A stretch of 64,000 bases of DNA from an uncultured Bacteroidota bacterium (GTDB lineage: Bacteria > Bacteroidota > Bacteroidia > B-17B0 > Aurantibacillaceae). Both the position numbers and the translations under genes were made by a program. Position 1 is the stretch's first letter; every line of letters starts with the position of its first letter. Where the stretch lies: the NCBI GenBank assembly GCA_937873155.1, contig CALMVZ010000003.1, positions 62,001-126,000 on the forward strand, in the 5' to 3' direction. This document shows positions 1 through 64,000 of the stretch, in pieces. The notes below the pieces were generated by a model that searched no databases, was not told the DNA's origin, and was given only the letters and a program-made list of their open reading frames with translations.

Positions 1-1003
1 CGGTATTTAAATAGAAAAAGTTCAATTGTTTTTTTGTTGTGCCAAACGAATTGGTTACAAAAAGATCAAGATCACCATCGTTGTCAATATCGCTCCACGC
101 ACTGCTGAACGAACGTGAAGGTGTTTTAACTACTGTATCAGTTGTGATCTTTGTGAAACTGAAAGCACCGTTATTTCTGAACAAAGCATTAAAGCTCTGA
201 TCATTTGCAAGGAATACATCAAGATCCCCGTCATTATCCATATCACCCCAACTGCCGCTCATGGTATTTCCGGTATTAGTGAGTAATGGCCCACCGGTTA
301 ATTTTACAAAAGTTCCGCCACCATCGTTCCTGAAAATACTTTCATTCTGATTAACCTCATTGGTCAGAAAAAGATCAAGGTCATTATCACCATCAATGTC
401 TGTCCAATTAACACTACGCGAGAGAGGAGGATCATTAACTGCCGGTCCAACAGTTATCTTTGTGAAATTATTTGCTCCGTTATTATGGTATAAGAATTCT
501 TTTCCGCCACCCCCGCTATTCGTAACGTAAACATCCACTGATCCGTCCTTATCATAATCACCCCAGGCTGCAGTTTCAGAGTAACCGGCATCATTAACGA
601 TCTTTCCCGTGTCAATCTTGGTGAATGTTCCACTGCCATTATTTAAATAGAACATATTATTCACATTATACCAGTTCACTACAAATCCATCCATGTCACC
701 ATCATTATCACAGTCTGCAAAACTCGCGCCATCCGACGGTTTCTTATCTGAAACTATAGAATCATTGACAAGCGCTGTAAAGCCGGTACCATTATTATTT
801 ATGTACAGCATATTGTTTTGACCTGCTGCCGGACCGTTACTGATAAAACAATCTACCCAGCCGTCGTTGTTTACATCCACCCAATTCACGCTTCGGGAAT
901 CGCCTGCGGTATTAACAAGGGGTCCTGTAGTAATTTTGGAAAAAAATTGTGCATTCAGATTTGTGACCGCAAAAAAAGCTAAGGCTGAATAAAATTGTTT
1001 CAT
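1..1003 (-). CDS. Secreted FG-GAP/VCBS repeat protein, C-terminus off the window
   Basis: The reading frame is open from an ATG at 1003 to the left edge, so this is the N-terminal 334 residues of a longer protein. A short signal peptide ends around residue 18-20 (hydrophobic LAFFAV, then NAQ). After it the chain repeats about every 55-60 residues: a calcium-loop motif such as DxDNDGDxD followed by LFxTN or VFLAN and then FxKIT. This is the FG-GAP/VCBS beta-propeller pattern. Such propellers in Bacteroidota are usually exported and cell-surface or carbohydrate associated. A T9SS C-terminal domain is expected but lies outside the window. The substrate is unknown. Confidence 0.85.
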   Translation of the reverse strand, partial: MKQFYSALAFFAVTNLNAQFFSKITTGPLVNTAGDSRSVNWVDVNNDGWVDCFISNGPAAGQNNMLYINNNGTGFTALVNDSIVSDKKPSDGASFADCDNDGDMDGFVVNWYNVNNMFYLNNGSGTFTKIDTGKIVNDAGYSETAAWGDYDKDGSVDVYVTNSGGGGKEFLYHNNGANNFTKITVGPAVNDPPLSRSVNWTDIDGDNDLDLFLTNEVNQNESIFRNDGGGTFVKLTGGPLLTNTGNTMSGSWGDMDNDGDLDVFLANDQSFNALFRNNGAFSFTKITTDTVVKTPSRSFSSAWSDIDNDGDLDLFVTNSFGTTKKQLNFFYLNT

Positions 1004-1180
1004 GAGTAAATTTTTTTGTTAAAGTATTGAATAAAGAGCAGCGGTTTTATAATAATATACTAAGAGAGATCAGCGAAGGACGAATAGCAAGAATTATGAT
1101 CGATTTGCAGTTCGTTGGTAGCAAAGCGTCGTTTGTATCTATTTTGTTAATTATTTAGTTTTATTTACAAAATTTGAAGT

Positions 1181-2251
1181 ATGATAAATAAACGGATCGG
1201 ACAACATATTTTATTCTGGACGGTTTATTACTTCATCTGTTTGTATAATGAGCTTTATCTTTCGCCATCATTTTCTGCATATCCGTCGGTCTCATTATTT
1301 ATGCAAGCCATGCTCTCTGTGTTCTTGCTGTTTGCCGTGAAGATCTCAGTGGCTTATTTTATCATGTATAAATTACTGCCGGATTGGGTTGGTGAAAAAA
1401 ACACCGTTCAGTTTTTGGTGTCTGTTGCTCTTACCCTTATCGTGGGAACCGGATTGATGCGATTGATGATGCATTGGGTCATTTGGCCTTTGGTTTATAG
1501 TGAGATTCCCCGATCTATAGAGTTTTCTGCTTTTGTGGCAAGGTTCTTTTACTCGATGCTCGAACTTTTACAGGTGGTGGGAGTTGCAGTATGTATTAAA
1601 CTATATAAGTTAAGAATGGAATCCGTAAAAAAAGAAAAGAGTCTTGTAGCAGAAAAGAGTAGAGCAGAAGTGTTGCATCTGAAATCACAGACCAATCCTC
1701 ATTTTTTATTTAATACACTTAACAGTATTTATTCACTGTCAAGGGCAAAGTCGGAAGCAGCGCCTGATTCGATCATGCGTTTATCAAAGATACTGCGTTA
1801 TACTTTATATGATTCGGATAAACGGACAATTGCTATTGGAGATGAATTAAAAGTAATCCGCGATTATATTGAATTGCAACAATTGAGATTCGGAAAGCGG
1901 ATCGAAATGAAGCTAAGTACGGACCTGGATTCAGAATTTATTCAGATAGCTCCTCTGTTGCTATTGCCACTTGTCGAAAATGCCTATAAGCATTGTGACG
2001 AGCGGGAAGCTGCGATTTTTTTTGACCTTCATTTAAGAAATGGTCAATTGTTATTAAAAACATCAAATCCGGTATCTGAAAACAAAGAAATCCCGAGCGG
2101 TAGTGGCTTGCAGAATTTAAAGCGCCAGCTTGAATTATTGTATAGCGACTTTTCCTTAAATTATTTTATAAAAGACGGGCAGTTTAATTTAGAATTAATG
2201 ATTAACTTGAACTCTTATGCAGGCCATGAATTGTTTGATACTGGAAGATGA
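1181..2251 (+). CDS. LytS-type sensor histidine kinase
   Basis: A 356-residue membrane kinase of the His_kinase (PF06580) family. About four hydrophobic segments fill residues 10-140, with no large extracytoplasmic domain, followed by a short coiled coil (about 145-165). The phosphoacceptor box TNPHFLFNTLNSIY places His at residue 174. The ATPase part has the N-box (PLVENAYKH) and a C-terminal glycine motif (SGSGLQNLKRQL). It overlaps the next gene, a LytTR response regulator, so the two form a translationally coupled two-component pair. The signal cannot be read from the sequence. Confidence 0.92.
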   Translation: MINKRIGQHILFWTVYYFICLYNELYLSPSFSAYPSVSLFMQAMLSVFLLFAVKISVAYFIMYKLLPDWVGEKNTVQFLVSVALTLIVGTGLMRLMMHWVIWPLVYSEIPRSIEFSAFVARFFYSMLELLQVVGVAVCIKLYKLRMESVKKEKSLVAEKSRAEVLHLKSQTNPHFLFNTLNSIYSLSRAKSEAAPDSIMRLSKILRYTLYDSDKRTIAIGDELKVIRDYIELQQLRFGKRIEMKLSTDLDSEFIQIAPLLLLPLVENAYKHCDEREAAIFFDLHLRNGQLLLKTSNPVSENKEIPSGSGLQNLKRQLELLYSDFSLNYFIKDGQFNLELMINLNSYAGHELFDTGR

Positions 2252-2918
2252 GCCCCTCGCAGTTGATATACTGAAAGAGTATATTGCAGATGTTCCCGGC
2301 CTTGAATTAAAAGCTGTATGCGGAACTGCTCCTGAAGCTTTAAATGTGTTACGGGATCAAAAAGTAGATATTTTATTTGTTGATATTAACCTGCCCAAAG
2401 TAAGCGGACTGGATTTCATTAAAGCATTAAAAGGCGACTACAAGATCATTCTGACAACAGCATATCATGAATTTGCGTTAGAAGGTTTTAATTTGAATGT
2501 GGTGGATTATCTGCTGAAGCCTATCGAATTCAGCCGGTTCTTGCAGGCCATTCACAAAGTATATGAACGGGCGGGAGCCTCGATAAAAGGAGATGGTTTA
2601 TCTGAGCGGAAATTCCAATTCTTTAATGTGGATAAGAAGCAAGTGAAAGTATTCTTTCACGAGATCCTGTACATAGAAAGCTTAAAGGATTATGTGAAGA
2701 TCCATTTAGCGGATAAGCATATTGTGACAAAATTTCAGATAGGTGAAATGGAAAAAATGCTGGAAAAAAGCATGTTTCTCCGCGTTCACAAATCTTTTAT
2801 CATTAATGTCAATAAAGTAAGTTCTGTTACTGCTTCTGAATTGGAAATAGGGAAGGCCTTAATTCCAATCGGACGAACCTATAAGGACGAAATGGAAATT
2901 TATTTTAGTAAGAAATAA
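2226..2918 (+). CDS. LytTR-family response regulator
   Basis: Receiver domain followed by a LytTR DNA-binding domain, 230 residues from this start. The receiver begins MNCLILEDEPLA, has the phosphoacceptor Asp in LFVDINLP and the conserved Lys in YLLKPIEF. The LytTR part (about the last 100 residues) has the typical ILYIESLKDYVKIH and FLRVHKSFIINVNKV stretches. An ATG three codons upstream (2217) is possible, but family members usually start right before this first strand, so 2226 is preferred. The gene overlaps the end of the histidine kinase by 26 bases, which implies coupled translation. Target promoters are unknown. Confidence 0.92.
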   Translation: MNCLILEDEPLAVDILKEYIADVPGLELKAVCGTAPEALNVLRDQKVDILFVDINLPKVSGLDFIKALKGDYKIILTTAYHEFALEGFNLNVVDYLLKPIEFSRFLQAIHKVYERAGASIKGDGLSERKFQFFNVDKKQVKVFFHEILYIESLKDYVKIHLADKHIVTKFQIGEMEKMLEKSMFLRVHKSFIINVNKVSSVTASELEIGKALIPIGRTYKDEMEIYFSKK

Positions 2919-2923
2919 AACGA

Positions 2924-3400
2924 TTATTCATTCTTATAAAATTTCAACTTATAACGGATCAGCTCGCCTTTTGAATTCATTACTAATAAAATGTTGTGAC
3001 CGTCAAACTGTCTTTGGATATCAAAGAAACAATAATAAAGGTCGCCCACTTTCATGTAATGGTAAATATTGAGAGTAGTATAATTCTTATTCTTTTGTTT
3101 TGCCTCCTGGAAAGGAAAATTAGTTAGTTTTTCTTTTTCTACTAATGTCAGGTCTTTAAATACTGAAGCCATATTCACAGGTCTGTTGATCTTGAAATCT
3201 CCTGTGTCTTTCGGACTTGTTTTAGCGGCTACCATAAAGCCTTTTGTATAATACAGCACCAATTTAAAATCAGCATTGCTTCGTGTTAAACTGTCAAGAT
3301 GATACATCGCGACCTCTTCGACAAAACGTTTGTTCTGGGCAAATGAATTCAAAGAAAATACTGCACATAAAAGGAGGGTAGTTTTTTTGATAGCTGACAT
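2924..3400 (-). CDS. Small secreted protein of unknown function
   Basis: 158 residues with a clear signal peptide (positive start, LLLCAVFSLNSF, then AQN near residue 22). The mature part is a mixed alpha/beta protein with no family I recognise; it ends in a beta-rich segment containing YYCFFDIQRQFDGHNILLVMNS. It is convergent with the LytTR regulator, only 5 bases from its stop, and the following leftward gene is a separate unit upstream. Probably periplasmic or surface exposed. Confidence 0.7.
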   Translation of the reverse strand: MSAIKKTTLLLCAVFSLNSFAQNKRFVEEVAMYHLDSLTRSNADFKLVLYYTKGFMVAAKTSPKDTGDFKINRPVNMASVFKDLTLVEKEKLTNFPFQEAKQKNKNYTTLNIYHYMKVGDLYYCFFDIQRQFDGHNILLVMNSKGELIRYKLKFYKNE

Positions 3401-3454
3401 AAAAAAAATTTTGAATCAGGATAAAAATAAACATTTTTATATGGATTACAAATC

Positions 3455-4000
3455 CTATTTCACTTGTGTTTTCCTATAATCCTCATAAGATTGAAGATAT
3501 CTTTTATTGCCCGGAACAACCAAATGCCTTTTAGCATACGACCTTCCACCTGCATGGATAAAGCCTGTTACTGTCTGTTTTCCATTCACATGCCTGTTCG
3601 CTAATTTTCTGGTCCCTTTTTTCGTTATTCTTCCGGGTTGCTTTTTAGCTTTTTGATAAGCTGTTTCCAATTCAGCCTTAACAGCCCCATCACCGAAACG
3701 GTAAAGATTTGAAATAGCCCACGATGAATGCCAGATATTAAAATCACTTTTCATGCTGTCGATCTTCGAAAGATAAAGTTCAGAGATCATTTTAGCCTGA
3801 GGAGGGGTAACAACCTGATCACGGATCACCCAAAGTCCTAAGGATTGACTCATATTCCGTTTTTGCATTTCATCATGTGAGATCTTTAAAGTTTCATCCA
3901 TGTTCACATTTCTCACAAGTGCAGGTTTTCTTCTGTGGTGTAAGGAACAGAAATTGAGAAATAAACAGAGTAAACAAAATATGAGAATGCGTTTTATCAT
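3455..4000 (-). CDS. Putative lipoprotein or secreted basic protein, unknown
   Basis: 181 residues. The N-terminus is hydrophobic (residues 5-18) and ends in LNFCS, an imperfect lipobox, so this may be a lipoprotein. The rest is basic (many Lys/Arg) and I recognise no domain; a central segment reads FNIWHSSWAISNLYRFGDGA. Its ATG directly follows the TAA of the DUF2200 gene (TAAATG), so the two are very probably co-transcribed and translationally coupled. Function unknown. Confidence 0.6.
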   Translation of the reverse strand: MIKRILIFCLLCLFLNFCSLHHRRKPALVRNVNMDETLKISHDEMQKRNMSQSLGLWVIRDQVVTPPQAKMISELYLSKIDSMKSDFNIWHSSWAISNLYRFGDGAVKAELETAYQKAKKQPGRITKKGTRKLANRHVNGKQTVTGFIHAGGRSYAKRHLVVPGNKRYLQSYEDYRKTQVK

Positions 4001-4351
4001 TTATTTCCTCAAGATCTTATCCATCGTTTTTCCTTTAGCCAATTCATCAATGATCTTATCCAGGTATCGGATCTTTTGCATGAGTTTATCTTCGATCTCT
4101 TCTACGCGATAACCGCAGATCACGCCTGTTATCAATTTAGCATTCGGATTGAATTTAGGCGCTTGTTTAAAAAAAGTTTCGAAATCAACTTTCTTATCGA
4201 TCACTTGCTGCAAGCCTTTCTTGTCATAGCCGGTTAACCAGAAAATAACTTCTTCCAGTTCCTTAACGGTGCGTCCTTTTTTCTCAACTTTTTTTACATA
4301 ATGAGGATACACACTCGCGAACGACATTTTAAATACTCTTGAATTGTCCAT
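4001..4351 (-). CDS. DUF2200 family protein
   Basis: 116 residues, matching the DUF2200 family over its full length as I know it: [19 protein letters not shown] near the start, the IxWLTGYD motif, [23 protein letters not shown] and a C-terminal [14 protein letters not shown]. The family is small, cytoplasmic and uncharacterised, and is widespread in bacteria. It is the first gene of a two-gene leftward unit with the basic protein that follows without a gap. Confidence 0.85.
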
Positions 4352-4465
4352 TTCTTTTTATTTAAAGATATGGAATTTTCAGTACCTGTCGCGAGCTATA
4401 ATTTAGGACACTATAAAAAGGGCAGGATAGATGCTGCTCTGAGCAATAAATGGCTTATTAAAACC

Positions 4466-5125
4466 CTACTCATTTACCCATTTTGAATGGGTCACTATTG
4501 TATCCGAGTAGAACTTCACAGCGCCGGTTGTAATATCATGTATGCCTCCTAAGGTTCCGATGGTTCCGCTTTCTATCATTTCTTTTAGTATCGGACTGCG
4601 TTTCGTTATTTCATGCAATGTTTTTTTAATATTCAGTTCTGTCACCTTTTCTACAAATTCAATATTTTTTGAAGTTCGGTCTTTTGTTACAGTTTTTTCG
4701 TCCTCAACGGCAGGTCTTATTTTATCAAGCAAAGTAGTGAGGTTGCCCATTTCCAAATGATCGCAAGCGCCCTTTATAGCACCGCATTTTGTATGACCAA
4801 GTACTACAATAACTTTTGCGCCGGAAACTTTACATGCAAATTCCATGCTGCCTAAAATATCTTCATTGATAATATTCCCTGCTATACGGACGCTGAATAT
4901 ATCTCCAAGCCCTTGATCGAAGATCAGTTCAGCGGAAGTTCTCGAGTCAATGCAGCTAAGCACTATAGCAAAAGGATATTGACTGTCTGAAGTCTCATTA
5001 ACTTGCTGAAGCAAATTGCGGTTTGCTTTAAGATTATTTTGAAACCTTTGATTCCCTTTTTTCAATATTTCTATTGCCATTAGAGGAGTTATTGCTTGCT
5101 GCATTTCTTTTGTTAGTGTTTTCAT
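4466..5125 (-). CDS. Beta-class carbonic anhydrase (copy 1)
   Basis: 219 residues. It interconverts CO2 and bicarbonate. The beta-class zinc site is complete: Cys58-x-Asp60-x-Arg62 in SCIDSRTS, and His111-x2-Cys114 in GHTKCGAIKG. The last gene of a leftward operon USP-like, SulP, bestrophin, carbonic anhydrase; it starts 12 bases after the bestrophin stop. A close paralog lies at 49629-50273, nearly identical from MKTLTKEMQ through the active site and diverging mainly after residue 140. No signal peptide, so cytoplasmic. The genetic link to two anion permeation proteins suggests it handles bicarbonate moved by them (inference). Confidence 0.95.
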   Translation of the reverse strand: MKTLTKEMQQAITPLMAIEILKKGNQRFQNNLKANRNLLQQVNETSDSQYPFAIVLSCIDSRTSAELIFDQGLGDIFSVRIAGNIINEDILGSMEFACKVSGAKVIVVLGHTKCGAIKGACDHLEMGNLTTLLDKIRPAVEDEKTVTKDRTSKNIEFVEKVTELNIKKTLHEITKRSPILKEMIESGTIGTLGGIHDITTGAVKFYSDTIVTHSKWVNE

Positions 5126-5137
5126 AGCGTATATAGT

Positions 5138-6031
5138 TTATAGCAAATAAAAATTAACCGGTTCAATCGGAGAGGGGATATCTTTTTCTTTAAGTATTTG
5201 TTTTATGTTTATTTCAATCGTTCTTGCAATGGCTGTTACTGCTGTATCCGTTGGCCTGTTCTCAAACGGATCCTGCATGTGTGTCGCCGATTTTTCGAGT
5301 AAGAAGAATAAAGAGGAAATGCTAATGAGCAAAGGCAGTTCGAACATCGCATTAATATTGTCAAGGGAAACAGACAGGGTGCATACAAACAAATAGATCA
5401 GCACATGCAGATATTTTTTGTATGTCGCAGGGAAGACAGTTGTTTTGATCCGTTCGCATTTCCCCTGCGATTCGCATAAACGTGTCAAGGTCTCGTCAAG
5501 CTGAATGCGTTCAAACTTATCCAGCTCTCCTTTTTGAAGAAGTTCTTTGATGGTTGTGGCTTGCATATTTAAGATAGCCAAAGGTTTATTGGCATGATAA
5601 TTCAATTCTGAAATTTCTTCGTGGCTTAAATATTTATCCATGTCTTTTAAAGGATCAAGGCTGCGTAGCGATCGGCCAAGGGCATAGCACCAGGCTATCT
5701 GCGTATAGGCGATCTTTTTTATCAATGTATCACGTTCATTCATCACGAATGAACGAGTTTGTATAACTAAAGTGCGGGAATCGTTAACAATGCTCCCCCA
5801 GATCTGACGCGCTTCCCACCACCGGTCGTAAGATTGATTGAGTTTGAATGATAATAGAACAGAGATCGCTGTTCCCATAAAGGCAGGTATGGCCAGCGGC
5901 ATTTCAGGAAGCAATGAATTGTATTTGTTTTTTATAAAATGAACAATTAACGATACGCAAATTATAATGACCAGATCAATTTTTATCTTGTTAAGGATAT
6001 AACTTATCGGAATATGTTTATTCAGGAACAT
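5138..6031 (-). CDS. Bestrophin-family channel (copy 1)
   Basis: 297 residues, the bacterial bestrophin (UPF0187/YneE-like) family. Two hydrophobic segments (about 18-32 and 45-65) precede the diagnostic SFKLNQSYDRWWEARQIWG, and another pair lies near 208-245. The C-terminal signature DPFENRPTDTAVTAIA matches the family DPF...P.D region. Bestrophins are pentameric anion or cation channels; algal members conduct bicarbonate. The start lies 1 base after the SulP stop and the end is 12 bases before the carbonic anhydrase, so all three are co-transcribed. Its ion selectivity cannot be read from the sequence. Confidence 0.93.
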   Translation of the reverse strand: MFLNKHIPISYILNKIKIDLVIIICVSLIVHFIKNKYNSLLPEMPLAIPAFMGTAISVLLSFKLNQSYDRWWEARQIWGSIVNDSRTLVIQTRSFVMNERDTLIKKIAYTQIAWCYALGRSLRSLDPLKDMDKYLSHEEISELNYHANKPLAILNMQATTIKELLQKGELDKFERIQLDETLTRLCESQGKCERIKTTVFPATYKKYLHVLIYLFVCTLSVSLDNINAMFELPLLISISSLFFLLEKSATHMQDPFENRPTDTAVTAIARTIEINIKQILKEKDIPSPIEPVNFYLL

Positions 6032-6032
6032 T

Positions 6033-7454
6033 TCAGCCGAATACTTCTTCTTCCTCTTCTTCTTTAACTGTATTTGTTTCCGATCTGTTTCTCAGGAAGA
6101 GTTTTTTTATAACGAAATATATGATCAGGGCAGACAAAACTCCGGTCAGGAAATTTGTTACAGGCACCATAATAGCAGTGTATATCATCACCATAAATTC
6201 AAATTTGCCGTGTTGTTTCACTTCTTTGATCTCGCTTACTTTTATCATATTGCTGGCTACCCAAACTAATATGCCGCCAATACTTGCCATTGGGATCAAT
6301 TCCAAATATTGCGCGAGATAAAAAGCCATAGAAAGTTTCAGGATCGCTTTAAAATACCCGGCCAGCGGTGTTTGGGCCCCCGCTTTTATGCTTGTTGCAG
6401 TTCGAGCAAGGGCACCGGTGCAAGGGAATCCCTGGATTAAAGGCGTTATTATTTGTACCATACCCTGTCCAAAGAATTCTTTGTCGGGATTAAATGGCGT
6501 TCTGTTATTTTTTGCTAATCTGTCAGCCATAGAAGAACATAAGATGCTTTCTACACCCGACACAAAAACTATCGCGCAAACAAAATATAGAATATCTAAC
6601 AATACATTAAAATTAAATCCGGGCATAGAGGGCGCTGTGAAAACAAAAAAATTGTTAGGTATACTGCCGTAAAGATCTTTAACAAGAATAATATTTTTAT
6701 CGCCGAGGAGCGTAGCAGACAATATAGTAGTAGCAGCCATTGCAATTACCGGACCTGGAATAAAAACAGATATTCGCAATAATATTTTGGCCAATGCAAA
6801 TGTTAATACACCCAAAAGTACCGACCACAGATTTATTTTATCGAGATTATGTATCGCTGCATTTATATTGTGCATCAGTCCGCCTTGTATATCTTCATCC
6901 TGGCCTAAGAAATCCTTGAACGATTCTATTCCAAGTATATCTTCAAGATTTGTAAGTGCTATTGCAACAGCTATACCAACGGTGAAGCCGACAATGATAG
7001 AATTAGGGACTAACTTAGCATATTTACCAAAACCAAAAATTCCCATCGCAATAAGAATAAGCCCGGATATGATCGAAACTAAAATCAGAAAGCCATGAGC
7101 TGTTTCAAGTGTTCCGCCACTTGCCGGACCGTATTTCGTAATCAACGCGGCGATCACAGGAATGAATGCAGCAGTTGGTCCGTACACCTGGTATTTTGAA
7201 CCGCCAAATGTTCTCCCGATTACGCAAGCGATCGCGCCGGCTACAATACCATGTTCAGGTCGCATGCCCATCGCCATAGCGAAACCCATTGCCATTGGAA
7301 TGGCGGTCATTGCAACAATCAGACCGGCACTCAGATCTTTATATACGGTCTTGACCCAGTTATCTTTTGTAAGATCTTCCCACCTTGGATCGTTAAATGT
7401 GAAGAAGAGTTTAAGACGTCCCAAAGGAGTTGTAGGAAAATGATTTTTTTTCAT
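6033..7454 (-). CDS. SulP-family inorganic anion transporter without STAS domain
   Basis: 473 residues with 10-12 hydrophobic segments. The SulP core is clear: DLSAGLIVAMTAIPMAMGFA in the first helix, the YQVYGPTAAFIPV segment, and later GFPCTGALARTATSIKAGA. SulP proteins move sulfate, bicarbonate or other anions; cyanobacterial BicA is a bicarbonate importer of this family. Most members end in a STAS domain; this one stops after the last helix with a short acidic tail rich in Glu. It is followed within 1 base by a bestrophin and then a carbonic anhydrase, which favours bicarbonate as substrate (inference). Confidence 0.92.
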   Translation of the reverse strand: MKKNHFPTTPLGRLKLFFTFNDPRWEDLTKDNWVKTVYKDLSAGLIVAMTAIPMAMGFAMAMGMRPEHGIVAGAIACVIGRTFGGSKYQVYGPTAAFIPVIAALITKYGPASGGTLETAHGFLILVSIISGLILIAMGIFGFGKYAKLVPNSIIVGFTVGIAVAIALTNLEDILGIESFKDFLGQDEDIQGGLMHNINAAIHNLDKINLWSVLLGVLTFALAKILLRISVFIPGPVIAMAATTILSATLLGDKNIILVKDLYGSIPNNFFVFTAPSMPGFNFNVLLDILYFVCAIVFVSGVESILCSSMADRLAKNNRTPFNPDKEFFGQGMVQIITPLIQGFPCTGALARTATSIKAGAQTPLAGYFKAILKLSMAFYLAQYLELIPMASIGGILVWVASNMIKVSEIKEVKQHGKFEFMVMIYTAIMVPVTNFLTGVLSALIIYFVIKKLFLRNRSETNTVKEEEEEEVFG

Positions 7455-7472
7455 GGATCTGCGATTAATTAA

Positions 7473-7946
7473 TTAATTAAACAGGGCGATAAGATGTTCT
7501 TGTTCTGATTTGTTCAGATATTGTTCCCATTCTTTTTCGAAAACGGGAATGTAAGTCTTTCGTAACATAGCTTCCGGATTAAAGCCCCGGTTTGTTATTT
7601 TGAGTTTGTATGTTTTAGGCAGATGTATCTCATTTATTTTGTTAGCAGAAAGAAAGTTTTTCGCATACGCCTTATTATTTCCGTGAAGATGTTTGATGTC
7701 TACTTCTTTCAGGGTTGTATACCTGTTCTTCAAAACTTCGAGAGCTTCTTTAAATTCATTGGTCATATGTTTAGCTATGATCCTTTCAGATGAATAAAAG
7801 AGAAGGTCAAGCTCTGAATCGTTTAAATACTCTGCGAACACGAGAGTTGCGTGTATTTCCTCTGTCTTATTTTCCTCCAGCACCAGTCTTAGTGTATTAA
7901 GGGAGGCAACACAAAAATCAATGGGGATAAGTATATTTTTAGCCAT
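7473..7946 (-). CDS. Universal-stress-protein-like protein
   Basis: 157 residues. The N-terminus (NILIPIDFCVASLNTLRLVLEE) has the Usp pattern: a beta strand, Asp, then an amphipathic helix. The rest lacks the ATP-binding GxxG...S motif that many Usp proteins show near the C-terminus, so it may be a non-ATP-binding member or a distant relative. It begins the leftward run that continues after 18 bases into SulP, bestrophin and carbonic anhydrase, so it is probably an accessory or regulatory partner of that operon. Confidence 0.6.
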   Translation of the reverse strand: MAKNILIPIDFCVASLNTLRLVLEENKTEEIHATLVFAEYLNDSELDLLFYSSERIIAKHMTNEFKEALEVLKNRYTTLKEVDIKHLHGNNKAYAKNFLSANKINEIHLPKTYKLKITNRGFNPEAMLRKTYIPVFEKEWEQYLNKSEQEHLIALFN

Positions 7947-8026
7947 TCTTCCTGCTTTTCTGCAAGTTTAGAATGACTTTATTAAGATGATATAAGAGAG
8001 AGATTAAAATCAGATTAGAAAATCGG

Positions 8027-9397
8027 TTAATCTGTATAGAATGGCAATTTTACAAGTACGGCTGTACCATTGTTTACCTCCGATCTGACAATAAGTTCGC
8101 CATTATGAAGATTTATAATGTTCCTGGTCAGCGGTAGCCCAATTCCATATCCTTCGAATAAACGCGCGTTTGAAGCTCTGAAGAACGGATCATATATATA
8201 AGGCATATCGGATTCAGGAATTCCAATACCTCTGTCCTTAATGGTAACTACAACCTGATTTTGGGTGGAGGCAATGTAAACTGTTACGGGAGCATTATTA
8301 GAATACTTACAGGCGTTACCTAGTAAGTTACAAAATGCGAGATGCAGCAATTGCCTGTTTCCTTTTGTTTTCAGTTTATAAGGATCATCCGGGATCAGGC
8401 TAAGATCGATCAAGATCTGGTTCTTCGGATTAAGTTTATCAATTAACTCCTTTGCTTCATATATCACTTCGTCGATCCGGATCTTTTCGAAAAGTATAGC
8501 TTTCCCTTTATAAGCTGTTTGGGCAAGGAATAGTAAAGATTTTGTGATCTCATCAAGCCGTTCGGCCTGGGTTAATATATTCTGTAATGTTCTTTGGTAT
8601 TCTTCCTGCGATCTTTGTTTTAATAATGCTACATCCGCTTCACCAATGATAGAAGTTAAAGGCGTTCTTAATTCGTGGGAGCCATTACTGATGAAATTGT
8701 TTTGTGTTTCGAATGCAGTTTCGATCCGGTTCAGCAGGTCATTGAATGTACTTACCAATTCTTTGATCTCGTTACTGGTGTTAGAATCTTCTAACCTGAG
8801 ATGAATATTCTCGGTGCTGATCTGTTTTACCTTGTCGGTTATGCGTTTGATAGGCAGGAATACTTGTCGTGAAAAGTAGAATGACAAGGATACAACGATA
8901 ATGATCACCAGTAGCATTCCGCCAATCAGAAGATTCCTTAAAAAAATAAGATGGTGAGTACCGTAATAGTTTTCAGCAGAAACAATTACAAGATATTCGC
9001 GTCCATTCTTTTTGTGAATGGCTCCGGCATAAAAAATGTTCCCCTTCTTTGATGTGGAATTTCCTTTCTCCGCAATATCGCTTACAAAAACATCAGGAAA
9101 CCTAAGTTGTTTCGCGATCGAATCGGCTGAAGAAATACCTTTGAATTCTATAACGTATTCTTTTTCCTGTTCCAGTCTTTCAAGATGTTTGTTACGCAAA
9201 GCTTTCAGGTTCTCCGCATCCAGTGTTCCCGGTTCAAGATTGTATTGCGCGGAGATCCTTACCCTCGCTTCAAGCCGTTTGTAAAAATCAACATACGAGT
9301 ATTTATTCTGGAAAAAATAAACAGTAAGGCCGAACACGATAACGATCGTCACACAGATCACTCCTATAATAAGTGTCAGTTTTGTCCGCGTTCTCAT
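8027..9397 (-). CDS. Sensor histidine kinase with HAMP domain
   Basis: 456 residues. First membrane helix about 8-29, a periplasmic sensor region of about 120 residues, second helix about 156-176, HAMP about 177-230, HisKA with the H-box SHELRTPLTS (His241), then HATPase_c with N-box (LLGNACKYSNN) and G-boxes (DRGIGIPE and GYGIGLPL). Its ATG overlaps the stop region of the upstream response regulator by 4 bases, so the pair is co-translated. The carbon/anion operon starts 80 bases downstream on the same strand and may be a target or part of the same transcript (inference). Confidence 0.95.
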   Translation of the reverse strand: MRTRTKLTLIIGVICVTIVIVFGLTVYFFQNKYSYVDFYKRLEARVRISAQYNLEPGTLDAENLKALRNKHLERLEQEKEYVIEFKGISSADSIAKQLRFPDVFVSDIAEKGNSTSKKGNIFYAGAIHKKNGREYLVIVSAENYYGTHHLIFLRNLLIGGMLLVIIIVVSLSFYFSRQVFLPIKRITDKVKQISTENIHLRLEDSNTSNEIKELVSTFNDLLNRIETAFETQNNFISNGSHELRTPLTSIIGEADVALLKQRSQEEYQRTLQNILTQAERLDEITKSLLFLAQTAYKGKAILFEKIRIDEVIYEAKELIDKLNPKNQILIDLSLIPDDPYKLKTKGNRQLLHLAFCNLLGNACKYSNNAPVTVYIASTQNQVVVTIKDRGIGIPESDMPYIYDPFFRASNARLFEGYGIGLPLTRNIINLHNGELIVRSEVNNGTAVLVKLPFYTD

Positions 9398-10089
9398 TTT
9401 TCTTTCAATACATAACCCATGCCCACCACTGTTTGAATAAGCTTAGTGTCAGCATTGGAGTCGATCTTTTTTCTCAGATAATTAATATAAACATCTACCA
9501 CATTCGTACCAACATTGAAATCTATATCCCAAACAAGTTCAAGTAATTCAAGCCGTGAAAAAACTTTTCCTTTGTTTTTGAGCAGGATCAGAAGCAAACG
9601 GTATTCGGTTGCAGTTAACGAGATAAGAGTTTCCTTGCGTTTCACTTCTTTTGTTGTATCGTTCACGATCAGATCCGCAATAGAGTAAATATCGTTCACA
9701 ACAACTTCATTGGCCGTCTCATTTTGTGATGCACGTCTCAAAAGGGCATTTATCCTGGCTTTTAATTCAATGAATTTGAATGGTTTTATAAGGTAATCAT
9801 CCGCCCCTATATTCAGCCCCGATGCAATATTCTCAGATGTGCCTAATGCCGACAGAAACAAGATAGGTGCTTTAATATTCTTTTGCCTTAACTCTTTACA
9901 AATGTCCAGGCCATTCTTATCCGGCAAAAGTATATCTAAAATGAAAAGATCGAATACGGAATCCATAGCCATATTAATCGCAGAATTGCCGTTAAGTGCA
10001 ACGGAAACCTCAAAATCCTCCTCTGTCAAACCTTTTTTTATAAATTCAACAACGCTGGTTTCGTCTTCTATCAAAAGTATTTTTTTCAT
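9394..10089 (-). CDS. OmpR/PhoB-family response regulator
   Basis: 231 residues. Receiver with acidic pocket (LLIEDE), phosphoacceptor Asp52 in LFILDILLPDKNG, conserved Thr/Ser (FLSALG) and Lys (YLIKPFKF). The C-terminal winged helix is typical: LTATEYRLLLILLKNKGKVFSR and the recognition part VVDVYINYLRKKID. It is the first gene of a pair with the overlapping HAMP histidine kinase. The close downstream SulP/bestrophin/carbonic anhydrase operon is a candidate target, though no binding site was identified. Confidence 0.95.
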   Translation of the reverse strand: MKKILLIEDETSVVEFIKKGLTEEDFEVSVALNGNSAINMAMDSVFDLFILDILLPDKNGLDICKELRQKNIKAPILFLSALGTSENIASGLNIGADDYLIKPFKFIELKARINALLRRASQNETANEVVVNDIYSIADLIVNDTTKEVKRKETLISLTATEYRLLLILLKNKGKVFSRLELLELVWDIDFNVGTNVVDVYINYLRKKIDSNADTKLIQTVVGMGYVLKEK

Positions 10090-10211
10090 GATTGTAAAAA
10101 AAGAAACGGACCTTGATCTGAAGCAAAGCTACAGAATTTATTTAACAGACAGGGTAGTTAATTTTTTTAGGAGCCATAATTTTAATGCCGGCTCTTTTGT
10201 TTGCTATGGAC

Positions 10212-10301
10212 TTAATCCAGAACTTTCACAATAGCTGTCATGAGAAGATCAACATCTGCCTGGTGTTGATCCTGAGAAGGAGTAGTTTTTATGTGAGACA
10301 T
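10212..10301 (-). CDS. Possible 29-residue ORF coupled to upstream gene
   Basis: The ATG at 10301 directly follows the TAA of the next gene to the right (TAAATG), the same arrangement seen at 4001/4000. The peptide starts MSHIKTTPSQDQHQ and ends LLMTAIVKVLD; composition is protein-like and polar with an amphipathic C-terminal half. The DNA also contains a perfect 8-base inverted repeat GATCAACA/TGTTGATC, so the stretch could instead be an mRNA 3-prime hairpin. No family recognised. Confidence 0.35.
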   Translation of the reverse strand: MSHIKTTPSQDQHQADVDLLMTAIVKVLD

Positions 10302-10733
10302 TTATTTCCCAGTCACCTTTTTTACTTCATCGTCAGTTAAAAAACGGAAGTCTCGAAAAGTTGACGCACCATTGCTTCCTGTGAGCGGACGATAACCAAC
10401 CATTGTGTCTTTTGCAGTCTGGACGATCTGAATAACAACAACTAACTCTTGACTTGCAGCCAGGCCATTTCCGCTACTTGAATTAGTAAGGTATGCAAGT
10501 TTTGGTAAAGTCATATTATATGGTTTCGCATTTTCTTTTTTATCATAATATAACAGCGCTGTCCCATTTTCCGTTTCTTGTTTTGTTGCAAGCCTGCCAT
10601 TAACGCAAGGAGTAGCGTTCCAAGTTTTAATATCGATGGGAGGAAATAGTTTTTTTTCTTTATTTTGCCCATTTGCTGTGAAACAATTTGTCAAAACAGC
10701 CAGAAAAATGATTTTAAAAAACATTATTTTCAT
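10302..10733 (-). CDS. Small secreted protein of unknown function
   Basis: 143 residues with a signal peptide (hydrophobic FFKIIFLAVLTNCF, then ANGQ near residue 23). The mature region is polar with a mixed alpha/beta look and two Cys, one in the signal and one in NATPCVNGR; no family recognised. It lies 18 bases after the S9 peptidase stop on the same strand, so it is probably co-transcribed with it, and a possible 29-residue ORF follows directly. Confidence 0.65.
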   Translation of the reverse strand: MKIMFFKIIFLAVLTNCFTANGQNKEKKLFPPIDIKTWNATPCVNGRLATKQETENGTALLYYDKKENAKPYNMTLPKLAYLTNSSSGNGLAASQELVVVIQIVQTAKDTMVGYRPLTGSNGASTFRDFRFLTDDEVKKVTGK

Positions 10734-10751
10734 CTTATATTGATTAATTGA

Positions 10752-12878
10752 TTACTTAGTTATCCCCTCCAAACTAAACATAAAAGCATAATTCAAAGCT
10801 ACGTCTTTTAAATAATCAAAACGTCCGCTGGCGCCGCCGTGACCGAATTCCATGTTGGTGTGGAGGAGGAGTATGTTCTTGTCTGTTTTCATGTCGCGTA
10901 ATTTGGCTACCCATTTTGCAGGTTCAAAGTATTGTACCTGGCTGTCGTGCAACCCGGTTGTTACTAAAAGGTTCGGGTAATTTTTCTTTTCTACATTTTC
11001 GTACGGAGAATAACTCTTCATGTACCAATAGGCATCTTTATTTTTCGGATTTCCCCACTCATCAAATTCGTTTGTGGTTAATGGAATGCTTTCATCTAAC
11101 ATCGTATTGATCACATCTACAAAAGGCACATGGGCTAAAACGCCACGCCACATATCAGGAGCCATGTTAACAATGGCACCCATTAGTAAACCGCCGGCAC
11201 TTCCGCCTTCAGCAAATAAATGTTTAGTGCTTGTATATTTTTCCCGGATTAAAAATTTTCCGCAATCAATGAAATCGGTGAAGGTGTTTTTCTTTTTCAT
11301 CATCTTACCGTCTTCATACCACTGGCGGCCCATTTCCTGTCCGCCGCGAATATGCGCAATGGCATAACCAAAACCACGGTTAAGTAAGCTCAAGCGAGCG
11401 CTGCTAAAGCCGGGGTCAATGCTGTTCCCGTAACTGCCATATGCGTATAATAAGAAAGGGGCATTACCATCTTTTTTAAATCCTTTTTTGTAAACTAACG
11501 AGATAGGAATTTTTGTACCATCATTAGCAGTCGCATATAAACGTTCGGTCACGTAATCAGAAGCGTTATAACCACCCAAAACTTCCTGCTGTTTCATTAA
11601 CTTACGTTCTTTAGTTATCAGGTTGTAATCATAAGTGGATCCGGGAGTAGTTAATGAAGTATAATTATAGCGAAGGGTTGTACTATTGTATTCAGGATTT
11701 CCTGATGTGTATGCATCATAAGCTGCTTCCCCAAAATCAATGTAGTACTCGCTATTGTTTGCTAAGTTTCTCACTCTCATTTTAACAAGGCCATCCTTAC
11801 GTTCTTCAAAAACCAAAAAGTCTTTGAATTCAGTTACACCTTCTAATAATACATCTTTTCGGTGTGCGATCACTTCTTTCCAGTTCGCTTCTCCTGTCTT
11901 ATCGAACGGACATTCCATTAATTTAAAATTCAAGGCATCTTTATTAGTACGGATCAGGAATTTATTGTCTAAAGTGATAATACTGTACAATACGTCTTTC
12001 AAACGGGGCTGGAAAACTTTAAAATCATCCGTTGCTTTGGAAGCATCAATGAATCTTATTTCCGACGACATGGTAGCTGATGAATTAATAAAAATAAATT
12101 TATTATTCTTGCTTTTTCCTACGCCGATATAATTTGTCTTATCCTTTTCATCGTAAACAGTTACATCAGTGGTAGCATCAGTTCCTAAAGTATGACGTTT
12201 GATCTTTTCAGATAAAAGTGTGACTGTGTTCTTTGAGGTATAGAATAAAGTTTTATTATCATTTGCCCAAACAGCATAACCTTCTGCATTTTTAATTTCA
12301 TCTTTTAAGATCTCACCGGTCTCTAAATTCTTTACATAGATCGTATATTGACGGCGGCTTACCACATCCACAGCATAAGCTAAAAGTTTATTGTCCTCAC
12401 TGATACTGAAACCCGAAGCAGAAAAATAGGAATGACCTTCCGCCATTTTATCTACATCTAATAAAATTTCTTCTTTGGCATCCAGGCTGCCTTTCTTCCG
12501 GCAGTATTTATAATATTGTTTACCGTCTTCAGTACGGGAATAATAGAAATAACCATTCTTGAACACAGGAACACTTTCATCTTTTTCCTTGATACGCGCT
12601 TTCATCTCGTTGAAAAGATCAGCCTGTAATTTTTCAGTAGGACTCATCACCTCTTTCAAATAGGCATTCTCAGCTTTTAAATAATCAACGGCTTTCGTAC
12701 TATCAGGTCCTTTCCCGAAAAAATCATACATCCAGTAATAAGGATCATTTACTTTATCGCCGTGGATATCACGGATATGTTCTTTTTTTTCTGCAACAGG
12801 AGGTGTCGCTTGTTTAAATTGTGAATTCATAGAAATAGTGCTTAGAAGAAGTGGGATGAAAGAAAGTTTTTTGATCAT
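10752..12878 (-). CDS. Prolyl oligopeptidase family S9 serine peptidase (oligopeptidase B-like)
   Basis: 708 residues from this start. Signal peptide LSFIPLLLSTISMNSQ, then the N-terminal seven-bladed propeller beginning with PYYWMYDFF. The catalytic alpha/beta-hydrolase part has the nucleophile in EGGSAGGLLMG, the Asp in GLHDSQVQYFEP and the His in MEFGHGGASGR. The GGSAGG form is that of oligopeptidase B/PtrB (S9A). An ATG 16 codons further upstream (12926) is in frame but would put a non-signal leader first; this leader DNA also matches the leader of the subtilisin at 56772, so it is probably untranslated. Export to the periplasm is expected. Confidence 0.92.
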   Translation of the reverse strand: MIKKLSFIPLLLSTISMNSQFKQATPPVAEKKEHIRDIHGDKVNDPYYWMYDFFGKGPDSTKAVDYLKAENAYLKEVMSPTEKLQADLFNEMKARIKEKDESVPVFKNGYFYYSRTEDGKQYYKYCRKKGSLDAKEEILLDVDKMAEGHSYFSASGFSISEDNKLLAYAVDVVSRRQYTIYVKNLETGEILKDEIKNAEGYAVWANDNKTLFYTSKNTVTLLSEKIKRHTLGTDATTDVTVYDEKDKTNYIGVGKSKNNKFIFINSSATMSSEIRFIDASKATDDFKVFQPRLKDVLYSIITLDNKFLIRTNKDALNFKLMECPFDKTGEANWKEVIAHRKDVLLEGVTEFKDFLVFEERKDGLVKMRVRNLANNSEYYIDFGEAAYDAYTSGNPEYNSTTLRYNYTSLTTPGSTYDYNLITKERKLMKQQEVLGGYNASDYVTERLYATANDGTKIPISLVYKKGFKKDGNAPFLLYAYGSYGNSIDPGFSSARLSLLNRGFGYAIAHIRGGQEMGRQWYEDGKMMKKKNTFTDFIDCGKFLIREKYTSTKHLFAEGGSAGGLLMGAIVNMAPDMWRGVLAHVPFVDVINTMLDESIPLTTNEFDEWGNPKNKDAYWYMKSYSPYENVEKKNYPNLLVTTGLHDSQVQYFEPAKWVAKLRDMKTDKNILLLHTNMEFGHGGASGRFDYLKDVALNYAFMFSLEGITK

Positions 12879-12907
12879 GGTTAGCTTTTTAATATTCAGG
12901 TATTCTC

Positions 12908-12926
12908 GAATGCTCACGAATTTCAT
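12908..12926 (-). promoter_or_regulatory. Shared leader motif, copy A
   Basis: On the minus strand this reads ATGAAATTCGTGAGCATTC. It matches 17 of 19 bases with 56802-56820, and both end exactly 30 bases before the ATG of a secreted peptidase. A shared 5-prime control element is the simplest reading. Confidence 0.4.
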
Positions 12927-13080
12927 AGCATGAAAATAACAATAATAATCGAAATGAGGCAGCCCTGGCTATTAAAACAAGAACCTTACCGAAAATTACA
13001 GCTTTGTACATTTATGTGCCTGTACCTTTGGGTAAACAAGTATCGGTATGACTTTTTGAGTTGTATTACGATATTTTAAC

Positions 13081-13136
13081 ACTAAACACTAAACACTAAA
13101 GACTAAACACTAAACACTAAACACTAAACACTAAAC
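13081..13136 (+). repeat. Eight tandem ACTAAAC heptamers ending 1 base before a start codon
   Basis: Eight 7-base units of ACTAAAC run without interruption; only the third differs (ACTAAAG). A single C separates the array from the ATG at 13138, so the repeat is the whole immediate 5-prime leader of that gene. A gain or loss of units by slippage would change promoter-to-start spacing without affecting the reading frame of the protein. Confidence 0.95.
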
Positions 13137-13137
13137 C

Positions 13138-13779
13138 ATGAGATCTATATTATTTATTATCCCGGCAGCTTTGATGTTCCAGGTTGCCAACGCACAGAAT
13201 GGTCCTGCACCTTTAACAGTGACGCAGGGAAGTTTTGCTACAATTACAGTGACTCCTGCCACTTCACCTACACCATTAACCGACCCGACGCCTTCAACTA
13301 AACCAGGTGAGATAAATTACCTTGATTATAAAAGTGTTTACGAAGCGGCGACATTAGAGGAAGAAGTATTGATGGCTACTGAACGATTTAGCCTTACACT
13401 ATCGCAACAGGATGTATGGATGACAGCCGCTGTTGACCGCCGCGCTGCAGAAAAGCAGGCGTATGAGAAATTGAATTCAACGGCCACCGATTATAGTAAA
13501 GATGCAGTGTATAAAGGATTAAGATACGCGCACAATACATTCTCTGAAAAGATCATCGGGTACCTAACCCCGAATCAAAAATATGCTCTCGACCTTGATC
13601 GTGCCATTCTCCACGAAAGACAATTACGGGTTGCTAAACTTGCTCCGCCTCCTCCTCCGCCAACTGTTACAGTATCACCTGTTGATTCAACACTGATAAA
13701 AGATCAGATCTTAAAAGAAGCGGAAAAGATCAAGGCAGAACAGAAAAGATCGAAGAAGAAAAAGAAGTCGAAGGCTTAA
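13138..13779 (+). CDS. Secreted protein with Pro/Thr-rich N-region and basic tail, unknown
   Basis: 213 residues. Signal peptide (ILFIIPAALMFQVANAQN), then a Pro/Thr/Ser-rich linker (about 22-55), a helical domain (about 60-160, containing LSQQDVWMTAAVDRRAAE and LTPNQKYALDLDRAILHERQL), a PPPPPP stretch and a strongly basic Lys-rich C-terminus. The helical core resembles short periplasmic Spy/CpxP-like or 'damage-sensing' proteins only in style (inference). Its leader is the eight-unit heptamer array, which makes repeat-controlled expression possible. Confidence 0.75.
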   Translation: MRSILFIIPAALMFQVANAQNGPAPLTVTQGSFATITVTPATSPTPLTDPTPSTKPGEINYLDYKSVYEAATLEEEVLMATERFSLTLSQQDVWMTAAVDRRAAEKQAYEKLNSTATDYSKDAVYKGLRYAHNTFSEKIIGYLTPNQKYALDLDRAILHERQLRVAKLAPPPPPPTVTVSPVDSTLIKDQILKEAEKIKAEQKRSKKKKKSKA

Positions 13780-13818
13780 CATTGTTTTGCTCTACCTTCA
13801 CGCAGATTATCTATCTGA

Positions 13819-14202
13819 TTAAGAATCTTTTTTTGAAACGTGCAGCGTCAACCATTCTTTTATTTGATCGAAACGGGAGTCGCCTTTACTTGCAGCCATT
13901 ACGAAATCGTATTTTTCGTTTTGTGAAGCAATAATGTCCAGGTTGTCTGCCATTAAAATAAGTTTCATTAATACGTACGCTGTTCTTTTATTCCCATCAA
14001 CAAAAGGATGATTAATAATAATGCTTTCAAAGATCGCTGCTGCTTTGTCAATAGTGGTTGGATAAAGGTCTTTTTGGTCGAAAGTAGCGTATGGTCTTGC
14101 TAAAGAAGCTTCCAACGCTCCATAGTCACGAATGCCTTTGCCGCCGCCAAATCTGTCAATTAAGATATTGTGAATGCTTTCGACGGTTTTTAGGTCGATC
14201 AT
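13819..14202 (-). CDS. doc: Fic/Doc-family toxin
   Basis: 127 residues with the Fic/Doc signature HPFVDGNKRTAYV (His65). Doc of phage P1 is a kinase that inactivates EF-Tu by phosphorylation; other Fic proteins add AMP. The gene overlaps the small upstream gene by 4 bases (ATGA), the usual antitoxin-toxin layout. The start MIDLKTVESIHNILIDRFGG and the GIRDYGALEASLARP region match the Doc/death-on-curing family closely. Whether it is active cannot be told. Confidence 0.88.
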   Translation of the reverse strand: MIDLKTVESIHNILIDRFGGGKGIRDYGALEASLARPYATFDQKDLYPTTIDKAAAIFESIIINHPFVDGNKRTAYVLMKLILMADNLDIIASQNEKYDFVMAASKGDSRFDQIKEWLTLHVSKKDS

Positions 14203-14387
14203 TGAGCAAGCTTTTCAAGAAGTTCTTTGTCTTCGGTAAGGATCTGTCGAAGAGAATGAGTCAATTCAAGTTTGCCGACAGGTTGATCCTGCAAACCTTT
14301 TAATAAGGTAAGTATATCCTGAAGAACGTTTTCAGGAACGTTGTCTAAAACCTTTTGAATTTCATTCTTTATTTCCGTCTTTGTCAT
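14199..14387 (-). CDS. Cognate antitoxin of the Doc-like toxin
   Basis: 62 residues, acidic to neutral and helical (VPENVLQDILTLLKGLQ), overlapping the toxin by 4 bases and upstream of it. It lacks an obvious Phd/AbrB DNA-binding N-terminus, so the antitoxin class is unclear; position and size are the main evidence. The C-terminal helical part (ILTEDKELLEKLAQ) is probably the toxin-binding segment, as in Phd (inference). Confidence 0.7.
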   Translation of the reverse strand: MTKTEIKNEIQKVLDNVPENVLQDILTLLKGLQDQPVGKLELTHSLRQILTEDKELLEKLAQ

Positions 14388-14453
14388 ATAACAAATATAC
14401 GATTTTTTTTTCGAATAAGATAGTCAAAATGTGTAGAGGCAAACCGGTTACCT

Positions 14454-15539
14454 TTACTCCTTAATAAATTTACTATACATATCCGCGTCTCCTTGTTTCA
14501 CGTTTAAAAAATATAAACCTGAGGGCAGACCGGTTAAATCGAATTCGGCTTCAGATGAACTCCGGAGCTGAATTTTTCCTAATATATCTAGTACGATCAC
14601 TTCAAAAGCAGAGTTAGTATCTACACCTTTAATTTTAATTTTAGCATGGGCCGGATTTGGGTATAGTTCAAGTATTTGATTATTCTTCTTGTTCTCAGAT
14701 ATACCAATAGCAGAAGGACAAAGCTGCCCATTCCAAAGCGAATCGGCAAAAGCAAGCATATCGTTGAATATCGGCTCGCTTACATTCAGGAAAGAGGTAT
14801 GAGTTCCCGGCAGAAAATAAAAACGTTTGCAATAATCGTAGGTCGACATCGAATCATTAAACACAAGGGATTGCTGTGTTCCCAAGAAGCCATCACTTTG
14901 TCCTGCGATGATCATGAATTTCGTTTTATTTCCATTAGAGAGATTATGGGCAGGCGCCGCATCATCCCAATAGTTTATACTGTCAACCACCATTGGTTTT
15001 ATATCGGCATAGCGTGCAGGATTTATATATTCAAAATTAAGCGCAGGGTTCGCGGCGATAATACCTGAGACCTTCAATCCCGCGTTATAACCACAGCCGC
15101 TTAATAAACCCTGTTGGCGGGCGAGCCCGTGCAGCATACATAAGTGAGCACCTGCTGAATGGCCATACATGATCACCTTAGATGAATCGCCGTTAATTAA
15201 ATTAGCGTTCAGTTTTGTCCACGCAATCGCACAAGCTACATCCTGTGGAATTGCAGGATGGCCCGGATAGCCGGGATCTCCCGAAAGCCTGTAATTGATA
15301 TTTACAACCGCGTAACCGTTGTTCTTAAAAAAATTAGCCACATTTATAAAACCTGCTTTATCGCCCGCGGCCCATCCGCCGCCATGGACGATGATCATAA
15401 TAGGTGAATTGGGATTTGTCGCTGTTGTATAATCCAATTTTTGTGAAGCAGTGCTTCCATAAGCAATATCCACTCCGTTAGGTTGGGCCTTTACGATTAA
15501 AAGTTGTAAGAGCAGGGTAAGTAGTATAAGTTTTTTCAT
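14454..15539 (-). CDS. Secreted alpha/beta hydrolase (esterase) with T9SS sorting domain
   Basis: 361 residues. Signal peptide ending KAQ, then an esterase/lipase fold of the HSL/BD-FAE type: oxyanion motif HGGGWAAGD, nucleophile elbow GHSAGAH, Asp in IIAGQSDGF and His in PGTHTSFL. A Por-type C-terminal domain begins with ELYPNPAHAKIKI and ends FLNVKQGDADMYSKFIKE, marking export through the type IX system and possibly surface anchoring. Likely acts on acyl esters or carbohydrate acetyl groups outside the cell. Stands alone between the toxin pair and tiny genes. Confidence 0.9.
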   Translation of the reverse strand: MKKLILLTLLLQLLIVKAQPNGVDIAYGSTASQKLDYTTATNPNSPIMIIVHGGGWAAGDKAGFINVANFFKNNGYAVVNINYRLSGDPGYPGHPAIPQDVACAIAWTKLNANLINGDSSKVIMYGHSAGAHLCMLHGLARQQGLLSGCGYNAGLKVSGIIAANPALNFEYINPARYADIKPMVVDSINYWDDAAPAHNLSNGNKTKFMIIAGQSDGFLGTQQSLVFNDSMSTYDYCKRFYFLPGTHTSFLNVSEPIFNDMLAFADSLWNGQLCPSAIGISENKKNNQILELYPNPAHAKIKIKGVDTNSAFEVIVLDILGKIQLRSSSEAEFDLTGLPSGLYFLNVKQGDADMYSKFIKE

Positions 15540-15592
15540 TTTTCAGCGTTTTTGATTTGACGCTAAAAAGGATTGAAGGTTTAATTCTCTTA

Positions 15593-15682
15593 TTAGTTTT
15601 TGACGACTATTTTGGAAGTAGGAAGTTTTTTACGGATCGGAGTTTTGGCGTCTTTAGTGATTTCAACAGTTACATTTTCCAT
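15593..15682 (-). CDS. Possible 29-residue basic peptide
   Basis: Starts MENVTVEITKDAKTP and ends LPTSKIVVKN: a short, strongly basic, regular peptide. A longer in-frame reading up to 15850 exists, but that extra DNA is AT-rich and overlaps the neighbour, so the short form is preferred. It lies between a T9SS esterase and a STAS-like gene. Function unknown; support is codon-like composition only. Confidence 0.35.
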   Translation of the reverse strand: MENVTVEITKDAKTPIRKKLPTSKIVVKN

Positions 15683-15809
15683 ATATGTTTGTAAAAGAAA
15701 TCCTGCAATAAGAAAAGCCAGGCGAAAGTATGTAAATAATTTTGATAGATTTATTTTTGAGGTTAATTCTAGTTTAAAAATCACAAAAACAAAGTTATCA
15801 GTAATTAAT

Positions 15810-16184
15810 TTAATACCTTGTAGAATGTAGCCACTCAACAGCAGTGTCATAATCAGTAAATACTCTGCAGGGTGTGTTTTTACTATTCATTCCAATAAAA
15901 ACATGAAGAATCTCTTCGTTGGTGTTTTTTCCTGCTAATATGGCCTGATGGGTAATTTTGGACTGTGTCTTTTGTTCTTTAAGAAATTGTTTTGCCTTCT
16001 CATCAATTCTAAGATCTGCTCGAACATCGATCAATTTTGGGAGATCGTCTTTACCATAAAAATCGTTAATATATTCATCGATCTCATTTAAGTCTGAACT
16101 TTTTAAAATCGAAGACTCGTTGAATTGTAAATGAATAATATTGTTCTCTTTATGTATTTTACAAATTGCAGTTTGCTTTTTCAT
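15810..16184 (-). CDS. STAS/SpoIIAA-like small protein
   Basis: 124 residues from the ATG at 16184; an upstream ATG at 16259 is possible but its extra 25 residues look like leader. The layout of strands and helices (ICKIHKENNIIHLQFNES, then LPKLIDVRADLRIDEKAKQFL, then RVFTDYDTAVEWL) resembles the SpoIIAA/STAS-like (DUF7793-type) proteins common in Bacteroidota. Such proteins bind phosphate-like ligands or regulators; here the role is unknown. Leftward, next to a possible 29-residue ORF. Confidence 0.65.
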   Translation of the reverse strand: MKKQTAICKIHKENNIIHLQFNESSILKSSDLNEIDEYINDFYGKDDLPKLIDVRADLRIDEKAKQFLKEQKTQSKITHQAILAGKNTNEEILHVFIGMNSKNTPCRVFTDYDTAVEWLHSTRY

Positions 16185-16289
16185 GTATATATAACGTCGG
16201 TACTCCGACTTTTTTTGTTTTAAAAAATTGTAATCTCGCCATCCCAACTCCAAAAACATCTTGTATGATATGTGATATGGTTGGATGCA

Positions 16290-16697
16290 TTATTGTATTA
16301 AAGTGTTGAAGAACGTCATTGGCCGCTCTATTTCCCTTACCTTATACATTAAATCCTGTATGTTTTCAGGAATTAATTTTATCTCATCATTTAACAATTT
16401 ATTTCTGAACACATAGATCTCGCCCTCCACGTCTTCAACAGTAAGAATCAAATCATAGGCTGAATTTTTCTTTAGCCTTAATTCAATTTCCTTTTGACTT
16501 TCCTTATAAATAAGATTAGAGCCGCTTTGGCGGCCTTCTTCAAAGAGGCCAATCTCGAATTTTTCTTTGTAGAGTATAGTATCAATAAGTAATTCCAAGA
16601 AAGCACCGGTATTACCTTCGAACAAATCCTTAATGGCGGAAGTAGTATTAACATCAATGGAATTCCAAAGAGTTTCAAGTTTTTGTTTATCAGTCAT
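16290..16697 (-). CDS. Small cytoplasmic protein of unknown function
   Basis: 135 residues from the ATG at 16697 (MTDKQKLETLWNSIDV). A longer reading to 16817 adds a hydrophobic stretch that is really the opposite frame of the upstream gene, so I reject it. The protein is acidic and helical (IKDLFEGNTGAFLELLIDTIL), followed by a strand-rich half (SAYDLILTVEDVEGEIYVFRN). It overlaps the upstream small gene by 8 bases, which indicates coupled translation. No family recognised. Confidence 0.6.
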   Translation of the reverse strand: MTDKQKLETLWNSIDVNTTSAIKDLFEGNTGAFLELLIDTILYKEKFEIGLFEEGRQSGSNLIYKESQKEIELRLKKNSAYDLILTVEDVEGEIYVFRNKLLNDEIKLIPENIQDLMYKVREIERPMTFFNTLIQ

Positions 16698-16875
16698 TCT
16701 GATTATTTTTAGTTTTGTTATTAATAGAATCAGGAGGCATAATTTTAACACTAAGTATTTGCCCGCAAGGATGCTTGATCTGTGTATCAATATGAGTGTC
16801 AGAAAATGATCTGACATTTAATGTCAATTCAATAGTTGCACCATTTTCTTCAAATATTAGTTTCCAGTTTGCCAT
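16690..16875 (-). CDS. Small protein of unknown function (61 residues)
   Basis: Starts MANWKLIFEENGATIELTL at 16875; an in-frame ATG at 16926 would add a hydrophobic leader from noncoding-like DNA and is not preferred. A beta-rich peptide with one Cys in KHPCGQILSVKIMPPDS. Its end overlaps the next gene by 8 bases. Nothing else is recognisable; the two probably function together. Confidence 0.5.
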   Translation of the reverse strand: MANWKLIFEENGATIELTLNVRSFSDTHIDTQIKHPCGQILSVKIMPPDSINNKTKNNQND

Positions 16876-16939
16876 AATAAAATACATAAATCCACCAATT
16901 AATTTTGGCAGAAGAAATAAGAACAATAAAGTACAGGAA

Positions 16940-17275
16940 TTAGCTTAATGGCGGACCTCGTTTAAGATCGACACAATGAAGAAACGAAGAATAGGTTTCT
17001 TCAATCAATAAAAGCCTGAAAGCTTTGTAAACAAAATTTTGCTCAAATGAAATATCGGAAATATAAGGGATATCTACCTCTGTAGCACGAGGTCTGCGTT
17101 TTCGTTTGTGAGGAGAATCATCGTTCTTATCATCAGCGTTTATCTTTTGATCTAAAGTTATAATTTTTGAAGAAAAATCCTTTTTGTTTTCAAGGTGAGG
17201 AATGGGCGCACTGGCCTTGCTATTGATGAAAATGGCAAGAAAAAGAAATATGCTAAGAAATTTGAGCGTGCGCAT
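16940..17275 (-). CDS. Small secreted protein with C-terminal RGPP motif
   Basis: 111 residues. Signal-like N-terminus (FLSIFLFLAIFINSKAS), a charged, Lys/Arg/Asp-rich middle, and a C-terminus HCVDLKRGPPLS. The RGPPxS ending is shared with 38725-39138 (LRGPPAIS) and, in variant form, 39235-39570 (SRAPPIA), which sit at a TonB-receptor locus. This copy is away from any transporter. Function unknown. Confidence 0.6.
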   Translation of the reverse strand: MRTLKFLSIFLFLAIFINSKASAPIPHLENKKDFSSKIITLDQKINADDKNDDSPHKRKRRPRATEVDIPYISDISFEQNFVYKAFRLLLIEETYSSFLHCVDLKRGPPLS

Positions 17276-17334
17276 GGCTTAAAATTAAACCATTAATCCT
17301 GAAAAAGCAAGGTTAAGTGGGATTTTAATGTATA

Positions 17335-17496
17335 TTAACATTGAAGTTTAATGCTGACATATTTAAAAGTGAACTTTTGAAAGAAAGTATGCAAGTATTT
17401 TGTACAGATTGTTTGCAAATAAAATACCATAGGGTCAGTGACTTGCGCCTTGACTGAGGATCGGAGGGAAAGCAAAAAAAAGAGTCGCTTCGCCAT
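17335..17496 (-). CDS. Possible 53-residue remnant ORF with signal-like start
   Basis: Starts MAKRLFFLLSLRSSVKAQ, which looks like a Bacteroidota signal peptide, followed by VTDPMVFYLQ and then low-quality sequence to the stop. An eight-T run lies in the signal region. It could be a decayed secreted-protein gene or a chance frame in the 290-base gap between rhlE and the RGPP-tail gene. No start signal supports it. Confidence 0.2.
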   Translation of the reverse strand: MAKRLFFLLSLRSSVKAQVTDPMVFYLQTICTKYLHTFFQKFTFKYVSIKLQC

Positions 17497-17565
17497 TGTC
17501 CGTGTGATGTAACGTAACCTTTTTGAAACTTTGCAGCGTTTATTTCAATATCTAATTTAAATATT

Positions 17566-18825
17566 TTATTTTTTCGGCCCGCTATTCGTTCGTGGTTTAA
17601 AATGAGGTTTGCCTTTTGCTTTTCCTCCGCCTTTCCCGCCACCAAATGATTTCTTTTTATCCTGGTGTTTATTGGCTTCAGGATTATATTCAGGGCCTTT
17701 GCCTAAAGCTTCAGGGATCGGCATTTTCGGAACTTCTATGCCCATCAAGGATTCTATCCGGAAGAATTTCATTTGATCACGCTGATTCACGAAGGTTATT
17801 GCAACACCTGCTTTAGAAGCCCGAGCTGTACGTCCGATACGGTGAATATAATCTTCCGGGTCAGGCGGCGCATCGTAGTTCACAACTAAACTGATACCAT
17901 CAACATCAATTCCTCTCGATAAAATATCAGTGCCAATTAAGATCCTAAGTTTCCTGTTCTTGAAATCACGCATGATCTCTTCGCGTTCTGCTTGTTCAAG
18001 ATCAGAGTGAAATGCTTTTAAAGAAGGCTCCATTTTTTTAATGCTCTTCTCTAATAATTTCACATTATCTTTTGTGCTTGAGAAAATAATAACAGAAGAG
18101 TAATCCTGATTTTTTAAGATCTCTTTTAAAATTTCTTCTTTCTGCCCGTCATGAACTACATAGGCCTGCTGAACAATTCCTGCCGCCGGTTTGCTGATAG
18201 CAATATTAATTTGCAAAGGATCATTTAAAATAGCGCCTGCCAGTTGCCGTATTTTCGGAGGCATCGTCGCAGAAAATAAAATGGTCTGACGTTTTTTCGG
18301 AAGGTAATTAATAATGGTCCGGATATCATCAAAGAATCCCATGTCTAACATACGGTCTGCCTCATCTAATACTAAATGCTGTAAATGATCAAAGTTCACT
18401 TGTCCCATTTGTAATAAAGAGATCAGTCGTCCCGGTGTAGCGCAAACAATATCCACACCTTCTTTTAAGGCCGATCGTTGTTTCTCGAAAGTGATGCCGT
18501 CATTTCCGCCGTAAACTGCAATAGAGCCAACCGAACAAAAATAACCCATCCCGTCAATTTGCTGATCGATCTGCAGCACCAATTCGCGTGTAGGTGCGAT
18601 GATCAAAGTATTTAAATGGCGCGTTTCCGCTTTCAGGATGTGATCAATGATAGGAAGCAGATACGCTGCTGTTTTTCCGGTTCCGGTCTGCGCGCAGGCA
18701 ATAAGATCTTTATTGTCTAAAATAACAGGAATGGCTTGCTCTTGTATAGGCGTAGGTTGTTTGTATCCCATGCTATAGAGTCCTTCCATTAAGGATTCAT
18801 TGAATTTAAAGTCGTCGAAGGTCAT
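17566..18825 (-). CDS. rhlE: DEAD-box RNA helicase, RhlE-type
   Basis: 419 residues with all DEAD-box motifs: Q motif (GYKQPTPIQEQAIP), Walker A AQTGTGKTA, motif II DEADRML, motif III FSATMP, and the RecA2 motifs LSRGIDVDG and HRIGRTARASKAG. The C-terminal tail is Gly/Lys-rich (GGGKGGGKAKGKPHF), an RNA-binding extension typical of RhlE helicases. Role: RNA or ribosome remodelling in the cytoplasm, often cold-related. The start fits the usual MTFDDFKF. Confidence 0.93.
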   Translation of the reverse strand: MTFDDFKFNESLMEGLYSMGYKQPTPIQEQAIPVILDNKDLIACAQTGTGKTAAYLLPIIDHILKAETRHLNTLIIAPTRELVLQIDQQIDGMGYFCSVGSIAVYGGNDGITFEKQRSALKEGVDIVCATPGRLISLLQMGQVNFDHLQHLVLDEADRMLDMGFFDDIRTIINYLPKKRQTILFSATMPPKIRQLAGAILNDPLQINIAISKPAAGIVQQAYVVHDGQKEEILKEILKNQDYSSVIIFSSTKDNVKLLEKSIKKMEPSLKAFHSDLEQAEREEIMRDFKNRKLRILIGTDILSRGIDVDGISLVVNYDAPPDPEDYIHRIGRTARASKAGVAITFVNQRDQMKFFRIESLMGIEVPKMPIPEALGKGPEYNPEANKHQDKKKSFGGGKGGGKAKGKPHFKPRTNSGPKK

Positions 18826-18830
18826 ATATA

Positions 18831-18858
18831 TTCCGGTTTTAGAGTTCCGGGTTTCGGT
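18831..18858 (-). repeat. Degenerate TTCCGGGTTTCGG-type repeat upstream of rhlE
   Basis: Plus-strand reading: CCGGTTTTAGAGTTCCGGG and then TTTCGG. This resembles the direct repeats at 19641-19666 inside the GSCFA gene. It lies directly 5-prime of the rhlE start. Confidence 0.5.
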
Positions 18859-18888
18859 TAAATGTATAATGTATGAAGATAAGGTTTA

Positions 18889-19869
18889 TTATTGGTTTAT
18901 GAGTTGTTCTTTCTCTTCCGAGAAATTAAGGAAGGGATAAGAGTTTTCTAACTCAGTACATTTTTTTAGTATAGTGTCTCTGAATTCGAAATATTTTTTT
19001 GAATTTGCTTTGAACGGACGATGATTTAATGCCAGGGTCACTTCTTTTATTTTGTAATTCAGTTTTTTAGTGTCGTCATTGAAATAACAATCAGTGAATT
19101 TCTTCCAAACGTAATTGATCGCTTGTTCGTTCGGGTGTGCCATGTCTTCTTTGTAGAAGCGGTAGTCACGGAGATCATCATTTACTAATTCGAACGCCGG
19201 GAAGTAAAAAGTTGGCAGTTGCTGGTTCGTAGTTCGTAGAAGGTTTATGGCTAGTAGCAGTGTTGATTTGCTGATGTTGTTTTCAATAATACCATCGCGT
19301 AAATATTTTACAGGAGAAACGGTGAAAATAATATTTAAAGCAGGGTTCATTTTTTTTAAATAGGCAATCAGTTTGGTGTATTCCTCAACTATTGTTTCTA
19401 CAGGTAAAAGTTCTTTTTTAAAATCCTGCTGTGGTAATTTATGACAATTCGCGACAATTGAATTTGTTTTCAGGTGACGGTATGCAAAAGCGCTTCCGAA
19501 AGTAATGATCAAAAACTTTGCTTCTTTGAGGAATTGATGAGCTTGCTTTCTTGACGAATTTATTTTTTGTTCAAGTTCTTTTTTAGTAGTTGATGAGAAA
19601 CTGCCATGATGATCGAAGGAGACAAACAATCCCCTACTTGTTTCGGGTTTTGAGTTTCGGGTTTTGGGTTGTATGTAGGAATGAAGAGCTGTCGCAATAC
19701 TGACGGGGTTGAATAAGATGCCGTTAGGATTTACCAAAGCCTGGAATTTACTATCCAAAAATTTCTCTCCTGTATTATCAGCAAAACAAGAACCGATCAG
19801 CACTATTTTATCAGCATGCGTAATTTTCACAGGCGATAGAGGTGGCGTATAATTCAAATGCAGTTCCAT
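18889..19869 (-). CDS. GSCFA domain protein
   Basis: 326 residues, named for the GSCFA motif seen here as LIGSCFADNTGEKF near the N-terminus, an SGNH-hydrolase-like fold. Other conserved pieces: GILFNPVSIATAL, FDHHGSFS, FLIITFGSAFAY, FTVSPVKYLRDG and DMAHPNEQAINYVWKKF. The enzymatic reaction is not established. Residues around PKTRNSKPETSR are encoded by a direct-repeat stretch (19641-19666) and look like an inserted linker. Its ATG overlaps the cca stop by one base (TAATG), so the pair is coupled. Confidence 0.88.
   Translation of the reverse strand: MELHLNYTPPLSPVKITHADKIVLIGSCFADNTGEKFLDSKFQALVNPNGILFNPVSIATALHSYIQPKTRNSKPETSRGLFVSFDHHGSFSSTTKKELEQKINSSRKQAHQFLKEAKFLIITFGSAFAYRHLKTNSIVANCHKLPQQDFKKELLPVETIVEEYTKLIAYLKKMNPALNIIFTVSPVKYLRDGIIENNISKSTLLLAINLLRTTNQQLPTFYFPAFELVNDDLRDYRFYKEDMAHPNEQAINYVWKKFTDCYFNDDTKKLNYKIKEVTLALNHRPFKANSKKYFEFRDTILKKCTELENSYPFLNFSEEKEQLINQ
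19641..19666 (+). repeat. Two direct TTTCGGGTTTTG repeats inside the GSCFA gene
   Basis: TTTCGGGTTTTG occurs at 19641-19652 and exactly again at 19655-19666, spaced 14 bases, followed by GGTT. The same style of DNA lies upstream of rhlE at 18831. It encodes the low-complexity residues QPKTRNSKPETS, so an intergenic-type repeat is being read as protein. Confidence 0.85.
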
Positions 19870-21269
19870 TATTTCGCTTGTAATGTTTTAAATTTAGTTT
19901 CCAGGAAAGTTTTTGCTTCATTATAATCATTCGCCACTTCCCCGTCGAGGATCGCATCTTTTAAAGCATTCTTTAATATGCCAATTTCCCTTCCCGGAGT
20001 TAAATTAAAAAGTTTCATGATCTCTTCACCATCAATAGGCGGCTGCCAGTTGCGGAGTTTGTCTTTCTCTTCCAATTCCACCATTTTCTTTCTCACTAAC
20101 TCAAAATTAGCGAGGTAACGTTTTACCTTATTCGGATTTTTACTCGTTATATCCGCTTCACATAAAGTCATCAGATCTTCTACGTCTTCACCGGCTTCAA
20201 ACAAAACACGGCGCACGGCACTATCCGTGATCTCAGTTTTCGCTAACACGATCGGACGTAAATGAAGTAATACCAATTTCTGGACGTACTTCATTTTTTC
20301 ATTCAATGGTAATTTTAAGTTCGTAAAAATTTTTGGTACCATGCGCGCACCTTTATCTTCATGCCCGTGAAACGTAAAGCCATGGCCTTCCTCAAAACGT
20401 TTGGTCGCCGGTTTTGCAATATCGTGTAAAATAGCAGCCCAACGTAACCATAGGTTATCACTTTTCGAAGCTGTGTTGTCCAAAACTTCTAAAGTATGAT
20501 AGAAATTATCTTTGTGCGATTGTCCGTTTATAGTATCAACACCTTGTAATTTCACCATCTCAGGAAAGAACAAATGCAATAAGCCTGTATCAAATAACAA
20601 TTTAAAACCATGAGATGGCTTCTTAGCAAGAATTATTTTATTCAATTCATCAGTAATACGTTCTTGTGAAACTATTTTCAAGCGATCTTTATTCTCAATG
20701 ATGGCTTCATAAGACTTTCTTTCGATCTCAAAACCTAATTGAGTTGAGAAACGGATCGCACGCATCATGCGTAAAGGATCATCACTATAAGTAATTCCCG
20801 GTTCTAAAGGTGTGCGTAATACTTTTTCTTCGATATCTTTTAATCCTCCGAACGGATCAAGCAGTTTTCCGTAATTGTTCTTAGAGATCCCGATCGCCAA
20901 AGCATTAATAGTAAAATCACGGCGGTTCTGATCGTCTTCTAAAGTTCCGTCTTCTACAATTGGTTTGCGGGAATCACGGTTATAAGATTCTTTTCGTGCG
21001 CCGACAAATTCTATTTCAAGATCACCAAACTTAATTTGGGCCGTACCGAAATTCTTAAATACAGAAAGATGAGATCCCTCCCCTAATTTTTTATGAAGCA
21101 ATTGAGCCAGGTCAATTCCTTTTCCTATAGTAACAATATCAATATCTTTTGTAGGACGCTTCATAAGCACGTCTCTTACATAGCCGCCAATAACATAAGC
21201 ATCGACGTGTAATTCATCTGAACATTCACGAATTAATTTAAAAATATTTTGTTCTAAGAAGGAATACAT
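19869..21269 (-). CDS. cca: CCA tRNA nucleotidyltransferase with HD domain
   Basis: 466 residues. N-terminal class II nucleotidyltransferase with GGYVRDVLMKRPTKDIDIVT (metal-binding DxD), then RRDFTINALAI and the neck domain, followed by an HD phosphohydrolase domain (WAAILHDIAKPATKRF and HGHEDKGARM). It adds or repairs the CCA end of tRNAs. Last five residues overlap nothing; its stop shares one base with the GSCFA start. The upstream spacer has a large inverted repeat (21288-21346). Confidence 0.95.
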   Translation of the reverse strand: MYSFLEQNIFKLIRECSDELHVDAYVIGGYVRDVLMKRPTKDIDIVTIGKGIDLAQLLHKKLGEGSHLSVFKNFGTAQIKFGDLEIEFVGARKESYNRDSRKPIVEDGTLEDDQNRRDFTINALAIGISKNNYGKLLDPFGGLKDIEEKVLRTPLEPGITYSDDPLRMMRAIRFSTQLGFEIERKSYEAIIENKDRLKIVSQERITDELNKIILAKKPSHGFKLLFDTGLLHLFFPEMVKLQGVDTINGQSHKDNFYHTLEVLDNTASKSDNLWLRWAAILHDIAKPATKRFEEGHGFTFHGHEDKGARMVPKIFTNLKLPLNEKMKYVQKLVLLHLRPIVLAKTEITDSAVRRVLFEAGEDVEDLMTLCEADITSKNPNKVKRYLANFELVRKKMVELEEKDKLRNWQPPIDGEEIMKLFNLTPGREIGILKNALKDAILDGEVANDYNEAKTFLETKFKTLQAK

Positions 21270-21287
21270 TACGGTGACTACGGATTT

Positions 21288-21346
21288 ATACGAATATACG
21301 TATGTGCGAATAAGTAATTCTGAAGCGGGTATTCGTATATTCGTAT
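21288..21346. repeat. 13-base inverted repeat ATACGAATATACG / CGTATATTCGTAT
   Basis: ATACGAATATACG at 21288-21300 and its perfect reverse complement at 21334-21346, 33 bases apart, with further partial matches (GTGCGAATA) between. It fills the gap between porP/sprF and cca. Confidence 0.9.
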
Positions 21347-21356
21347 GAATTCATGA

Positions 21357-22316
21357 TCATAATAAATATTGGAACTTTTGTCTGAGGAAGCGCTTATTGA
21401 ACCCTTTTTGTTTTTCGTCACGTCCCATGTTAGATGAAAAGACAAAACTTATTTCATGTGAATTCTGATGGTATTTTTTCAATGGCGATGTCACAACATC
21501 ATAACTGTAGATGATCTGCACTTTGTTCTTCAGGCTCAAACCCAAATGCAAAGCAATAGCATCCTTCACACGGATACTGACACCGGTCACTAAAATTTGC
21601 TTGATATGTAAGCGTAAAGTATAATCAAAATAAATTGGAACGCCGCTGGTGTATAAGGCCATTAACGAATTTTCGAAAGTGTAATCCTGGTTCTCGGCGT
21701 AATTGTAAGCAGCACCTAATGAGATCGAAGGCTCTGTTTTGTATTTACCTTTGTAGAACGGATCCTCCTGGTAATATGTCATTTCCTTTCCAAGTAAATT
21801 GTTCGCACCAATACCTAAATAAAAACGGTCGTTGATCAGAAGCAAACCAACACTTCCGTCGCCGCCTTTGATCGTACTGCTTGACGCAAGATCAATAGAT
21901 TTATCAACCGAGTTATGTAAAGTCACTTTTGATCCGTTAAAAGTCTGGTTCATGTAAACGCCCTGCACACCAAAGGATAATTCAATATCATCCATTTTAA
22001 TATGGAACGCGAAAGTACCTCCTGCGTAAACTGTTTTAAAGGGACCGATCTGATCGTTGAAAGCAAATCCTCCAAGTCCAACTTTCCCTTCTGCCAAACG
22101 CATGTTCAATGTAGCCGCATAAGTTTTTGGAGCGCCTTCAAATCCATCCCACTGGTTCCGGTAGAACATCCTGAAATCCAAAAAGCGTTTTGTGCCGCAA
22201 AAGGCCGGATTGTACAAATACATATTACTGCGGTACTGGGTGAACCACGGATACATTTGCGCATGAAGGTTTTCAAATGCAAAAAAAGTAATGACTATGA
22301 GAATGAATTTCTTCAA
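21357..22316 (-). CDS. PorP/SprF-family type IX secretion membrane protein
   Basis: 319 residues. Signal peptide ending LHAQ, then the hallmark PorP/SprF N-terminus (YPWFTQYRSNMYLYNPAFCGTKRF) and a barrel-like series of beta strands (FRMFYRNQWDGFEGAPKT, GGFAFNDQIGPFKTVYAGG). PorP/SprF proteins are outer-membrane partners that anchor T9SS substrates, particularly those with type B (CHU_C) signals; one such substrate lies at 30866-33487. Isolated from other T9SS components here. Confidence 0.93.
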   Translation of the reverse strand: MKKFILIVITFFAFENLHAQMYPWFTQYRSNMYLYNPAFCGTKRFLDFRMFYRNQWDGFEGAPKTYAATLNMRLAEGKVGLGGFAFNDQIGPFKTVYAGGTFAFHIKMDDIELSFGVQGVYMNQTFNGSKVTLHNSVDKSIDLASSSTIKGGDGSVGLLLINDRFYLGIGANNLLGKEMTYYQEDPFYKGKYKTEPSISLGAAYNYAENQDYTFENSLMALYTSGVPIYFDYTLRLHIKQILVTGVSIRVKDAIALHLGLSLKNKVQIIYSYDVVTSPLKKYHQNSHEISFVFSSNMGRDEKQKGFNKRFLRQKFQYLL

Positions 22317-22350
22317 AAAAATATGATCACTAATTTACGGAAAAAAGGGC

Positions 22351-23688
22351 TTATTTGGTATAAACCCATTCTACAAAAAAGAGGTCTTTATAAGAGATCT
22401 CACCCGGGTTTTCGAAGGTTTTACCTGCTTTTAAGGTAAAAAGTCCTGAAATGGGATAACCATCATCCGTTTCAGTATCGCCATTGGTCTTTGGCTTTAT
22501 ATAATAATCATTGTTATTGTAGGAGGCTTTATAAACTATAACATCATCTTTCAATAAAAGTTTATCTGTAAGATGAACTGTTAGAGGTTCTTTTAACGGT
22601 GATATATCCGGATTAAGAGGAATGAGTTCAATACTCTTGTTCAGGAAGGTAGTGAGTTTATATTCTGAAGCGCCTTCGCCCCGGATCTTTATAGGCAGTG
22701 CCCAAAGCAATTTAAAATCTTCGTCGTTATTTTTTGTGTAATGAAAAGGTAACTCAATATTCACATTAAAATATTTTTCTTTAAAGATCATGAAGCGGCT
22801 GGCTCTCAGGATCACGATGAATAATAACAAACCGTCAGTTAAAAGACTGTTATAAAAATAACTTAGGGCATGTCGTGGTGTGAACACGATCATGTTATAG
22901 ATAAGTGTGAAGATCATGGTAGTGAGGTACCAGAATAGCAAACGGTAAAATATTTGTCCGGAGAAATGGATCTTCGCATAATCAAAATGCGCCGAATAAT
23001 TGTTCGCGTTATTCAGCATCGACACCCAAAAGTTGATGCCGACAAGGTAGACCAGGATGGAAAACAATTGTGTGTAAGGCCCCATGAAATTATTCATTAA
23101 AAAGAAATCAAACAATCCATGCGAAGCTGCAGAAACCCCGAAAGCAACTAATGTATTGGTAACCTGGTTCCCCTTTCCGAACAATGTGAGCCTGTAAAAT
23201 CCGTAAACGATAATAGTGGTGTTGATAATATGCACTAATGCCGAATAGAACGCGCGTGTTGTGATGATCTGCATGCCGTATTCATTGAAATATTTAAAAT
23301 TCTCGACAATAGAAAAACCTAAAGCGACAAGCCCGGCGTATACTAAATGATCGATAGGTTCTTTTATATGATTTCTTAGTAAACGGAAAGCAACCACAAC
23401 ACCCACGATCTTACTCAGTTCTTCATTCGCGCCAATTACTACAATAGAGTAGAAGAGGTCATTTGAAACATCTCCGGTCATTTGCAACCCGGTCAGATCA
23501 ATAAGTTTGTAAATGCTGATGCTGATGAAAGGTGTGCCGCAGCCAACGAAAAGCGCGAGTACCAGGTGTTTTATTTTTTCCGGTTCAAATACATCTATCT
23601 TCCTGAAATAATCCAGCCACATGCTGATACTGAGTACAGCTGCCAAGGCAGAGAAAGCAAGGTAGAGATAGAAGTAGAAATTGTACAC
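22351..23688 (-). CDS. PrsW-like intramembrane glutamic protease with C-terminal soluble domain
   Basis: 445 residues. About eight membrane segments in residues 1-310. PrsW signature: Glu89-Glu90 in ANEELSKIVG, Glu129-Asn130 in GFSIVENFKYF, His153 in LVHIINTT and His190...Asp194 in AASHGLFDFFLMN. PrsW in Bacillus cleaves the anti-sigma factor RsiW. After the membrane part a soluble domain of about 120 residues has no match I recognise; it may act on the substrate (inference). Next to the rplI terminator, transcribed leftward. Confidence 0.85.
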   Translation of the reverse strand: MYNFYFYLYLAFSALAAVLSISMWLDYFRKIDVFEPEKIKHLVLALFVGCGTPFISISIYKLIDLTGLQMTGDVSNDLFYSIVVIGANEELSKIVGVVVAFRLLRNHIKEPIDHLVYAGLVALGFSIVENFKYFNEYGMQIITTRAFYSALVHIINTTIIVYGFYRLTLFGKGNQVTNTLVAFGVSAASHGLFDFFLMNNFMGPYTQLFSILVYLVGINFWVSMLNNANNYSAHFDYAKIHFSGQIFYRLLFWYLTTMIFTLIYNMIVFTPRHALSYFYNSLLTDGLLLFIVILRASRFMIFKEKYFNVNIELPFHYTKNNDEDFKLLWALPIKIRGEGASEYKLTTFLNKSIELIPLNPDISPLKEPLTVHLTDKLLLKDDVIVYKASYNNNDYYIKPKTNGDTETDDGYPISGLFTLKAGKTFENPGEISYKDLFFVEWVYTK

Positions 23689-23706
23689 TGAAGTAAATAT
23701 ACAAAA

Positions 23707-23737
23707 TAAAAAACCCCGACTTTGCAGCCGGGGTTTT
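23707..23737 (-). terminator. Rho-independent terminator of the rpsF-rpsR-rplI operon
   Basis: Inverted repeat AAACCCCG / CGGGGTTT with a 10-base loop, followed on the minus strand by a T-rich run (TTTTTTATTTTG). It lies just after the rplI stop. Confidence 0.85.
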
Positions 23738-23757
23738 ACTATAGAATGTTGTAATGA

Positions 23758-24204
23758 TTATTCAGCAACTACTTCGAAGCTGATGTTAGCAGTAACATCT
23801 TTGTACAAACGCACTTTTGCAGTGTATGTACCTAAAGCTTTGATAGAATCTTCGCCGATCTCGATGTTCTTACGTTCTACAGGGTAACCAGCTTTGTTCA
23901 AGCCGTCTGCTACCTGGATAGTTGTAACTGAACCGAAGATCTTTCCGTTCTCACCGGCTTTAGCACCGATTTTAATAGTAACACCTGCTAATTTCTCAGC
24001 ATTAGCTGTAGCTTCCTTACGTAACTTCTCTTCTTTGAAAGAGCGTTGTTTCATAATTTCAGCATGCATTTTCTTAGCGCCTTCTGTAGCTAATACAGCA
24101 GCACCGCGAGGGATCAAAAAGTTACGGCCATAACCCGGACGAACTTTTACAAGGTCATCAGCGAACCCTAAACCCTTGATATCTTGTTTTAAAATAACTT
24201 CCAT
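23758..24204 (-). CDS. rplI: 50S ribosomal protein L9
   Basis: 148 residues: MEVILKQDIKGLGFADDLVKVRPGYGRNFLIPRG is the L9 N-domain, joined by a long helix to a C-domain with KIFGSVTTIQVADGL. Length matches the family. Last gene of the S6-S18-L9 operon and followed by a terminator at 23707-23737. Confidence 0.98.
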   Translation of the reverse strand: MEVILKQDIKGLGFADDLVKVRPGYGRNFLIPRGAAVLATEGAKKMHAEIMKQRSFKEEKLRKEATANAEKLAGVTIKIGAKAGENGKIFGSVTTIQVADGLNKAGYPVERKNIEIGEDSIKALGTYTAKVRLYKDVTANISFEVVAE

Positions 24205-24225
24205 TGTGAGTTTTATTAAATATTA

Positions 24226-24492
24226 TTATTTCATTAAATCTGCTACATAAGGCATTAACGCGATATGACGTGCGCGTTTTACAGCTTGTGCAACTTTACG
24301 TTGGTATTTTAATGATGTACCTGTTAAACGGCGTGGTAACAATTTACCTTGCTCGTTAACGAACTTCAATAAAAAATCAGGGTCTTTGTAATCGATGTAT
24401 TTGATACCACTTTTTTTGAAGCGGCAGTATTTTTTGCGTTTCACATCCGCAGTCGGAGGATTTAAAAAACGTATTTCTTTATTATTTGCCAT
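24226..24492 (-). CDS. rpsR: 30S ribosomal protein S18
   Basis: 88 residues with the S18 core: [56 protein letters not shown]. Normal length with a short N-terminal extension. It sits between rpsF and rplI as in most bacteria and binds S6 on the 30S platform. The C-x2-C type zinc site of some S18 proteins is absent (one Cys only). Confidence 0.98.
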
Positions 24493-24516
24493 TTTCTGTT
24501 TCTTTAATGATTAAAC

Positions 24517-24888
24517 TTAAGCGTTAGCCGATTCTTTCTTTTTAGTTTTTGCTTCAGCTACTTTACCACGGCGCTTCTCGCTGTATGCTACAGCATGTTT
24601 ATCAAGAGCTACAGTTAAAAAACGTAACACTCTCTCATCGCGTTTGTAAGCAACTTCTAATTCATTGATCAAAGTTTCTGATGTACCAGAGAACTCCATC
24701 AAATGATAGAAACCGGTTGTTTTCTTTTGAATAGGGTAAGCTAACTTACGTAAGCCCCAGTTTTCCTCGTTAATAACCTTTGCTCCCAAGTCGGTGAGGG
24801 ATTTTTTGAATTTTTTTGCGGCCTCCTTTGCCTGATCATCAGACAAAACGGGAGTTAAAATGAAGACCGTCTCATAGCGTTTTTCCAT
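24517..24888 (-). CDS. rpsF: 30S ribosomal protein S6
   Basis: 123 residues: [15 protein letters not shown] at the start, [34 protein letters not shown] in the middle and a charged Lys-rich tail. First gene of the S6-S18-L9 operon; a TATATTTG promoter box lies about 35 bases before the ATG. Standard 30S platform protein. Confidence 0.98.
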
Positions 24889-24921
24889 TGCTTTATTTTC
24901 CTTTAATTTTAATTAGGGCTG

Positions 24922-24950
24922 CAAATATACGAATTTAACTGGAATTCAAA
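24922..24950 (-). promoter_or_regulatory. Bacteroidota-type promoter of the rpsF operon
   Basis: Minus strand: TATATTTG at 24929-24922 fits the TAnnTTTG -7 element, and TTTG at 24950-24947 sits 17 bases upstream as a -33 element. Transcription would start near 24915, giving a leader of about 27 bases. Confidence 0.6.
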
Positions 24951-24973
24951 AAATTAGGCCTGGAAAAAGCCCT

Positions 24974-25225
24974 TCATCCATGAACTTTTTTCATAGCTTC
25001 AAACCATTCATTTTCAGTGATTTCTGAACCAAAATCCTTGAAATTGTAAACCAGGTCGAAAATATGGTTCATTTCGGGGAATTGAGTGGCTGTAATTACA
25101 TTGAGGCGGGCCTTGCTGCCAATGAGCTGAATTTCCTCGAATTTGTTGCGCGAGATCACCTTGAAAAAACTGCTGTTGTTTTTGTACTTACGGTAAACGG
25201 GAAATTGTATATCTTCAAAAGCCAT
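24974..25225 (-). CDS. Small conserved-looking protein of unknown function
   Basis: 83 residues, cytoplasmic, starting MAFEDIQFPVYRKYKNNSSFFKVIS and ending with a helix ITENEWFEAMKKVHG. The beta-rich first half and helical end look like a real small domain. It is divergent from the AddB-like nuclease gene, with a single base between the two start codons, so the two promoters must lie within each other's coding region or overlap. Confidence 0.7.
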   Translation of the reverse strand: MAFEDIQFPVYRKYKNNSSFFKVISRNKFEEIQLIGSKARLNVITATQFPEMNHIFDLVYNFKDFGSEITENEWFEAMKKVHG

Positions 25226-25226
25226 T

Positions 25227-28070
25227 ATGCAAGCATTTCTTTACCAGGTCGCCCGATATATAGAACAAAACTACAAAGAAAACCCGGACAAGCTATGCAT
25301 TGTTCTGCCAAATAAACGCGGGGCACTTTTCTTAAAGAATCATCTTGCTAAAGTTTATAAGAAAACTATTTGGTTACCCACAATTATTTCTGCTGAAGAT
25401 CTTATTTCGGAGTTCTCAGGCTTGCAAAATTTAGAGGATGTGGATCTGATCTGCCGCTTATATGAAAGTTACAAAGCAGTTTACGGAGAACAAGCTGAAC
25501 CATTTGATTCATTTGCAAAATGGGGAAATTTAATCCTCCAGGATTTTAATGAGATCGACCGTTACCTTGCAGATGCAGTTTCTTTGTACCAGAATTTAAA
25601 AGAAATAAAAGAAATTGAGAACTGGAGTTTGGCGCAGGAAGAATTGAGTGACTTCCAGAAGAATTATATCAATTTCATGCGGCAGTTAGGTGAAATGTAT
25701 ATTCATTTTACCAATGAGCTTTTAAAGAAGAACGAAGGTTACCAGGGGTTGTGTTACAGGGAAGCGGTAAAGAAGTTCGAAAGCAGTTCGTACCCCCAAC
25801 AATTCCACAAAATAATTTTCTGCGGCTTCAATGCTTTGAACGCGGCGGAGACGAAAATATTTTCCGGTCTGTGTAAATCAGGAAAAGCAGAAGTGATCTG
25901 GGATGCGGATAAATATTATCTCGATAATCCGGTTCAGGAAGCGGGACTGTTCTTGAGAAGGAATTTCAAAACTTTCGTTGATAAGAATACGAATTTCATT
26001 GGGGATCATTTTAAAGAAGAAAAAAATATTGATGTGATCGCTGTTCCCAAACAAATGGGACAATCACAAACTGTTAGTACAATTGTAAATGATCTTTTGC
26101 TAAAAGGTGTTACGCCTGATTCGATAGCTATTGTTTTAGCGAATGAAAAATTGTTGTGGCCGGTATTAAAAATGCTTCCTGAAAGTGTGGAGTATGTGAA
26201 TATCACTATGGAATACCCGATAAAATATACTTCGCCTTATAATTTTATGGATATCCTTCTCAAAATTCACACGGATTACGAGAAACAACAAAAGAAACAA
26301 AAACATATTTACTACCAGGATCTCTTAAGCGTGTTGCGACATCCGTTCTTTAAGGATTATTCGGAGATGTTGGGAATAACGAAACCGGATAGTATAATTA
26401 ACCGGATCCTCGATGAGAATTACGCTTTTATCACGGATAGTTTATTGAATGACCTGTTCGGTGATGATTATGAAAAAATAAATCATTTATTCAAATCATG
26501 GATCACCGCAAAGGATGCGGTAAATGTTTTAGGAGATTTGTTGAAACAGGTGAAAGATCATCACTTAAAAACTGAATTAAATAATTACAAGAGCATTGAA
26601 TTAGAGTATTTGGAAGTTCTGATCAAGAATTTCAATCGCGTAAGTGATTTTGTGACGGATTACAAATATTTTGAGACTTTAAAATCATTCAAGATCTTAT
26701 TCAATCAAATTGTCGGTTCTTGTTCTGCCGCTTTCATTGGAGAGCCGTTGCGTGGTTTGCAAATCATGGGGGTTCTTGAAACGCGGACATTAGATTTTGA
26801 GAATGTAATTGTTGTTTCAGTGAATGAAGGTGTTCTTCCTTCAGGAAAAACTATAAATTCATTTATTCCGAATGATCTTAAACGTTATTTCGGTCTGCCT
26901 TTGTATAATGATAAAGATGCTATTTACGCTTATCACTTTTACCGTTTATTACAGCGCGCCAAAAATATTTTTATCACTTATGATACAGAAACAGATACGT
27001 TTGGAAAAGGTGAAAAAAGCAGGTTTGTTAGTCAACTGCAATTGGAGTTAGCAGCTTACAACCCAAATATAAAACTAACAGAAAGTATTGGAGTAGGTTC
27101 ATTATCTCAGCGAAGAGTTGAATCGGGAATTTCCATTCCTAAAACTACGGAATCCTTAGAACGCATTCACAAAAAGGCGACTGTAAACGATGAATATTCC
27201 GGGCTATCGCCATCTTCACTGATCACTTTCAAAGATTGTACCCTGAAGTTTTATTTCCGGTACGGTGCCGGCTTGAAAGAATCTGTTGAATTAGAAGAAT
27301 CAGCAGAGGCAAATACATTCGGTTCTATTTTGCATGAATCGCTGGAAACTTTATACACACCTTTCATCAATAGAAATATTACTTCTTTCGACGTCAAAGA
27401 ATTAAAGAAGAAAATATCGGAGACGGTAGAAAATAAATTCCTCAATTATTTTTCAAGATCAGAGGCTTTTCAGGGAAAAAATTTATTGCAGCAAAGTGTA
27501 TTGAAGGTGTACGTTAGCAAATTATTGGAGTTCGATAACAATTTCATAAAGGAATTAAATAAAACCGATCTGACCATTGTTGCGCTTGAAAAAGAATTGG
27601 GAACATCTTTAACCATTGATCTCAATAGCAAACCTGAAACAGTTTTTATTAAAGGAAAAGCCGATCGAATAGATAGAGTAGGAAATAGCTTAAGGATAAT
27701 TGATTACAAAAGTTCAGTTTATTATACTGATAAATTTGAATTCACTGGCTTTGAAGAATTATTCTCGGATAAGAAATTTGATAAGATGTTGCAGTTGTTC
27801 TTGTATGCATGGCTGACGGTTAAAAATAATTTAGCAAAGCCTGAAGAGATAAAGCCGTGCATCATCCCGTTTAAGAAATTCGAAAAGGAACCACGTTACA
27901 TTCTACAGAACAAAATACCTTTACAATTCTCCCGGCAATTGCTGGATGAATTTGAAACGCACCTGATCCAATTCATAAAAGAAATATTTAACGGCGATAG
28001 GCCATTTTCACAAACCGAAGATGAAGATGTGTGCGAATACTGCGCGTTCAAACTAATTTGCAACCGTTAA
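25227..28070 (+). CDS. AddB-like PD-(D/E)XK nuclease with 4Fe-4S motif
   Basis: 947 residues. The N-terminal two thirds resemble an inactivated helicase (NKRGALFLKNHLAKVYK and LQIMGVLETRTLDFENVIVVSVNEGVLPS). The C-terminal nuclease carries GKADRIDRVGNSLRIIDYKSS (Asp...DYK) and a cysteine set: one Cys in ITFKDCTLKFYFRYG and three in CEYCAFKLIC at the very end, matching the iron-sulfur nuclease of AddB. AddAB processes double-strand breaks for RecA repair. No AddA-like helicase is in the window. Confidence 0.85.
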   Translation: MQAFLYQVARYIEQNYKENPDKLCIVLPNKRGALFLKNHLAKVYKKTIWLPTIISAEDLISEFSGLQNLEDVDLICRLYESYKAVYGEQAEPFDSFAKWGNLILQDFNEIDRYLADAVSLYQNLKEIKEIENWSLAQEELSDFQKNYINFMRQLGEMYIHFTNELLKKNEGYQGLCYREAVKKFESSSYPQQFHKIIFCGFNALNAAETKIFSGLCKSGKAEVIWDADKYYLDNPVQEAGLFLRRNFKTFVDKNTNFIGDHFKEEKNIDVIAVPKQMGQSQTVSTIVNDLLLKGVTPDSIAIVLANEKLLWPVLKMLPESVEYVNITMEYPIKYTSPYNFMDILLKIHTDYEKQQKKQKHIYYQDLLSVLRHPFFKDYSEMLGITKPDSIINRILDENYAFITDSLLNDLFGDDYEKINHLFKSWITAKDAVNVLGDLLKQVKDHHLKTELNNYKSIELEYLEVLIKNFNRVSDFVTDYKYFETLKSFKILFNQIVGSCSAAFIGEPLRGLQIMGVLETRTLDFENVIVVSVNEGVLPSGKTINSFIPNDLKRYFGLPLYNDKDAIYAYHFYRLLQRAKNIFITYDTETDTFGKGEKSRFVSQLQLELAAYNPNIKLTESIGVGSLSQRRVESGISIPKTTESLERIHKKATVNDEYSGLSPSSLITFKDCTLKFYFRYGAGLKESVELEESAEANTFGSILHESLETLYTPFINRNITSFDVKELKKKISETVENKFLNYFSRSEAFQGKNLLQQSVLKVYVSKLLEFDNNFIKELNKTDLTIVALEKELGTSLTIDLNSKPETVFIKGKADRIDRVGNSLRIIDYKSSVYYTDKFEFTGFEELFSDKKFDKMLQLFLYAWLTVKNNLAKPEEIKPCIIPFKKFEKEPRYILQNKIPLQFSRQLLDEFETHLIQFIKEIFNGDRPFSQTEDEDVCEYCAFKLICNR

Positions 28071-28084
28071 CTCAATACAGAGTG

Positions 28085-28153
28085 ACAGAGAAACTAAGTT
28101 CACAGAGATTCAATAGCAATACTCTGTGTAACTCTTAAACTTTGTATCTCTGT
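28085..28153. repeat. Nested inverted repeat (ACAGAGA...TCTCTGT; CACAGAG...CTCTGTG)
   Basis: Outer arms ACAGAGA (28085-28091) and TCTCTGT (28147-28153); inner arms CACAGAG (28101-28107) and CTCTGTG (28122-28128). It fills the space between two convergent genes and can fold on both strands, so a bidirectional terminator is possible; similar CTCTGTG elements are common intergenic repeats in many bacteria. Confidence 0.65.
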
Positions 28154-28172
28154 GTTGAAAGGCCGGATGATC

Positions 28173-29066
28173 TTAAGTAATGAGATGTTTCTTTTCATGT
28201 TTCCCTTTTAACCACGCATTAAAGAAGATAGAGAACAGAATTACCATTACGCCTGCATAGAAGGTCAGCGATAATTCTTTATTTTCCTGGTAGATCACGA
28301 TAGCTAAAATGATCCCGTAAACTGTTTCCATATTTATAGCAAGGTTAATGGTATACGGACTCAAATGTTTCATTAAACCAACAGTTGCTATGAATGGGAA
28401 GGCTGTACAAATTCCTGCTAAGAGAACTAATCCTAAAATAGCGCGGTTATCTAATACAAAAAATTCTGCATTGAATCCGCCGGTACACGCGAGGTAAACA
28501 CTTAACCCGATCAACCCGAACCACAATTCTATATATGAAATGGCAGTTGGAGCAACTTCTTTCACCATTAATGCATTCATCACTCCAAAAAGAGAGGAGG
28601 TAAATGCAGCTAATACTCCCAAAACAATGCCTTGCCAATAAGTGATCTCTACCGAAAAGATCATACAGATCGCTCCGATGATGATCAATCCGATTAAAAC
28701 TTCATACCAAAGCACCTTACGTTTTAAAAGTACCGGTTCGGTAATAGCTGTAAATAATGTTCCGGTAGAAAATGCCGCCATGGTCACCGATACGTTAGAT
28801 ACTTTAATGGCTCCGTAAAAACAAAGCCAGTGAATGGCAATGATAATTCCGATCACGCCGAGTTTTAAAATGTTTTTCGGACTTACCTTCAGTTTTTGCT
28901 TACTGATAAAAATGTAACCGGTGATAATTATAAGTGTGAAAAGGATCCGGAACCATACCAGTTGCATGGCGGAACAGGTGATAAAACGTCCTAATATTGG
29001 TGAAAAGCCCCAGATCAACACAATAAAATGGAGCAACAAATGATGTTTATTTATACCTTTAAACAC
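28173..29066 (-). CDS. EamA/DMT-family transporter
   Basis: About 297 residues with ten hydrophobic segments and two EamA halves (FIVLIWGFSPILGRFI and GVLAAFTSSLFGVMNALMV). Substrate unknown; DMT exporters often move amino acids or metabolites. The upstream in-frame ATG at 29102 lies before a TATCTTTG promoter box at 29082-29075, whose start site would be near 29068; the GTG at 29066 (then FKGINKHHLLL) is therefore the likelier start and the message would be almost leaderless. Convergent with the AddB-like gene. Confidence 0.85.
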   Translation of the reverse strand: MFKGINKHHLLLHFIVLIWGFSPILGRFITCSAMQLVWFRILFTLIIITGYIFISKQKLKVSPKNILKLGVIGIIIAIHWLCFYGAIKVSNVSVTMAAFSTGTLFTAITEPVLLKRKVLWYEVLIGLIIIGAICMIFSVEITYWQGIVLGVLAAFTSSLFGVMNALMVKEVAPTAISYIELWFGLIGLSVYLACTGGFNAEFFVLDNRAILGLVLLAGICTAFPFIATVGLMKHLSPYTINLAINMETVYGIILAIVIYQENKELSLTFYAGVMVILFSIFFNAWLKGKHEKKHLIT

Positions 29067-29074
29067 TGAAGCGG

Positions 29075-29082
29075 CAAAGATA
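29075..29082 (-). promoter_or_regulatory. TAnnTTTG -7 box (minus) for the EamA gene
   Basis: Minus strand TATCTTTG, the same eight bases as the boxes at the 51 kb TetR spacer. Its predicted start site lies 2-3 bases before the GTG at 29066. Confidence 0.5.
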
Positions 29083-29155
29083 TGTAAAATGTAAGATGGC
29101 AAAGGGAAAATGTGTTTTATTTCTTAATTAATTTCCCATCTGACATTTGCCCTTT

Positions 29156-29163
29156 TACATTTG
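29156..29163 (+). promoter_or_regulatory. TAnnTTTG -7 box for the cysteine desulfurase gene
   Basis: TACATTTG, 11 bases before the ATG at 29175. Predicted leader is only about 6 bases. A similar CATTTGCC lies 14 bases upstream, so the spacer is made of short related repeats. Confidence 0.5.
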
Positions 29164-29174
29164 CCATTTAAACT

Positions 29175-30296
29175 ATGAGTGTAATTTATTTTGATAATAA
29201 TGCTACAACCAAAGTAGACGAAAGAGTCTTGGAAGCAATGCTTCCTTATTTTTCTGAACATTACGGTAACGCATCAAGCAAATTACATGAAGCAGGGTGG
29301 GTAGGAGAGGCAGCTGTTGAAAAAGCGAGAAAGCAAGTCGCAGAACTGATAGGAGCGGAACCTTCAGAAATAATTTTCACTTCCGGTGCAACTGAAGCTA
29401 TTAACACCGCGCTGAAAGGAATCGTTAAAGCCTACAAAACAAAAGGAAATCATATTATCACAGTTTCAACTGAACACAAAGCTGTATTAGATACTTGTGA
29501 GTATTTAAAAGAAGAAGGCGCTGAAATAACTTATTTGAATGTAGATAAAGAAGGTTTGATCGATCCTGATGAATTAAGATCGGCCATTAAACCAACTACC
29601 ATTTTAATTTCTGTGATGGCCGCAAATAACGAGACTGGGGTTATTCAGCCTCTGGAAGAAATTTCTGCTATAGCAAAACAAAACAGTATCATTTTCTTTT
29701 CCGATGCAACGCAGTACGCCGGAAAATCACAATTGAATGTGAATGATGCTGGAATTGATTGCCTGAGTTTAAGTGCACATAAATTTTACGGACCAAAGGG
29801 AGTGGGTGCTTTGTACCTGAGAAGAAAAGATCCGCGTGTAAATATTATTTCTTTGATTCATGGAGGCGCCCAGGAAAACCATCACCGCGCCGGAACTTTA
29901 AATGTGCCTTTAATTGTTGGGTTGGGAAAAGCCTGCGAGATCGCCCGGTCGGAAATGTGGGATAATAATACTGAAGTCTCGAAACTGCGCGCTTATTTTG
30001 AGCACCAGATCTTAGATATTGACGGATTAAGAATTAACGGAAGTACAAAGTACCGTTTATACAATGCAAGTAACATCACTTTTCCCGCTTCGTTGAATGT
30101 AAGACAACTTTTAAAAAAATATGCTTTTTCAAGTGGCTCAGCCTGTGCTTCCGGTACCACGGAACCCTCTCACGTATTAAAAGCAATGGGTATTCCGGAT
30201 ACCGATATCAAAAACTCTTTTCGCTTCTCATTCAGTAAGTTCAACACGCTTGACGAGGTAAAAATGTTAATTAAAGACCTTTTTAGTTCATTTTAA
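29175..30296 (+). CDS. Cysteine desulfurase (IscS/NifS family)
   Basis: 373 residues, PLP-dependent, converts cysteine to alanine and delivers sulfur for iron-sulfur clusters or tRNA thiolation. Visible: FDNNATTKVD at the start, STEHKAVLDTCEYL, the PLP lysine in SLSAHKFYGPKGVGALY, the HRAGTLNVP motif and the sulfur-carrying Cys in SSGSACASGTTEPSHVL. Length fits group I. A TACATTTG promoter box lies 11 bases upstream. No iscU or suf genes are adjacent. The symbol is not fixed because IscS and NifS-type members cannot be told apart here. Confidence 0.95.
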   Translation: MSVIYFDNNATTKVDERVLEAMLPYFSEHYGNASSKLHEAGWVGEAAVEKARKQVAELIGAEPSEIIFTSGATEAINTALKGIVKAYKTKGNHIITVSTEHKAVLDTCEYLKEEGAEITYLNVDKEGLIDPDELRSAIKPTTILISVMAANNETGVIQPLEEISAIAKQNSIIFFSDATQYAGKSQLNVNDAGIDCLSLSAHKFYGPKGVGALYLRRKDPRVNIISLIHGGAQENHHRAGTLNVPLIVGLGKACEIARSEMWDNNTEVSKLRAYFEHQILDIDGLRINGSTKYRLYNASNITFPASLNVRQLLKKYAFSSGSACASGTTEPSHVLKAMGIPDTDIKNSFRFSFSKFNTLDEVKMLIKDLFSSF

Positions 30297-30389
30297 CACT
30301 TGAGAATCCAAAAATTGAGTGAATCGAGCTTATAATTGATTGAAATTAAGCGTTTAAACCTTTTTTAATCTCTAATTTTGTGGTACAAG

Positions 30390-30857
30390 ATGATGAAAGC
30401 ATTATATATAACATTATTCGTTTTAGGTGCATTATTAAGTAATGCCCAATCTAACCTTTATACTAAACTGAACTCTTACCTTAGTACAAATACTAAAGAG
30501 AAAGTTCAGAACCGTTTGATAGCAGTTAATGTATGGTCGGTGAACGATCAGAACAGCCGCGAGATCAATAAAGAATTCAGCGAAGCCTATAGCATTTTTG
30601 CAAACGCTAAATTAAAAGGTGGTAATAAAGGGATCATTGTTTTAAATGTCACGCTTGATCAGGATAATGTGATCACAGATATAACCTTGAAAAAAGATGG
30701 TGTAAAAACCATCAGGATCCCGAATGATAATTCGGACATCATCAATGCGATCGGAGCTGCTTCTAATGTCGTTTTTGATGAGAACGGAAATAAAGTTTTT
30801 GAGAATATCAATAAAGGTTCTGTGGTTACTTCTATACAAAGTTTAATTACAAGGTAA
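30390..30857 (+). CDS. Secreted thioredoxin-like-fold protein lacking the CxxC
   Basis: 155 residues from the ATG at 30390 (a TTG further up at 30378 is less likely). Signal peptide (ALYITLFVLGALLSNAQS). The mature part follows the thioredoxin order: a strand LIAVNVWSVND where the WCxxC would stand, helix REINKEFSEAYSIFANAKL, strand KGIIVLNVTLD, later strands and a C-terminal NVVFDENGNKVFE. Both Cys are missing, so it cannot act as a disulfide oxidoreductase. It is 8 bases upstream of the T9SS type B protein, probably one operon. Confidence 0.65.
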   Translation: MMKALYITLFVLGALLSNAQSNLYTKLNSYLSTNTKEKVQNRLIAVNVWSVNDQNSREINKEFSEAYSIFANAKLKGGNKGIIVLNVTLDQDNVITDITLKKDGVKTIRIPNDNSDIINAIGAASNVVFDENGNKVFENINKGSVVTSIQSLITR

Positions 30858-30865
30858 TTTATATA

Positions 30866-33487
30866 ATGAAAAGTATACGTTTAATAATTGCTTTATTTAT
30901 TGTTGCATTAAATGTGAAAGTATTCGCACAGCCAACTGTTACGGGTAGCGCTGATTGTGTTACGGCTCCTACAGTTTGCGGTAACGTTAATCTTAATTTC
31001 ACGTCTTCAAGCGGATCAGGTTCGTTTGTTGATTATACTACTTCTACAACAGTTTCGAACCCAATGAATAGTCCTGTTGGTATCGTTCCTCCCGGAGGAT
31101 CAGGTTGTCAGTTGGCAGGAGAATTAAATCCTAATATGTTCATCATTACTTGTCAGTCAGCCGGAACACTTATGTTTTCGATAGCAGCCGGTCCTGGTGT
31201 ACAAATGGGTTGTTACGATTGGATCATGTGGCCTTATACTGCCGCAACTTGCGGAGGTATCAGCGGAAACACTTTACCTCCGGTAAGATGTTGCTGGAAT
31301 TCGGCGTGTAGCGGCGGAACCGGTATCGGAACCCCTGTACCTGCAGGTGCCTCTGCAAATAATTTCGGGGCGGCGTTGAACGTTAATTGCGGCGATCGTT
31401 TCCTTATTAATATCTCAAACTATAGCAACGTAAATGCTTTAGTTCCTATAAACTTTTTCGGATCTGCAGCGATCTCTTGTGCACCGGCCGGGTCATCTTT
31501 ATCAGTTAACAGTCCTACAATTTGTAATGGCGGAACTGCTACTTTAGTTGTAACAGGCGCTACCGGTACTGCAACATGGAACCCGGGTTCAATAGTTTCA
31601 AACACTGCAGTTGTTTCTCCTGCAGCTACTACAATTTATACAGTTACCGGAAGCGGTGCTTGTGGTCCCGGTACTGCAACTACCCAGGTAACAGTTATCA
31701 CGCCGACTGCTTCTGCTAATAACACAAGCCCTGCATGCGAAGGAACAAGTTTCACATTGAACGGTTCAGGTTCTGCAGGTGCAACCTATTCTTGGAGTGG
31801 CCCTGCCGGATATTCTTCAACTGCACAAAACCCTGTGTTGAACAACGTTTTACCCAGTGCAACCGGAACATATACTTTACAGGCAACGGTTACTACGGGA
31901 ACATTAAGTTGCAGCGCAATTGCCACAACAAATGCAGTTGTAATTCCGGTTAACCCTGTTACAGTAGCCCCTTCAGTGATCAGTGTTTGCGAAGGAACTT
32001 CATTCTCAATGAGCGCAAATGCAACAAATGCTTCGGCTTATAACTGGAACGGGCCTTTAGGATTTAGCACAGGATCTCAAAACCCAAATGTAATTAACGT
32101 TGTACCTGGTATGACAGGTATTTATACTGTTACCGCTTCATTCATTAACGGACCTGTTGTATGTCAATCTACCAATACGGTTGACGTAACGGTTAAACCA
32201 TTATTGAATTTCGGCTTCAATCCAATTCCAAATGTTTGCAGCAACGGAACTATTTCGGTTCCCGGACCCGCGGGTGCAACATCTTACACATGGACAGGGC
32301 CGGGTGGTTATAATTCAAATACACAGAACTTAAATATTCCTAATGCTAATATGGGAATGTCAGGCCTTTATACTTTAGTTGTTGATGCCAATGGATGTTT
32401 AACTACTAATAATATTAATGTGAATGTAATATCACCGATCAGTTTTGTAGCTGTATCTAACAATAAAACAATTTGTCAGGGTGATACAACCGGTTTAGCA
32501 ACACAAGTAACAGGAGGCAGCGGAAGTTATATCATTTCATGGGCACCGGGTGCTGGATTAAGTAATCAGACGGGCGGTTCTACTATTGCTTCTCCTCAAA
32601 CTACTACTCAATACACCATTTCGGCGAGCGATATCAATTGTCCTGCCCAGGCTATTAATACGTTGGTTGCGGTTAATGTGAATCCAAGGCCGGTGCCAAA
32701 TGTATCGTCATCGAAAATGAATGGTTGTGTGCCTTTATGTGTTGACCTGAATAGTAATTCAGTACCGCAGGCAGTATCTGTCGGTTGGGATTTCGGTAAT
32801 GGTTTAACAGCTTCGGGAGATCCGGGTTATATCTGTTTCAAAAATCCCGGAACATATCCTATAAAAACTACAATTACTGATATCAACGGATGTACGTCCA
32901 TTACAATGGCTAACTTCCAGATCACGGCATATCCTAATCCGGAGCCAAGTTTCTATTGGAACCCGACAGAGATCAGTGTGATCGAGAATACCGGTTATTT
33001 TTACAGCTCTACACCTACAGGTTCGATATCTTCTTATTTCTGGGATTTTGGTGATATGATGAATAATCCCGGAACTAACAATGCATCAACACAGAATGCT
33101 GTTCATGAGTTCAGCGGTGCGGGACTTTTCCCTGTTACAATTGTCATGACCAATGTTTGGGGTTGTACAGATACATTGACGAGAGTAGTTGAGGTGATCG
33201 AAGATTTCACTATGTATATTCCAAATGCATTCACACAGAACGGAGATGGATTAAATGATGTGTTCCAGCCAAAAGGAATGGGTTGGATGCCTGATAAATA
33301 TGAGTTCTTAATTTACGATCGTTGGGGTACTTTGATATTCAAAACAAAAGACTATACTGAGGGTTGGAATGGAACTATCAAAGGCACTTTATGTCCTTCT
33401 GACGTTTATGTTTACAAAATTAAAGCGACAAGTTCTGCCCATTCTGAGCGTAAGGAGTTTACAGGACATGTAACGCTGATGAAATAA
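30866..33487 (+). CDS. Large secreted Ig/PKD-repeat protein with T9SS type B C-terminal domain
   Basis: 873 residues. Signal peptide ending VFAQ; a Cys-rich N-terminal domain (about 25-200, with GCYDWIMWPY and CNSCSGG-like pattern), several Ig-like/HYR-type repeats (SPTICNGGTATLVVTG, SWSGPAGYSSTAQNP, WNGPLGFSTGSQNP, WTGPGGYNSNTQNL), two PKD-like segments (VGWDFGNGLT, YFWDFGDMM) and the gliding-motility-associated CHU_C domain (IPNAFTQNGDGLNDVFQP, FLIYDRWGTLIFK, EGWNGTIKG). Exported and probably surface-anchored via PorP/SprF; likely adhesive (inference). Followed by a terminator. Confidence 0.92.
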   Translation: MKSIRLIIALFIVALNVKVFAQPTVTGSADCVTAPTVCGNVNLNFTSSSGSGSFVDYTTSTTVSNPMNSPVGIVPPGGSGCQLAGELNPNMFIITCQSAGTLMFSIAAGPGVQMGCYDWIMWPYTAATCGGISGNTLPPVRCCWNSACSGGTGIGTPVPAGASANNFGAALNVNCGDRFLINISNYSNVNALVPINFFGSAAISCAPAGSSLSVNSPTICNGGTATLVVTGATGTATWNPGSIVSNTAVVSPAATTIYTVTGSGACGPGTATTQVTVITPTASANNTSPACEGTSFTLNGSGSAGATYSWSGPAGYSSTAQNPVLNNVLPSATGTYTLQATVTTGTLSCSAIATTNAVVIPVNPVTVAPSVISVCEGTSFSMSANATNASAYNWNGPLGFSTGSQNPNVINVVPGMTGIYTVTASFINGPVVCQSTNTVDVTVKPLLNFGFNPIPNVCSNGTISVPGPAGATSYTWTGPGGYNSNTQNLNIPNANMGMSGLYTLVVDANGCLTTNNINVNVISPISFVAVSNNKTICQGDTTGLATQVTGGSGSYIISWAPGAGLSNQTGGSTIASPQTTTQYTISASDINCPAQAINTLVAVNVNPRPVPNVSSSKMNGCVPLCVDLNSNSVPQAVSVGWDFGNGLTASGDPGYICFKNPGTYPIKTTITDINGCTSITMANFQITAYPNPEPSFYWNPTEISVIENTGYFYSSTPTGSISSYFWDFGDMMNNPGTNNASTQNAVHEFSGAGLFPVTIVMTNVWGCTDTLTRVVEVIEDFTMYIPNAFTQNGDGLNDVFQPKGMGWMPDKYEFLIYDRWGTLIFKTKDYTEGWNGTIKGTLCPSDVYVYKIKATSSAHSERKEFTGHVTLMK

Positions 33488-33511
33488 ACCTTTTAGTTTA
33501 AAATTATTTAT

Positions 33512-33547
33512 AAATCCTCCGTTCCAGTAACGGGGGATTTTTTATTT
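33512..33547 (+). terminator. Rho-independent terminator after the type B T9SS gene
   Basis: AATCCTCCGTT and AACGGGGGATT pair over 11 bases with one G-U, loop CCAGT, then a run of T. It precedes thyA by about 35 bases, so thyA has its own promoter. Confidence 0.85.
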
Positions 33548-33580
33548 TCACAAAGTTGAATTAACAGAGGATAGTAGAAA

Positions 33581-34375
33581 ATGAAACAGTACCACGATCT
33601 AATGAACCATGTTTTGGAACATGGCGTAAAAAAAGAAGACAGAACCGGCACCGGAACAATTAGTGTGTTCGGTTACCAGATGCGGATGAATTTGCAGGAA
33701 GGATTTCCTTTGCTGACCACAAAAAAAGTTCACACTAAATCTATCATTCATGAATTACTTTGGTTCTTAAAGGGCGATACCAATATCAAATATTTAAAAG
33801 ATAATGGTGTAAGCATTTGGGACGAATGGGCCGATGCGAATGGAAATTTAGGTCCTGTTTACGGGCACCAATGGAGAAGCTGGCCGACAGCTAAAGGAGA
33901 AACTATCGACCAGATCACTAAAGTGGTGGAGATGATAAAGAAGAGTCCTGATTCACGACGTTTAATTGTTAGTGCATGGAATGTGGCGGATATTGATAAT
34001 ATGAAATTACCGCCGTGTCATGCGTTCTTCCAGTTCTACGTAGCGAATGGAAAATTATCTTGTCAGTTATATCAAAGGAGCGCGGATATTTTTTTAGGAG
34101 TTCCTTTTAATATTGCGTCTTATGCTTTATTAACGATGATGGTAGCACAGGTTTGTAATTTACAACCGGGTGAATTTGTGCATACATTAGGTGATGCGCA
34201 TTTGTACACCAATCATATCGAACAGGCTAAATTGCAATTGAGCAGGGATTTCAGGAAACTTCCAACTTTAAAAATGAACCCGGATATAAAGAACATCTTC
34301 GATTTTAAATACGAAGATTTTACAATAGAGAATTACGACCCGCATCCGCATATTAAAGCTGCGGTGGCGGTTTAA
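33581..34375 (+). CDS. thyA: Thymidylate synthase
   Basis: 264 residues, the usual ThyA length. It makes dTMP from dUMP with methylene-tetrahydrofolate. Conserved parts: [47 protein letters not shown], the nucleophile Cys in [12 protein letters not shown], and [24 protein letters not shown]. The stop is directly followed by the TTCGGCAAGCTCAGGATGAC-type repeat at 34376. No dihydrofolate reductase gene is nearby. Confidence 0.98.
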
Positions 34376-34398
34376 CCCTTCGGCAAGCTCAGGATGAC
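34376..34398. repeat. Dispersed TTCGGCAAGCTCAGGATGAC element abutting thyA stop
   Basis: The first base follows the thyA TAA. Its form (CCCTTCGxCAAGCTCAGGATGAC) is one I know as a very common intergenic repeat in diverse bacterial genomes. Related copies: 39201-39231 and 44311-44333. Confidence 0.65.
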
Positions 34399-34425
34399 GA
34401 GGAGATTTAGGATTAAATGAATTAC

Positions 34426-34433
34426 TATATTTG
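34426..34433 (+). promoter_or_regulatory. TAnnTTTG -7 box for frr
   Basis: TATATTTG, 18 bases before the frr ATG, predicting a leader of about 12 bases. No clear -33 TTG seen. Confidence 0.45.
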
Positions 34434-34451
34434 CATTAGAAAAATAAGATT

Positions 34452-35012
34452 ATGAACGACGTAAAATCAGTAATGGATCATGCCAAAGCAGCAATGGAAA
34501 AAGCGCTTGGTCATTTGGAAACACAACTAACAAAGATCCGCGCAGGCAAAGCTAACCCGGCTATATTTGAAAGTGTAATGGTAGATTACTATGGCAGCAT
34601 GGTACCTATTTCACAAACGGCAAGTGTAAACACGCAGGATTCAAGAACTATTATTATCCAGCCCTGGGAAAAAAGTTTGTTGACACCTATCGAGAAAGCT
34701 ATTCAGGCCGCTAATATGGGTTTGAACCCGCAAAATGATGGTGTCATCATCCGTATCACAATTCCGCCTTTAACTGAAGAGCGCCGTAAAGAATTAGTAA
34801 AGACAGCAAAAGCAGAAGCAGAAGAAGCTAAAGTTGGTATTCGTAATTCCCGTAAGGAAGCGATGGAAAATGTAAAGGCTTTATTGAAAAAAGGCCTACC
34901 TGAAGATGAAGCAAAAGACGCTGAAACGAAGATCCAGCAATTGACGGATCAATATGTTCAGAAAACAGATAAACATTTTGAGCAGAAGGAAAAAGAGATC
35001 GTAACTATTTAA
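34452..35012 (+). CDS. frr: Ribosome recycling factor
   Basis: 186 residues, normal for RRF. Visible: KIRAGKANPAIFESVMVDYYGS, PISQTASVNTQDSRTIIIQPWEKSLL, GLNPQNDGVIIRITIPPLTEERRKELVK. RRF with EF-G splits post-termination ribosomes. Followed by a strong terminator at 35027-35056. The usual upstream pyrH is not here; the upstream gene is thyA. Confidence 0.98.
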   Translation: MNDVKSVMDHAKAAMEKALGHLETQLTKIRAGKANPAIFESVMVDYYGSMVPISQTASVNTQDSRTIIIQPWEKSLLTPIEKAIQAANMGLNPQNDGVIIRITIPPLTEERRKELVKTAKAEAEEAKVGIRNSRKEAMENVKALLKKGLPEDEAKDAETKIQQLTDQYVQKTDKHFEQKEKEIVTI

Positions 35013-35026
35013 TAGGGTAAACAAAT

Positions 35027-35056
35027 AAAAAGGAGAGCATTGCTCTCCTTTTTTTA
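35027..35056 (+). terminator. Rho-independent terminator after frr
   Basis: AGGAGAGCA at 35031-35039 pairs with TGCTCTCCT at 35041-35049, followed by a T run to 35055. The hairpin also faces the stop of the convergent PKD gene and can act on that strand (A-rich flank). Confidence 0.9.
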
Positions 35057-35075
35057 TGAATTGTTTTCCATCAGT

Positions 35076-36179
35076 TCAAGGCGATTGCTTTATGAACTTA
35101 TGATTTTCGATATGATCAGTAAACACAAGCTGAACAGTATAAACGCCATTCGCGATCTGATCTATATAGACATAATAACCATACGGTTTATCTGATACCA
35201 CATAATTATCTAAGCGTTTTCCTAAACAGTCTATCAATTTGATATCAGTTAACCTATCCTTTTCAGAACTTTCTATATTCAGATAGCCATGTACTACAGG
35301 TGACGGAAATACATGTGTGCCTTCAACATTTTTTCCAATGCCTTTAATAAGAACGGTTTTTTCGGTTTCCGATTCGTAACAAGGATCTTTTAAATGTAAG
35401 GCAACAGTATAAATACTATCCCGTTCATACCGTTGATAAGAATGTTTTACTTTCCATCCGCCTGTACCAAAAGTATCGATCTCTGTACCATCACCAAAAT
35501 ACCATTCCCAATCACAGGTACTGCCTTTTAGACTATCATATAGTGAATTGAACCTGACAGTATCCCCATCATACACAATATCGAAATCACTGTCAAGATC
35601 GTTCACATAAGGAAAAATAACCTGTGTTGCTGTATCACTTTGAACGCCGTTACTTGCAATAAGTGTAACAGTATAATTAATGAACGTGGTATAAGTATGC
35701 GCAGGTGAAGTTAATGTTGAGGTTGGTGTTCCGTCGCCAAAATCCCATAAATAAGAATTTGCACAGCAGCTTAAATTAGAAAATTTAGCGTGACACCTTT
35801 TGAAATCAAAATTAGCTACCGGAATACTATCAATGATTATTGTACGTGTGGCATCATCCGAATGAAAATGCGTTGGTGTGTAATTGATAGCACCTAACTG
35901 AACAGTATATGATGTTTTAGCAGGGAACAGAAAACTGATATCAACCGCTGTTGAAGTAAATATAGGTACCGCATTCCCCTGTTGCCAGATGGTCCAGATA
36001 AATGAATGGTTAACATCCATGTTAGTTGAAGTATTTGTAAAATTAGTAACACTTCCCCAGCATAAATTACTTACCTCGTAATTTGCAACCGGAACAGGAT
36101 CGCCGTCTTGAGCTTTAACAGAGGGAACCAATAAGGTTAAACAAAACAGCGCAAAAAATGTATGTTTTTTTATTGGCAT
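35076..36179 (-). CDS. Secreted PKD-domain protein with T9SS C-terminal domain
   Basis: 367 residues. Signal peptide ending VKAQ. PKD-like modules: ANYEVSNLCWGSVTNFTN, SYLWDFGDGTPTSTLTSPAHTY and CDWEWYFGDGTEID. The tail (THVFPSPVVHGYLNIES to YTVQLVFTDHIENHKFIKQ) is a Por-type sorting domain. Cell-surface role unknown. Leftward, 40 bases after the TonB receptor stop, so it may be a surface partner of that receptor's transcript (inference). Confidence 0.85.
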   Translation of the reverse strand: MPIKKHTFFALFCLTLLVPSVKAQDGDPVPVANYEVSNLCWGSVTNFTNTSTNMDVNHSFIWTIWQQGNAVPIFTSTAVDISFLFPAKTSYTVQLGAINYTPTHFHSDDATRTIIIDSIPVANFDFKRCHAKFSNLSCCANSYLWDFGDGTPTSTLTSPAHTYTTFINYTVTLIASNGVQSDTATQVIFPYVNDLDSDFDIVYDGDTVRFNSLYDSLKGSTCDWEWYFGDGTEIDTFGTGGWKVKHSYQRYERDSIYTVALHLKDPCYESETEKTVLIKGIGKNVEGTHVFPSPVVHGYLNIESSEKDRLTDIKLIDCLGKRLDNYVVSDKPYGYYVYIDQIANGVYTVQLVFTDHIENHKFIKQSP

Positions 36180-36218
36180 CGGGATGGTTAAATATATACA
36201 ATTTTCATGCCAGTATTA

Positions 36219-38684
36219 TCATTTTATTTTAATATTTACCGGAATTACCAACTTGAAACTGAAGTTCCGCCCCATATTGTAAATACCGCTTCTTCCCGTA
36301 TGGTTAGCCGGATAATTATCAAAATACTTTAAGCGGCTCATATTACTTTGATACGTTGCGTCTGTTAAATTGTTGGCAGAAATGGTAACCGAACAAAGTG
36401 TTGTTCCTTTTTTAGTTGAAATATCAAAACCCATTCCTGCATCCAATAATGTGTAGCCTTCAGTTCTTGTTTCAGTTCCGTAAGCGGAATAGAATTTATC
36501 CTGCGCTGCAAAATATTGCAAGCCCACTTTAAAATAAACAGAACTGAAACATGCTATTTTCTTTTTAAGATCAGCTCTTAATTCCGAGTTGGTATGAAAT
36601 GGCGGGATATAAGGAAGGTATTTTGTACTGTCAGTGATCACCAAACCGTTCCCCCCCAAATTAACAGCATAGATAAATGAAGCGGTATTCTCGAAATGCA
36701 GCCAGTCGAGTGGGTGAGGATGAATATCAAAATTAAATTCTCCACCGTATAATTGCGCTTTGGTTTGCCTGAATTTAAATACCTGGTAAGAATTTCCTGC
36801 TTCTGTGTAAATAGAATCACCTCCGTTCAAACTCAATAATTTTTCATTGTAAATATAATTACTGATCATATTATTGAATAATTCAATGCCGGCTGAAATA
36901 TGTTCGCTGTTCAAAAATAATCCGGCATCTTCCTGCAGGCTGAACTCAGGTTTAAAATTTGCATCCCCCAATTGCTGATAACCTGTTCCCGGATGAACAC
37001 CTTTTGCTGAGATCTCTGAAATATTAGGCGCCCTGTAACCACGGGCAATATTTATTTTAACTGATAAAGCTTTATTGATAGTATAAGTAGCTCCTAAACT
37101 TCCGCTGAATCCTGAGAAAGTATGAGAGTAACGATCGAATTGTTTTGTCAGATTAGTATCATTGGTATTGAATGCAGTTTGCTTATCGAAGCCTGTAGCC
37201 GGATCTGTTGTTGTATATAAAGCATCATTCTTAAATGAACGGATATCATACCGCGCACCACCGGCGATGTCAAATCTTTTAAAAGATTTTTTAATTAAAA
37301 CAAACGGGCCAATATCAGTAAGTTCGTGATCAGGAATAACGAACTCTGTAGCTTTCTCATTTTTATTTTGTTGAAACATCCCATTAATGCCTAGGGTAGC
37401 TTCAATTTCTTTTATTTCAGGGAAATGATACTTCAGATCGTAATTAAAAGTGTTCAATAAAAGATCTAATCCCGGAATACTCGCATGTTGAGGATGAGAA
37501 AATTCAGAACGTTTGCTTTGCTGAACACCTAATTTAAGATCAATATGACTTTTCCCAATTATAAAATGGTTGTCAGAATATAATCTCAAATGCTGAACAT
37601 GCTGGTGAATAACATTGATATCATAATTATTTAATTCAGAATCTGAAACTAACGGACGAAGTGTATCCTCTTCACTAATTTGTTTTACAAATTTACGGCT
37701 GCTCGAATCTCTGCTGCCATCAGGAACTTCCTGTAAATTATCATACCACGAAAAATTCAAGCGCGAATAACCCCAGGATTTATTGATCCCTAAATAAGCA
37801 TTCAGATCACTCTCATTATATTTTGTTCCAAAAACATTTCCGTCAAATTTGTTCTTATAAGCGGAAGCCTGTTTTTTTGAAGCACGTAATCCCCAAACAA
37901 ACCCTTTTTGATTGCCGGCTAATCCTAATGAATTCGCGATTTGTTTATTATTGGTGTGGTAATTACTCGTCAGGTCAGCTTTGATCAATCCTTCCGGGGT
38001 TGCACGCGCAGGGATTAAATTCACAACACCGGCTAAAGCATCGCTCCCGTAAATTAAACTGGCAGGACCCTTCACCACTTCAATCCTGTCAATTAAAAAT
38101 TGATCCACTTCAATTCCGTGTTCATCTCCCCATTGTTGTCCGTCTTGTCTTACACCATCAAACAAAGTGAGAATACGGTTATAACCTAATCCGCGTATGT
38201 ACGGTTTTGAAATATTCGGGCCCGTATTAAGCGCACTCACACCGGGTACTTTACTTAGCGCATCAATAATATTATTTGCAGGGCTTTCGCTTAGGTGTTT
38301 GCTATCTATTGCTACTATCGGAACAGGATTACGTTTTAATTCGGTGGAATGGGAAGTGCCGGTAACAACAATTTCGTCGGCTTCAATAACAGATTCTTCC
38401 AATTCAAAATCCAATTGTTGGGTTGCACTCAGATCAATAGTTTTTACAACAGTTTTAAATCCTAATAATTTCACCTGGATAATGGTCTTTATTTTCGGAA
38501 GCTTATTAACCATGTATTTCCCTTCTGCATCAGATATAACCCCCGATTTAAGATCAGGAAAATAAATAAGCGCTCCCGGAAGAACCTCCTGGGTCTGCTT
38601 GTTCTTTATAATACCGTTTAAAGTATTTTGACTATAAATGAAGTTTGCCTGCAAGAGCAGTACAAACCATAAATATTTTTTCAT
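36219..38684 (-). CDS. TonB-dependent receptor, possible metal or metallophore type
   Basis: 821 residues. Signal peptide ending IYSQ, a CarboxypepD_reg-like domain (GIIKNKQTQEVLPGALIYFPDLKSG), then a plug with SPANNIIDALSKVPGVSAL, PYIRGLGYNRILTLFDGVRQ and IEVVKGPASLIYGSDALAGVVNL, then a 22-strand barrel ending GRNFSFKLVIPV. The plug pattern with GDEHGIEVD resembles ZnuD/heavy-metal-type receptors. Two small His/Cys-bearing proteins start just upstream and are probably co-transcribed, which supports a metal role (inference). No SusD partner, so not a glycan SusCD system. Confidence 0.9.
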   Translation of the reverse strand: MKKYLWFVLLLQANFIYSQNTLNGIIKNKQTQEVLPGALIYFPDLKSGVISDAEGKYMVNKLPKIKTIIQVKLLGFKTVVKTIDLSATQQLDFELEESVIEADEIVVTGTSHSTELKRNPVPIVAIDSKHLSESPANNIIDALSKVPGVSALNTGPNISKPYIRGLGYNRILTLFDGVRQDGQQWGDEHGIEVDQFLIDRIEVVKGPASLIYGSDALAGVVNLIPARATPEGLIKADLTSNYHTNNKQIANSLGLAGNQKGFVWGLRASKKQASAYKNKFDGNVFGTKYNESDLNAYLGINKSWGYSRLNFSWYDNLQEVPDGSRDSSSRKFVKQISEEDTLRPLVSDSELNNYDINVIHQHVQHLRLYSDNHFIIGKSHIDLKLGVQQSKRSEFSHPQHASIPGLDLLLNTFNYDLKYHFPEIKEIEATLGINGMFQQNKNEKATEFVIPDHELTDIGPFVLIKKSFKRFDIAGGARYDIRSFKNDALYTTTDPATGFDKQTAFNTNDTNLTKQFDRYSHTFSGFSGSLGATYTINKALSVKINIARGYRAPNISEISAKGVHPGTGYQQLGDANFKPEFSLQEDAGLFLNSEHISAGIELFNNMISNYIYNEKLLSLNGGDSIYTEAGNSYQVFKFRQTKAQLYGGEFNFDIHPHPLDWLHFENTASFIYAVNLGGNGLVITDSTKYLPYIPPFHTNSELRADLKKKIACFSSVYFKVGLQYFAAQDKFYSAYGTETRTEGYTLLDAGMGFDISTKKGTTLCSVTISANNLTDATYQSNMSRLKYFDNYPANHTGRSGIYNMGRNFSFKLVIPVNIKIK

Positions 38685-38724
38685 AAAATGTTTTTAAGTG
38701 ATTTCTAAATAAGTTAAGTGAATG

Positions 38725-39138
38725 TTAACTTATAGCAGGGGGGCCTCTTAAAAAAGCATAGATGATATCTGTGGATCCGGAACCGGATTCTTTATTAGAA
38801 TAAAGGCGATCTTTAGACTGGCTTAAAAAACAAACTTCCGGATCAGTTTCAATAGACTGTTGTTGATTCTTAAAGAAATTGCATGCAAAACAGTCATCTG
38901 CCTTATTAGTTAAATGCTGATGCGAACCATCACAACCCGCGCTTTTTTCATTATGAATTAAAAAACGGTGACAGGCATCAGATTCTTCAGCATCTGAACA
39001 GGTTTGTTCGGAAGAGTGATGATGTTCTTCCGAGTGGATATGAAATGCGTTAAAACTTAAATTAAAAACAATAACAACACCTAACAGCACCGAAAGAATG
39101 CTGCAAAAAAATGCTTTTATGTTTTGTTTTAATGACAT
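38725..39138 (-). CDS. His/Cys-rich small membrane or secreted protein with RGPP tail
   Basis: 137 residues. One membrane or signal segment (FFCSILSVLLGVVIVFNLSF) followed by FHIHSEEHHHSSEQTC and further His and Cys (ACHRFLIHN, GCDGSHQHL, DCFACNFF), a plausible metal-binding region with a CxxC (CFAC). The C-terminus is FLRGPPAIS. It starts 97 bases from the preceding small gene and ends 40 bases before the TonB receptor, so it may be a metal sensor, chaperone or periplasmic buffer (inference). Confidence 0.75.
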   Translation of the reverse strand: MSLKQNIKAFFCSILSVLLGVVIVFNLSFNAFHIHSEEHHHSSEQTCSDAEESDACHRFLIHNEKSAGCDGSHQHLTNKADDCFACNFFKNQQQSIETDPEVCFLSQSKDRLYSNKESGSGSTDIIYAFLRGPPAIS

Positions 39139-39200
39139 TAAATTAAAATTGATTTAGAAACCAAAAGGAAATATGAATTCAAAAAGGTACTGAACTGCAG

Positions 39201-39231
39201 TGCTGAACAAGTTCAGCATCCTGTTTCAGGA
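39201..39231. repeat. Double hairpin GCTGAAC-AA-GTTCAGC and ATCCTG-TTT-CAGGAT
   Basis: Two perfect inverted repeats side by side, 39201-39216 and 39217-39231, ending 3 bases before a stop codon. The order (TGAAC, AAGTTCAGCATCCTG, TTTCAGGATGAC) matches the TTCGGCAAGCTCAGGATGAC family in expanded form. May attenuate between the two small genes. Confidence 0.7.
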
Positions 39232-39234
39232 TGA

Positions 39235-39570
39235 CTAAGCAATAGGAGGGGCGCGGGATGCACCTGAGTCGCCTACATAGGAACTATAATCCTGAGAAGG
39301 AGTGATAAGAACAGCTTCCTGTTTTGGTTTAATAGGAATGAAGTTGTTGATGAATTTGAAAATGGTAAAATAAACAGGGGAATCGTATTTGTCGAAATCA
39401 CAATCTGCATTAGCTTCAGCCTGTACAGATGTTTCTCCGTTTGTTTTTGCAGTTTCGTGAGTGTGATTTAAAAGTTTGTGGATATAAACTTTAGGCGTAA
39501 CTAACCAAAGCGCGCTCAAAAAAAGAATTGAGTACACAGTGATCTTTGTTAGTTTGCTCTTTAAAATCAT
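39235..39570 (-). CDS. Small membrane or secreted protein with SRAPPIA tail
   Basis: 111 residues. One hydrophobic segment (ITVYSILFLSALWLV), HKLLNHTHET motif, Cys in ADCDFDKYDS, and the C-terminus GDSGASRAPPIA, a variant of the RGPPxS tail of two other small proteins. First gene of the leftward metal-like unit. A CAAATATA complement (TATATTTG on the minus strand, 39582-39575) puts the start site at about the ATG, so the message may be leaderless. Confidence 0.7.
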   Translation of the reverse strand: MILKSKLTKITVYSILFLSALWLVTPKVYIHKLLNHTHETAKTNGETSVQAEANADCDFDKYDSPVYFTIFKFINNFIPIKPKQEAVLITPSQDYSSYVGDSGASRAPPIA

Positions 39571-39574
39571 ACAT

Positions 39575-39582
39575 CAAATATA
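39575..39582 (-). promoter_or_regulatory. TAnnTTTG -7 box for the TonB-receptor unit
   Basis: Minus strand TATATTTG ending 5 bases before the ATG at 39570. Predicted start site at or next to the ATG. No metal-regulator palindrome recognised around it. Confidence 0.45.
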
Positions 39583-39743
39583 ATAAATTTTAATACACAT
39601 TAAATTTCTTTGAAAACTTAGGATTTATGCAATTATGCGGTACTTTTATACCGTGAAATGAAGCAGAAATTACCTCTCCGGGCACTAAAACAGTTAATTT
39701 CGCTTCCATTCCGTCAGGCCTTTAAAAATAAAATTATAAACTG

Positions 39744-40103
39744 ATGAAATTCATAATGAATATACTGGTCTCTGCGGTGGCCGTCCTCTTTACCGCGTGG
39801 TTACTGCCAGGCGTACAGGTCACCGATTTTGTTAGCGCCCTTTTGGTAGCTATTGTATTGGCATTTTTGAATACGGTAGTGAAGCCTGTTTTAACAATTT
39901 TAACAATTCCTATCACCTTTTTTACCCTTGGGTTCTTCCTTTTAGTGATAAACGCAGGGATGATAATCTTAGCCTCAAAACTGATCCCTGAATTCCACGT
40001 GAGTGGTTTCTGGTGGGCTCTTTTGTTTAGTCTTATCTTATCACTCGTAACAAGTATCCTCAATGCTTTTGTCGGGAATAACGATAAGAAAGAAGAAGAC
40101 TAA
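39744..40103 (+). CDS. Phage-holin-4-superfamily small membrane protein
   Basis: 119 residues, almost entirely hydrophobic in four segments: NILVSAVAVLFTAWLLPGVQV, FVSALLVAIVLAFLNTVVKPVL, FFTLGFFLLVINAGMII and GFWWALLFSLILSLVTSIL. This pattern is the YvlD-like/Phage_holin_4_2 (PF04020) family, which in most bacteria is chromosomal and not phage-borne. No phage genes adjoin it. Function unknown; the C-terminus is charged. Confidence 0.85.
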   Translation: MKFIMNILVSAVAVLFTAWLLPGVQVTDFVSALLVAIVLAFLNTVVKPVLTILTIPITFFTLGFFLLVINAGMIILASKLIPEFHVSGFWWALLFSLILSLVTSILNAFVGNNDKKEED

Positions 40104-40186
40104 TTCAGAAGGCAGGTAAAAAAGGTAAGCAGTTATTTAGCATTAATAGTAAAAATTCCAACCGTATACTGCTTTCTGTCTACTGA

Positions 40187-40690
40187 CTATTTCTTTTCTT
40201 CAGGCTTGAAATCTATACTTACTGAATTGATACAATAACGCATGCCGGTTTTGGTCGGACCATCATCAAAGATATGGCCTAAATGTCCGCCGCAACGTGC
40301 ACAAACAATTTCAGTGCGCACCATGCCGTGGGAAATATCTTTTATTTTTTTGATGCGTTCGCCATTACCGATCTCGTTATCAAAACTTGGCCAGCCGCAA
40401 TGCGATTCAAATTTCTGGTCGCTGGTAAATAATTCGTAACCACAGCCTGCGCATTTGTAAATACCTTTTTCAAAATGCAGGTTGTATTGCCCGGTATAAG
40501 GTCTTTCGGTTCCTTTTTCGCGTAATACATAATACTGTTCTTCGGTAAGTGTTTTTTTCCACTCGTCTTCTGTTTTGTTATACTTGCTATCCATAGTTTT
40601 AGTTGGTGAAGTTTTAGGTGCGCTTGTTGTGGTTTGACCCGAACAACTTAATAGAATAAGCGACGCAAATGTAATTAATAACGTTTTCAT
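40187..40690 (-). CDS. msrB: Peptide-methionine (R)-S-oxide reductase, lipoprotein form
   Basis: 167 residues. The N-terminus (LLITFASLILLSCSGQ) has a lipobox, so the enzyme is predicted to be membrane-anchored outside the cytoplasm. Catalytic domain: EGTERPYTGQYN, CAGCGYELFTSDQKFESHCGWPSFD (first CxxC), CARCGGHLGHIFDD (second CxxC) and the resolving Cys region RYCINSVSIDF. It reduces methionine-R-sulfoxide in exported proteins. No msrA is next to it. Confidence 0.95.
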   Translation of the reverse strand: MKTLLITFASLILLSCSGQTTTSAPKTSPTKTMDSKYNKTEDEWKKTLTEEQYYVLREKGTERPYTGQYNLHFEKGIYKCAGCGYELFTSDQKFESHCGWPSFDNEIGNGERIKKIKDISHGMVRTEIVCARCGGHLGHIFDDGPTKTGMRYCINSVSIDFKPEEKK

Positions 40691-40790
40691 AATATTGATT
40701 TAAATATAAGACGAACACCATCGCTATCCCTTACATTTGCCCGGGTTTTTAAATTAAATTAACATTAACTTCAAAAAATCAAATTAATAG

Positions 40791-40798
40791 TACATTTG
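40791..40798 (+). promoter_or_regulatory. TAnnTTTG -7 box for the YfiR-like gene
   Basis: TACATTTG, 10 bases before the ATG at 40809, implying a leader of about 5 bases. Confidence 0.45.
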
Positions 40799-40808
40799 CG
40801 TACCGAAA

Positions 40809-41537
40809 ATGAAACAGTACTTTTTTATAGCGTTCAGTGCCATTTTTATCCTCAGTTCTTGTGTTTCCAAAAAGAAATACCTGGATATGCAGAATGAAAA
40901 GTCAGCCGAGAAAAATGTATTGGAAGAAGTATTGAATAAACTGGCGGTTGAGAACGACAGTCTTACAAAATTGATCTATTCTTTAGACAGTTTATACCGC
41001 AGCGAACGTGATAAAAATAACCTGGCTAATAATAAGGGCCTTGACCGTGGATTTAAAGTGAAACCGCGCAGGAGTTTACTTTCGGGTAAAGAAGAGTACG
41101 ATAAAAAAGCGATCTTCCTTTATAATTTCCTCTCTTATATTTTCTGGCCTGCCGAAGACAATTCGGAAACTTTTAATATTGGAATAGTTGGAGAATCCCC
41201 GATTAAACAAGCTTTGGTAGCACAGGTGTATGGTAAGAGTGTGAACAAACAATCTATTAACGTTGAAACTTTTACCGCTGGCAACAATTACAAGATGTTG
41301 TTCTTTACTGAGGCCGGACAAGCTCAATTCAATAAGATCAGGAAACAACTGACCGGAAAAACTGTTCTCTTCATTACCGAAAATACACTTCTTGAGAGCA
41401 TCGGAAGTCATATCAGTTTATATGTGGATGGCACCAAGATACGCTTCACTGTGAACAAACCTGCCCTCGAAAAAACCAAGTTAAAAGTGAGTAATACTTT
41501 CTATGGTCTGTCCGATAAATCGGCTGTGAATAACTAA
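40809..41537 (+). CDS. Lipoprotein with coiled coil and YfiR-type (DUF4154) domain
   Basis: 242 residues. Lipobox FILSSC at about residue 17, then a Lys/Glu-rich coiled coil (about 25-65) and a DUF4154/YfiR domain: KKAIFLYNFLSYIFWPAED, FNIGIVGESPIKQAL, NYKMLFFTEAGQAQFN, KTVLFITENTLLESIGSHISLYVDGTKIRFTVNKPALEKTKLKVS. YfiR in Pseudomonas is a periplasmic repressor of the diguanylate cyclase YfiN. No GGDEF partner is nearby, so its partner is unknown. Confidence 0.8.
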   Translation: MKQYFFIAFSAIFILSSCVSKKKYLDMQNEKSAEKNVLEEVLNKLAVENDSLTKLIYSLDSLYRSERDKNNLANNKGLDRGFKVKPRRSLLSGKEEYDKKAIFLYNFLSYIFWPAEDNSETFNIGIVGESPIKQALVAQVYGKSVNKQSINVETFTAGNNYKMLFFTEAGQAQFNKIRKQLTGKTVLFITENTLLESIGSHISLYVDGTKIRFTVNKPALEKTKLKVSNTFYGLSDKSAVNN

Positions 41538-41635
41538 TTATCTTTTTAGCGTAAAAACGGTCAAAAACCTTGCAAAAATGCTTGGTTTATGCATACAAAA
41601 TCCTATTTTTACCCCTTATAAATTAAACGCTAACT

Positions 41636-42832
41636 ATGAACATACACGAATATCAGGGAAAAGAGATCTTGAAGGGTTTTGGTGTTGCTATCCAGGAAGG
41701 GATCGTTGCAGAAACCCCCGAACAAGCAGTAGCTGCAGCTAAAGAACTTAAGGCTAAATACAATAGCGATTGGGTGGTAGTTAAAGCCCAGATCCATGCA
41801 GGTGGCCGCGGTAAAGGCGGCGGGGTAAAACTTGCCAAGAACCTTGATGAGGTGAAAGAAAAGGCAACCGCAATTATCGGTATGCAACTGATCACGCCTC
41901 AAACTAAAAAAGAAGGTAAAAAAGTAAATAAAGTATTGATCGCACAGGATGTTTATTATCCGGGCGCTAATCCCACAAAAGAATTTTATATGAGTGTTCT
42001 CCTCGACCGTGCAAAGGGAAGGAACACTATTATCTATAGTACTGAAGGTGGTATGAACATTGAAGAAGTGGCTGAACATACCCCCGATAAGATCTGGAAA
42101 GAAGAGATAGATCCGCGTGTTGGATTACAAGGTTTCCAGGCAAGAAAAATTGCGTTTAATTTAGGTTTAAGCGGAAATGCTTTCAAAGAAATGGTAAAAT
42201 TCGTTACCGCTCTTTACAAAGCTTATATTACCATTGATGCTTCTTTATTCGAGATCAATCCTGTTTTAAAAACATCTGACGACAAGATCATCGCTGTAGA
42301 TTCAAAAGTGAGTTTCGACGATAACGGCCTGATCCGTCACCCGGATTACGAAGCTTTACGCGATATTACAGAAGAAGATCCTACAGAAGTAGAGGCCCGT
42401 GAAGCTGAATTGAATTACGTGAAATTAGATGGTAACGTTGGCTGTATGGTTAACGGTGCAGGCCTGGCAATGGCTACCATGGATATCATTAAATTATCGG
42501 GTGGTGAGCCTGCTAACTTCCTTGATGTAGGTGGTACAGCTAACGCGGAAAGGGTTGAAAAGGCCTTCCGTATCATATTACGCGATAAGAACGTTAAAGC
42601 CATTTTAGTTAATATTTTCGGTGGTATTGTGCGTTGCGACAGGGTAGCACAGGGTATTGTGGATGCCTATAAGAATATGGGAACTATTAACGTGCCAATT
42701 ATAGTACGTTTGCAGGGAACCAACGCTGAAGCGGCTAAAAAGATCATTGACGAATCAGGTTTAAAGGTGTTTTCGGCCATACAGCTCCACGAAGCCGCAG
42801 AATTAGTCAATAAATTGATAAAAGGTAATTAA
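41636..42832 (+). CDS. sucC: Succinyl-CoA synthetase, beta subunit
   Basis: 398 residues, ATP-grasp family. Visible: MNIHEYQGKEILKGFGVAI, KAQIHAGGRGKGGGVKLAKN, and the CoA-site region GNVGCMVNGAGLAMATMDIIKL with NIFGGIVRCDRVAQGIVDA. Catalyses the substrate-level phosphorylation step of the TCA cycle. sucD is not adjacent; the following gene is an unknown lipoprotein, so the alpha subunit lies elsewhere. Confidence 0.97.
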   Translation: MNIHEYQGKEILKGFGVAIQEGIVAETPEQAVAAAKELKAKYNSDWVVVKAQIHAGGRGKGGGVKLAKNLDEVKEKATAIIGMQLITPQTKKEGKKVNKVLIAQDVYYPGANPTKEFYMSVLLDRAKGRNTIIYSTEGGMNIEEVAEHTPDKIWKEEIDPRVGLQGFQARKIAFNLGLSGNAFKEMVKFVTALYKAYITIDASLFEINPVLKTSDDKIIAVDSKVSFDDNGLIRHPDYEALRDITEEDPTEVEAREAELNYVKLDGNVGCMVNGAGLAMATMDIIKLSGGEPANFLDVGGTANAERVEKAFRIILRDKNVKAILVNIFGGIVRCDRVAQGIVDAYKNMGTINVPIIVRLQGTNAEAAKKIIDESGLKVFSAIQLHEAAELVNKLIKGN

Positions 42833-42850
42833 TTTTTATGTAAATTTGAA

Positions 42851-43750
42851 ATGATGAAAAACTTAAAATACTTTATTTTACCGATTGCAACCGGTTTAGT
42901 ATTATCATCTTGCGGTGGAGATGATAACAAAGACGATATCGATAACGGTGTCGATTCAACAAAAACAGAGAACGTTGAAACTAACAACCCTGTTTCGGAA
43001 ACCTTCTTCCAGGTTCCCTCACCGGGAGAGATGCTGACCTTCATTAAAATGGTTGGCGGAAAGAATAACAAGAATACAACTTTCCTAAATTCGCCTGAAA
43101 ATCAAAAAAATTATACTGATGCTAAGTCAAAAGCATTGAACTTTGGTATATATAGCTGCGACCTTAGCTATTGCTCTATTTTTGAGATCGGCGCAGAAGC
43201 TTTAAAATATTTCAAATGCGTAAAGCAAATGGGCGACCAGATAGGGGTTTCTTCAGCTATCAAGCCTGAAACCATGAAACGCTTAGAAGGTAACGTTGGT
43301 AATTCTGATTCATTAGCAGTAATTACTGATGATGTTTACTTCTCTTCATTCGAAACTTTAGAGAATGGTCAGCAAGGAACTACTTTAGCATTAGTGGTTG
43401 CAGGTGGCTGGATCGAGAGTTTATACATTGCAACTAACCTTGCAAAATACGAACCGAACAGTCCTATCATAGAGCGTTTAGCTGATCAGAAATATACTTT
43501 AGAGAACTTAATTGAATTTTTGAAAAAGCACGAAGCAGATGCAAATGTGGCTGCGGTGAAAGCTGATTTCGAAAGTTTATTGGCTGAGTTCAATAAGATC
43601 GAACAAAAAGATGTTACTGTAAATTCAAAAGATGATAAAGGTAAAAAAATGTTAGGTGGCGGAAAGCAGTTGGTAGTTAGCGAAGCTTTATACAAAGCTA
43701 TCACTGACAAGATCAAGTCGATTCGCAATTCTTATACCTTAACTAAATAA
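42851..43750 (+). CDS. Lipoprotein of unknown function
   Basis: 299 residues. Lipobox LVLSSCGG around residue 20, followed by an acidic, disordered linker (DNKDDIDNGVDSTKT) and a helical domain (about 55-290). Contains FGIYSCDLSYCSIFEIGAEALKYFKC, so four Cys cluster in the middle. Starts 18 bases after sucC and is followed by a secreted gene within 10 bases, so the three are probably co-transcribed. Family not recognised, although such lipoproteins are common in Bacteroidota. Confidence 0.75.
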   Translation: MMKNLKYFILPIATGLVLSSCGGDDNKDDIDNGVDSTKTENVETNNPVSETFFQVPSPGEMLTFIKMVGGKNNKNTTFLNSPENQKNYTDAKSKALNFGIYSCDLSYCSIFEIGAEALKYFKCVKQMGDQIGVSSAIKPETMKRLEGNVGNSDSLAVITDDVYFSSFETLENGQQGTTLALVVAGGWIESLYIATNLAKYEPNSPIIERLADQKYTLENLIEFLKKHEADANVAAVKADFESLLAEFNKIEQKDVTVNSKDDKGKKMLGGGKQLVVSEALYKAITDKIKSIRNSYTLTK

Positions 43751-43760
43751 TATTGAGCAT

Positions 43761-44246
43761 ATGAAAAAGATCTTAACTTTAATTTTAGCCACTTTTTTAA
43801 GTACTGCTGCTTTCTCTCAGGCCAGTGTTTGCGGTCAGTTCCATAAAAAATATTGCATCCTTGAAACCGCGAAAGGTGAAAAATGGATGTACAATGCACA
43901 AAGCAAAAGCGGACTATTCAATCAAGGGATGGTTTCTAAATTACGTTGCGTTATCTACAAAGGAATGGATTACCGTATCACAGTATGCTGCGAAACGGTA
44001 TTAGGTGATAAAGTGAACTACAAAATTTTCGACGGACGTACTAACGAATTATTATTCGATAATACTGCTGCAGAAGATACTCAGATGTTCGAATTCCAGA
44101 GTGTATCAACACGCCAGTTAATTATCGAAGTAGTTGTTCCTACAGGAGCGACTGAACAGGATAAGCACAAAGCGCAGGATGCTGCGTGTGTTGGTTTATT
44201 GATCGAGCACAAGGTAACCGACAAACAAGGTTTCTCTCAATATTAA
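43761..44246 (+). CDS. Small secreted protein, unknown
   Basis: 161 residues. Signal peptide (ILTLILATFLSTAAFSQ), then a beta-rich mature part with several Cys (SVCGQFHKKYCILE, KLRCVIY, VCCET, AACVG), which suggests disulfides in the periplasm. No family recognised. Last gene of the sucC run, followed by a terminator at 44269-44302. Confidence 0.7.
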   Translation: MKKILTLILATFLSTAAFSQASVCGQFHKKYCILETAKGEKWMYNAQSKSGLFNQGMVSKLRCVIYKGMDYRITVCCETVLGDKVNYKIFDGRTNELLFDNTAAEDTQMFEFQSVSTRQLIIEVVVPTGATEQDKHKAQDAACVGLLIEHKVTDKQGFSQY

Positions 44247-44268
44247 TAATAAATAGAAATTCAAACTT

Positions 44269-44302
44269 AAGCCCCTTTCGTTATTATGGAAGGGGTTTTT
44301 TA
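44269..44302 (+). terminator. Rho-independent terminator after the sucC run
   Basis: CCCCTT pairs with AAGGGG around an 11-base loop, followed by TTTTTT. It separates the upstream genes from panB. Confidence 0.75.
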
Positions 44303-44310
44303 TGGATAGT

Positions 44311-44333
44311 GGTTCGGCAAGTTCATCATGACA
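44311..44333. repeat. Degenerate TTCGGCAAG...CATGAC element
   Basis: GGTTCGGCAAGTTCATCATGACA resembles the 34376 element (TTCGGCAAGCTCAGGATGAC) with three substitutions in the central part. It lies between a terminator and panB. Confidence 0.5.
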
Positions 44334-44364
44334 CTTTCTCCGGATCGAAATAAACAGAGATCTT

Positions 44365-45195
44365 ATGGCAAACAAAAAGAAAACATCGCAGAAAGAAGTA
44401 AAGAAAGTAACAACGCACGTGTTGCAGGAAATGAAACGCGGTGGTGAAAAGATCGCGATGCTGACAGCATACGATTACACCATGGCGAAGATCATTGATC
44501 ATTCGGGTATTGATGTTATTTTGGTTGGAGACAGCGCCAGTAACGTTATGGCGGGACATGAAACTACTTTGCCAATTACATTAGACCAGATGATCTATCA
44601 CGCCAGTTCGGTTATTAGAGCTATTGACAGAGCGTTGGTGGTTGTGGATCTTCCGTTTGGTACTTACCAGGGAAATTCGAAAGAAGCTTTGAATACAGCT
44701 ATTAAAATAATGAAAGAGAGTGGCGCCCATGCTGTGAAATTAGAAGGTGGAAGAGAGATCAAGGAATCCGTTGAGAGGATCTTATCAGCTGGTATTCCTG
44801 TAATGGGACATTTAGGATTAACACCTCAGAGTATTTATAAATTCGGGACCTATACAGTGCGTGCAAAAGAAGCTGATGAGGCAAAACGGTTGATCTCCGA
44901 TGCAAAACTTTTACAGGATTCAGGATGCTTTGCTATTGTATTAGAAAAAATTCCTGCTGCATTAGCTACTAAGGTGGCGAAAGAATTAACTATTCCTGTT
45001 ATCGGCATTGGTGCCGGTGGTGGCTGCGACGGACAAGTTTTAGTGACACATGATATGTTAGGTATGACAAAAGAATTCTCTCCGCGTTTCTTAAGGCGTT
45101 ACTTAAATCTTTACGATGATATGAGCGAAGCATTCTCGAAATACATTAAAGATGTGAAGAGTAAAGATTTCCCGAATAAGGAAGAGCAGTATTAG
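44365..45195 (+). CDS. panB: Ketopantoate hydroxymethyltransferase
   Basis: 276 residues. First step of pantothenate synthesis (3-methyl-2-oxobutanoate + methylene-THF). Visible: [76 protein letters not shown], and [23 protein letters not shown]. The N-terminal Lys-rich extension is a normal variation. Own transcription unit; downstream is the redoxin-SpoIIE gene after 51 bases. Confidence 0.97.
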
Positions 45196-45246
45196 GTTTA
45201 GGATTCAGAAGTTAGGATTAAGGATTTAGTGAGGCAAAAAAGTGTC

Positions 45247-47529
45247 ATGAAAAATATCCACGTCAGCACAACATTAGGACTCTTACTTAATATTGCTTCA
45301 ATTGTTTGTCTTGCGCTTGATTATAATTTAGCTACTGCCATTCTTTCTCTTGTTGCTTATTTCGCTTCTATTAAAGAAGTAAGTAAGTACACCAGTTGGT
45401 ACCAGTTCATTAATACTTACGGGGCTTCTGTTTTATTAGGATTCTCTATTAATTATCCTTTTACCGGAATTCCTTTTTTATTGATAGCTTGTTTTTTAGC
45501 AGCTGCAGGTTCTATTACGCGCATCGTTTTCTTTAGAATTTTTTCTTATACCAACCATTCCTGGTTCGAACCAACATTGTTCTTTCTTTCTGTTATTGCC
45601 TATGTAGTTGGAAATGTTTCAGGAGAAAGCAATTGGATAGGTTGGGCGTTTCCCCCTGTTATTATTTTATTCCAGTCAGTTCTTGCCTGGGGGATCATTA
45701 AAGATAAGAAACAATTACTTGCTTCAACTGCTGGAGGTTATAAAGTACAAATAGGAAAACCTGCTGATGAGTTTGTACTGCCTGATCAGAACGGGGAAAT
45801 GGTTAAACTTTCTGATTTCAAAAACAAAAGACATTTGCTTCTCATTTTTGTTCGTGGTGACTGGTGTCCCGGTTGTCATATGATGTTACGCACTTACGAA
45901 AAGAATAATATGAAATTCGCGGAGAAGAATATCATGGTGATGGCGATCGGTCCTGACCCTGTTGGGGTGAACCGCGGTATGGTAGAAAAGTTAGGATTGG
46001 ATTTTAAAGTGCTGGCGGATGAAGGACAAAAAACTGCAATGGTGTATGGCGTTCAGTTAAAAGAATACGATAACGATTTCGCGGAGAAGTATGAAGAAGG
46101 TATCCCTTTACCGGCATCGTTCTTAATTGATAAAAATGGCATTGTAAGATATGTTTCCCGTCCCGACAAAGTAGGGGAGTTCTTAAATCCTTCACTCATC
46201 TTCCCGATCATTGATGGTCTTGATAGTTCTTTCAAAAAAGATAAAGCAGTTGCTGAAAAAGAAACCGCCGAAGCAAAAAAAACTGTGCCTGCAGGAAATT
46301 TAAATGAGTACGAATCAACTATTGCGCAATTAAAGAAAGAACTAAGTAATTACGAAAGTATAATCGATCAGGCTAACGATGCGATGATCGTTATCGATAT
46401 TGTGGATGGAAAGATCCACCAAAGCAATCCGAGTGTTGCTAAGATGTTGGGTTATTCTAAAGAAGACCTTTCTAAGTTGTCTTTATTCGATCTTCATCCT
46501 AAAGAATTCTTAGAAAAGAGTTCTTCTATTGTAGCTGATGTTTGGGAAAAAGGCGGACATATTTATAATGACATTCCTTTTGTAACCAAAGAGGGTAAAA
46601 TAATTCCTGTTGAATGTTCTGCTAAAGTTGCGCCATTCGCAGGCCGTCCTGCTATTGTAATTTACGCGCGCGATATTACGGAGCGTTTGCGGATGGAAGC
46701 AGAGATCAAAGAGAAGAGCAAAGATATCACCGATAGTATAGAATATTCGAAACGTATCCAGCGTTCTATTTTCTTAGAGAAAGATAAATTAAAAGAGTAT
46801 GCGCCACAATCCTTCATCTTCTTTAAGCCAAAAGATGTAGTGAGTGGCGATTTCTATTGGTTCAATAATGCTGAGGTGCAGCAGGACATGCATGCTGAGA
46901 ACGGTTACGATTATAAAGCAGGAACAAATATTTTGGTTGTTGCTGCTGTAGATTGTACGGGTCATGGTGTGCCCGGTGCGTTCATGAGTATCATCGGGAA
47001 TACTTTATTGAATCAAACTTTAAATAATCTATCTATCAATTCAGCGAGCCATGCTTTGGATCATGTGAATGCTGAGTTAAAAAAGGCATTGAACAAGAAC
47101 ACAGAAGATATTCCTCTGCGTGACGGTATGGATATCGCTTTATGCTGTATTGATATCAAAGGCATGCGCCTGGAATATGCCGGGGCTAATAATCCGTTGT
47201 ACATCATCCGTAATAAAGAGCTCATCAAATTAAAGCCCGACAAACAACCTATTACTGCTTCTACAGATACAGTTGCAAAACCATTTACCAATAACCTGTT
47301 CGAATTGAAACAGGGGGATTGCATTTACCTGTTCACTGATGGATTTGCGGATCAGTTTGGCGGTCCTAATGGAAAGAAATTCATGTACAAGCAATTTGGA
47401 GAATTACTGTGCAGCATCAGTGAGAAAAAGATGGATGATCAGAAACGACTTCTTTATGAAGCCTTCGAAAAATGGCGCGGTAACCAAAACCAGGTGGATG
47501 ATGTGTTGGTTATTGGAATTAAGGTGTGA
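45247..47529 (+). CDS. Membrane protein fusing redoxin, PAS and SpoIIE phosphatase domains
   Basis: 760 residues from the ATG at 45247 (an in-frame GTG at 45229 is possible). Domains in order: four to five membrane segments (about 1-150); an AhpC/TSA-like redoxin (about 165-330) with GDWCPGCHMMLRTYEKN (CxxC) and VLADEGQKTAMVYGV; a helical linker (about 340-375); a PAS domain (about 375-500, YESIIDQANDAMIVIDIVDGK and ILPFAG-type end); a coiled coil; and a SpoIIE/PP2C domain (SKRIQRSIFLEKDKLKEY, KPKDVVSGDFYWF, VVAAVDCTGHGVPGAFMSIIG, FTDGFADQFGGPNGKKF). A redox or peroxide sensor driving a phosphatase in partner switching is plausible (inference). Confidence 0.9.
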   Translation: MKNIHVSTTLGLLLNIASIVCLALDYNLATAILSLVAYFASIKEVSKYTSWYQFINTYGASVLLGFSINYPFTGIPFLLIACFLAAAGSITRIVFFRIFSYTNHSWFEPTLFFLSVIAYVVGNVSGESNWIGWAFPPVIILFQSVLAWGIIKDKKQLLASTAGGYKVQIGKPADEFVLPDQNGEMVKLSDFKNKRHLLLIFVRGDWCPGCHMMLRTYEKNNMKFAEKNIMVMAIGPDPVGVNRGMVEKLGLDFKVLADEGQKTAMVYGVQLKEYDNDFAEKYEEGIPLPASFLIDKNGIVRYVSRPDKVGEFLNPSLIFPIIDGLDSSFKKDKAVAEKETAEAKKTVPAGNLNEYESTIAQLKKELSNYESIIDQANDAMIVIDIVDGKIHQSNPSVAKMLGYSKEDLSKLSLFDLHPKEFLEKSSSIVADVWEKGGHIYNDIPFVTKEGKIIPVECSAKVAPFAGRPAIVIYARDITERLRMEAEIKEKSKDITDSIEYSKRIQRSIFLEKDKLKEYAPQSFIFFKPKDVVSGDFYWFNNAEVQQDMHAENGYDYKAGTNILVVAAVDCTGHGVPGAFMSIIGNTLLNQTLNNLSINSASHALDHVNAELKKALNKNTEDIPLRDGMDIALCCIDIKGMRLEYAGANNPLYIIRNKELIKLKPDKQPITASTDTVAKPFTNNLFELKQGDCIYLFTDGFADQFGGPNGKKFMYKQFGELLCSISEKKMDDQKRLLYEAFEKWRGNQNQVDDVLVIGIKV

Positions 47530-47536
47530 CCTCACC

Positions 47537-47572
47537 GTCCGCCTTTGGCGGACTTGCTCTCCTTAAGGAGAG
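47537..47572. terminator. Two adjacent hairpins between convergent genes
   Basis: GTCCGCC-TTT-GGCGGAC (47537-47553) and CTCTCC-TTAA-GGAGAG (47557-47572). Both are perfect. The block has the look of a dispersed intergenic repeat and lies between the SpoIIE fusion and the GAF kinase, so it may end both transcripts. Confidence 0.6.
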
Positions 47573-47596
47573 ATAAATCGGTGTTTCAGAATGAGA

Positions 47597-48754
47597 TCAG
47601 TTTGAGGAGATCTCGAACTCGTAGTAGTTCTTTTCCGGAGTAGGGTAGTTCACCTTTTCACAGATGCCTTCTGCCAGATCTTTTATTAATGGTAAACCAA
47701 GGGTATCTGCTTTTACCTTTTCAGCGAAATCAAAACCTTCGTTGTCGTTCCCCATTCTTAAAAGGATCTTTCCTTTTTTAACTTCACTTAAGGTGATGAG
47801 TAAATTACAGGTCTTACTTTTTAAATAACAGTATTTAAAATAATTCAAAAAGATCTCAGTTACAATTAAACCGAGGTGCAAAGCCTTTTTTGAGTCTAAA
47901 ATGAAATCAATAGCAGGAAGTTCTGCTTTTATATTCTTCGCACTTTCAATATGGGTGTGACGGAATTCATTCACCAGTTCAAACAAATAATCGCCAATAT
48001 TCACTCCGGTGAAATTCTTTGAATTGTAAAGCATATCGTGCACCTTGAGCATAGAAAAAACGCGTTGCTCGTATTCTTCAAATATAACTTTCGGATCAAC
48101 TGTTTTGCCCTGGTGTTTGCTTAACCGCATTAAGCTGATAAGGATCGAGAAGTTATTTTTAACGCGGTGATTGATCTCTTTTATCAATAGGTCTTTTTCC
48201 TTTATAACGTCTTCCAGTTTAACTTGTAAAGCTCTTCTTGCCCGTGCCTCAAGGTTAGAAGCAAATACTAAGGAGACACTGAAAGCAAAAGTTTGTTCTT
48301 CTTTAGTGAACTCGCGTTGTTTCTTTCCGGCCTGCTCGAAACACATTACCCCAACCAATTCCCCCGCAATACGCAACGGAATATCCATCAGCGAAATGAT
48401 ATCATTGGGTTTTGAATAATCTTCCGATAATTCTTTAGTAGTAGGGTCAGTGTGAATATCAGGAGCCAATAAGATCTTGTTTTCCTGAAGGGCTTTAAAG
48501 TAGGCAGGAAAATCTTTTGCTTCAAGGACACTTTCTTTTTTAAAAGTATGGCTGCGCAGATCATATTCTCCCATCGAGATGATAGCCGTGTGTTCAGGAT
48601 TGAACAGCCATGCACTCATCCTTTCGATGCGCAGACAGATGATGATACGTTTCGCCATTTCTATCATCAGGTTATCAATATCATCACGTTTCAGAATGTG
48701 GATCTTTGATACGCTGTCGATCTCTTCCAGGAGGTTCACTGTTGCCATTTCCAT
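47597..48754 (-). CDS. GAF-domain histidine kinase (HisKA_2 type)
   Basis: 385 residues, cytoplasmic. GAF domain (about 15-175): IERMSAWLFNPEHTAIISM, SLMDIPLRIAGELVGVMCFEQAGKK. Then a coiled region and the H-box of HisKA_2 (LIKEINHRVKNNFSILISLMRLSKHQG), His about 197, followed by a degenerate HATPase region (GLIVTEIFLNYFKYC, GFDFAEKVKADTLGLPLIKDLA). No response regulator adjacent; it is convergent with the redoxin-SpoIIE fusion, a possible partner in the same signalling area (inference). Confidence 0.87.
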   Translation of the reverse strand: MEMATVNLLEEIDSVSKIHILKRDDIDNLMIEMAKRIIICLRIERMSAWLFNPEHTAIISMGEYDLRSHTFKKESVLEAKDFPAYFKALQENKILLAPDIHTDPTTKELSEDYSKPNDIISLMDIPLRIAGELVGVMCFEQAGKKQREFTKEEQTFAFSVSLVFASNLEARARRALQVKLEDVIKEKDLLIKEINHRVKNNFSILISLMRLSKHQGKTVDPKVIFEEYEQRVFSMLKVHDMLYNSKNFTGVNIGDYLFELVNEFRHTHIESAKNIKAELPAIDFILDSKKALHLGLIVTEIFLNYFKYCYLKSKTCNLLITLSEVKKGKILLRMGNDNEGFDFAEKVKADTLGLPLIKDLAEGICEKVNYPTPEKNYYEFEISSN

Positions 48755-48845
48755 GCTGACGAATTTTGTTAATTAAATGTATAACAAAAACCGATATTTA
48801 CAAATTTTAGGAGGATTATTTAACTTAATCAGGTAATTTTACTGT

Positions 48846-49601
48846 ATGAAAAAGCTCCTTCTTATCTGTGCGTTCCTTGTTTCCCTGCAAGTTTTTCCCT
48901 GGGGTGCAAAGGGACATAAGATAGTAGCTGAATTTGCACTTAAGGCTTTATCTGCCAATAAGCAGATCGTTGATTCGGTTCAGTATTTCTTAGGTAAAAT
49001 GACCTTCCAGGAAGCATCCGTGTGGATGGATGAAGTGAGAAGTGATGCTGCGTATGATTATTTAAAACCAAAGCATTATGTTAATGTTGAACGTGACGCG
49101 ACCTACGTAAAGACCAAAGATGATAATATAGTGAATGAACTTGAAATGGTGATTTCTATTCTGAATGCAAAAGGCCCGCGGGATAAGGACAAAATCGCTA
49201 TGGCTTTACGTGAGTTGTTTCATTTGGTAGGAGATATTCATCAGCCATTGCATTGCGGTTATGCAGAAGATAAAGGCGGGAATGAGATCAGTGTTGGTTA
49301 TGGTGATTCAGATAACCTGCACGCTTCCTGGGATACCGGAATAATCAAAGAAGAGAATATCGGATTAAATGATTGCCTGAAGTTGTCAAATACATTAACT
49401 GCTGCAGAGCAAAAGGAAATTCAAAAGATCGATGTTGTGAAATGGATGAATGAATCTAGAGAACTGCTTCCCTTCGTTTACAGTTTCGATAAAAAGATAA
49501 CAACCTCCTATGCAGCAAAAGCAAAACCAATAATTGAAAAACAATTAGTGAGGGCAGGGATAAGATTGGCTGCGGTCCTGTTCAGGACGTTTAAGAGGTA
49601 A
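48846..49601 (+). CDS. Secreted S1/P1-type nuclease
   Basis: 251 residues. Signal peptide ends before WGAKGHKIVAEFAL; the Trp is the N-terminal zinc ligand of S1/P1 nucleases. Other family parts: WMDEVRSD, LKPKHYVNVERD, ALRELFHLVGDIHQPLHCGYAEDKGGNEISV (HxxxDxHQPLH) and NLHASWDTGII. It degrades single-stranded DNA or RNA, probably for phosphate or nucleoside scavenging. Lies 28 bases upstream (convergent) of the second carbonic anhydrase. Confidence 0.93.
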   Translation: MKKLLLICAFLVSLQVFPWGAKGHKIVAEFALKALSANKQIVDSVQYFLGKMTFQEASVWMDEVRSDAAYDYLKPKHYVNVERDATYVKTKDDNIVNELEMVISILNAKGPRDKDKIAMALRELFHLVGDIHQPLHCGYAEDKGGNEISVGYGDSDNLHASWDTGIIKEENIGLNDCLKLSNTLTAAEQKEIQKIDVVKWMNESRELLPFVYSFDKKITTSYAAKAKPIIEKQLVRAGIRLAAVLFRTFKR

Positions 49602-49628
49602 TCTTCTTCTAGTCAGATTTTCAGTTTA

Positions 49629-50273
49629 TCATGAACCAAAGTGCATAGTATCGGGATAAAAAGATACCTGCCCCGTTGTAATGTCATGAGTTCCTCCAAT
49701 AATACCAATTTGTTTATTTTCGATCATTTCTTTTAAAATAGTGCTGCGCTCCATTATTGCTCTAACCGTTCTCTTAACATTAATAGTTGCTACGTTCTCT
49801 ACAAAAACAGAATTTTTAGAATTCCGGTTTTCTTTTGTTTCAGTTTCATTTTCAACTGCCGGCCTGATCTTTGTTAACAGTGCTGTTAAATTACCCATTT
49901 CTACGTGATCGCAAGCGCCTTTTATTGCACCGCATTTGGTGTGCCCTAATACAACAATGATTTTTGAACCTGCCACTTTACAGGCAAATTCCATGCTTCC
50001 GAGGATATCCTCATTTATTATATTACCCGCTATACGTACACTAAAAATATCACCGAGCCCCTGGTCAAAAATTAATTCAGCAGAAGTCCTGCTGTCAATG
50101 CAGCTAAGAATTATTGCAAAGGGGTGTTGGCCGTCGGACGTTTCGTTGGCTTGCTGTAAGAGATTGCGGTTTGCTTTAAGATTATTCACAAAGCGTTTAT
50201 TTCCTTCTTTCAACAGATCTAAAGCCATTGAAGGTGTTATGGCGGCCTGCATTTCTTTTGTTAGGGTTTTCAT
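49629..50273 (-). CDS. Beta-class carbonic anhydrase (copy 2)
   Basis: 214 residues, a close paralog of 4466-5125: the first 60 residues and the zinc-site region are almost the same (Cys58, Asp60, Arg62, His111, Cys114 all present). Differences gather after residue 140 and at the C-terminus (TGQVSFYPDTMHFGS). Follows the bestrophin gene by 18 bases, so both are one unit. The divergent neighbour is a TetR regulator, which suggests that this copy is conditionally expressed. Confidence 0.95.
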   Translation of the reverse strand: MKTLTKEMQAAITPSMALDLLKEGNKRFVNNLKANRNLLQQANETSDGQHPFAIILSCIDSRTSAELIFDQGLGDIFSVRIAGNIINEDILGSMEFACKVAGSKIIVVLGHTKCGAIKGACDHVEMGNLTALLTKIRPAVENETETKENRNSKNSVFVENVATINVKRTVRAIMERSTILKEMIENKQIGIIGGTHDITTGQVSFYPDTMHFGS

Positions 50274-50291
50274 TGGTTTTTATTTTATTGT

Positions 50292-51185
50292 TTATAATTG
50301 ATAAAATTTATCTTGTGATTGCGGTTGTGGAATTTCGGTTTCTTTTAAAAGCTGTTTTATATTTATTTCAATTGTTTTTGCAATAGCTGTAACCGACGTA
50401 TCAGTTGGCCTGTTCTCAAATGGATCTTGCATATGGGTAGCAGATTTTTCTAACAAGAGGAATGCAGATGAGATCAATAGCAATAGTGGTATCTCAAAAA
50501 ATCCTGCTACACCTTTTAATGAAATAGATAAAGTAACTACGAATAAGTAAATTATGCCGTGCAGAAACAACCGATATGTAACAGGAAATACAGTACTTTT
50601 TATTCGTTCAGCTTTTCCTTCTGAATCGCAAAGTCGTACAAGTGTATCGTCTAATTGTATCTGCGAAAAAATATCTAATTGATCATTTTCTTTAAGATCA
50701 CGGATATCCTTTCCGTGTAGTTGAAGCAGCGCCAGGGGTTTGTTATTATGCTTTTGCAGTTCTGCAAGTTCTTCAACCGAAATAAATTGATCTAAATTTT
50801 CAACAGGATCTAACCCTCTAAGCGATTGTCCTAAAGAATAACACCATGCAATTTGCCTGAAAGCGATCTTCTTAACTATTGCGTCATTTCCTTTTTTAGT
50901 CAGGGTTTGTAACTGAATAACAAAACTACGCGAGTCATTAACTATAGCTCCCCAGACTTTGCGGGCTTCCCACCACCTATCGTAAGATTGGTTTAACTTA
51001 AAGGAAAGGAGGATCGAAATAGCTGTTCCTAGAAAAGCCGGGATAGTTAATGGCATTTCAGGCAACAGTTCTTTATACCTTTCGGTAATGAAGAGTACTG
51101 TCAGTGACACAATTAAAACGTAAACAAGGTCATATTTTACTTTGTTCAGAATGTATGTAGCCGGTATACGCTTATTTAGCAGCAT
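50292..51185 (-). CDS. Bestrophin-family channel (copy 2)
   Basis: 297 residues, same length as copy 1 and similar along its full length: LNKRIPATYILNKVKYDL, SFKLNQSYDRWWEARKVWGAI, RLCDSEGKAERIKSTVFPVTY and LLEKSATHMQDPFENRPTDTSV. First gene of the unit, with a TATCTTTG promoter box 23-30 bases before the ATG. Unlike copy 1, no SulP transporter is associated. Regulated by, or adjacent to, the TetR gene transcribed away from it. Confidence 0.93.
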   Translation of the reverse strand: MLLNKRIPATYILNKVKYDLVYVLIVSLTVLFITERYKELLPEMPLTIPAFLGTAISILLSFKLNQSYDRWWEARKVWGAIVNDSRSFVIQLQTLTKKGNDAIVKKIAFRQIAWCYSLGQSLRGLDPVENLDQFISVEELAELQKHNNKPLALLQLHGKDIRDLKENDQLDIFSQIQLDDTLVRLCDSEGKAERIKSTVFPVTYRLFLHGIIYLFVVTLSISLKGVAGFFEIPLLLLISSAFLLLEKSATHMQDPFENRPTDTSVTAIAKTIEINIKQLLKETEIPQPQSQDKFYQL

Positions 51186-51207
51186 GGTATTTGTTATAAA
51201 TTCAGGA

Positions 51208-51215
51208 CAAAGATA
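51208..51215 (-). promoter_or_regulatory. -7 box for bestrophin copy 2
   Basis: Minus strand TATCTTTG, identical in sequence to the box of the divergent TetR gene. Leader about 17 bases. Confidence 0.55.
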
Positions 51216-51242
51216 GTAATAATTTGTAAAAAGATAGTAATA
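51210..51242. repeat. Direct repeat AAGATAGTAATA, 21-base spacing
   Basis: AAGATAGTAATA at 51210-51221 and again at 51231-51242. Twenty-one bases is two helical turns, so both copies face the same side of the DNA. The second copy forms part of the palindrome at 51233. It lies upstream of the bestrophin promoter. Confidence 0.85.
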
Positions 51243-51247
51243 CTATC
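51233..51247. promoter_or_regulatory. Palindrome GATAGTAATACTATC in the TetR/bestrophin spacer
   Basis: Perfect inverted repeat of 7-base arms about a single A. A likely operator for the adjacent TetR-type regulator or another dimer. Lies between the two divergent -7 boxes. Confidence 0.6.
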
Positions 51248-51254
51248 ATAAAAA

Positions 51255-51270
51255 ATGGTAAAAATACCAT
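51255..51270. promoter_or_regulatory. Palindrome ATGGTA-AAAA-TACCAT overlapping the TetR promoter
   Basis: Perfect inverted repeat that shares its last base with the TetR -7 box (51270-51277), so binding would block transcription. Its 12-base centre GGTAAAAATACC (51257-51268) recurs exactly at 61126-61137. Confidence 0.6.
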
Positions 51271-51277
51271 ATCTTTG
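51270..51277 (+). promoter_or_regulatory. -7 box for the TetR-family gene
   Basis: TATCTTTG, fitting TAnnTTTG, 15 bases before the ATG; leader about 10 bases. Overlaps the 51255-51270 palindrome. Confidence 0.6.
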
Positions 51278-51292
51278 TGAGGATCAAATAAA

Positions 51293-51970
51293 ATGAAGCA
51301 TCAGCTACAGATAAAGATGAATGAGGCCTTGTATCTCCGTGACCCGGAAAGTACTGTTTTAGGTAAAAACATCCTTAAACACAGCGTGCACCTTATCCAT
51401 AAACAAGGCTTTGAGGCTTTTACTTTTAAGAAATTAGCAGAAGATGTTGGTACTACGGAAGCCGGTATTTACAGGTATTTCGAGAATAAGCATAAACTGT
51501 TGGTGTATCTTACAGCCTGGTATTGGGGCTGGCTCGAATTCCAGATCAGTTTTCAGACAAATAATATAAAGGACCCGGAGGTAAGATTAAGGCGTGTAGT
51601 AGAACTGCTTGCTACTACGGTTAAGGACGATCAGCAAACCAGTTATATAAATGAAAGCCTGCTTCACCAGATCATTATCGCAGAAGGATCAAAAGCATAT
51701 CTGACGAAGCAGGTAGGGGAAGATAATAAGCTGCAATTCTTTAAACCATATAAAGATCTTTGTGCTGTTGTAGGAAATATTATTTCTGAATGTAGCCCAA
51801 AGTACAAATACCCGAAGTCGCTTGCTTCTACAATAATTGAAATGGCACATTTTCAGAATTTCTTCATGTATAATCTGCCCTCACTTACTGATTTTGGTAA
51901 AACTAAAAAGGAAGCCGAGATCATCTCTTTCCTGAATGATCTTGTTTTTTCAAGTTTGAAAAAAAAGTAA
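51293..51970 (+). CDS. TetR/AcrR-family transcriptional regulator
   Basis: 225 residues. N-terminal helix-turn-helix: FEAFTFKKLAEDVGTTEAGIYRYFENKHKLLVYL (about 41-75), the TetR signature. The C-terminal part is a ligand or dimer domain. Divergent from the bestrophin/carbonic anhydrase unit across a 107-base spacer with two palindromes and a direct repeat; self-repression and control of bestrophin are the likely roles (inference). The ligand is unknown. Confidence 0.93.
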   Translation: MKHQLQIKMNEALYLRDPESTVLGKNILKHSVHLIHKQGFEAFTFKKLAEDVGTTEAGIYRYFENKHKLLVYLTAWYWGWLEFQISFQTNNIKDPEVRLRRVVELLATTVKDDQQTSYINESLLHQIIIAEGSKAYLTKQVGEDNKLQFFKPYKDLCAVVGNIISECSPKYKYPKSLASTIIEMAHFQNFFMYNLPSLTDFGKTKKEAEIISFLNDLVFSSLKKK

Positions 51971-52033
51971 ATTGGTTACACAACAAAAGCAGCACGACGA
52001 TTAATATTTTCCTGATCAAAGAAATCCTCCTTC

Positions 52034-52639
52034 TTAAGCCGAAGGCTTTCCTTTGGAACAATACACGTCCGATTTCTCAAGCGGATATTTTTTATCGAGG
52101 TCGATATTATTAAAACTGTCTTTGTTTCCCCACTTAAATAATTTTTCGAAAAAGGGGAGGAGTTTATTGTCTTTTATCTGCTCTAAGAAATAAACTTCAT
52201 GTTCTTTTTCTTTGATGCCCATATCGTACAGGACCTGATCATGTTTACGGATGCCAAGTTCATTGAACCAGATCTTCATCCTGAAATATTCACAAACATT
52301 ACCACTTTCCAAACGCCCAGCAAAATAAAACGGCATGAACCAGCCGATCACGTAACAGCTATACCAGATTATTTTTCCAACAACATAAAACCTGAACTCA
52401 TACCATTTAGAAATGGGAATATCGTATTCGGTCATGATCTCCAGAACTTCCTTACGGTGGTTCCACTCATCATCTTCTATTTGTTTGATCGCTGCTTTTT
52501 CTTCTTTCTTTTTAACCGAACGGGCATGACCGATATACGCGAATGCAGCAGCTCTTTCGGCGGAATAGGCTTGTTGTAAAAGATCAGCGAGTTGGGGGTG
52601 ATTTAATTTCATTTGATCAAAGTTAACATTAAACTTCAT
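52034..52639 (-). CDS. COQ7/ferritin-like di-iron protein
   Basis: 201 residues. Helical, with a di-iron pattern: Glu in SAERAAAFAYIGHARS, ExxH in EDDEWNHRKEV, then Glu/His in LGIRKHDQVLYDMGIKEKEHEVYFLEQIKD (a second ExxH). One or two membrane-leaning helices between (IIWYSCYVIGWFMPFYFAG). This is the COQ7/MiaE-like class. Its reaction is unknown; hydroxylase or reductase are options. It overlaps the upstream GNAT gene by 11 bases. Confidence 0.8.
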   Translation of the reverse strand: MKFNVNFDQMKLNHPQLADLLQQAYSAERAAAFAYIGHARSVKKKEEKAAIKQIEDDEWNHRKEVLEIMTEYDIPISKWYEFRFYVVGKIIWYSCYVIGWFMPFYFAGRLESGNVCEYFRMKIWFNELGIRKHDQVLYDMGIKEKEHEVYFLEQIKDNKLLPFFEKLFKWGNKDSFNNIDLDKKYPLEKSDVYCSKGKPSA

Positions 52640-53135
52640 TTTGAAACAAACTCAAGAGGTTTCCCCCATAATGTTCAGGTAAACCTTCGGTCTTGTAAAG
52701 TTGCTGCTGACCGATATAATTAAAGCCGCAATTAATATAATAATTACGGATGTTTTCATTCTCGCCCCAGGTATCCATACGTAAATATTTTTTTCGATTC
52801 GCTTTGGCGTGATCAAGGGCCCATTGTTTTATGACGGTCATGATCTTCTTTCCTTTGAATTCAGGATTCACTGCAATACGATGCAAATAAACGGAAGGGT
52901 CTTTATCCATTTCTCCCCAGATAACGGGGTCGTTATACATCACAGAAAACACGCAAGCTATTTTATCATCATCAATTATTTTCCAATGACGTTTTTCTTT
53001 GATCTCGGTCTCTATCAATTCCCTGCTGAACTTGGGCCATTGCTGGTAACCTTTTCGTTTTTGATAGGCAATGGCATGATCGAATAACTGAAATGTAGTT
53101 GCAATATCATTTACCGTGCTATTGATGATTTCCAT
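52629..53135 (-). CDS. GNAT-family N-acetyltransferase
   Basis: 168 residues. GNAT features: VSVMYNDPVIWGEMDKDPSVYLHRIAVNPEFKGKKIMTVIKQWALDHAK, with the acetyl-CoA loop region VNPEFKGKKI, and LRMDTWGENENIRNYYINCGF. Substrate unknown. Overlaps the COQ7-like gene by 11 bases, so the two are translated together. Confidence 0.88.
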   Translation of the reverse strand: MEIINSTVNDIATTFQLFDHAIAYQKRKGYQQWPKFSRELIETEIKEKRHWKIIDDDKIACVFSVMYNDPVIWGEMDKDPSVYLHRIAVNPEFKGKKIMTVIKQWALDHAKANRKKYLRMDTWGENENIRNYYINCGFNYIGQQQLYKTEGLPEHYGGNLLSLFQNEV

Positions 53136-53284
53136 TTCTTAAATATAATAAAAGTAAGAACAAAAGAATTAAACATAAAAAATAAAGATCTCGGCTATTC
53201 AAAAAAGACTTTTATCAAAAATTAAAATATTTGCAACAGTCAGGGACTAGTTTTGATATATAAATTATGAATACAGAATAGATC

Positions 53285-53716
53285 ATGAAACCGTTTGAAT
53301 TGCCGCCATCAGATGGCAAACCTTTAGAAATTATCGACTTTAAAGTCGATTTGTCAGCATCACCACCTGAAATAAAAGAAGAGATAATAAATGAGGTGGA
53401 TAATTACATTTCAGCCCAGCCTGACGCTATTAAGATCGTATATGACAATGCGCCGTTTGATGAAGGACGTTTAAATATTTATGTATGTAAATTTAAAAGC
53501 GGAAAATACCGTTTGCATATCCTTGGTAAGATCAAAGGTCGTGAGCTAAGAACCGAAAAAGAACTTTCAGAGCAATATTCGAGCAGGGCGGGAATTTTAA
53601 ATGAAAGAATAAAATATGTTCTTGTTACCAGCAGGAATATACTCCGTAATTATTACCTCAATAATAATGTAAAAAGTATTGAAGACCATCTCATGGCTTT
53701 TCTTATACCGTTGTAA
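53285..53716 (+). CDS. Small protein of unknown function
   Basis: 143 residues, no signal peptide. Contains FDEGRLNIYVCKFKSGKYRLHILGKIKGREL followed by a helical end. No family recognised. It precedes the GDCCVxxC gene by 5 bases, so the two are likely co-transcribed. Confidence 0.6.
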   Translation: MKPFELPPSDGKPLEIIDFKVDLSASPPEIKEEIINEVDNYISAQPDAIKIVYDNAPFDEGRLNIYVCKFKSGKYRLHILGKIKGRELRTEKELSEQYSSRAGILNERIKYVLVTSRNILRNYYLNNNVKSIEDHLMAFLIPL

Positions 53717-53721
53717 CACCC

Positions 53722-53964
53722 ATGAAAATTGAAAGGATTATTTTAGACAGTATGCCAGCAAGTATCAAATACATATCGGTTGTAAAGTGCCCGATCTGCA
53801 AGTTTAAAAAGGAATTGATGATGTCTTCCTCTTCTTGCCTGCTCGTATACGATTGTGAGGAGTGCAAAGCAAGGCTCAAACCAAAAAAGAATGATTGTTG
53901 TATTTTTTGCTCTTACGGATCTGTGCCATGCCCTTCTGCTCAAAAAAATCAATCTGCCGGTTAA
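53722..53964 (+). CDS. GDCCVxxC-type zinc-ribbon-like protein
   Basis: 80 residues. Two Cys pairs in CPICKFKK and CEECKARLKPKK, then the family-defining tail NDCCIFCSYGSVPCP, with Asp in place of the Gly-Asp start only partly (usually GDCCVxxC). In many genomes this protein is called a GDCCVxxC domain (seleno)protein; here all positions are Cys, so no selenocysteine is expected. An alternative start is the ATG at 53752. Metal or redox role is likely but not shown. Confidence 0.82.
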   Translation: MKIERIILDSMPASIKYISVVKCPICKFKKELMMSSSSCLLVYDCEECKARLKPKKNDCCIFCSYGSVPCPSAQKNQSAG

Positions 53965-53988
53965 AGAATAGGATAGTTAATAAAAACA

Positions 53989-54016
53989 AAAGCCTCCCGT
54001 TTTGGCGGAAGGCTTT
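53989..54016. terminator. Hairpin between convergent genes (AAAGCCT..AGGCTTT)
   Basis: An 11-base stem AAAGCCTCCCG / CGGAAGGCTTT with one mismatch, loop TTTTGG, flanked by A on one side and T on the other, so it can terminate both transcripts (GDCCVxxC gene and subtilisin). Confidence 0.75.
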
Positions 54017-54036
54017 CAGTAAAATAGTTTCAGGAA

Positions 54037-56772
54037 TTAATATTTGCACAATTTAATATAATCCACTTTTCCATCACGTTTCACTACCAAAGTATAAATA
54101 CCTGAAGCAAAGTCGCTGATGTTAATGGTTGTATTGTAATCACCGGTCTTTTCACCAATATTATATTGCATTACCTGCCGGCCGCTGATATCCATAACAC
54201 TGTATGAAACATCAGTATTGTTTAAACCGCTTATATCAATATGATATTCGCCGCTGCCCGGATTCGGATAAACGTTCACGCCTTCAGCCTGTGTATGGTT
54301 TTTAATTGCTGTAGCTGAAGTCGGACAAGCAAATGTACCCGGTAATTTTTCTACAGCGATCATTCTGCGGCCAACAGCTCCTAACGGCCCGCGTGCACGT
54401 ACACTGAACCAACTTGTAACTGTACTTGTAACCGGAACTACAAATGATGTTGTAGGTGAAGTTCCGATAGAATCCATATACATAGGCCCTAGTTTGAATA
54501 TATCGTATGATGTTGCGCCTGCAGCACCAACCCAAACTAAACGGACTGAATCCGGACAAGCCCAGTTAACGGTTAAACTTGTAGTTAAAGGAATGATTGA
54601 AAAACTTGTATCGCTTTGTGCTGAATATGAACCGCGGCTAACTTTAAACAAACATTGTCCTGAAAGAACACTTGGTACAGTCCAGTTATAATTACGTACA
54701 GTACCGGGAAGTGATGCGGTGATAGTTGTCCATGAAGCGCCATTATTTGTACTGTATTGGATAGTTTGGTTACCAACTGTTTCAAGGTTGTTCCAGCGGA
54801 TCACTTCAGATGTACCGGGAACAAATCCTTCACCGCCTATAGGATAGGTTAAAGTATAACCATCCATTTCAAAGATCCAGGTCACGTAATAAGTTTGCGG
54901 ACCCATTGGGATCGAAGCACCGTTCAATGTAAGAACGTGAGTTCCTGCAACCGGATAGTTAACTGTTATCTGTTCGTGGTTATTACGGATATCCACACCT
55001 TGTGCTGCAACAGATCCCAGATTAGCTGCGATCGGTGTATAATCTAATACTAAAGGATTGGTAACTGCAGATGAAGGGTCAGTTAAAAATGTATTGATGT
55101 TATTCACAAGCGCAACCGATGCACTGACTGCAGCCTGGTAATCGTGCCAGTAGGTCATCACTTTCATTCTGCGTACGCCTGCCGGAACAACAATACTGTG
55201 TGTATTTGTTCCTGAGTTAGATATACTGCCGCTCAAATATTTTGCCTGTTCAATAGTTTCAACTGCTCTTAAACCATTTATCCTTCCGTAACCATATGTG
55301 AAGTCAGGACCTGCATTTCCAAAATCATCGCAAGTGTTCATCACGATCGCTTTCATTAAAGCACTCGGAGGATTATTATTACTGTTCAATGTTTTGTAAG
55401 CATGATAAAGTTCTGCAAATGTGCCTGCAACACCCGGACAAGACATGGATGTTCCTGTTTTAAAAACATAAGTATTAGGATTGCTTGTTGAATAAACGTT
55501 TGTTCCTATACCGCTCACTTCAGGCTTTAAACGGCCATCGTGTGCAGGCCCTCTGCTTGAAGAACTGTTCACATTATCAAGATAATCTAAGTTCGCAACA
55601 GCGATCGAGTTTTTCGAATGTTTATGTCCGCCTGTTACATTTCCCCATGCAGAACCTGCGCCATAACTGCAATTCACACCACCATTATTACCAGCAGAGA
55701 ATACATGGATCAGTTCAGGCATAGCGCCGTTCTGGATATCTAACTGCTGAGCACGTGTTGTGTAACCTGCATTGCAACCATCAGAATAAGAAGTTGAAAT
55801 GATACGGATCCCGTATTTGTTATAGTGGCTACCGATACTGTCGAAGCCCTGGTAAGGTGCGGCCTGGTACACATAGATGTCAGAACCCCATGCCATACCA
55901 CGTGTTAACGGATCTTTATTCCCGGCACCCATAATGATACCTGCGCAATGGTCACCATGATCTCCACTGTTGAAAGTGATGAATTGTGCTTTTAAACGTC
56001 CCTGGTAATCAATATGCGGACCAATGATGCCATCATCCTGTAACATTACTTTAACACCTGCACCATTATATTTTCTTCCACCTGAGTAATCCGTTGCAAC
56101 AGCGTTGTCGCGGTGAGCTGTTCGTCCAACATTATTTTCGGGTTGCCCCACATCATCCACTAATTCTGCTGAACAAACGAAAGGAGATGAAACAAAATTC
56201 ATGATATTTTCTTTTTTCACCCAAACATCGAACCAGTTGGTCATTTCATGTGAGTAAGAGATCTCATAACCATTCTCCAATAAATATTGTTTCATGGTTT
56301 CGTGCGGAATATTCTGATAGGCCGTAAAACCAATTCCGATCTTATCACCTTTTACAGTATAGCCGGGATAATTTTGTTCAGTTAAAGCAACTGCTAACTC
56401 TTTTAATAATTTGTATTCAGGTTTAACAGTTAAAATACTTCTTACACCAAATGGAGTCAATGCATTAAGGTTTGTTCCTTGTTTGATCGCCGCCATGAAC
56501 GTATTCGATGGAAGATATAACATCAACTCAATACCCAAATTCTTCATCTGGGTTTTTTGTTCAGTAGATGGAATATCGTTAAACTGAATGTAACGGTAAT
56601 AAACACCGTTGAACAATTCGTTCGTCTGAGGTTGTGACGACTTAGCGGTACTGAAATTAGTTTCAGGAACTACAACTCCTGATGATAAAAGGAGGTCGTA
56701 TTTACGTTCGTTCTGCGCCTGGCAGAAAAATTGAATGCAAACAGCAAGAACAAGTAATGATTTTTTATACAT
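54037..56772 (-). CDS. Secreted subtilisin-like S8 serine peptidase with T9SS domain
   Basis: 911 residues from the ATG at 56772 (MYKKSLLVLAVCIQFFCQAQ, signal peptide). The catalytic triad: Asp in VMLQDDGIIGPHIDY, His in NSGDHGDHCAGIIMG and Ser in KTGTSMSCPGVAGTFAEL. A proprotein-like N-region of about 180 residues precedes it. After the protease come beta domains (VTYWHDYQAAVSASVAL, ITVNYPVAGTHVLTLNGASI) and a Por-type C-terminus beginning VNVYPNPGSGEYHIDI. Upstream ATGs at 56781 and 56820 are in frame; the latter leader matches the S9 peptidase leader, so it is likely untranslated. Confidence 0.92.
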   Translation of the reverse strand: MYKKSLLVLAVCIQFFCQAQNERKYDLLLSSGVVVPETNFSTAKSSQPQTNELFNGVYYRYIQFNDIPSTEQKTQMKNLGIELMLYLPSNTFMAAIKQGTNLNALTPFGVRSILTVKPEYKLLKELAVALTEQNYPGYTVKGDKIGIGFTAYQNIPHETMKQYLLENGYEISYSHEMTNWFDVWVKKENIMNFVSSPFVCSAELVDDVGQPENNVGRTAHRDNAVATDYSGGRKYNGAGVKVMLQDDGIIGPHIDYQGRLKAQFITFNSGDHGDHCAGIIMGAGNKDPLTRGMAWGSDIYVYQAAPYQGFDSIGSHYNKYGIRIISTSYSDGCNAGYTTRAQQLDIQNGAMPELIHVFSAGNNGGVNCSYGAGSAWGNVTGGHKHSKNSIAVANLDYLDNVNSSSSRGPAHDGRLKPEVSGIGTNVYSTSNPNTYVFKTGTSMSCPGVAGTFAELYHAYKTLNSNNNPPSALMKAIVMNTCDDFGNAGPDFTYGYGRINGLRAVETIEQAKYLSGSISNSGTNTHSIVVPAGVRRMKVMTYWHDYQAAVSASVALVNNINTFLTDPSSAVTNPLVLDYTPIAANLGSVAAQGVDIRNNHEQITVNYPVAGTHVLTLNGASIPMGPQTYYVTWIFEMDGYTLTYPIGGEGFVPGTSEVIRWNNLETVGNQTIQYSTNNGASWTTITASLPGTVRNYNWTVPSVLSGQCLFKVSRGSYSAQSDTSFSIIPLTTSLTVNWACPDSVRLVWVGAAGATSYDIFKLGPMYMDSIGTSPTTSFVVPVTSTVTSWFSVRARGPLGAVGRRMIAVEKLPGTFACPTSATAIKNHTQAEGVNVYPNPGSGEYHIDISGLNNTDVSYSVMDISGRQVMQYNIGEKTGDYNTTINISDFASGIYTLVVKRDGKVDYIKLCKY

Positions 56773-56801
56773 AATGTTCATTTTTAAATTAATGAGTGCA
56801 T

Positions 56802-56820
56802 GAATGCTTACGCATTTCAT
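56802..56820 (-). promoter_or_regulatory. Shared leader motif, copy B
   Basis: Minus strand ATGAAATGCGTAAGCATTC, 17 of 19 bases identical to 12926-12908; ends 30 bases before the ATG at 56772, the same distance as copy A. Confidence 0.4.
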
Positions 56821-56962
56821 GAAACTGTATGATAGTTATAGTAGACTAAGATAATCAAATTCATTATAAATCAAAGTAATATCATGCGTAAATTATAAGT
56901 GAATTTTTAGCAGGAAATGAAAAGGCAGAGTTAAAAAACGGTTTAAAATTGGCATAAAATGC

Positions 56963-56990
56963 AAAAATCCCTCATTTCTGAGGGCTTTTT
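56963..56990 (-). terminator. Terminator of the 57-61 kb operon
   Basis: CCCTCA-TTTC-TGAGGG hairpin flanked by A/T runs; on the minus strand it follows the amidohydrolase stop and ends in ATTTTTG. Also able to act on the plus strand. Confidence 0.75.
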
Positions 56991-57028
56991 GGGGTTGGAA
57001 TCACCGGAAGAATAGGTTTTTGCAATAA

Positions 57029-58273
57029 TTACGCTTTATAATACTGAGATGTCAGATAACGTGTACAGTTGTCCTTCGTCATCATTTGCCAGAGTGTACC
57101 TATACCCAATTTTGAGAGTTCGGGATAATTCTGCAGGCTGTTAAAATCCCTGAATGCATCGTTGTACAGTCCAGCTTCGGTACAATTATCTTCTTGATAG
57201 GCCATATAAAAATCAGTTCCGTAAAGTACTTTACTTACAAGGCGGTTCGTAATCGGATCAGTGGCAGTTATTGGATTTTGTTTCAGATCCATTTCCATAT
57301 CATCAAGCACTAATTTCCTGAATTTAGGCATATGTAATGTATAACTGATATCCGCTACGGTATTCGGGTATTTTTTTAAAAGCGAGATCACTTTATCATA
57401 CCAGGTGTCGTTACGTGGCGGTGTACCTAATTTTTTGTTGATCTCTTCGTCGGAACCAAAATGAGCGAAACAAATTTTTAGTTTAGGAAATAATTCGAGT
57501 GCGTCGACATAATTTTCAGGGTCAAGAAAAAAGTCACAGAATTTTGCGTTAACTTTTATGTTTGTCGGATAAACATATTTTGGTTCAGGCGGATTGTTTC
57601 CATAAGGCAGTAAACATGGTGCTTTTGGATTGAAACTTATGCCCGAATAAAATTGGATCAGTGAATTTCCAATGTAATTAATCCCGCCCCTTGAACAGTG
57701 TGTCATGATAGGAAGCTCGTTTTCCTGTGCATAAGCATATACTTCTTTTAATTTCGGATCGTAAGGATAATAACCAAGCGAAGGATAAAGTTTAATGCCT
57801 ACAAAGCCGCGTACCAAATACCGTTTAGCAAAGGCAGCAAGTTTTGCTCCCGTATCTTCCGCCCTGGGATCTATATGAACAAACGGAAGACAGGTATTCC
57901 GATGATGTTGCTTCACTTTGTATAGAATATCTTTTAACTGTTGTTCGTATGAAATATCACAATCACCACCACCCATATACTCAAAATTAATCGGTAAAAC
58001 CACAAAACGTGTATGAGCGGGGTAACCGGATTCTTCAGCCAAAACTTTAAAGATCTCTTCCATTTCTTTACGGATGCCCATTTTAACAAAGGCGATCATT
58101 TTAGCTCCTGTACCCATATTTTTTATTAATGCCAGGGCTATTTTTTGAGTCAACGGTCCGCCATTAAGCATTTTCCTGATCTGTTTAGCTGCAAATTTAT
58201 TTGGGGCATGCTCTAGCAAAAAATACTCGGGTGTATACTTCCCGTTGAATATATGTGTATGTATGTTTATCAT
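57029..58273 (-). CDS. Amidohydrolase-family metal-dependent hydrolase
   Basis: 414 residues. TIM-barrel amidohydrolase (Amidohydro_2) with the metal motif HxH at the start (MINIHTHIFNG), a central His (PIMTHCSRGGINY), AHFGSDEE and a late Asp (SKVLYGTDFYMAY). Substrate unknown; members decarboxylate or hydrolyse ring or amide substrates. Last gene of a leftward run with the membrane protein 11 bases upstream and the PhoD-like phosphatase before that; terminator at 56963. Confidence 0.88.
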   Translation of the reverse strand: MINIHTHIFNGKYTPEYFLLEHAPNKFAAKQIRKMLNGGPLTQKIALALIKNMGTGAKMIAFVKMGIRKEMEEIFKVLAEESGYPAHTRFVVLPINFEYMGGGDCDISYEQQLKDILYKVKQHHRNTCLPFVHIDPRAEDTGAKLAAFAKRYLVRGFVGIKLYPSLGYYPYDPKLKEVYAYAQENELPIMTHCSRGGINYIGNSLIQFYSGISFNPKAPCLLPYGNNPPEPKYVYPTNIKVNAKFCDFFLDPENYVDALELFPKLKICFAHFGSDEEINKKLGTPPRNDTWYDKVISLLKKYPNTVADISYTLHMPKFRKLVLDDMEMDLKQNPITATDPITNRLVSKVLYGTDFYMAYQEDNCTEAGLYNDAFRDFNSLQNYPELSKLGIGTLWQMMTKDNCTRYLTSQYYKA

Positions 58274-58284
58274 TTTATTTCGGA

Positions 58285-59289
58285 TTAAGGTTTAGTATTC
58301 GGATCTGTTTTAGGGCGTGGTCCTGATCTTCTTGTATTGATCAATTTATTGAGCATCTCAAACCAAAAAGGTGCTCCGTACGAAATAGCAAATCCTGTTA
58401 TAAGAATACCAAGGAAGGAGGAAGGGATCTCCTTTTCATTGTTTGTTTTTTTTAATCTCGGTAAAAAACTGAAGCCATCTGTTGTATATTTATTAGTCCC
58501 TAACGGAAGGTCATAAGATCCGAGTTCCTCGTTCGCTTTGTTGATTTGTTCTATAAGATCCTTCAATTCAGCCGATTTAATATTACTGCTGTCTTTTTTC
58601 ATTTGTTGATCTACCCAGGCTTCAGCTCCTTTCACAACCTGTTCACGAACGACATCATTTTTCGAGAGGTAATTTATAAGTTTTATACTATCAACATTAA
58701 TTATAAATGCTACTGCAATTCCAATAACTACCAGCCATTTTTGCAAATTGGTCTTATACCATCCTCCAACGCGTTCCATGTAATCATTATACCACGTTTC
58801 CACATTTTGTAAAAGAGAATCATGATCTTTCGAACCGCTTACAAAAGTTCCCAGTAAAATTTTCACATCGCTGTGTTCCATTTCATTTAAAGCAGCTGAG
58901 AATTTTTCGTAGGTATTCATTGCCGGAGGTGCAACTTGTTCTATTTCTTTTGTTGCAGGGTCTTGTTTAAAACTAGTGCGGTTTTTATCATACTCGCTTG
59001 CGACCACATCGATGAGTGTTTTACCGAACGACCTGGAAGAAATGTAGGATGGTAAACGTGCAGCCGTTTTTTTCAGACGGTCGATACCGGGATGACTGTA
59101 TAACCGGTCCATATAATTTATATTATACGCTTTGTCTTTGAACACTTCCTCAAGAGCGTTATAAAGAAATTTTCCCCTGAAGTTGAGAAAATGAAGGATG
59201 ATCTCGTTAACCGCGCTAACGATCATACTGAGCAGGGCAAAGACAAATACCAGTGAGATCGCGATCTCCAGGATGATATTTAAATTCAT
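58285..59289 (-). CDS. Membrane protein of unknown function
   Basis: 334 residues. A hydrophobic start (ILEIAISLVFVFALLSMIVSA), a soluble helical middle with VGGWYKTNLQKWLVVIGIAVAFIINVDSI (the WYK then membrane helix pattern I have seen in uncharacterised proteins of several phyla), and a third membrane segment near the C-terminus (FLGILITGFAISYGAPFWFEMLNKL) followed by a Pro/Arg-rich tail. Between the phosphatase and amidohydrolase in one operon, so a membrane anchor or scaffold is a fair guess. Confidence 0.7.
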   Translation of the reverse strand: MNLNIILEIAISLVFVFALLSMIVSAVNEIILHFLNFRGKFLYNALEEVFKDKAYNINYMDRLYSHPGIDRLKKTAARLPSYISSRSFGKTLIDVVASEYDKNRTSFKQDPATKEIEQVAPPAMNTYEKFSAALNEMEHSDVKILLGTFVSGSKDHDSLLQNVETWYNDYMERVGGWYKTNLQKWLVVIGIAVAFIINVDSIKLINYLSKNDVVREQVVKGAEAWVDQQMKKDSSNIKSAELKDLIEQINKANEELGSYDLPLGTNKYTTDGFSFLPRLKKTNNEKEIPSSFLGILITGFAISYGAPFWFEMLNKLINTRRSGPRPKTDPNTKP

Positions 59290-59351
59290 ATTTTAATTTT
59301 TGTGCGTACTCTTCTTCGGATTTTCGGCAAACTCCGTTTAGATTAAATTAT

Positions 59352-60875
59352 TTACTCAAGTGGGTATTCTGCTTTGTCGTTCGATTCATTGCACCAGTTG
59401 ATCCAAAGTTTTTTATCTGTCCCTTCCTGTATAGTCGTATAATTCCTTGCGCGGATATATTGGTTTGATCCGATTGGTTTCAGCATGGCAGCTTCTACAG
59501 TTTTATCTTCATTCAGGTATTCATTCCTGTCATTTGTAACCGCAAGTATTCCTGCCCACTGGAGAGCTGTTGGTGAAGGATGAACTATCCCGGATGAAAT
59601 TACCTGGTGAACCTTAATAGGAGTTTTTTCGCGGCGGTCCATAATAACACCAAGGGCACCCACATGCACATCGCCGGATAAAATGACTGTACGTGCAGCT
59701 CCTGAAAAATGCCAATCATCTGCATTTTGTTCAGGGATATTTAAATGTCTTTCTGTTCTTTTCTTTAATTCAGAAAGCAATTGTTGTATGAACCGGAGCC
59801 GTTCGCCCTGGTGTTCTTTAGCGCGCCAATGATCCTTTAAATCATCAGTTAATTCTTCATTCCATGGCGACAATCCAAAACCGGTTTCTATAGCTCCGAA
59901 GTCCCTGTACACTATTGGCACAGCTGATAGTACCAGTAATGTTTTCCTTAACTCAACTTCTTTTAAGAATTTAATGAATGCATCCCATTGCTGATCTCCC
60001 ATCACTTGTTCTAAACTGCGCTGGCTTCTGTGGTCAAGGGCAAGAATGGTGTACTGCCTGTAATGAATGAAATAACAATCACTGTTTCCGGGATTCAATA
60101 AACGCTCAGCGGGACGTTTACGCATCTGAAATATTTCGAAATGTTTTTTTGCAGCTGCAAAGATCTCTTTGTACACCGCGCAATTCTGGATCTTTCCGGG
60201 GTAACTTCCCCATCCGTCAAAAATATCATGGTCATCCCACATCATTACTGTAGGAATACTGGCCAACGCAAGCGATACGACCTCCTGGTTCCATTGATGT
60301 AAATATAATTTCTCAAAGAATTTATCCAATTCACTTATTAGTGAAGGGGAAGGCAGGGCAGTTATCTGGGCGTTATATTTTAAACCTACCCATTCTTTTA
60401 AACCATCGACCGCAGTCCATAATTCATCTGCATAAACCTGGTCGCCTCCCATCATCAATAATGCGTAAGGGTTTTTAGTATGAGCTTTTATCAGTTCTTC
60501 CCAAAGGTTATAAGGATTTTCGGCGTTTTTCAAAAGATCAAAAGTTGAGAACCCGTTGCATGACGCGTAAATCAGTTTAGGTCTCTCATTGGTGCCCGGA
60601 ATATAAAATTCCCAATGTTCACGGCTATTGGCATCTTTTGCTTTCTCTCCGTCGATCATAATTTCATAAGGAATTTTCCTTCCGGAAGCTTCAGCTTTTA
60701 TGTCGAGTTCGATCCGCCAAAAATCTCCCGACCTTGTTTCGGCTGTTTTAATTGCAGCCAGGTCCTTGTTATTGATCTTAACGGTGCATTGGTTTCCTTG
60801 TGCAAGAAAACAAACGCTGTAAGTGTTCTCTGCTTCCAGCGCGAGTAAAGGGCCCAGTAATAAATTTTTGCTCAT
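59352..60875 (-). CDS. PhoD-like metallophosphatase
   Basis: 507 residues, no signal peptide. An N-terminal beta domain (about 1-100) precedes a PhoD/calcineurin-type domain: MMGGDQVYADELW, MWDDHDIFDGWGSYP, ILALDHRSQRSLEQVM and ILSGDVHVGALGVIMDRR. Metal-binding Asp/His residues are in the expected order. The lack of a Tat or Sec signal is unlike secreted PhoD alkaline phosphatases, so a cytoplasmic phosphodiesterase role is likelier. First long gene of a leftward operon. Confidence 0.9.
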   Translation of the reverse strand: MSKNLLLGPLLALEAENTYSVCFLAQGNQCTVKINNKDLAAIKTAETRSGDFWRIELDIKAEASGRKIPYEIMIDGEKAKDANSREHWEFYIPGTNERPKLIYASCNGFSTFDLLKNAENPYNLWEELIKAHTKNPYALLMMGGDQVYADELWTAVDGLKEWVGLKYNAQITALPSPSLISELDKFFEKLYLHQWNQEVVSLALASIPTVMMWDDHDIFDGWGSYPGKIQNCAVYKEIFAAAKKHFEIFQMRKRPAERLLNPGNSDCYFIHYRQYTILALDHRSQRSLEQVMGDQQWDAFIKFLKEVELRKTLLVLSAVPIVYRDFGAIETGFGLSPWNEELTDDLKDHWRAKEHQGERLRFIQQLLSELKKRTERHLNIPEQNADDWHFSGAARTVILSGDVHVGALGVIMDRREKTPIKVHQVISSGIVHPSPTALQWAGILAVTNDRNEYLNEDKTVEAAMLKPIGSNQYIRARNYTTIQEGTDKKLWINWCNESNDKAEYPLE

Positions 60876-60900
60876 AAAAAAAGGATAGGGTTTATATTAA

Positions 60901-61047
60901 TTAAAAAAAAATATCATAAAGATCAATCCGGCAGCCTTTGGCTGTGAATTCATAATTTTCGTTTTGGTCAATGTCAATAGAAGTATCGTTCCACCTTAAA
61001 GAAGGGGTTGCTTTTATAGTGTGGGATTCGCTTTGTGCAAGTTTCAT
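60901..61047 (-). CDS. 48-residue ORF resembling the start of a lectin-like beta domain, probably truncated
   Basis: Starts ATG at 61047 and stops at 60901, 25 bases before the PhoD start and in the same direction. The peptide contains LRWNDTSIDIDQNENYEFTA, which has the W-x-D-T-x-I-x-[VI]-x5-Y-x-F-x-A pattern seen in the first strands of PA-IL/LecA-like or similar beta-sandwich domains, and then ends at a nine-T run followed by TAA. A full domain would be longer, so either a short free peptide or a truncated gene is present. Confidence 0.5.
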   Translation of the reverse strand: MKLAQSESHTIKATPSLRWNDTSIDIDQNENYEFTAKGCRIDLYDIFF

Positions 61048-61123
61048 ATTAAAGCTTTCGTAGTTTAAAAGAGTCCCTGGGTTAGTACATAGCTAAGTAA
61101 TAAAACTAATTGATCATAAACTA

Positions 61124-61139
61124 TAGGTAAAAATACCTA
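61124..61139. promoter_or_regulatory. TAGGT-AAAAAT-ACCTA palindrome, site 1
   Basis: Arms TAGGT and ACCTA, 6-base spacer. The core GGTAAAAATACC equals 51257-51268. Upstream of the 48-residue ORF by 77 bases. Confidence 0.7.
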
Positions 61140-61313
61140 TTCGATTAACAAATACTTAACAATCTAAAGGTGGCATTGATCAAAAGAATAAATCACCTCT
61201 GAGAAACAAGAAATAAAGATATTCTAAAACCGGCTATAACCTTTAAATATCATTTCCATAACTACATTTTGAAGGTCTGGCTAAATTTAAAGCGGATTTT
61301 GAAGCAATTTTCC

Positions 61314-61329
61314 TAGGTATAAACACCTA
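61314..61329. promoter_or_regulatory. TAGGT-ATAAAC-ACCTA palindrome, site 2
   Basis: Same arms and spacer length, extended by C on one side and G on the other (CTAGGT...ACCTAG). Confidence 0.7.
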
Positions 61330-61359
61330 GTCTTTTTAAAAATGTGGATAAAAATAAAG

Positions 61360-61375
61360 TAGGTAAAAACACCTA
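61360..61375. promoter_or_regulatory. TAGGT-AAAAAC-ACCTA palindrome, site 3
   Basis: Same arms and spacer; centre 46 bases from site 2 and 236 bases from site 1. Confidence 0.7.
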
Positions 61376-61531
61376 GTTATTTTTTTTATCTGATTAGTTT
61401 TCAGGATAGTTATTTTAAATTACTTTTTATAAGGTTGATCAGGTAATTAACAATAGGCAATATTTCTTGAAAAATAAAGTATAATTGTTTAACTAAAACC
61501 TTAATAAATAAAAATTAATATCTGTTAAGTG

Positions 61532-63307
61532 ATGATGAAAATTATTTATTGTTTTTTGAAGGAAATAAATCCTTTTTTAAATGGACGGTCATGTTACACT
61601 CTTTTAATTTTTTGCTTTTGCAATTCAGCTTTTTCGCAAATTACATTAAATGCACCGGTATTTCAGGATACTTATGTGACTAACGCTAGTTCTTTTCCGG
61701 CAGCTCCAACTTTGCAAATGAGCGAATGGTTTTTAAATAAAAGAAAAGGAGCAATTCAATTTGATCTTTCTTCAATTCCTTATGGTTCAAAAATAATTTC
61801 AGCCGATTTTATTTTTGAAGGCATGGCTGCAACAGGTTCCGCCGCTCAAAGACAATTCGAAATTCAGTTTACGCCTTTTACTTGGAATCAAACGGGTCTA
61901 ACATACGGTTCAACACCGTGGTCCAACCCAAGTACAGGAGGAATAAGTGATATGCCGGCCGGCATTGTTGTAACAATGAATACTGCTCCAGTTTCTTTTA
62001 ATATAAATGTCACTACACATGTCGATTATATGGTGTGTAGAAAACTACAGTATGGATGGATGCTTGAAAAAAAATTTGGTGCACCGGGAGTTCTGTCAAT
62101 GGCGAGTAACGATTATTTGCCAATCACTTCGCGTCCAAAATTAGTTGTTGTTTATTACCCTCCGGTTGATGTTACGGTTGCTACCATACCGGCTTCAGGA
62201 CCAACTGCAGCAGATGGATCTGCAGATATAACAGTAGTAGGTGGTTCGGGTAGTTTTAATTACCAGTGGTATGATGCGTTAGGATCACCTCTAGTTGCCA
62301 CTCAGGATATTTCAGCTATTAATCCGGGTTTATACAAACTGCAAATAACGGATGTGTTGTCTTCAGAGATATTTAAATATTATGTTGTAGTTGGAGACCT
62401 TCAAAATTCTGTTATAATTAATATCCAGCCTGAGGAACTTTTTGGTAATGATGCGAATGTCAGAGGAGCTATTTCTCTATCATTAGGTCCGCCGGCTGCC
62501 GAACCATTTAGAAATTACCCAACTGATAACTTTCTTAGATCCGGGTTAAATGGAATAATTAACCCTTACGACTCGTACTTGAAGTTTAGTTATTTAGGAT
62601 TGGAAGAGTATAACAATATATCCATTGAAAGTGCCACATTGAGTTTATTTGGTAATGGCCATTCTAATCAAGGCCGGGGAACTAATTTCAAGCTCAAGCG
62701 TGTCACACAATTATGGTTTGAAAATTGTGTTACCAACGTAAATCAACCTTCTAGTACTACTATCTCTGAAAAAGACATTAATCCTGGTCCAACCTCCGTG
62801 AGTCCTGATGTTATACGTGATATTACTGATTTTGTGGTTTATCATAGCCAGTTTCCAAATCAGAATTACGGCTATATGATTGATTGGTACCCAACCGGAA
62901 CAGGTCCTTCAGGTCCAAATAACTACGTGAATTTTCATTCATCCAGCTCTGCCACAACCACTAAACGTCCGATGCTTTCTGTAAAATTTAGAATAAGAAA
63001 GGACTTTGCGGAGTTAAAAGATAAGCCAGATGGAAGCCTTTATAATGTATTCGGTCTTCTTAAGTTCAGGTATAATGAAGATTACGCAGATACCGATGGC
63101 AAATTGAAATATACAATCTACAAATTGTCAGATAATCAACCGTTGGTAACCCAGGTTATTCATCCTTTAAATGTGCAATTCGGTGATAACCGATATGTAA
63201 TTAATTTGAATAGTGTGATTTCTGGTGGGCTGGCTCCTTCGGAATATATGCTTGAAGTTGTAAACGAAAAAAACGAAAAATCCTTTTTAAGATTTAAACT
63301 TAACTAA
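61532..63307 (+). CDS. Secreted DNRLRE/CBM96-repeat protein
   Basis: 591 residues from the ATG at 61532 (a GTG precedes it). Signal peptide (LLIFCFCNSAFSQ, about residue 36). First DNRLRE-type beta domain (about 38-205): VFQDTYVTNAS, GAIQFDLSSIPYGSKIISADF, FTPFTWNQTGLTYGSTPWSNP. A short SprB/PKD-like repeat follows (about 220-290, PTAADGSADITVVGGSGSFNYQW). A second DNRLRE domain (about 295-490): ESATLSLFGNG, FKLKRVTQLWFENCVT. The last about 100 residues are a different beta domain of unknown type. Probably surface polysaccharide binding. Confidence 0.82.
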   Translation: MMKIIYCFLKEINPFLNGRSCYTLLIFCFCNSAFSQITLNAPVFQDTYVTNASSFPAAPTLQMSEWFLNKRKGAIQFDLSSIPYGSKIISADFIFEGMAATGSAAQRQFEIQFTPFTWNQTGLTYGSTPWSNPSTGGISDMPAGIVVTMNTAPVSFNINVTTHVDYMVCRKLQYGWMLEKKFGAPGVLSMASNDYLPITSRPKLVVVYYPPVDVTVATIPASGPTAADGSADITVVGGSGSFNYQWYDALGSPLVATQDISAINPGLYKLQITDVLSSEIFKYYVVVGDLQNSVIINIQPEELFGNDANVRGAISLSLGPPAAEPFRNYPTDNFLRSGLNGIINPYDSYLKFSYLGLEEYNNISIESATLSLFGNGHSNQGRGTNFKLKRVTQLWFENCVTNVNQPSSTTISEKDINPGPTSVSPDVIRDITDFVVYHSQFPNQNYGYMIDWYPTGTGPSGPNNYVNFHSSSSATTTKRPMLSVKFRIRKDFAELKDKPDGSLYNVFGLLKFRYNEDYADTDGKLKYTIYKLSDNQPLVTQVIHPLNVQFGDNRYVINLNSVISGGLAPSEYMLEVVNEKNEKSFLRFKLN

Positions 63308-63310
63308 ATT

Positions 63311-63856
63311 ATGAGTACCAAACGATTTATAATACAAAATGTTATTTTGGTTATTGTTGTAACAGGCAGCTTGTTCACTTACAAGTTCTTTTTTGAGAAA
63401 AAAGTAGCAATGGTTAACCTAGGTGAAGTATACAAAAAATTCGAGTATACTTCGGTAATGGAGAAAAAAGCAGAACTAACAATGAATGCCAGGAACAACA
63501 TACTTGACAGCATGAAACTTGACCTTGAAACTGATTATAGGAGAATCAAATCAATGGCAAATTCAAGTGATGAAATAAAAAAAGCTGAAGTAGAACAGTT
63601 CACCATTAAGCGCCAGGAATTCCTTGATAGAAAAGGGAGCTTTGAAAAGAGCAATACTGAAATGATGGAGCAATATGAAAAACAGATCTGGACGCAGATC
63701 AACAAGTACATTGAAGATTACGGAAAGGAAAAAGGTGTAGGAATTATTGTGGGAGGCAATGGTAGTGGTAATGTAATGTATTCCGATGATTCGTTCGACC
63801 TGACGGAAGACGTTGTAGCTTATATAAATTCTAAATATAAAGGCATTGATAACTAG
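63311..63856 (+). CDS. OmpH/Skp-like periplasmic protein
   Basis: 181 residues. N-terminal membrane anchor or signal (IQNVILVIVVTGSLFTYKFFF), then the OmpH start VAMVNLGEVYKKFEY, a long charged coiled coil (about 50-140) and the closing VGIIVGGNGSGNVMYSD...DLTEDVVAYINSKY. Skp-family proteins chaperone outer-membrane proteins; the form here keeps an uncleaved-looking anchor. It follows the DNRLRE gene by 3 bases and overlaps the next gene, so the three form one unit. Confidence 0.85.
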   Translation: MSTKRFIIQNVILVIVVTGSLFTYKFFFEKKVAMVNLGEVYKKFEYTSVMEKKAELTMNARNNILDSMKLDLETDYRRIKSMANSSDEIKKAEVEQFTIKRQEFLDRKGSFEKSNTEMMEQYEKQIWTQINKYIEDYGKEKGVGIIVGGNGSGNVMYSDDSFDLTEDVVAYINSKYKGIDN

Positions 63857-64000
63857 AAAAAATATTATTTATGTTGGTTTTCTATTGGTCTGCTTGTCTG
63901 GCTGTCATCAAAACGCCCGGGTTTTTAATTTGCATGATTATGTGAATGCGGTGGCAGATTGTGGTCTTGTATCGACAAAAGAATTTGGTAAGATAAATTT
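63846..64000 (+). CDS. Lipoprotein N-terminus, runs off the window
   Basis: Open from a TTG at 63846 to the right edge. It encodes ITRKNIIYVGFLLVCLSGC, a standard lipoprotein signal with lipobox LSGC, followed by HQNARVFNLHDYVNAVADCG. It overlaps the OmpH-like stop by 11 bases. No ATG or GTG start is in frame earlier, so TTG is the best choice. Role cannot be judged from 51 residues. Confidence 0.65.
   Translation, partial: MITRKNIIYVGFLLVCLSGCHQNARVFNLHDYVNAVADCGLVSTKEFGKIN

Follow-up and report, generated by a model that had tools for sequence, protein, structure and literature searches.

A SulP-bestrophin-carbonic anhydrase operon behind a two-component system and a USP-fold protein in an uncultured Bacteroidota bacterium: a possible unit of CO2/bicarbonate and acid-base homeostasis

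Introduction

SulP transporters that lack a STAS domain and are tied to a beta-carbonic anhydrase (CA) form described bicarbonate systems (Felce and Saier 2004), can2-sulP of A. ferrooxidans among them, and the SulP-CA link, which a preliminary description of the DNA analyzed here took as established, is indeed proposed as a bicarbonate system in the literature (PMC6458275). In Chlamydomonas, the current model has the bestrophins BST1-3 acting with the carbonic anhydrase CAH3 in a thylakoid, Rubisco-based setting (PMC11638005). The bestrophin KpBest is Na+-selective and has the neck residues I-I-F, whereas the eukaryotic bestrophins that are anion channels have I-F-F (PMC8496536). TeaD is a protein with the fold of universal stress proteins (USP) that is encoded with the transporter TeaABC and tunes its activity (PMC2964678).

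Here we report a computational analysis of a 64,000-nucleotide stretch (the window) of a contig from an uncultured Bacteroidota bacterium (Aurantibacillaceae), in which a STAS-less SulP is again tied to a beta-CA. Unlike in the described SulP-CA systems, a bestrophin is inserted between the two, and a two-component system, an operator and a USP-fold protein are added. The setting also differs from that of BST1-3 and CAH3, being a bacterial plasma membrane, a genome without Rubisco and a CA of the beta class. In the open-access literature, we found no account of bacterial bestrophin-CA operons and no report of a module of response regulator (RR), histidine kinase (HK), operator and USP with a swappable membrane gene.

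Results

Layout of the locus

The features discussed below lie at the following positions of the window.

9394..10089, minus strand: OmpR/PhoB-type response regulator, 231 aa (Response_reg and Trans_reg_C)
8027..9397, minus strand: sensor histidine kinase, 456 aa (HAMP/HisKA/HATPase), 4-bp overlap with the RR gene
7977..8020, minus strand: operator of four 11-bp direct repeats, presumed site of the response regulator
7963..7970, minus strand: TAAACTTG, putative -7 promoter element resembling TAnnTTTG, 6 bp past the operator
7473..7946, minus strand: USP-fold protein, 157 aa (family alignment, weak Usp matches in relatives, structure model, Foldseek)
6033..7454, minus strand: SulP transporter, 473 aa, without STAS domain (Pfam, orthologs)
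5138..6031, minus strand: bestrophin (Bestrophin_2), neck T54-V58-F62 (Pfam, neck alignment)
4466..5125, minus strand: beta-CA, no leader extension (Pfam, zinc ligands and dyad)
51293..51970, plus strand: TetR regulator diverging from the second bestrophin-CA pair (TetR_N)
50292..51185, minus strand: second bestrophin, neck T-I-F, 63% identical to the first (family search, neck alignment)
49629..50273, minus strand: second beta-CA, 76% identical to the first (family search)

The four genes of the preliminary description, encoding a USP-like protein, a SulP transporter, a bestrophin and a beta-CA, were confirmed at their positions on the minus strand, where 18, 1 and 12 bp separate them. Their identities also held: Pfam supports the last three (Sulfate_transp, E = 5e-65; Bestrophin_2, 5e-55; Pro_CA, 2.6e-39), and the USP-like protein is supported by a structure model and Foldseek. 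Absent from that description were the upstream RR-HK pair, the operator in the HK-USP gap and the second bestrophin-CA pair; the four-gene set forms the output part of a longer unit headed by RR-HK.

Two-component system, operator and promoter

The HK and RR of the window are closest to heavy-metal and envelope-stress types, and the structure model of the extracytoplasmic sensor domain of HK resembles a PAS/CpxA-like fold only weakly. The HK-USP gap of 80 bp contains the repeats TTCTAATCTGA, TTTTAATCTCT, CTCTTATATCA and TCTTAATAAAG, followed after 6 bp by TAAACTTG, which is near TAnnTTTG, the Bacteroidota -7 promoter consensus. An 11-bp period is typical of PhoB/OmpR-type sites, and direct repeats of this period near a promoter, as in OmpR/PhoB regulons, are present here; the RR is the presumed protein that binds them. 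Given the operator and the -7 element in the HK-USP gap, the USP, SulP, bestrophin and CA genes are therefore probably expressed as a single transcript from a promoter in this gap. A scan for consensus promoters and terminators gave matches no more frequent than chance.

Using a USP-alignment search and related searches, we collected 38 distinct loci with the USP family of the window, the window included. When scored as four tandem TTYTAAT copies with an 11-bp period, the operator reached at least 22 upstream of the USP gene in 36 of the 38 loci vs 0 of 240 control regions in front of other genes. Throughout the 2.2 Mb of fetched DNA, all sites scoring at least 24 precede a USP gene of the window family, and none was found away from such genes. 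The operator is retained in loci without a neighboring kinase (L163, L165) and in L150, where the kinase lies kilobases away, and its spacing to the promoter is alike in most loci across the SulP, bestrophin and DUF1275 types described below.

USP module and its exchangeable membrane gene

The USP-like protein of the window gave no Pfam match above cut-off, Usp included, and the Usp profile gave weak matches in 8 of 17 family members (best 0.0017). Its AlphaFold2 model (pLDDT 88) matches the solved universal stress proteins PH0823, TeaD and UspA, and the best Foldseek matches are USPs (E = 1.6e-6), which places it in the USP fold. Classic USPs carry an ATP-binding motif, whereas none is visible in the window protein, and inspection of the family alignment revealed no G-2x-G-9x-G(S/T). 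As with TeaD, the protein is encoded beside a transporter, although TeaABC is a TRAP ectoine transporter.

The RR-HK-operator-USP module recurs in 37 other Bacteroidota loci, and 35 of the 38 USP loci have a response regulator close by in the same orientation. The gene beside USP encodes a bestrophin in 19 loci, a SulP in nine and the membrane protein DUF1275 in eight (L152, L153, L156, L162-L166, behind RR-HK-USP-operator); nothing was recognized in one, and the window alone has SulP plus bestrophin. Most of these loci lack CA in the operon. The kinase tree (34 rows) requires at least six changes of slot type and places the window kinase inside the SulP clade; the distant SulP of L167 is a separate entry, and the kinase of this locus is a long branch of unsure placement. 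Two loci (L168, L169) with the order RR-USP-bestrophin yielded no regular kinase and have a longer USP frame of about 240-260 aa.

SulP transporter

The window transporter is a SulP family member (PF00916, Sulfate_transp, 220 bits vs the cut-off of 23.2), and its best solved relative is the BicA structure 6ki1 (E = 1.5e-25). It differs from BicA, a Na+/HCO3- symporter, in having no STAS domain and in its changed Na+-site residues: positions D258, T262 and T302 of the BicA Na+ site are E, C and L in the window protein, so that the site is not kept. The score is 131 bits vs the cut-off of 880 for the BicA equivalog NF050096, and a BicA ortholog is rejected. In gene context, the protein resembles the putative bicarbonate transporters of the SulP-CA group, which have an adjacent or fused CA and no STAS: the CA lies two genes on in the operon, and orthologs in L142 and L147-L149 are paired with CA directly.

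Orthologs with 73-85% identity were found in 12 other genomes. Seven sit behind RR-HK-USP, a USP-SulP locus in G291 has RR-HK about 5 kb upstream, and the three in L147-L149 are paired with a CA of another subfamily. Elsewhere, the window genome encodes a SulP-CA fusion (L134, 5883-8057), which resembles the described SulP-CA systems, and a CA-SulP-CA cluster (L135, 6171-9093). In locus L186 (2969-8763), one cluster combines SulP, a protein with a USP domain, CA, DUF2490 and a further SulP that has a STAS domain; DUF2490 was seen again beside SulP-CA in L184.

Bestrophin

The bestrophin of the window matches Bestrophin_2 (PF25539) with 187 bits vs the cut-off of 27; we used this profile because the classic Bestrophin profile (PF01062) matched nothing, controls included. 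The neck is T-V-F in the window protein, T-I-F in 33 of 34 CA-linked relatives and T-L-F in all 19 USP-linked ones; the window protein thus does not have the I-F-F neck of anion-selective bestrophins. KpBest belongs to the same channel family and can be aligned at the neck, but it is distant (phmmer E about 1e-31), its neck is I-I-F, and a CA link was not found in the reports on KpBest. Judged from the alignment, the aliphatic middle residue brings the T-V-F neck closer to KpBest than to the anion-selective bestrophins. Members of another bestrophin group (L203, L206) adjoin TMEM175 potassium-channel genes.

Carbonic anhydrase and its pairing with bestrophin or SulP

The CA of the operon is an intact beta-CA, with the zinc ligands C58, H111 and C114 and the D60-R62 dyad all present. 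In the genome contigs searched, 36 near bestrophin relatives scored at least 370 bits, and CA lies beside the bestrophin in 30 of them, within about 35 bp in 29; one of the six CA-less cases is cut off by a contig end. A divergent TetR gene flanks the bestrophin-CA pair in 30 of 41 relative loci, and window positions 49629-51970 (TetR-bestrophin-CA) represent this conserved Bacteroidota form. Orthologs of the window CA are paired with SulP instead in seven loci (L180, L181, L183-L185, L187, L142), and a distant Bacteroidota genome has an independent SulP-CA-bestrophin operon (L174, 3557-6773), whose CA may be periplasmic since it has a lipoprotein signal in Pfam. Further arrangements are CA-bestrophin-TMEM175 (L206) and a bestrophin paired with a different CA (L131). 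In a same-genus genome (L141, 8096-8599), SulP is followed by a degenerate CA homolog whose reading frame is still open but which no longer has the segment with the His/Cys zinc ligands.

The bestrophin-CA pairs, the SulP-CA pairs and the operon in L174 show that the linkage is non-random. Chance adjacency is ruled out by the 30 of 36 relatives and the recurrent arrangements, and the random ortholog neighborhoods that the preliminary description named as a possible refutation were not seen. The gene order SulP-bestrophin-CA, which it proposed to look for across genomes, was seen exactly in the window genome only; conservation extends to three smaller units, RR-HK-USP-transporter, bestrophin-CA and SulP-CA. 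The resolution of the CA tree is too low to separate insertion of a bestrophin between SulP and CA from acquisition of a bestrophin-CA pair.

Discussion

Possible function of the operon

The preliminary description had suggested a heterotrophic bicarbonate supply or a CO2/pH homeostasis device. Its statement that Rubisco is missing nearby extends to the whole genome, where a large-chain search to which control genomes responded found none, and Rubisco-linked CO2 concentration is rejected; a rhodopsin search gave no match and carries no weight, as its controls were silent too. The suggestion is supported in part, by the non-random linkage and the lack of Rubisco, whereas its supply part is weakened because a passive bestrophin would leak bicarbonate, the neck is KpBest-like and the BicA Na+ site is not kept. 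We put about even confidence in the operon being a signal-responsive unit of CO2/bicarbonate and acid-base homeostasis under control of the two-component system.

Under the proposed mechanism, the kinase would detect an envelope signal and phosphorylate the response regulator, which would bind the four 11-bp repeats before the USP gene and activate the USP-SulP-bestrophin-CA transcript. SulP would act as a secondary transporter or exchanger of bicarbonate and the bestrophin as a gated passive route for the same small anion. Since orthologs of the CA pair with either protein, their common denominator would be CO2/HCO3-; the swap of SulP and bestrophin beside both the CA and the USP module points to one shared substrate, and from the CA we infer that it is bicarbonate. 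The cytoplasmic CA would hold the CO2/bicarbonate equilibrium, so that net bicarbonate movement would set cytoplasmic pH and CO2 level: efflux through the bestrophin would lower the pH and vent carbon, and SulP import would do the reverse. Heterotrophic carboxylases would also tap this pool. The USP-fold protein, by analogy with TeaD and TeaABC, probably tunes transporter activity and may be a post-translational brake.

The reuse of the module, the operator in 36 of 38 loci vs 0 of 240 controls, the CA pairings, the independent operon in L174, the SulP-CA fusion and CA-SulP-CA cluster elsewhere in the genome, the intact CA and the lack of Rubisco favor the homeostasis unit. Against it stand the T-V-F neck, the changed Na+ site of SulP, the CA-less majority of USP loci with a two-component system and DUF1275 as a third slot occupant without known function; moreover, active import of an anion that can also pass through an open passive channel would make a futile cycle unless gated.

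Pure bicarbonate supply, which we consider rather unlikely, ranks behind acid-base/CO2 balance. SulP would import bicarbonate at low CO2, and CA and bestrophin would distribute it to anaplerotic and fatty-acid carboxylases, in keeping with the view of SulP-CA pairs as bicarbonate importers (PMC6458275), with a Bacteroidota genome in which a CA and putative bicarbonate transporter are tied to anaplerosis (PMC4148732) and with a bicarbonate requirement of non-autotrophs (PMC6689103). However, the genome already has further SulP-CA sets, and the Na+ site of BicA is not kept in this SulP. On physical grounds, bicarbonate would leave through a passive channel at inside-negative potential and could not accumulate, so a bestrophin co-transcribed with SulP would release what SulP imports. 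The neck, the changed Na+ site and this constraint together favor acid-base/CO2 balance.

It is less probable still that the membrane proteins correct an ion imbalance of another small anion (chloride, nitrite, formate, organic acids) or under osmotic or envelope stress, the CA being a pH helper added in few lineages. The CA-less majority of loci, the envelope-stress affinities of HK and RR with the weakly CpxA-like sensor, the USP-fold partner and the bestrophins that adjoin TMEM175 genes elsewhere all fit such a role, but CA recurs in independent pairings with SulP as well as with bestrophin. Very improbable is a Na+ channel like KpBest that returns sodium for a Na+-dependent SulP with no bicarbonate path, as the V/I/L middle neck residue of CA- and USP-linked bestrophins might suggest (cf. 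I-I-F, PMC8496536), since the first neck residue is T rather than I, KpBest is a single distant protein, the SulP does not retain the sodium site of BicA, and it would be left unexplained why bestrophin takes the place of SulP in one and the same slot.

A candidate regulon with interchangeable carriers

That the switch is kept while the transporter is swapped suggests one common CO2/bicarbonate or pH job for SulP, bestrophin and DUF1275. Tentatively, and with less confidence than in the homeostasis unit itself, we propose that one two-component system, operator and USP-fold protein govern interchangeable, non-homologous carriers of the same anion, often coupled to CA, as a previously undescribed regulon of Bacteroidota. 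CO2/bicarbonate handling by heterotrophs is poorly known outside a few cases, and what bestrophins do in bacteria is, to our knowledge, not settled. If the proposal is true, bacterial bestrophins would include a CA-coupled bicarbonate/pH channel, and DUF1275 would gain its first proposed function; the repeated independent bestrophin-CA pairing and the exchange of three membrane families (bestrophin, SulP and DUF1275) downstream of a single operator make both questions testable. We know of no function for DUF1275, for which the open-access literature held passing mentions only. In three DUF1275 loci, a lipocalin-like gene intervenes, recognized by weak Lipocalin_4 matches in two and by similarity in the third.
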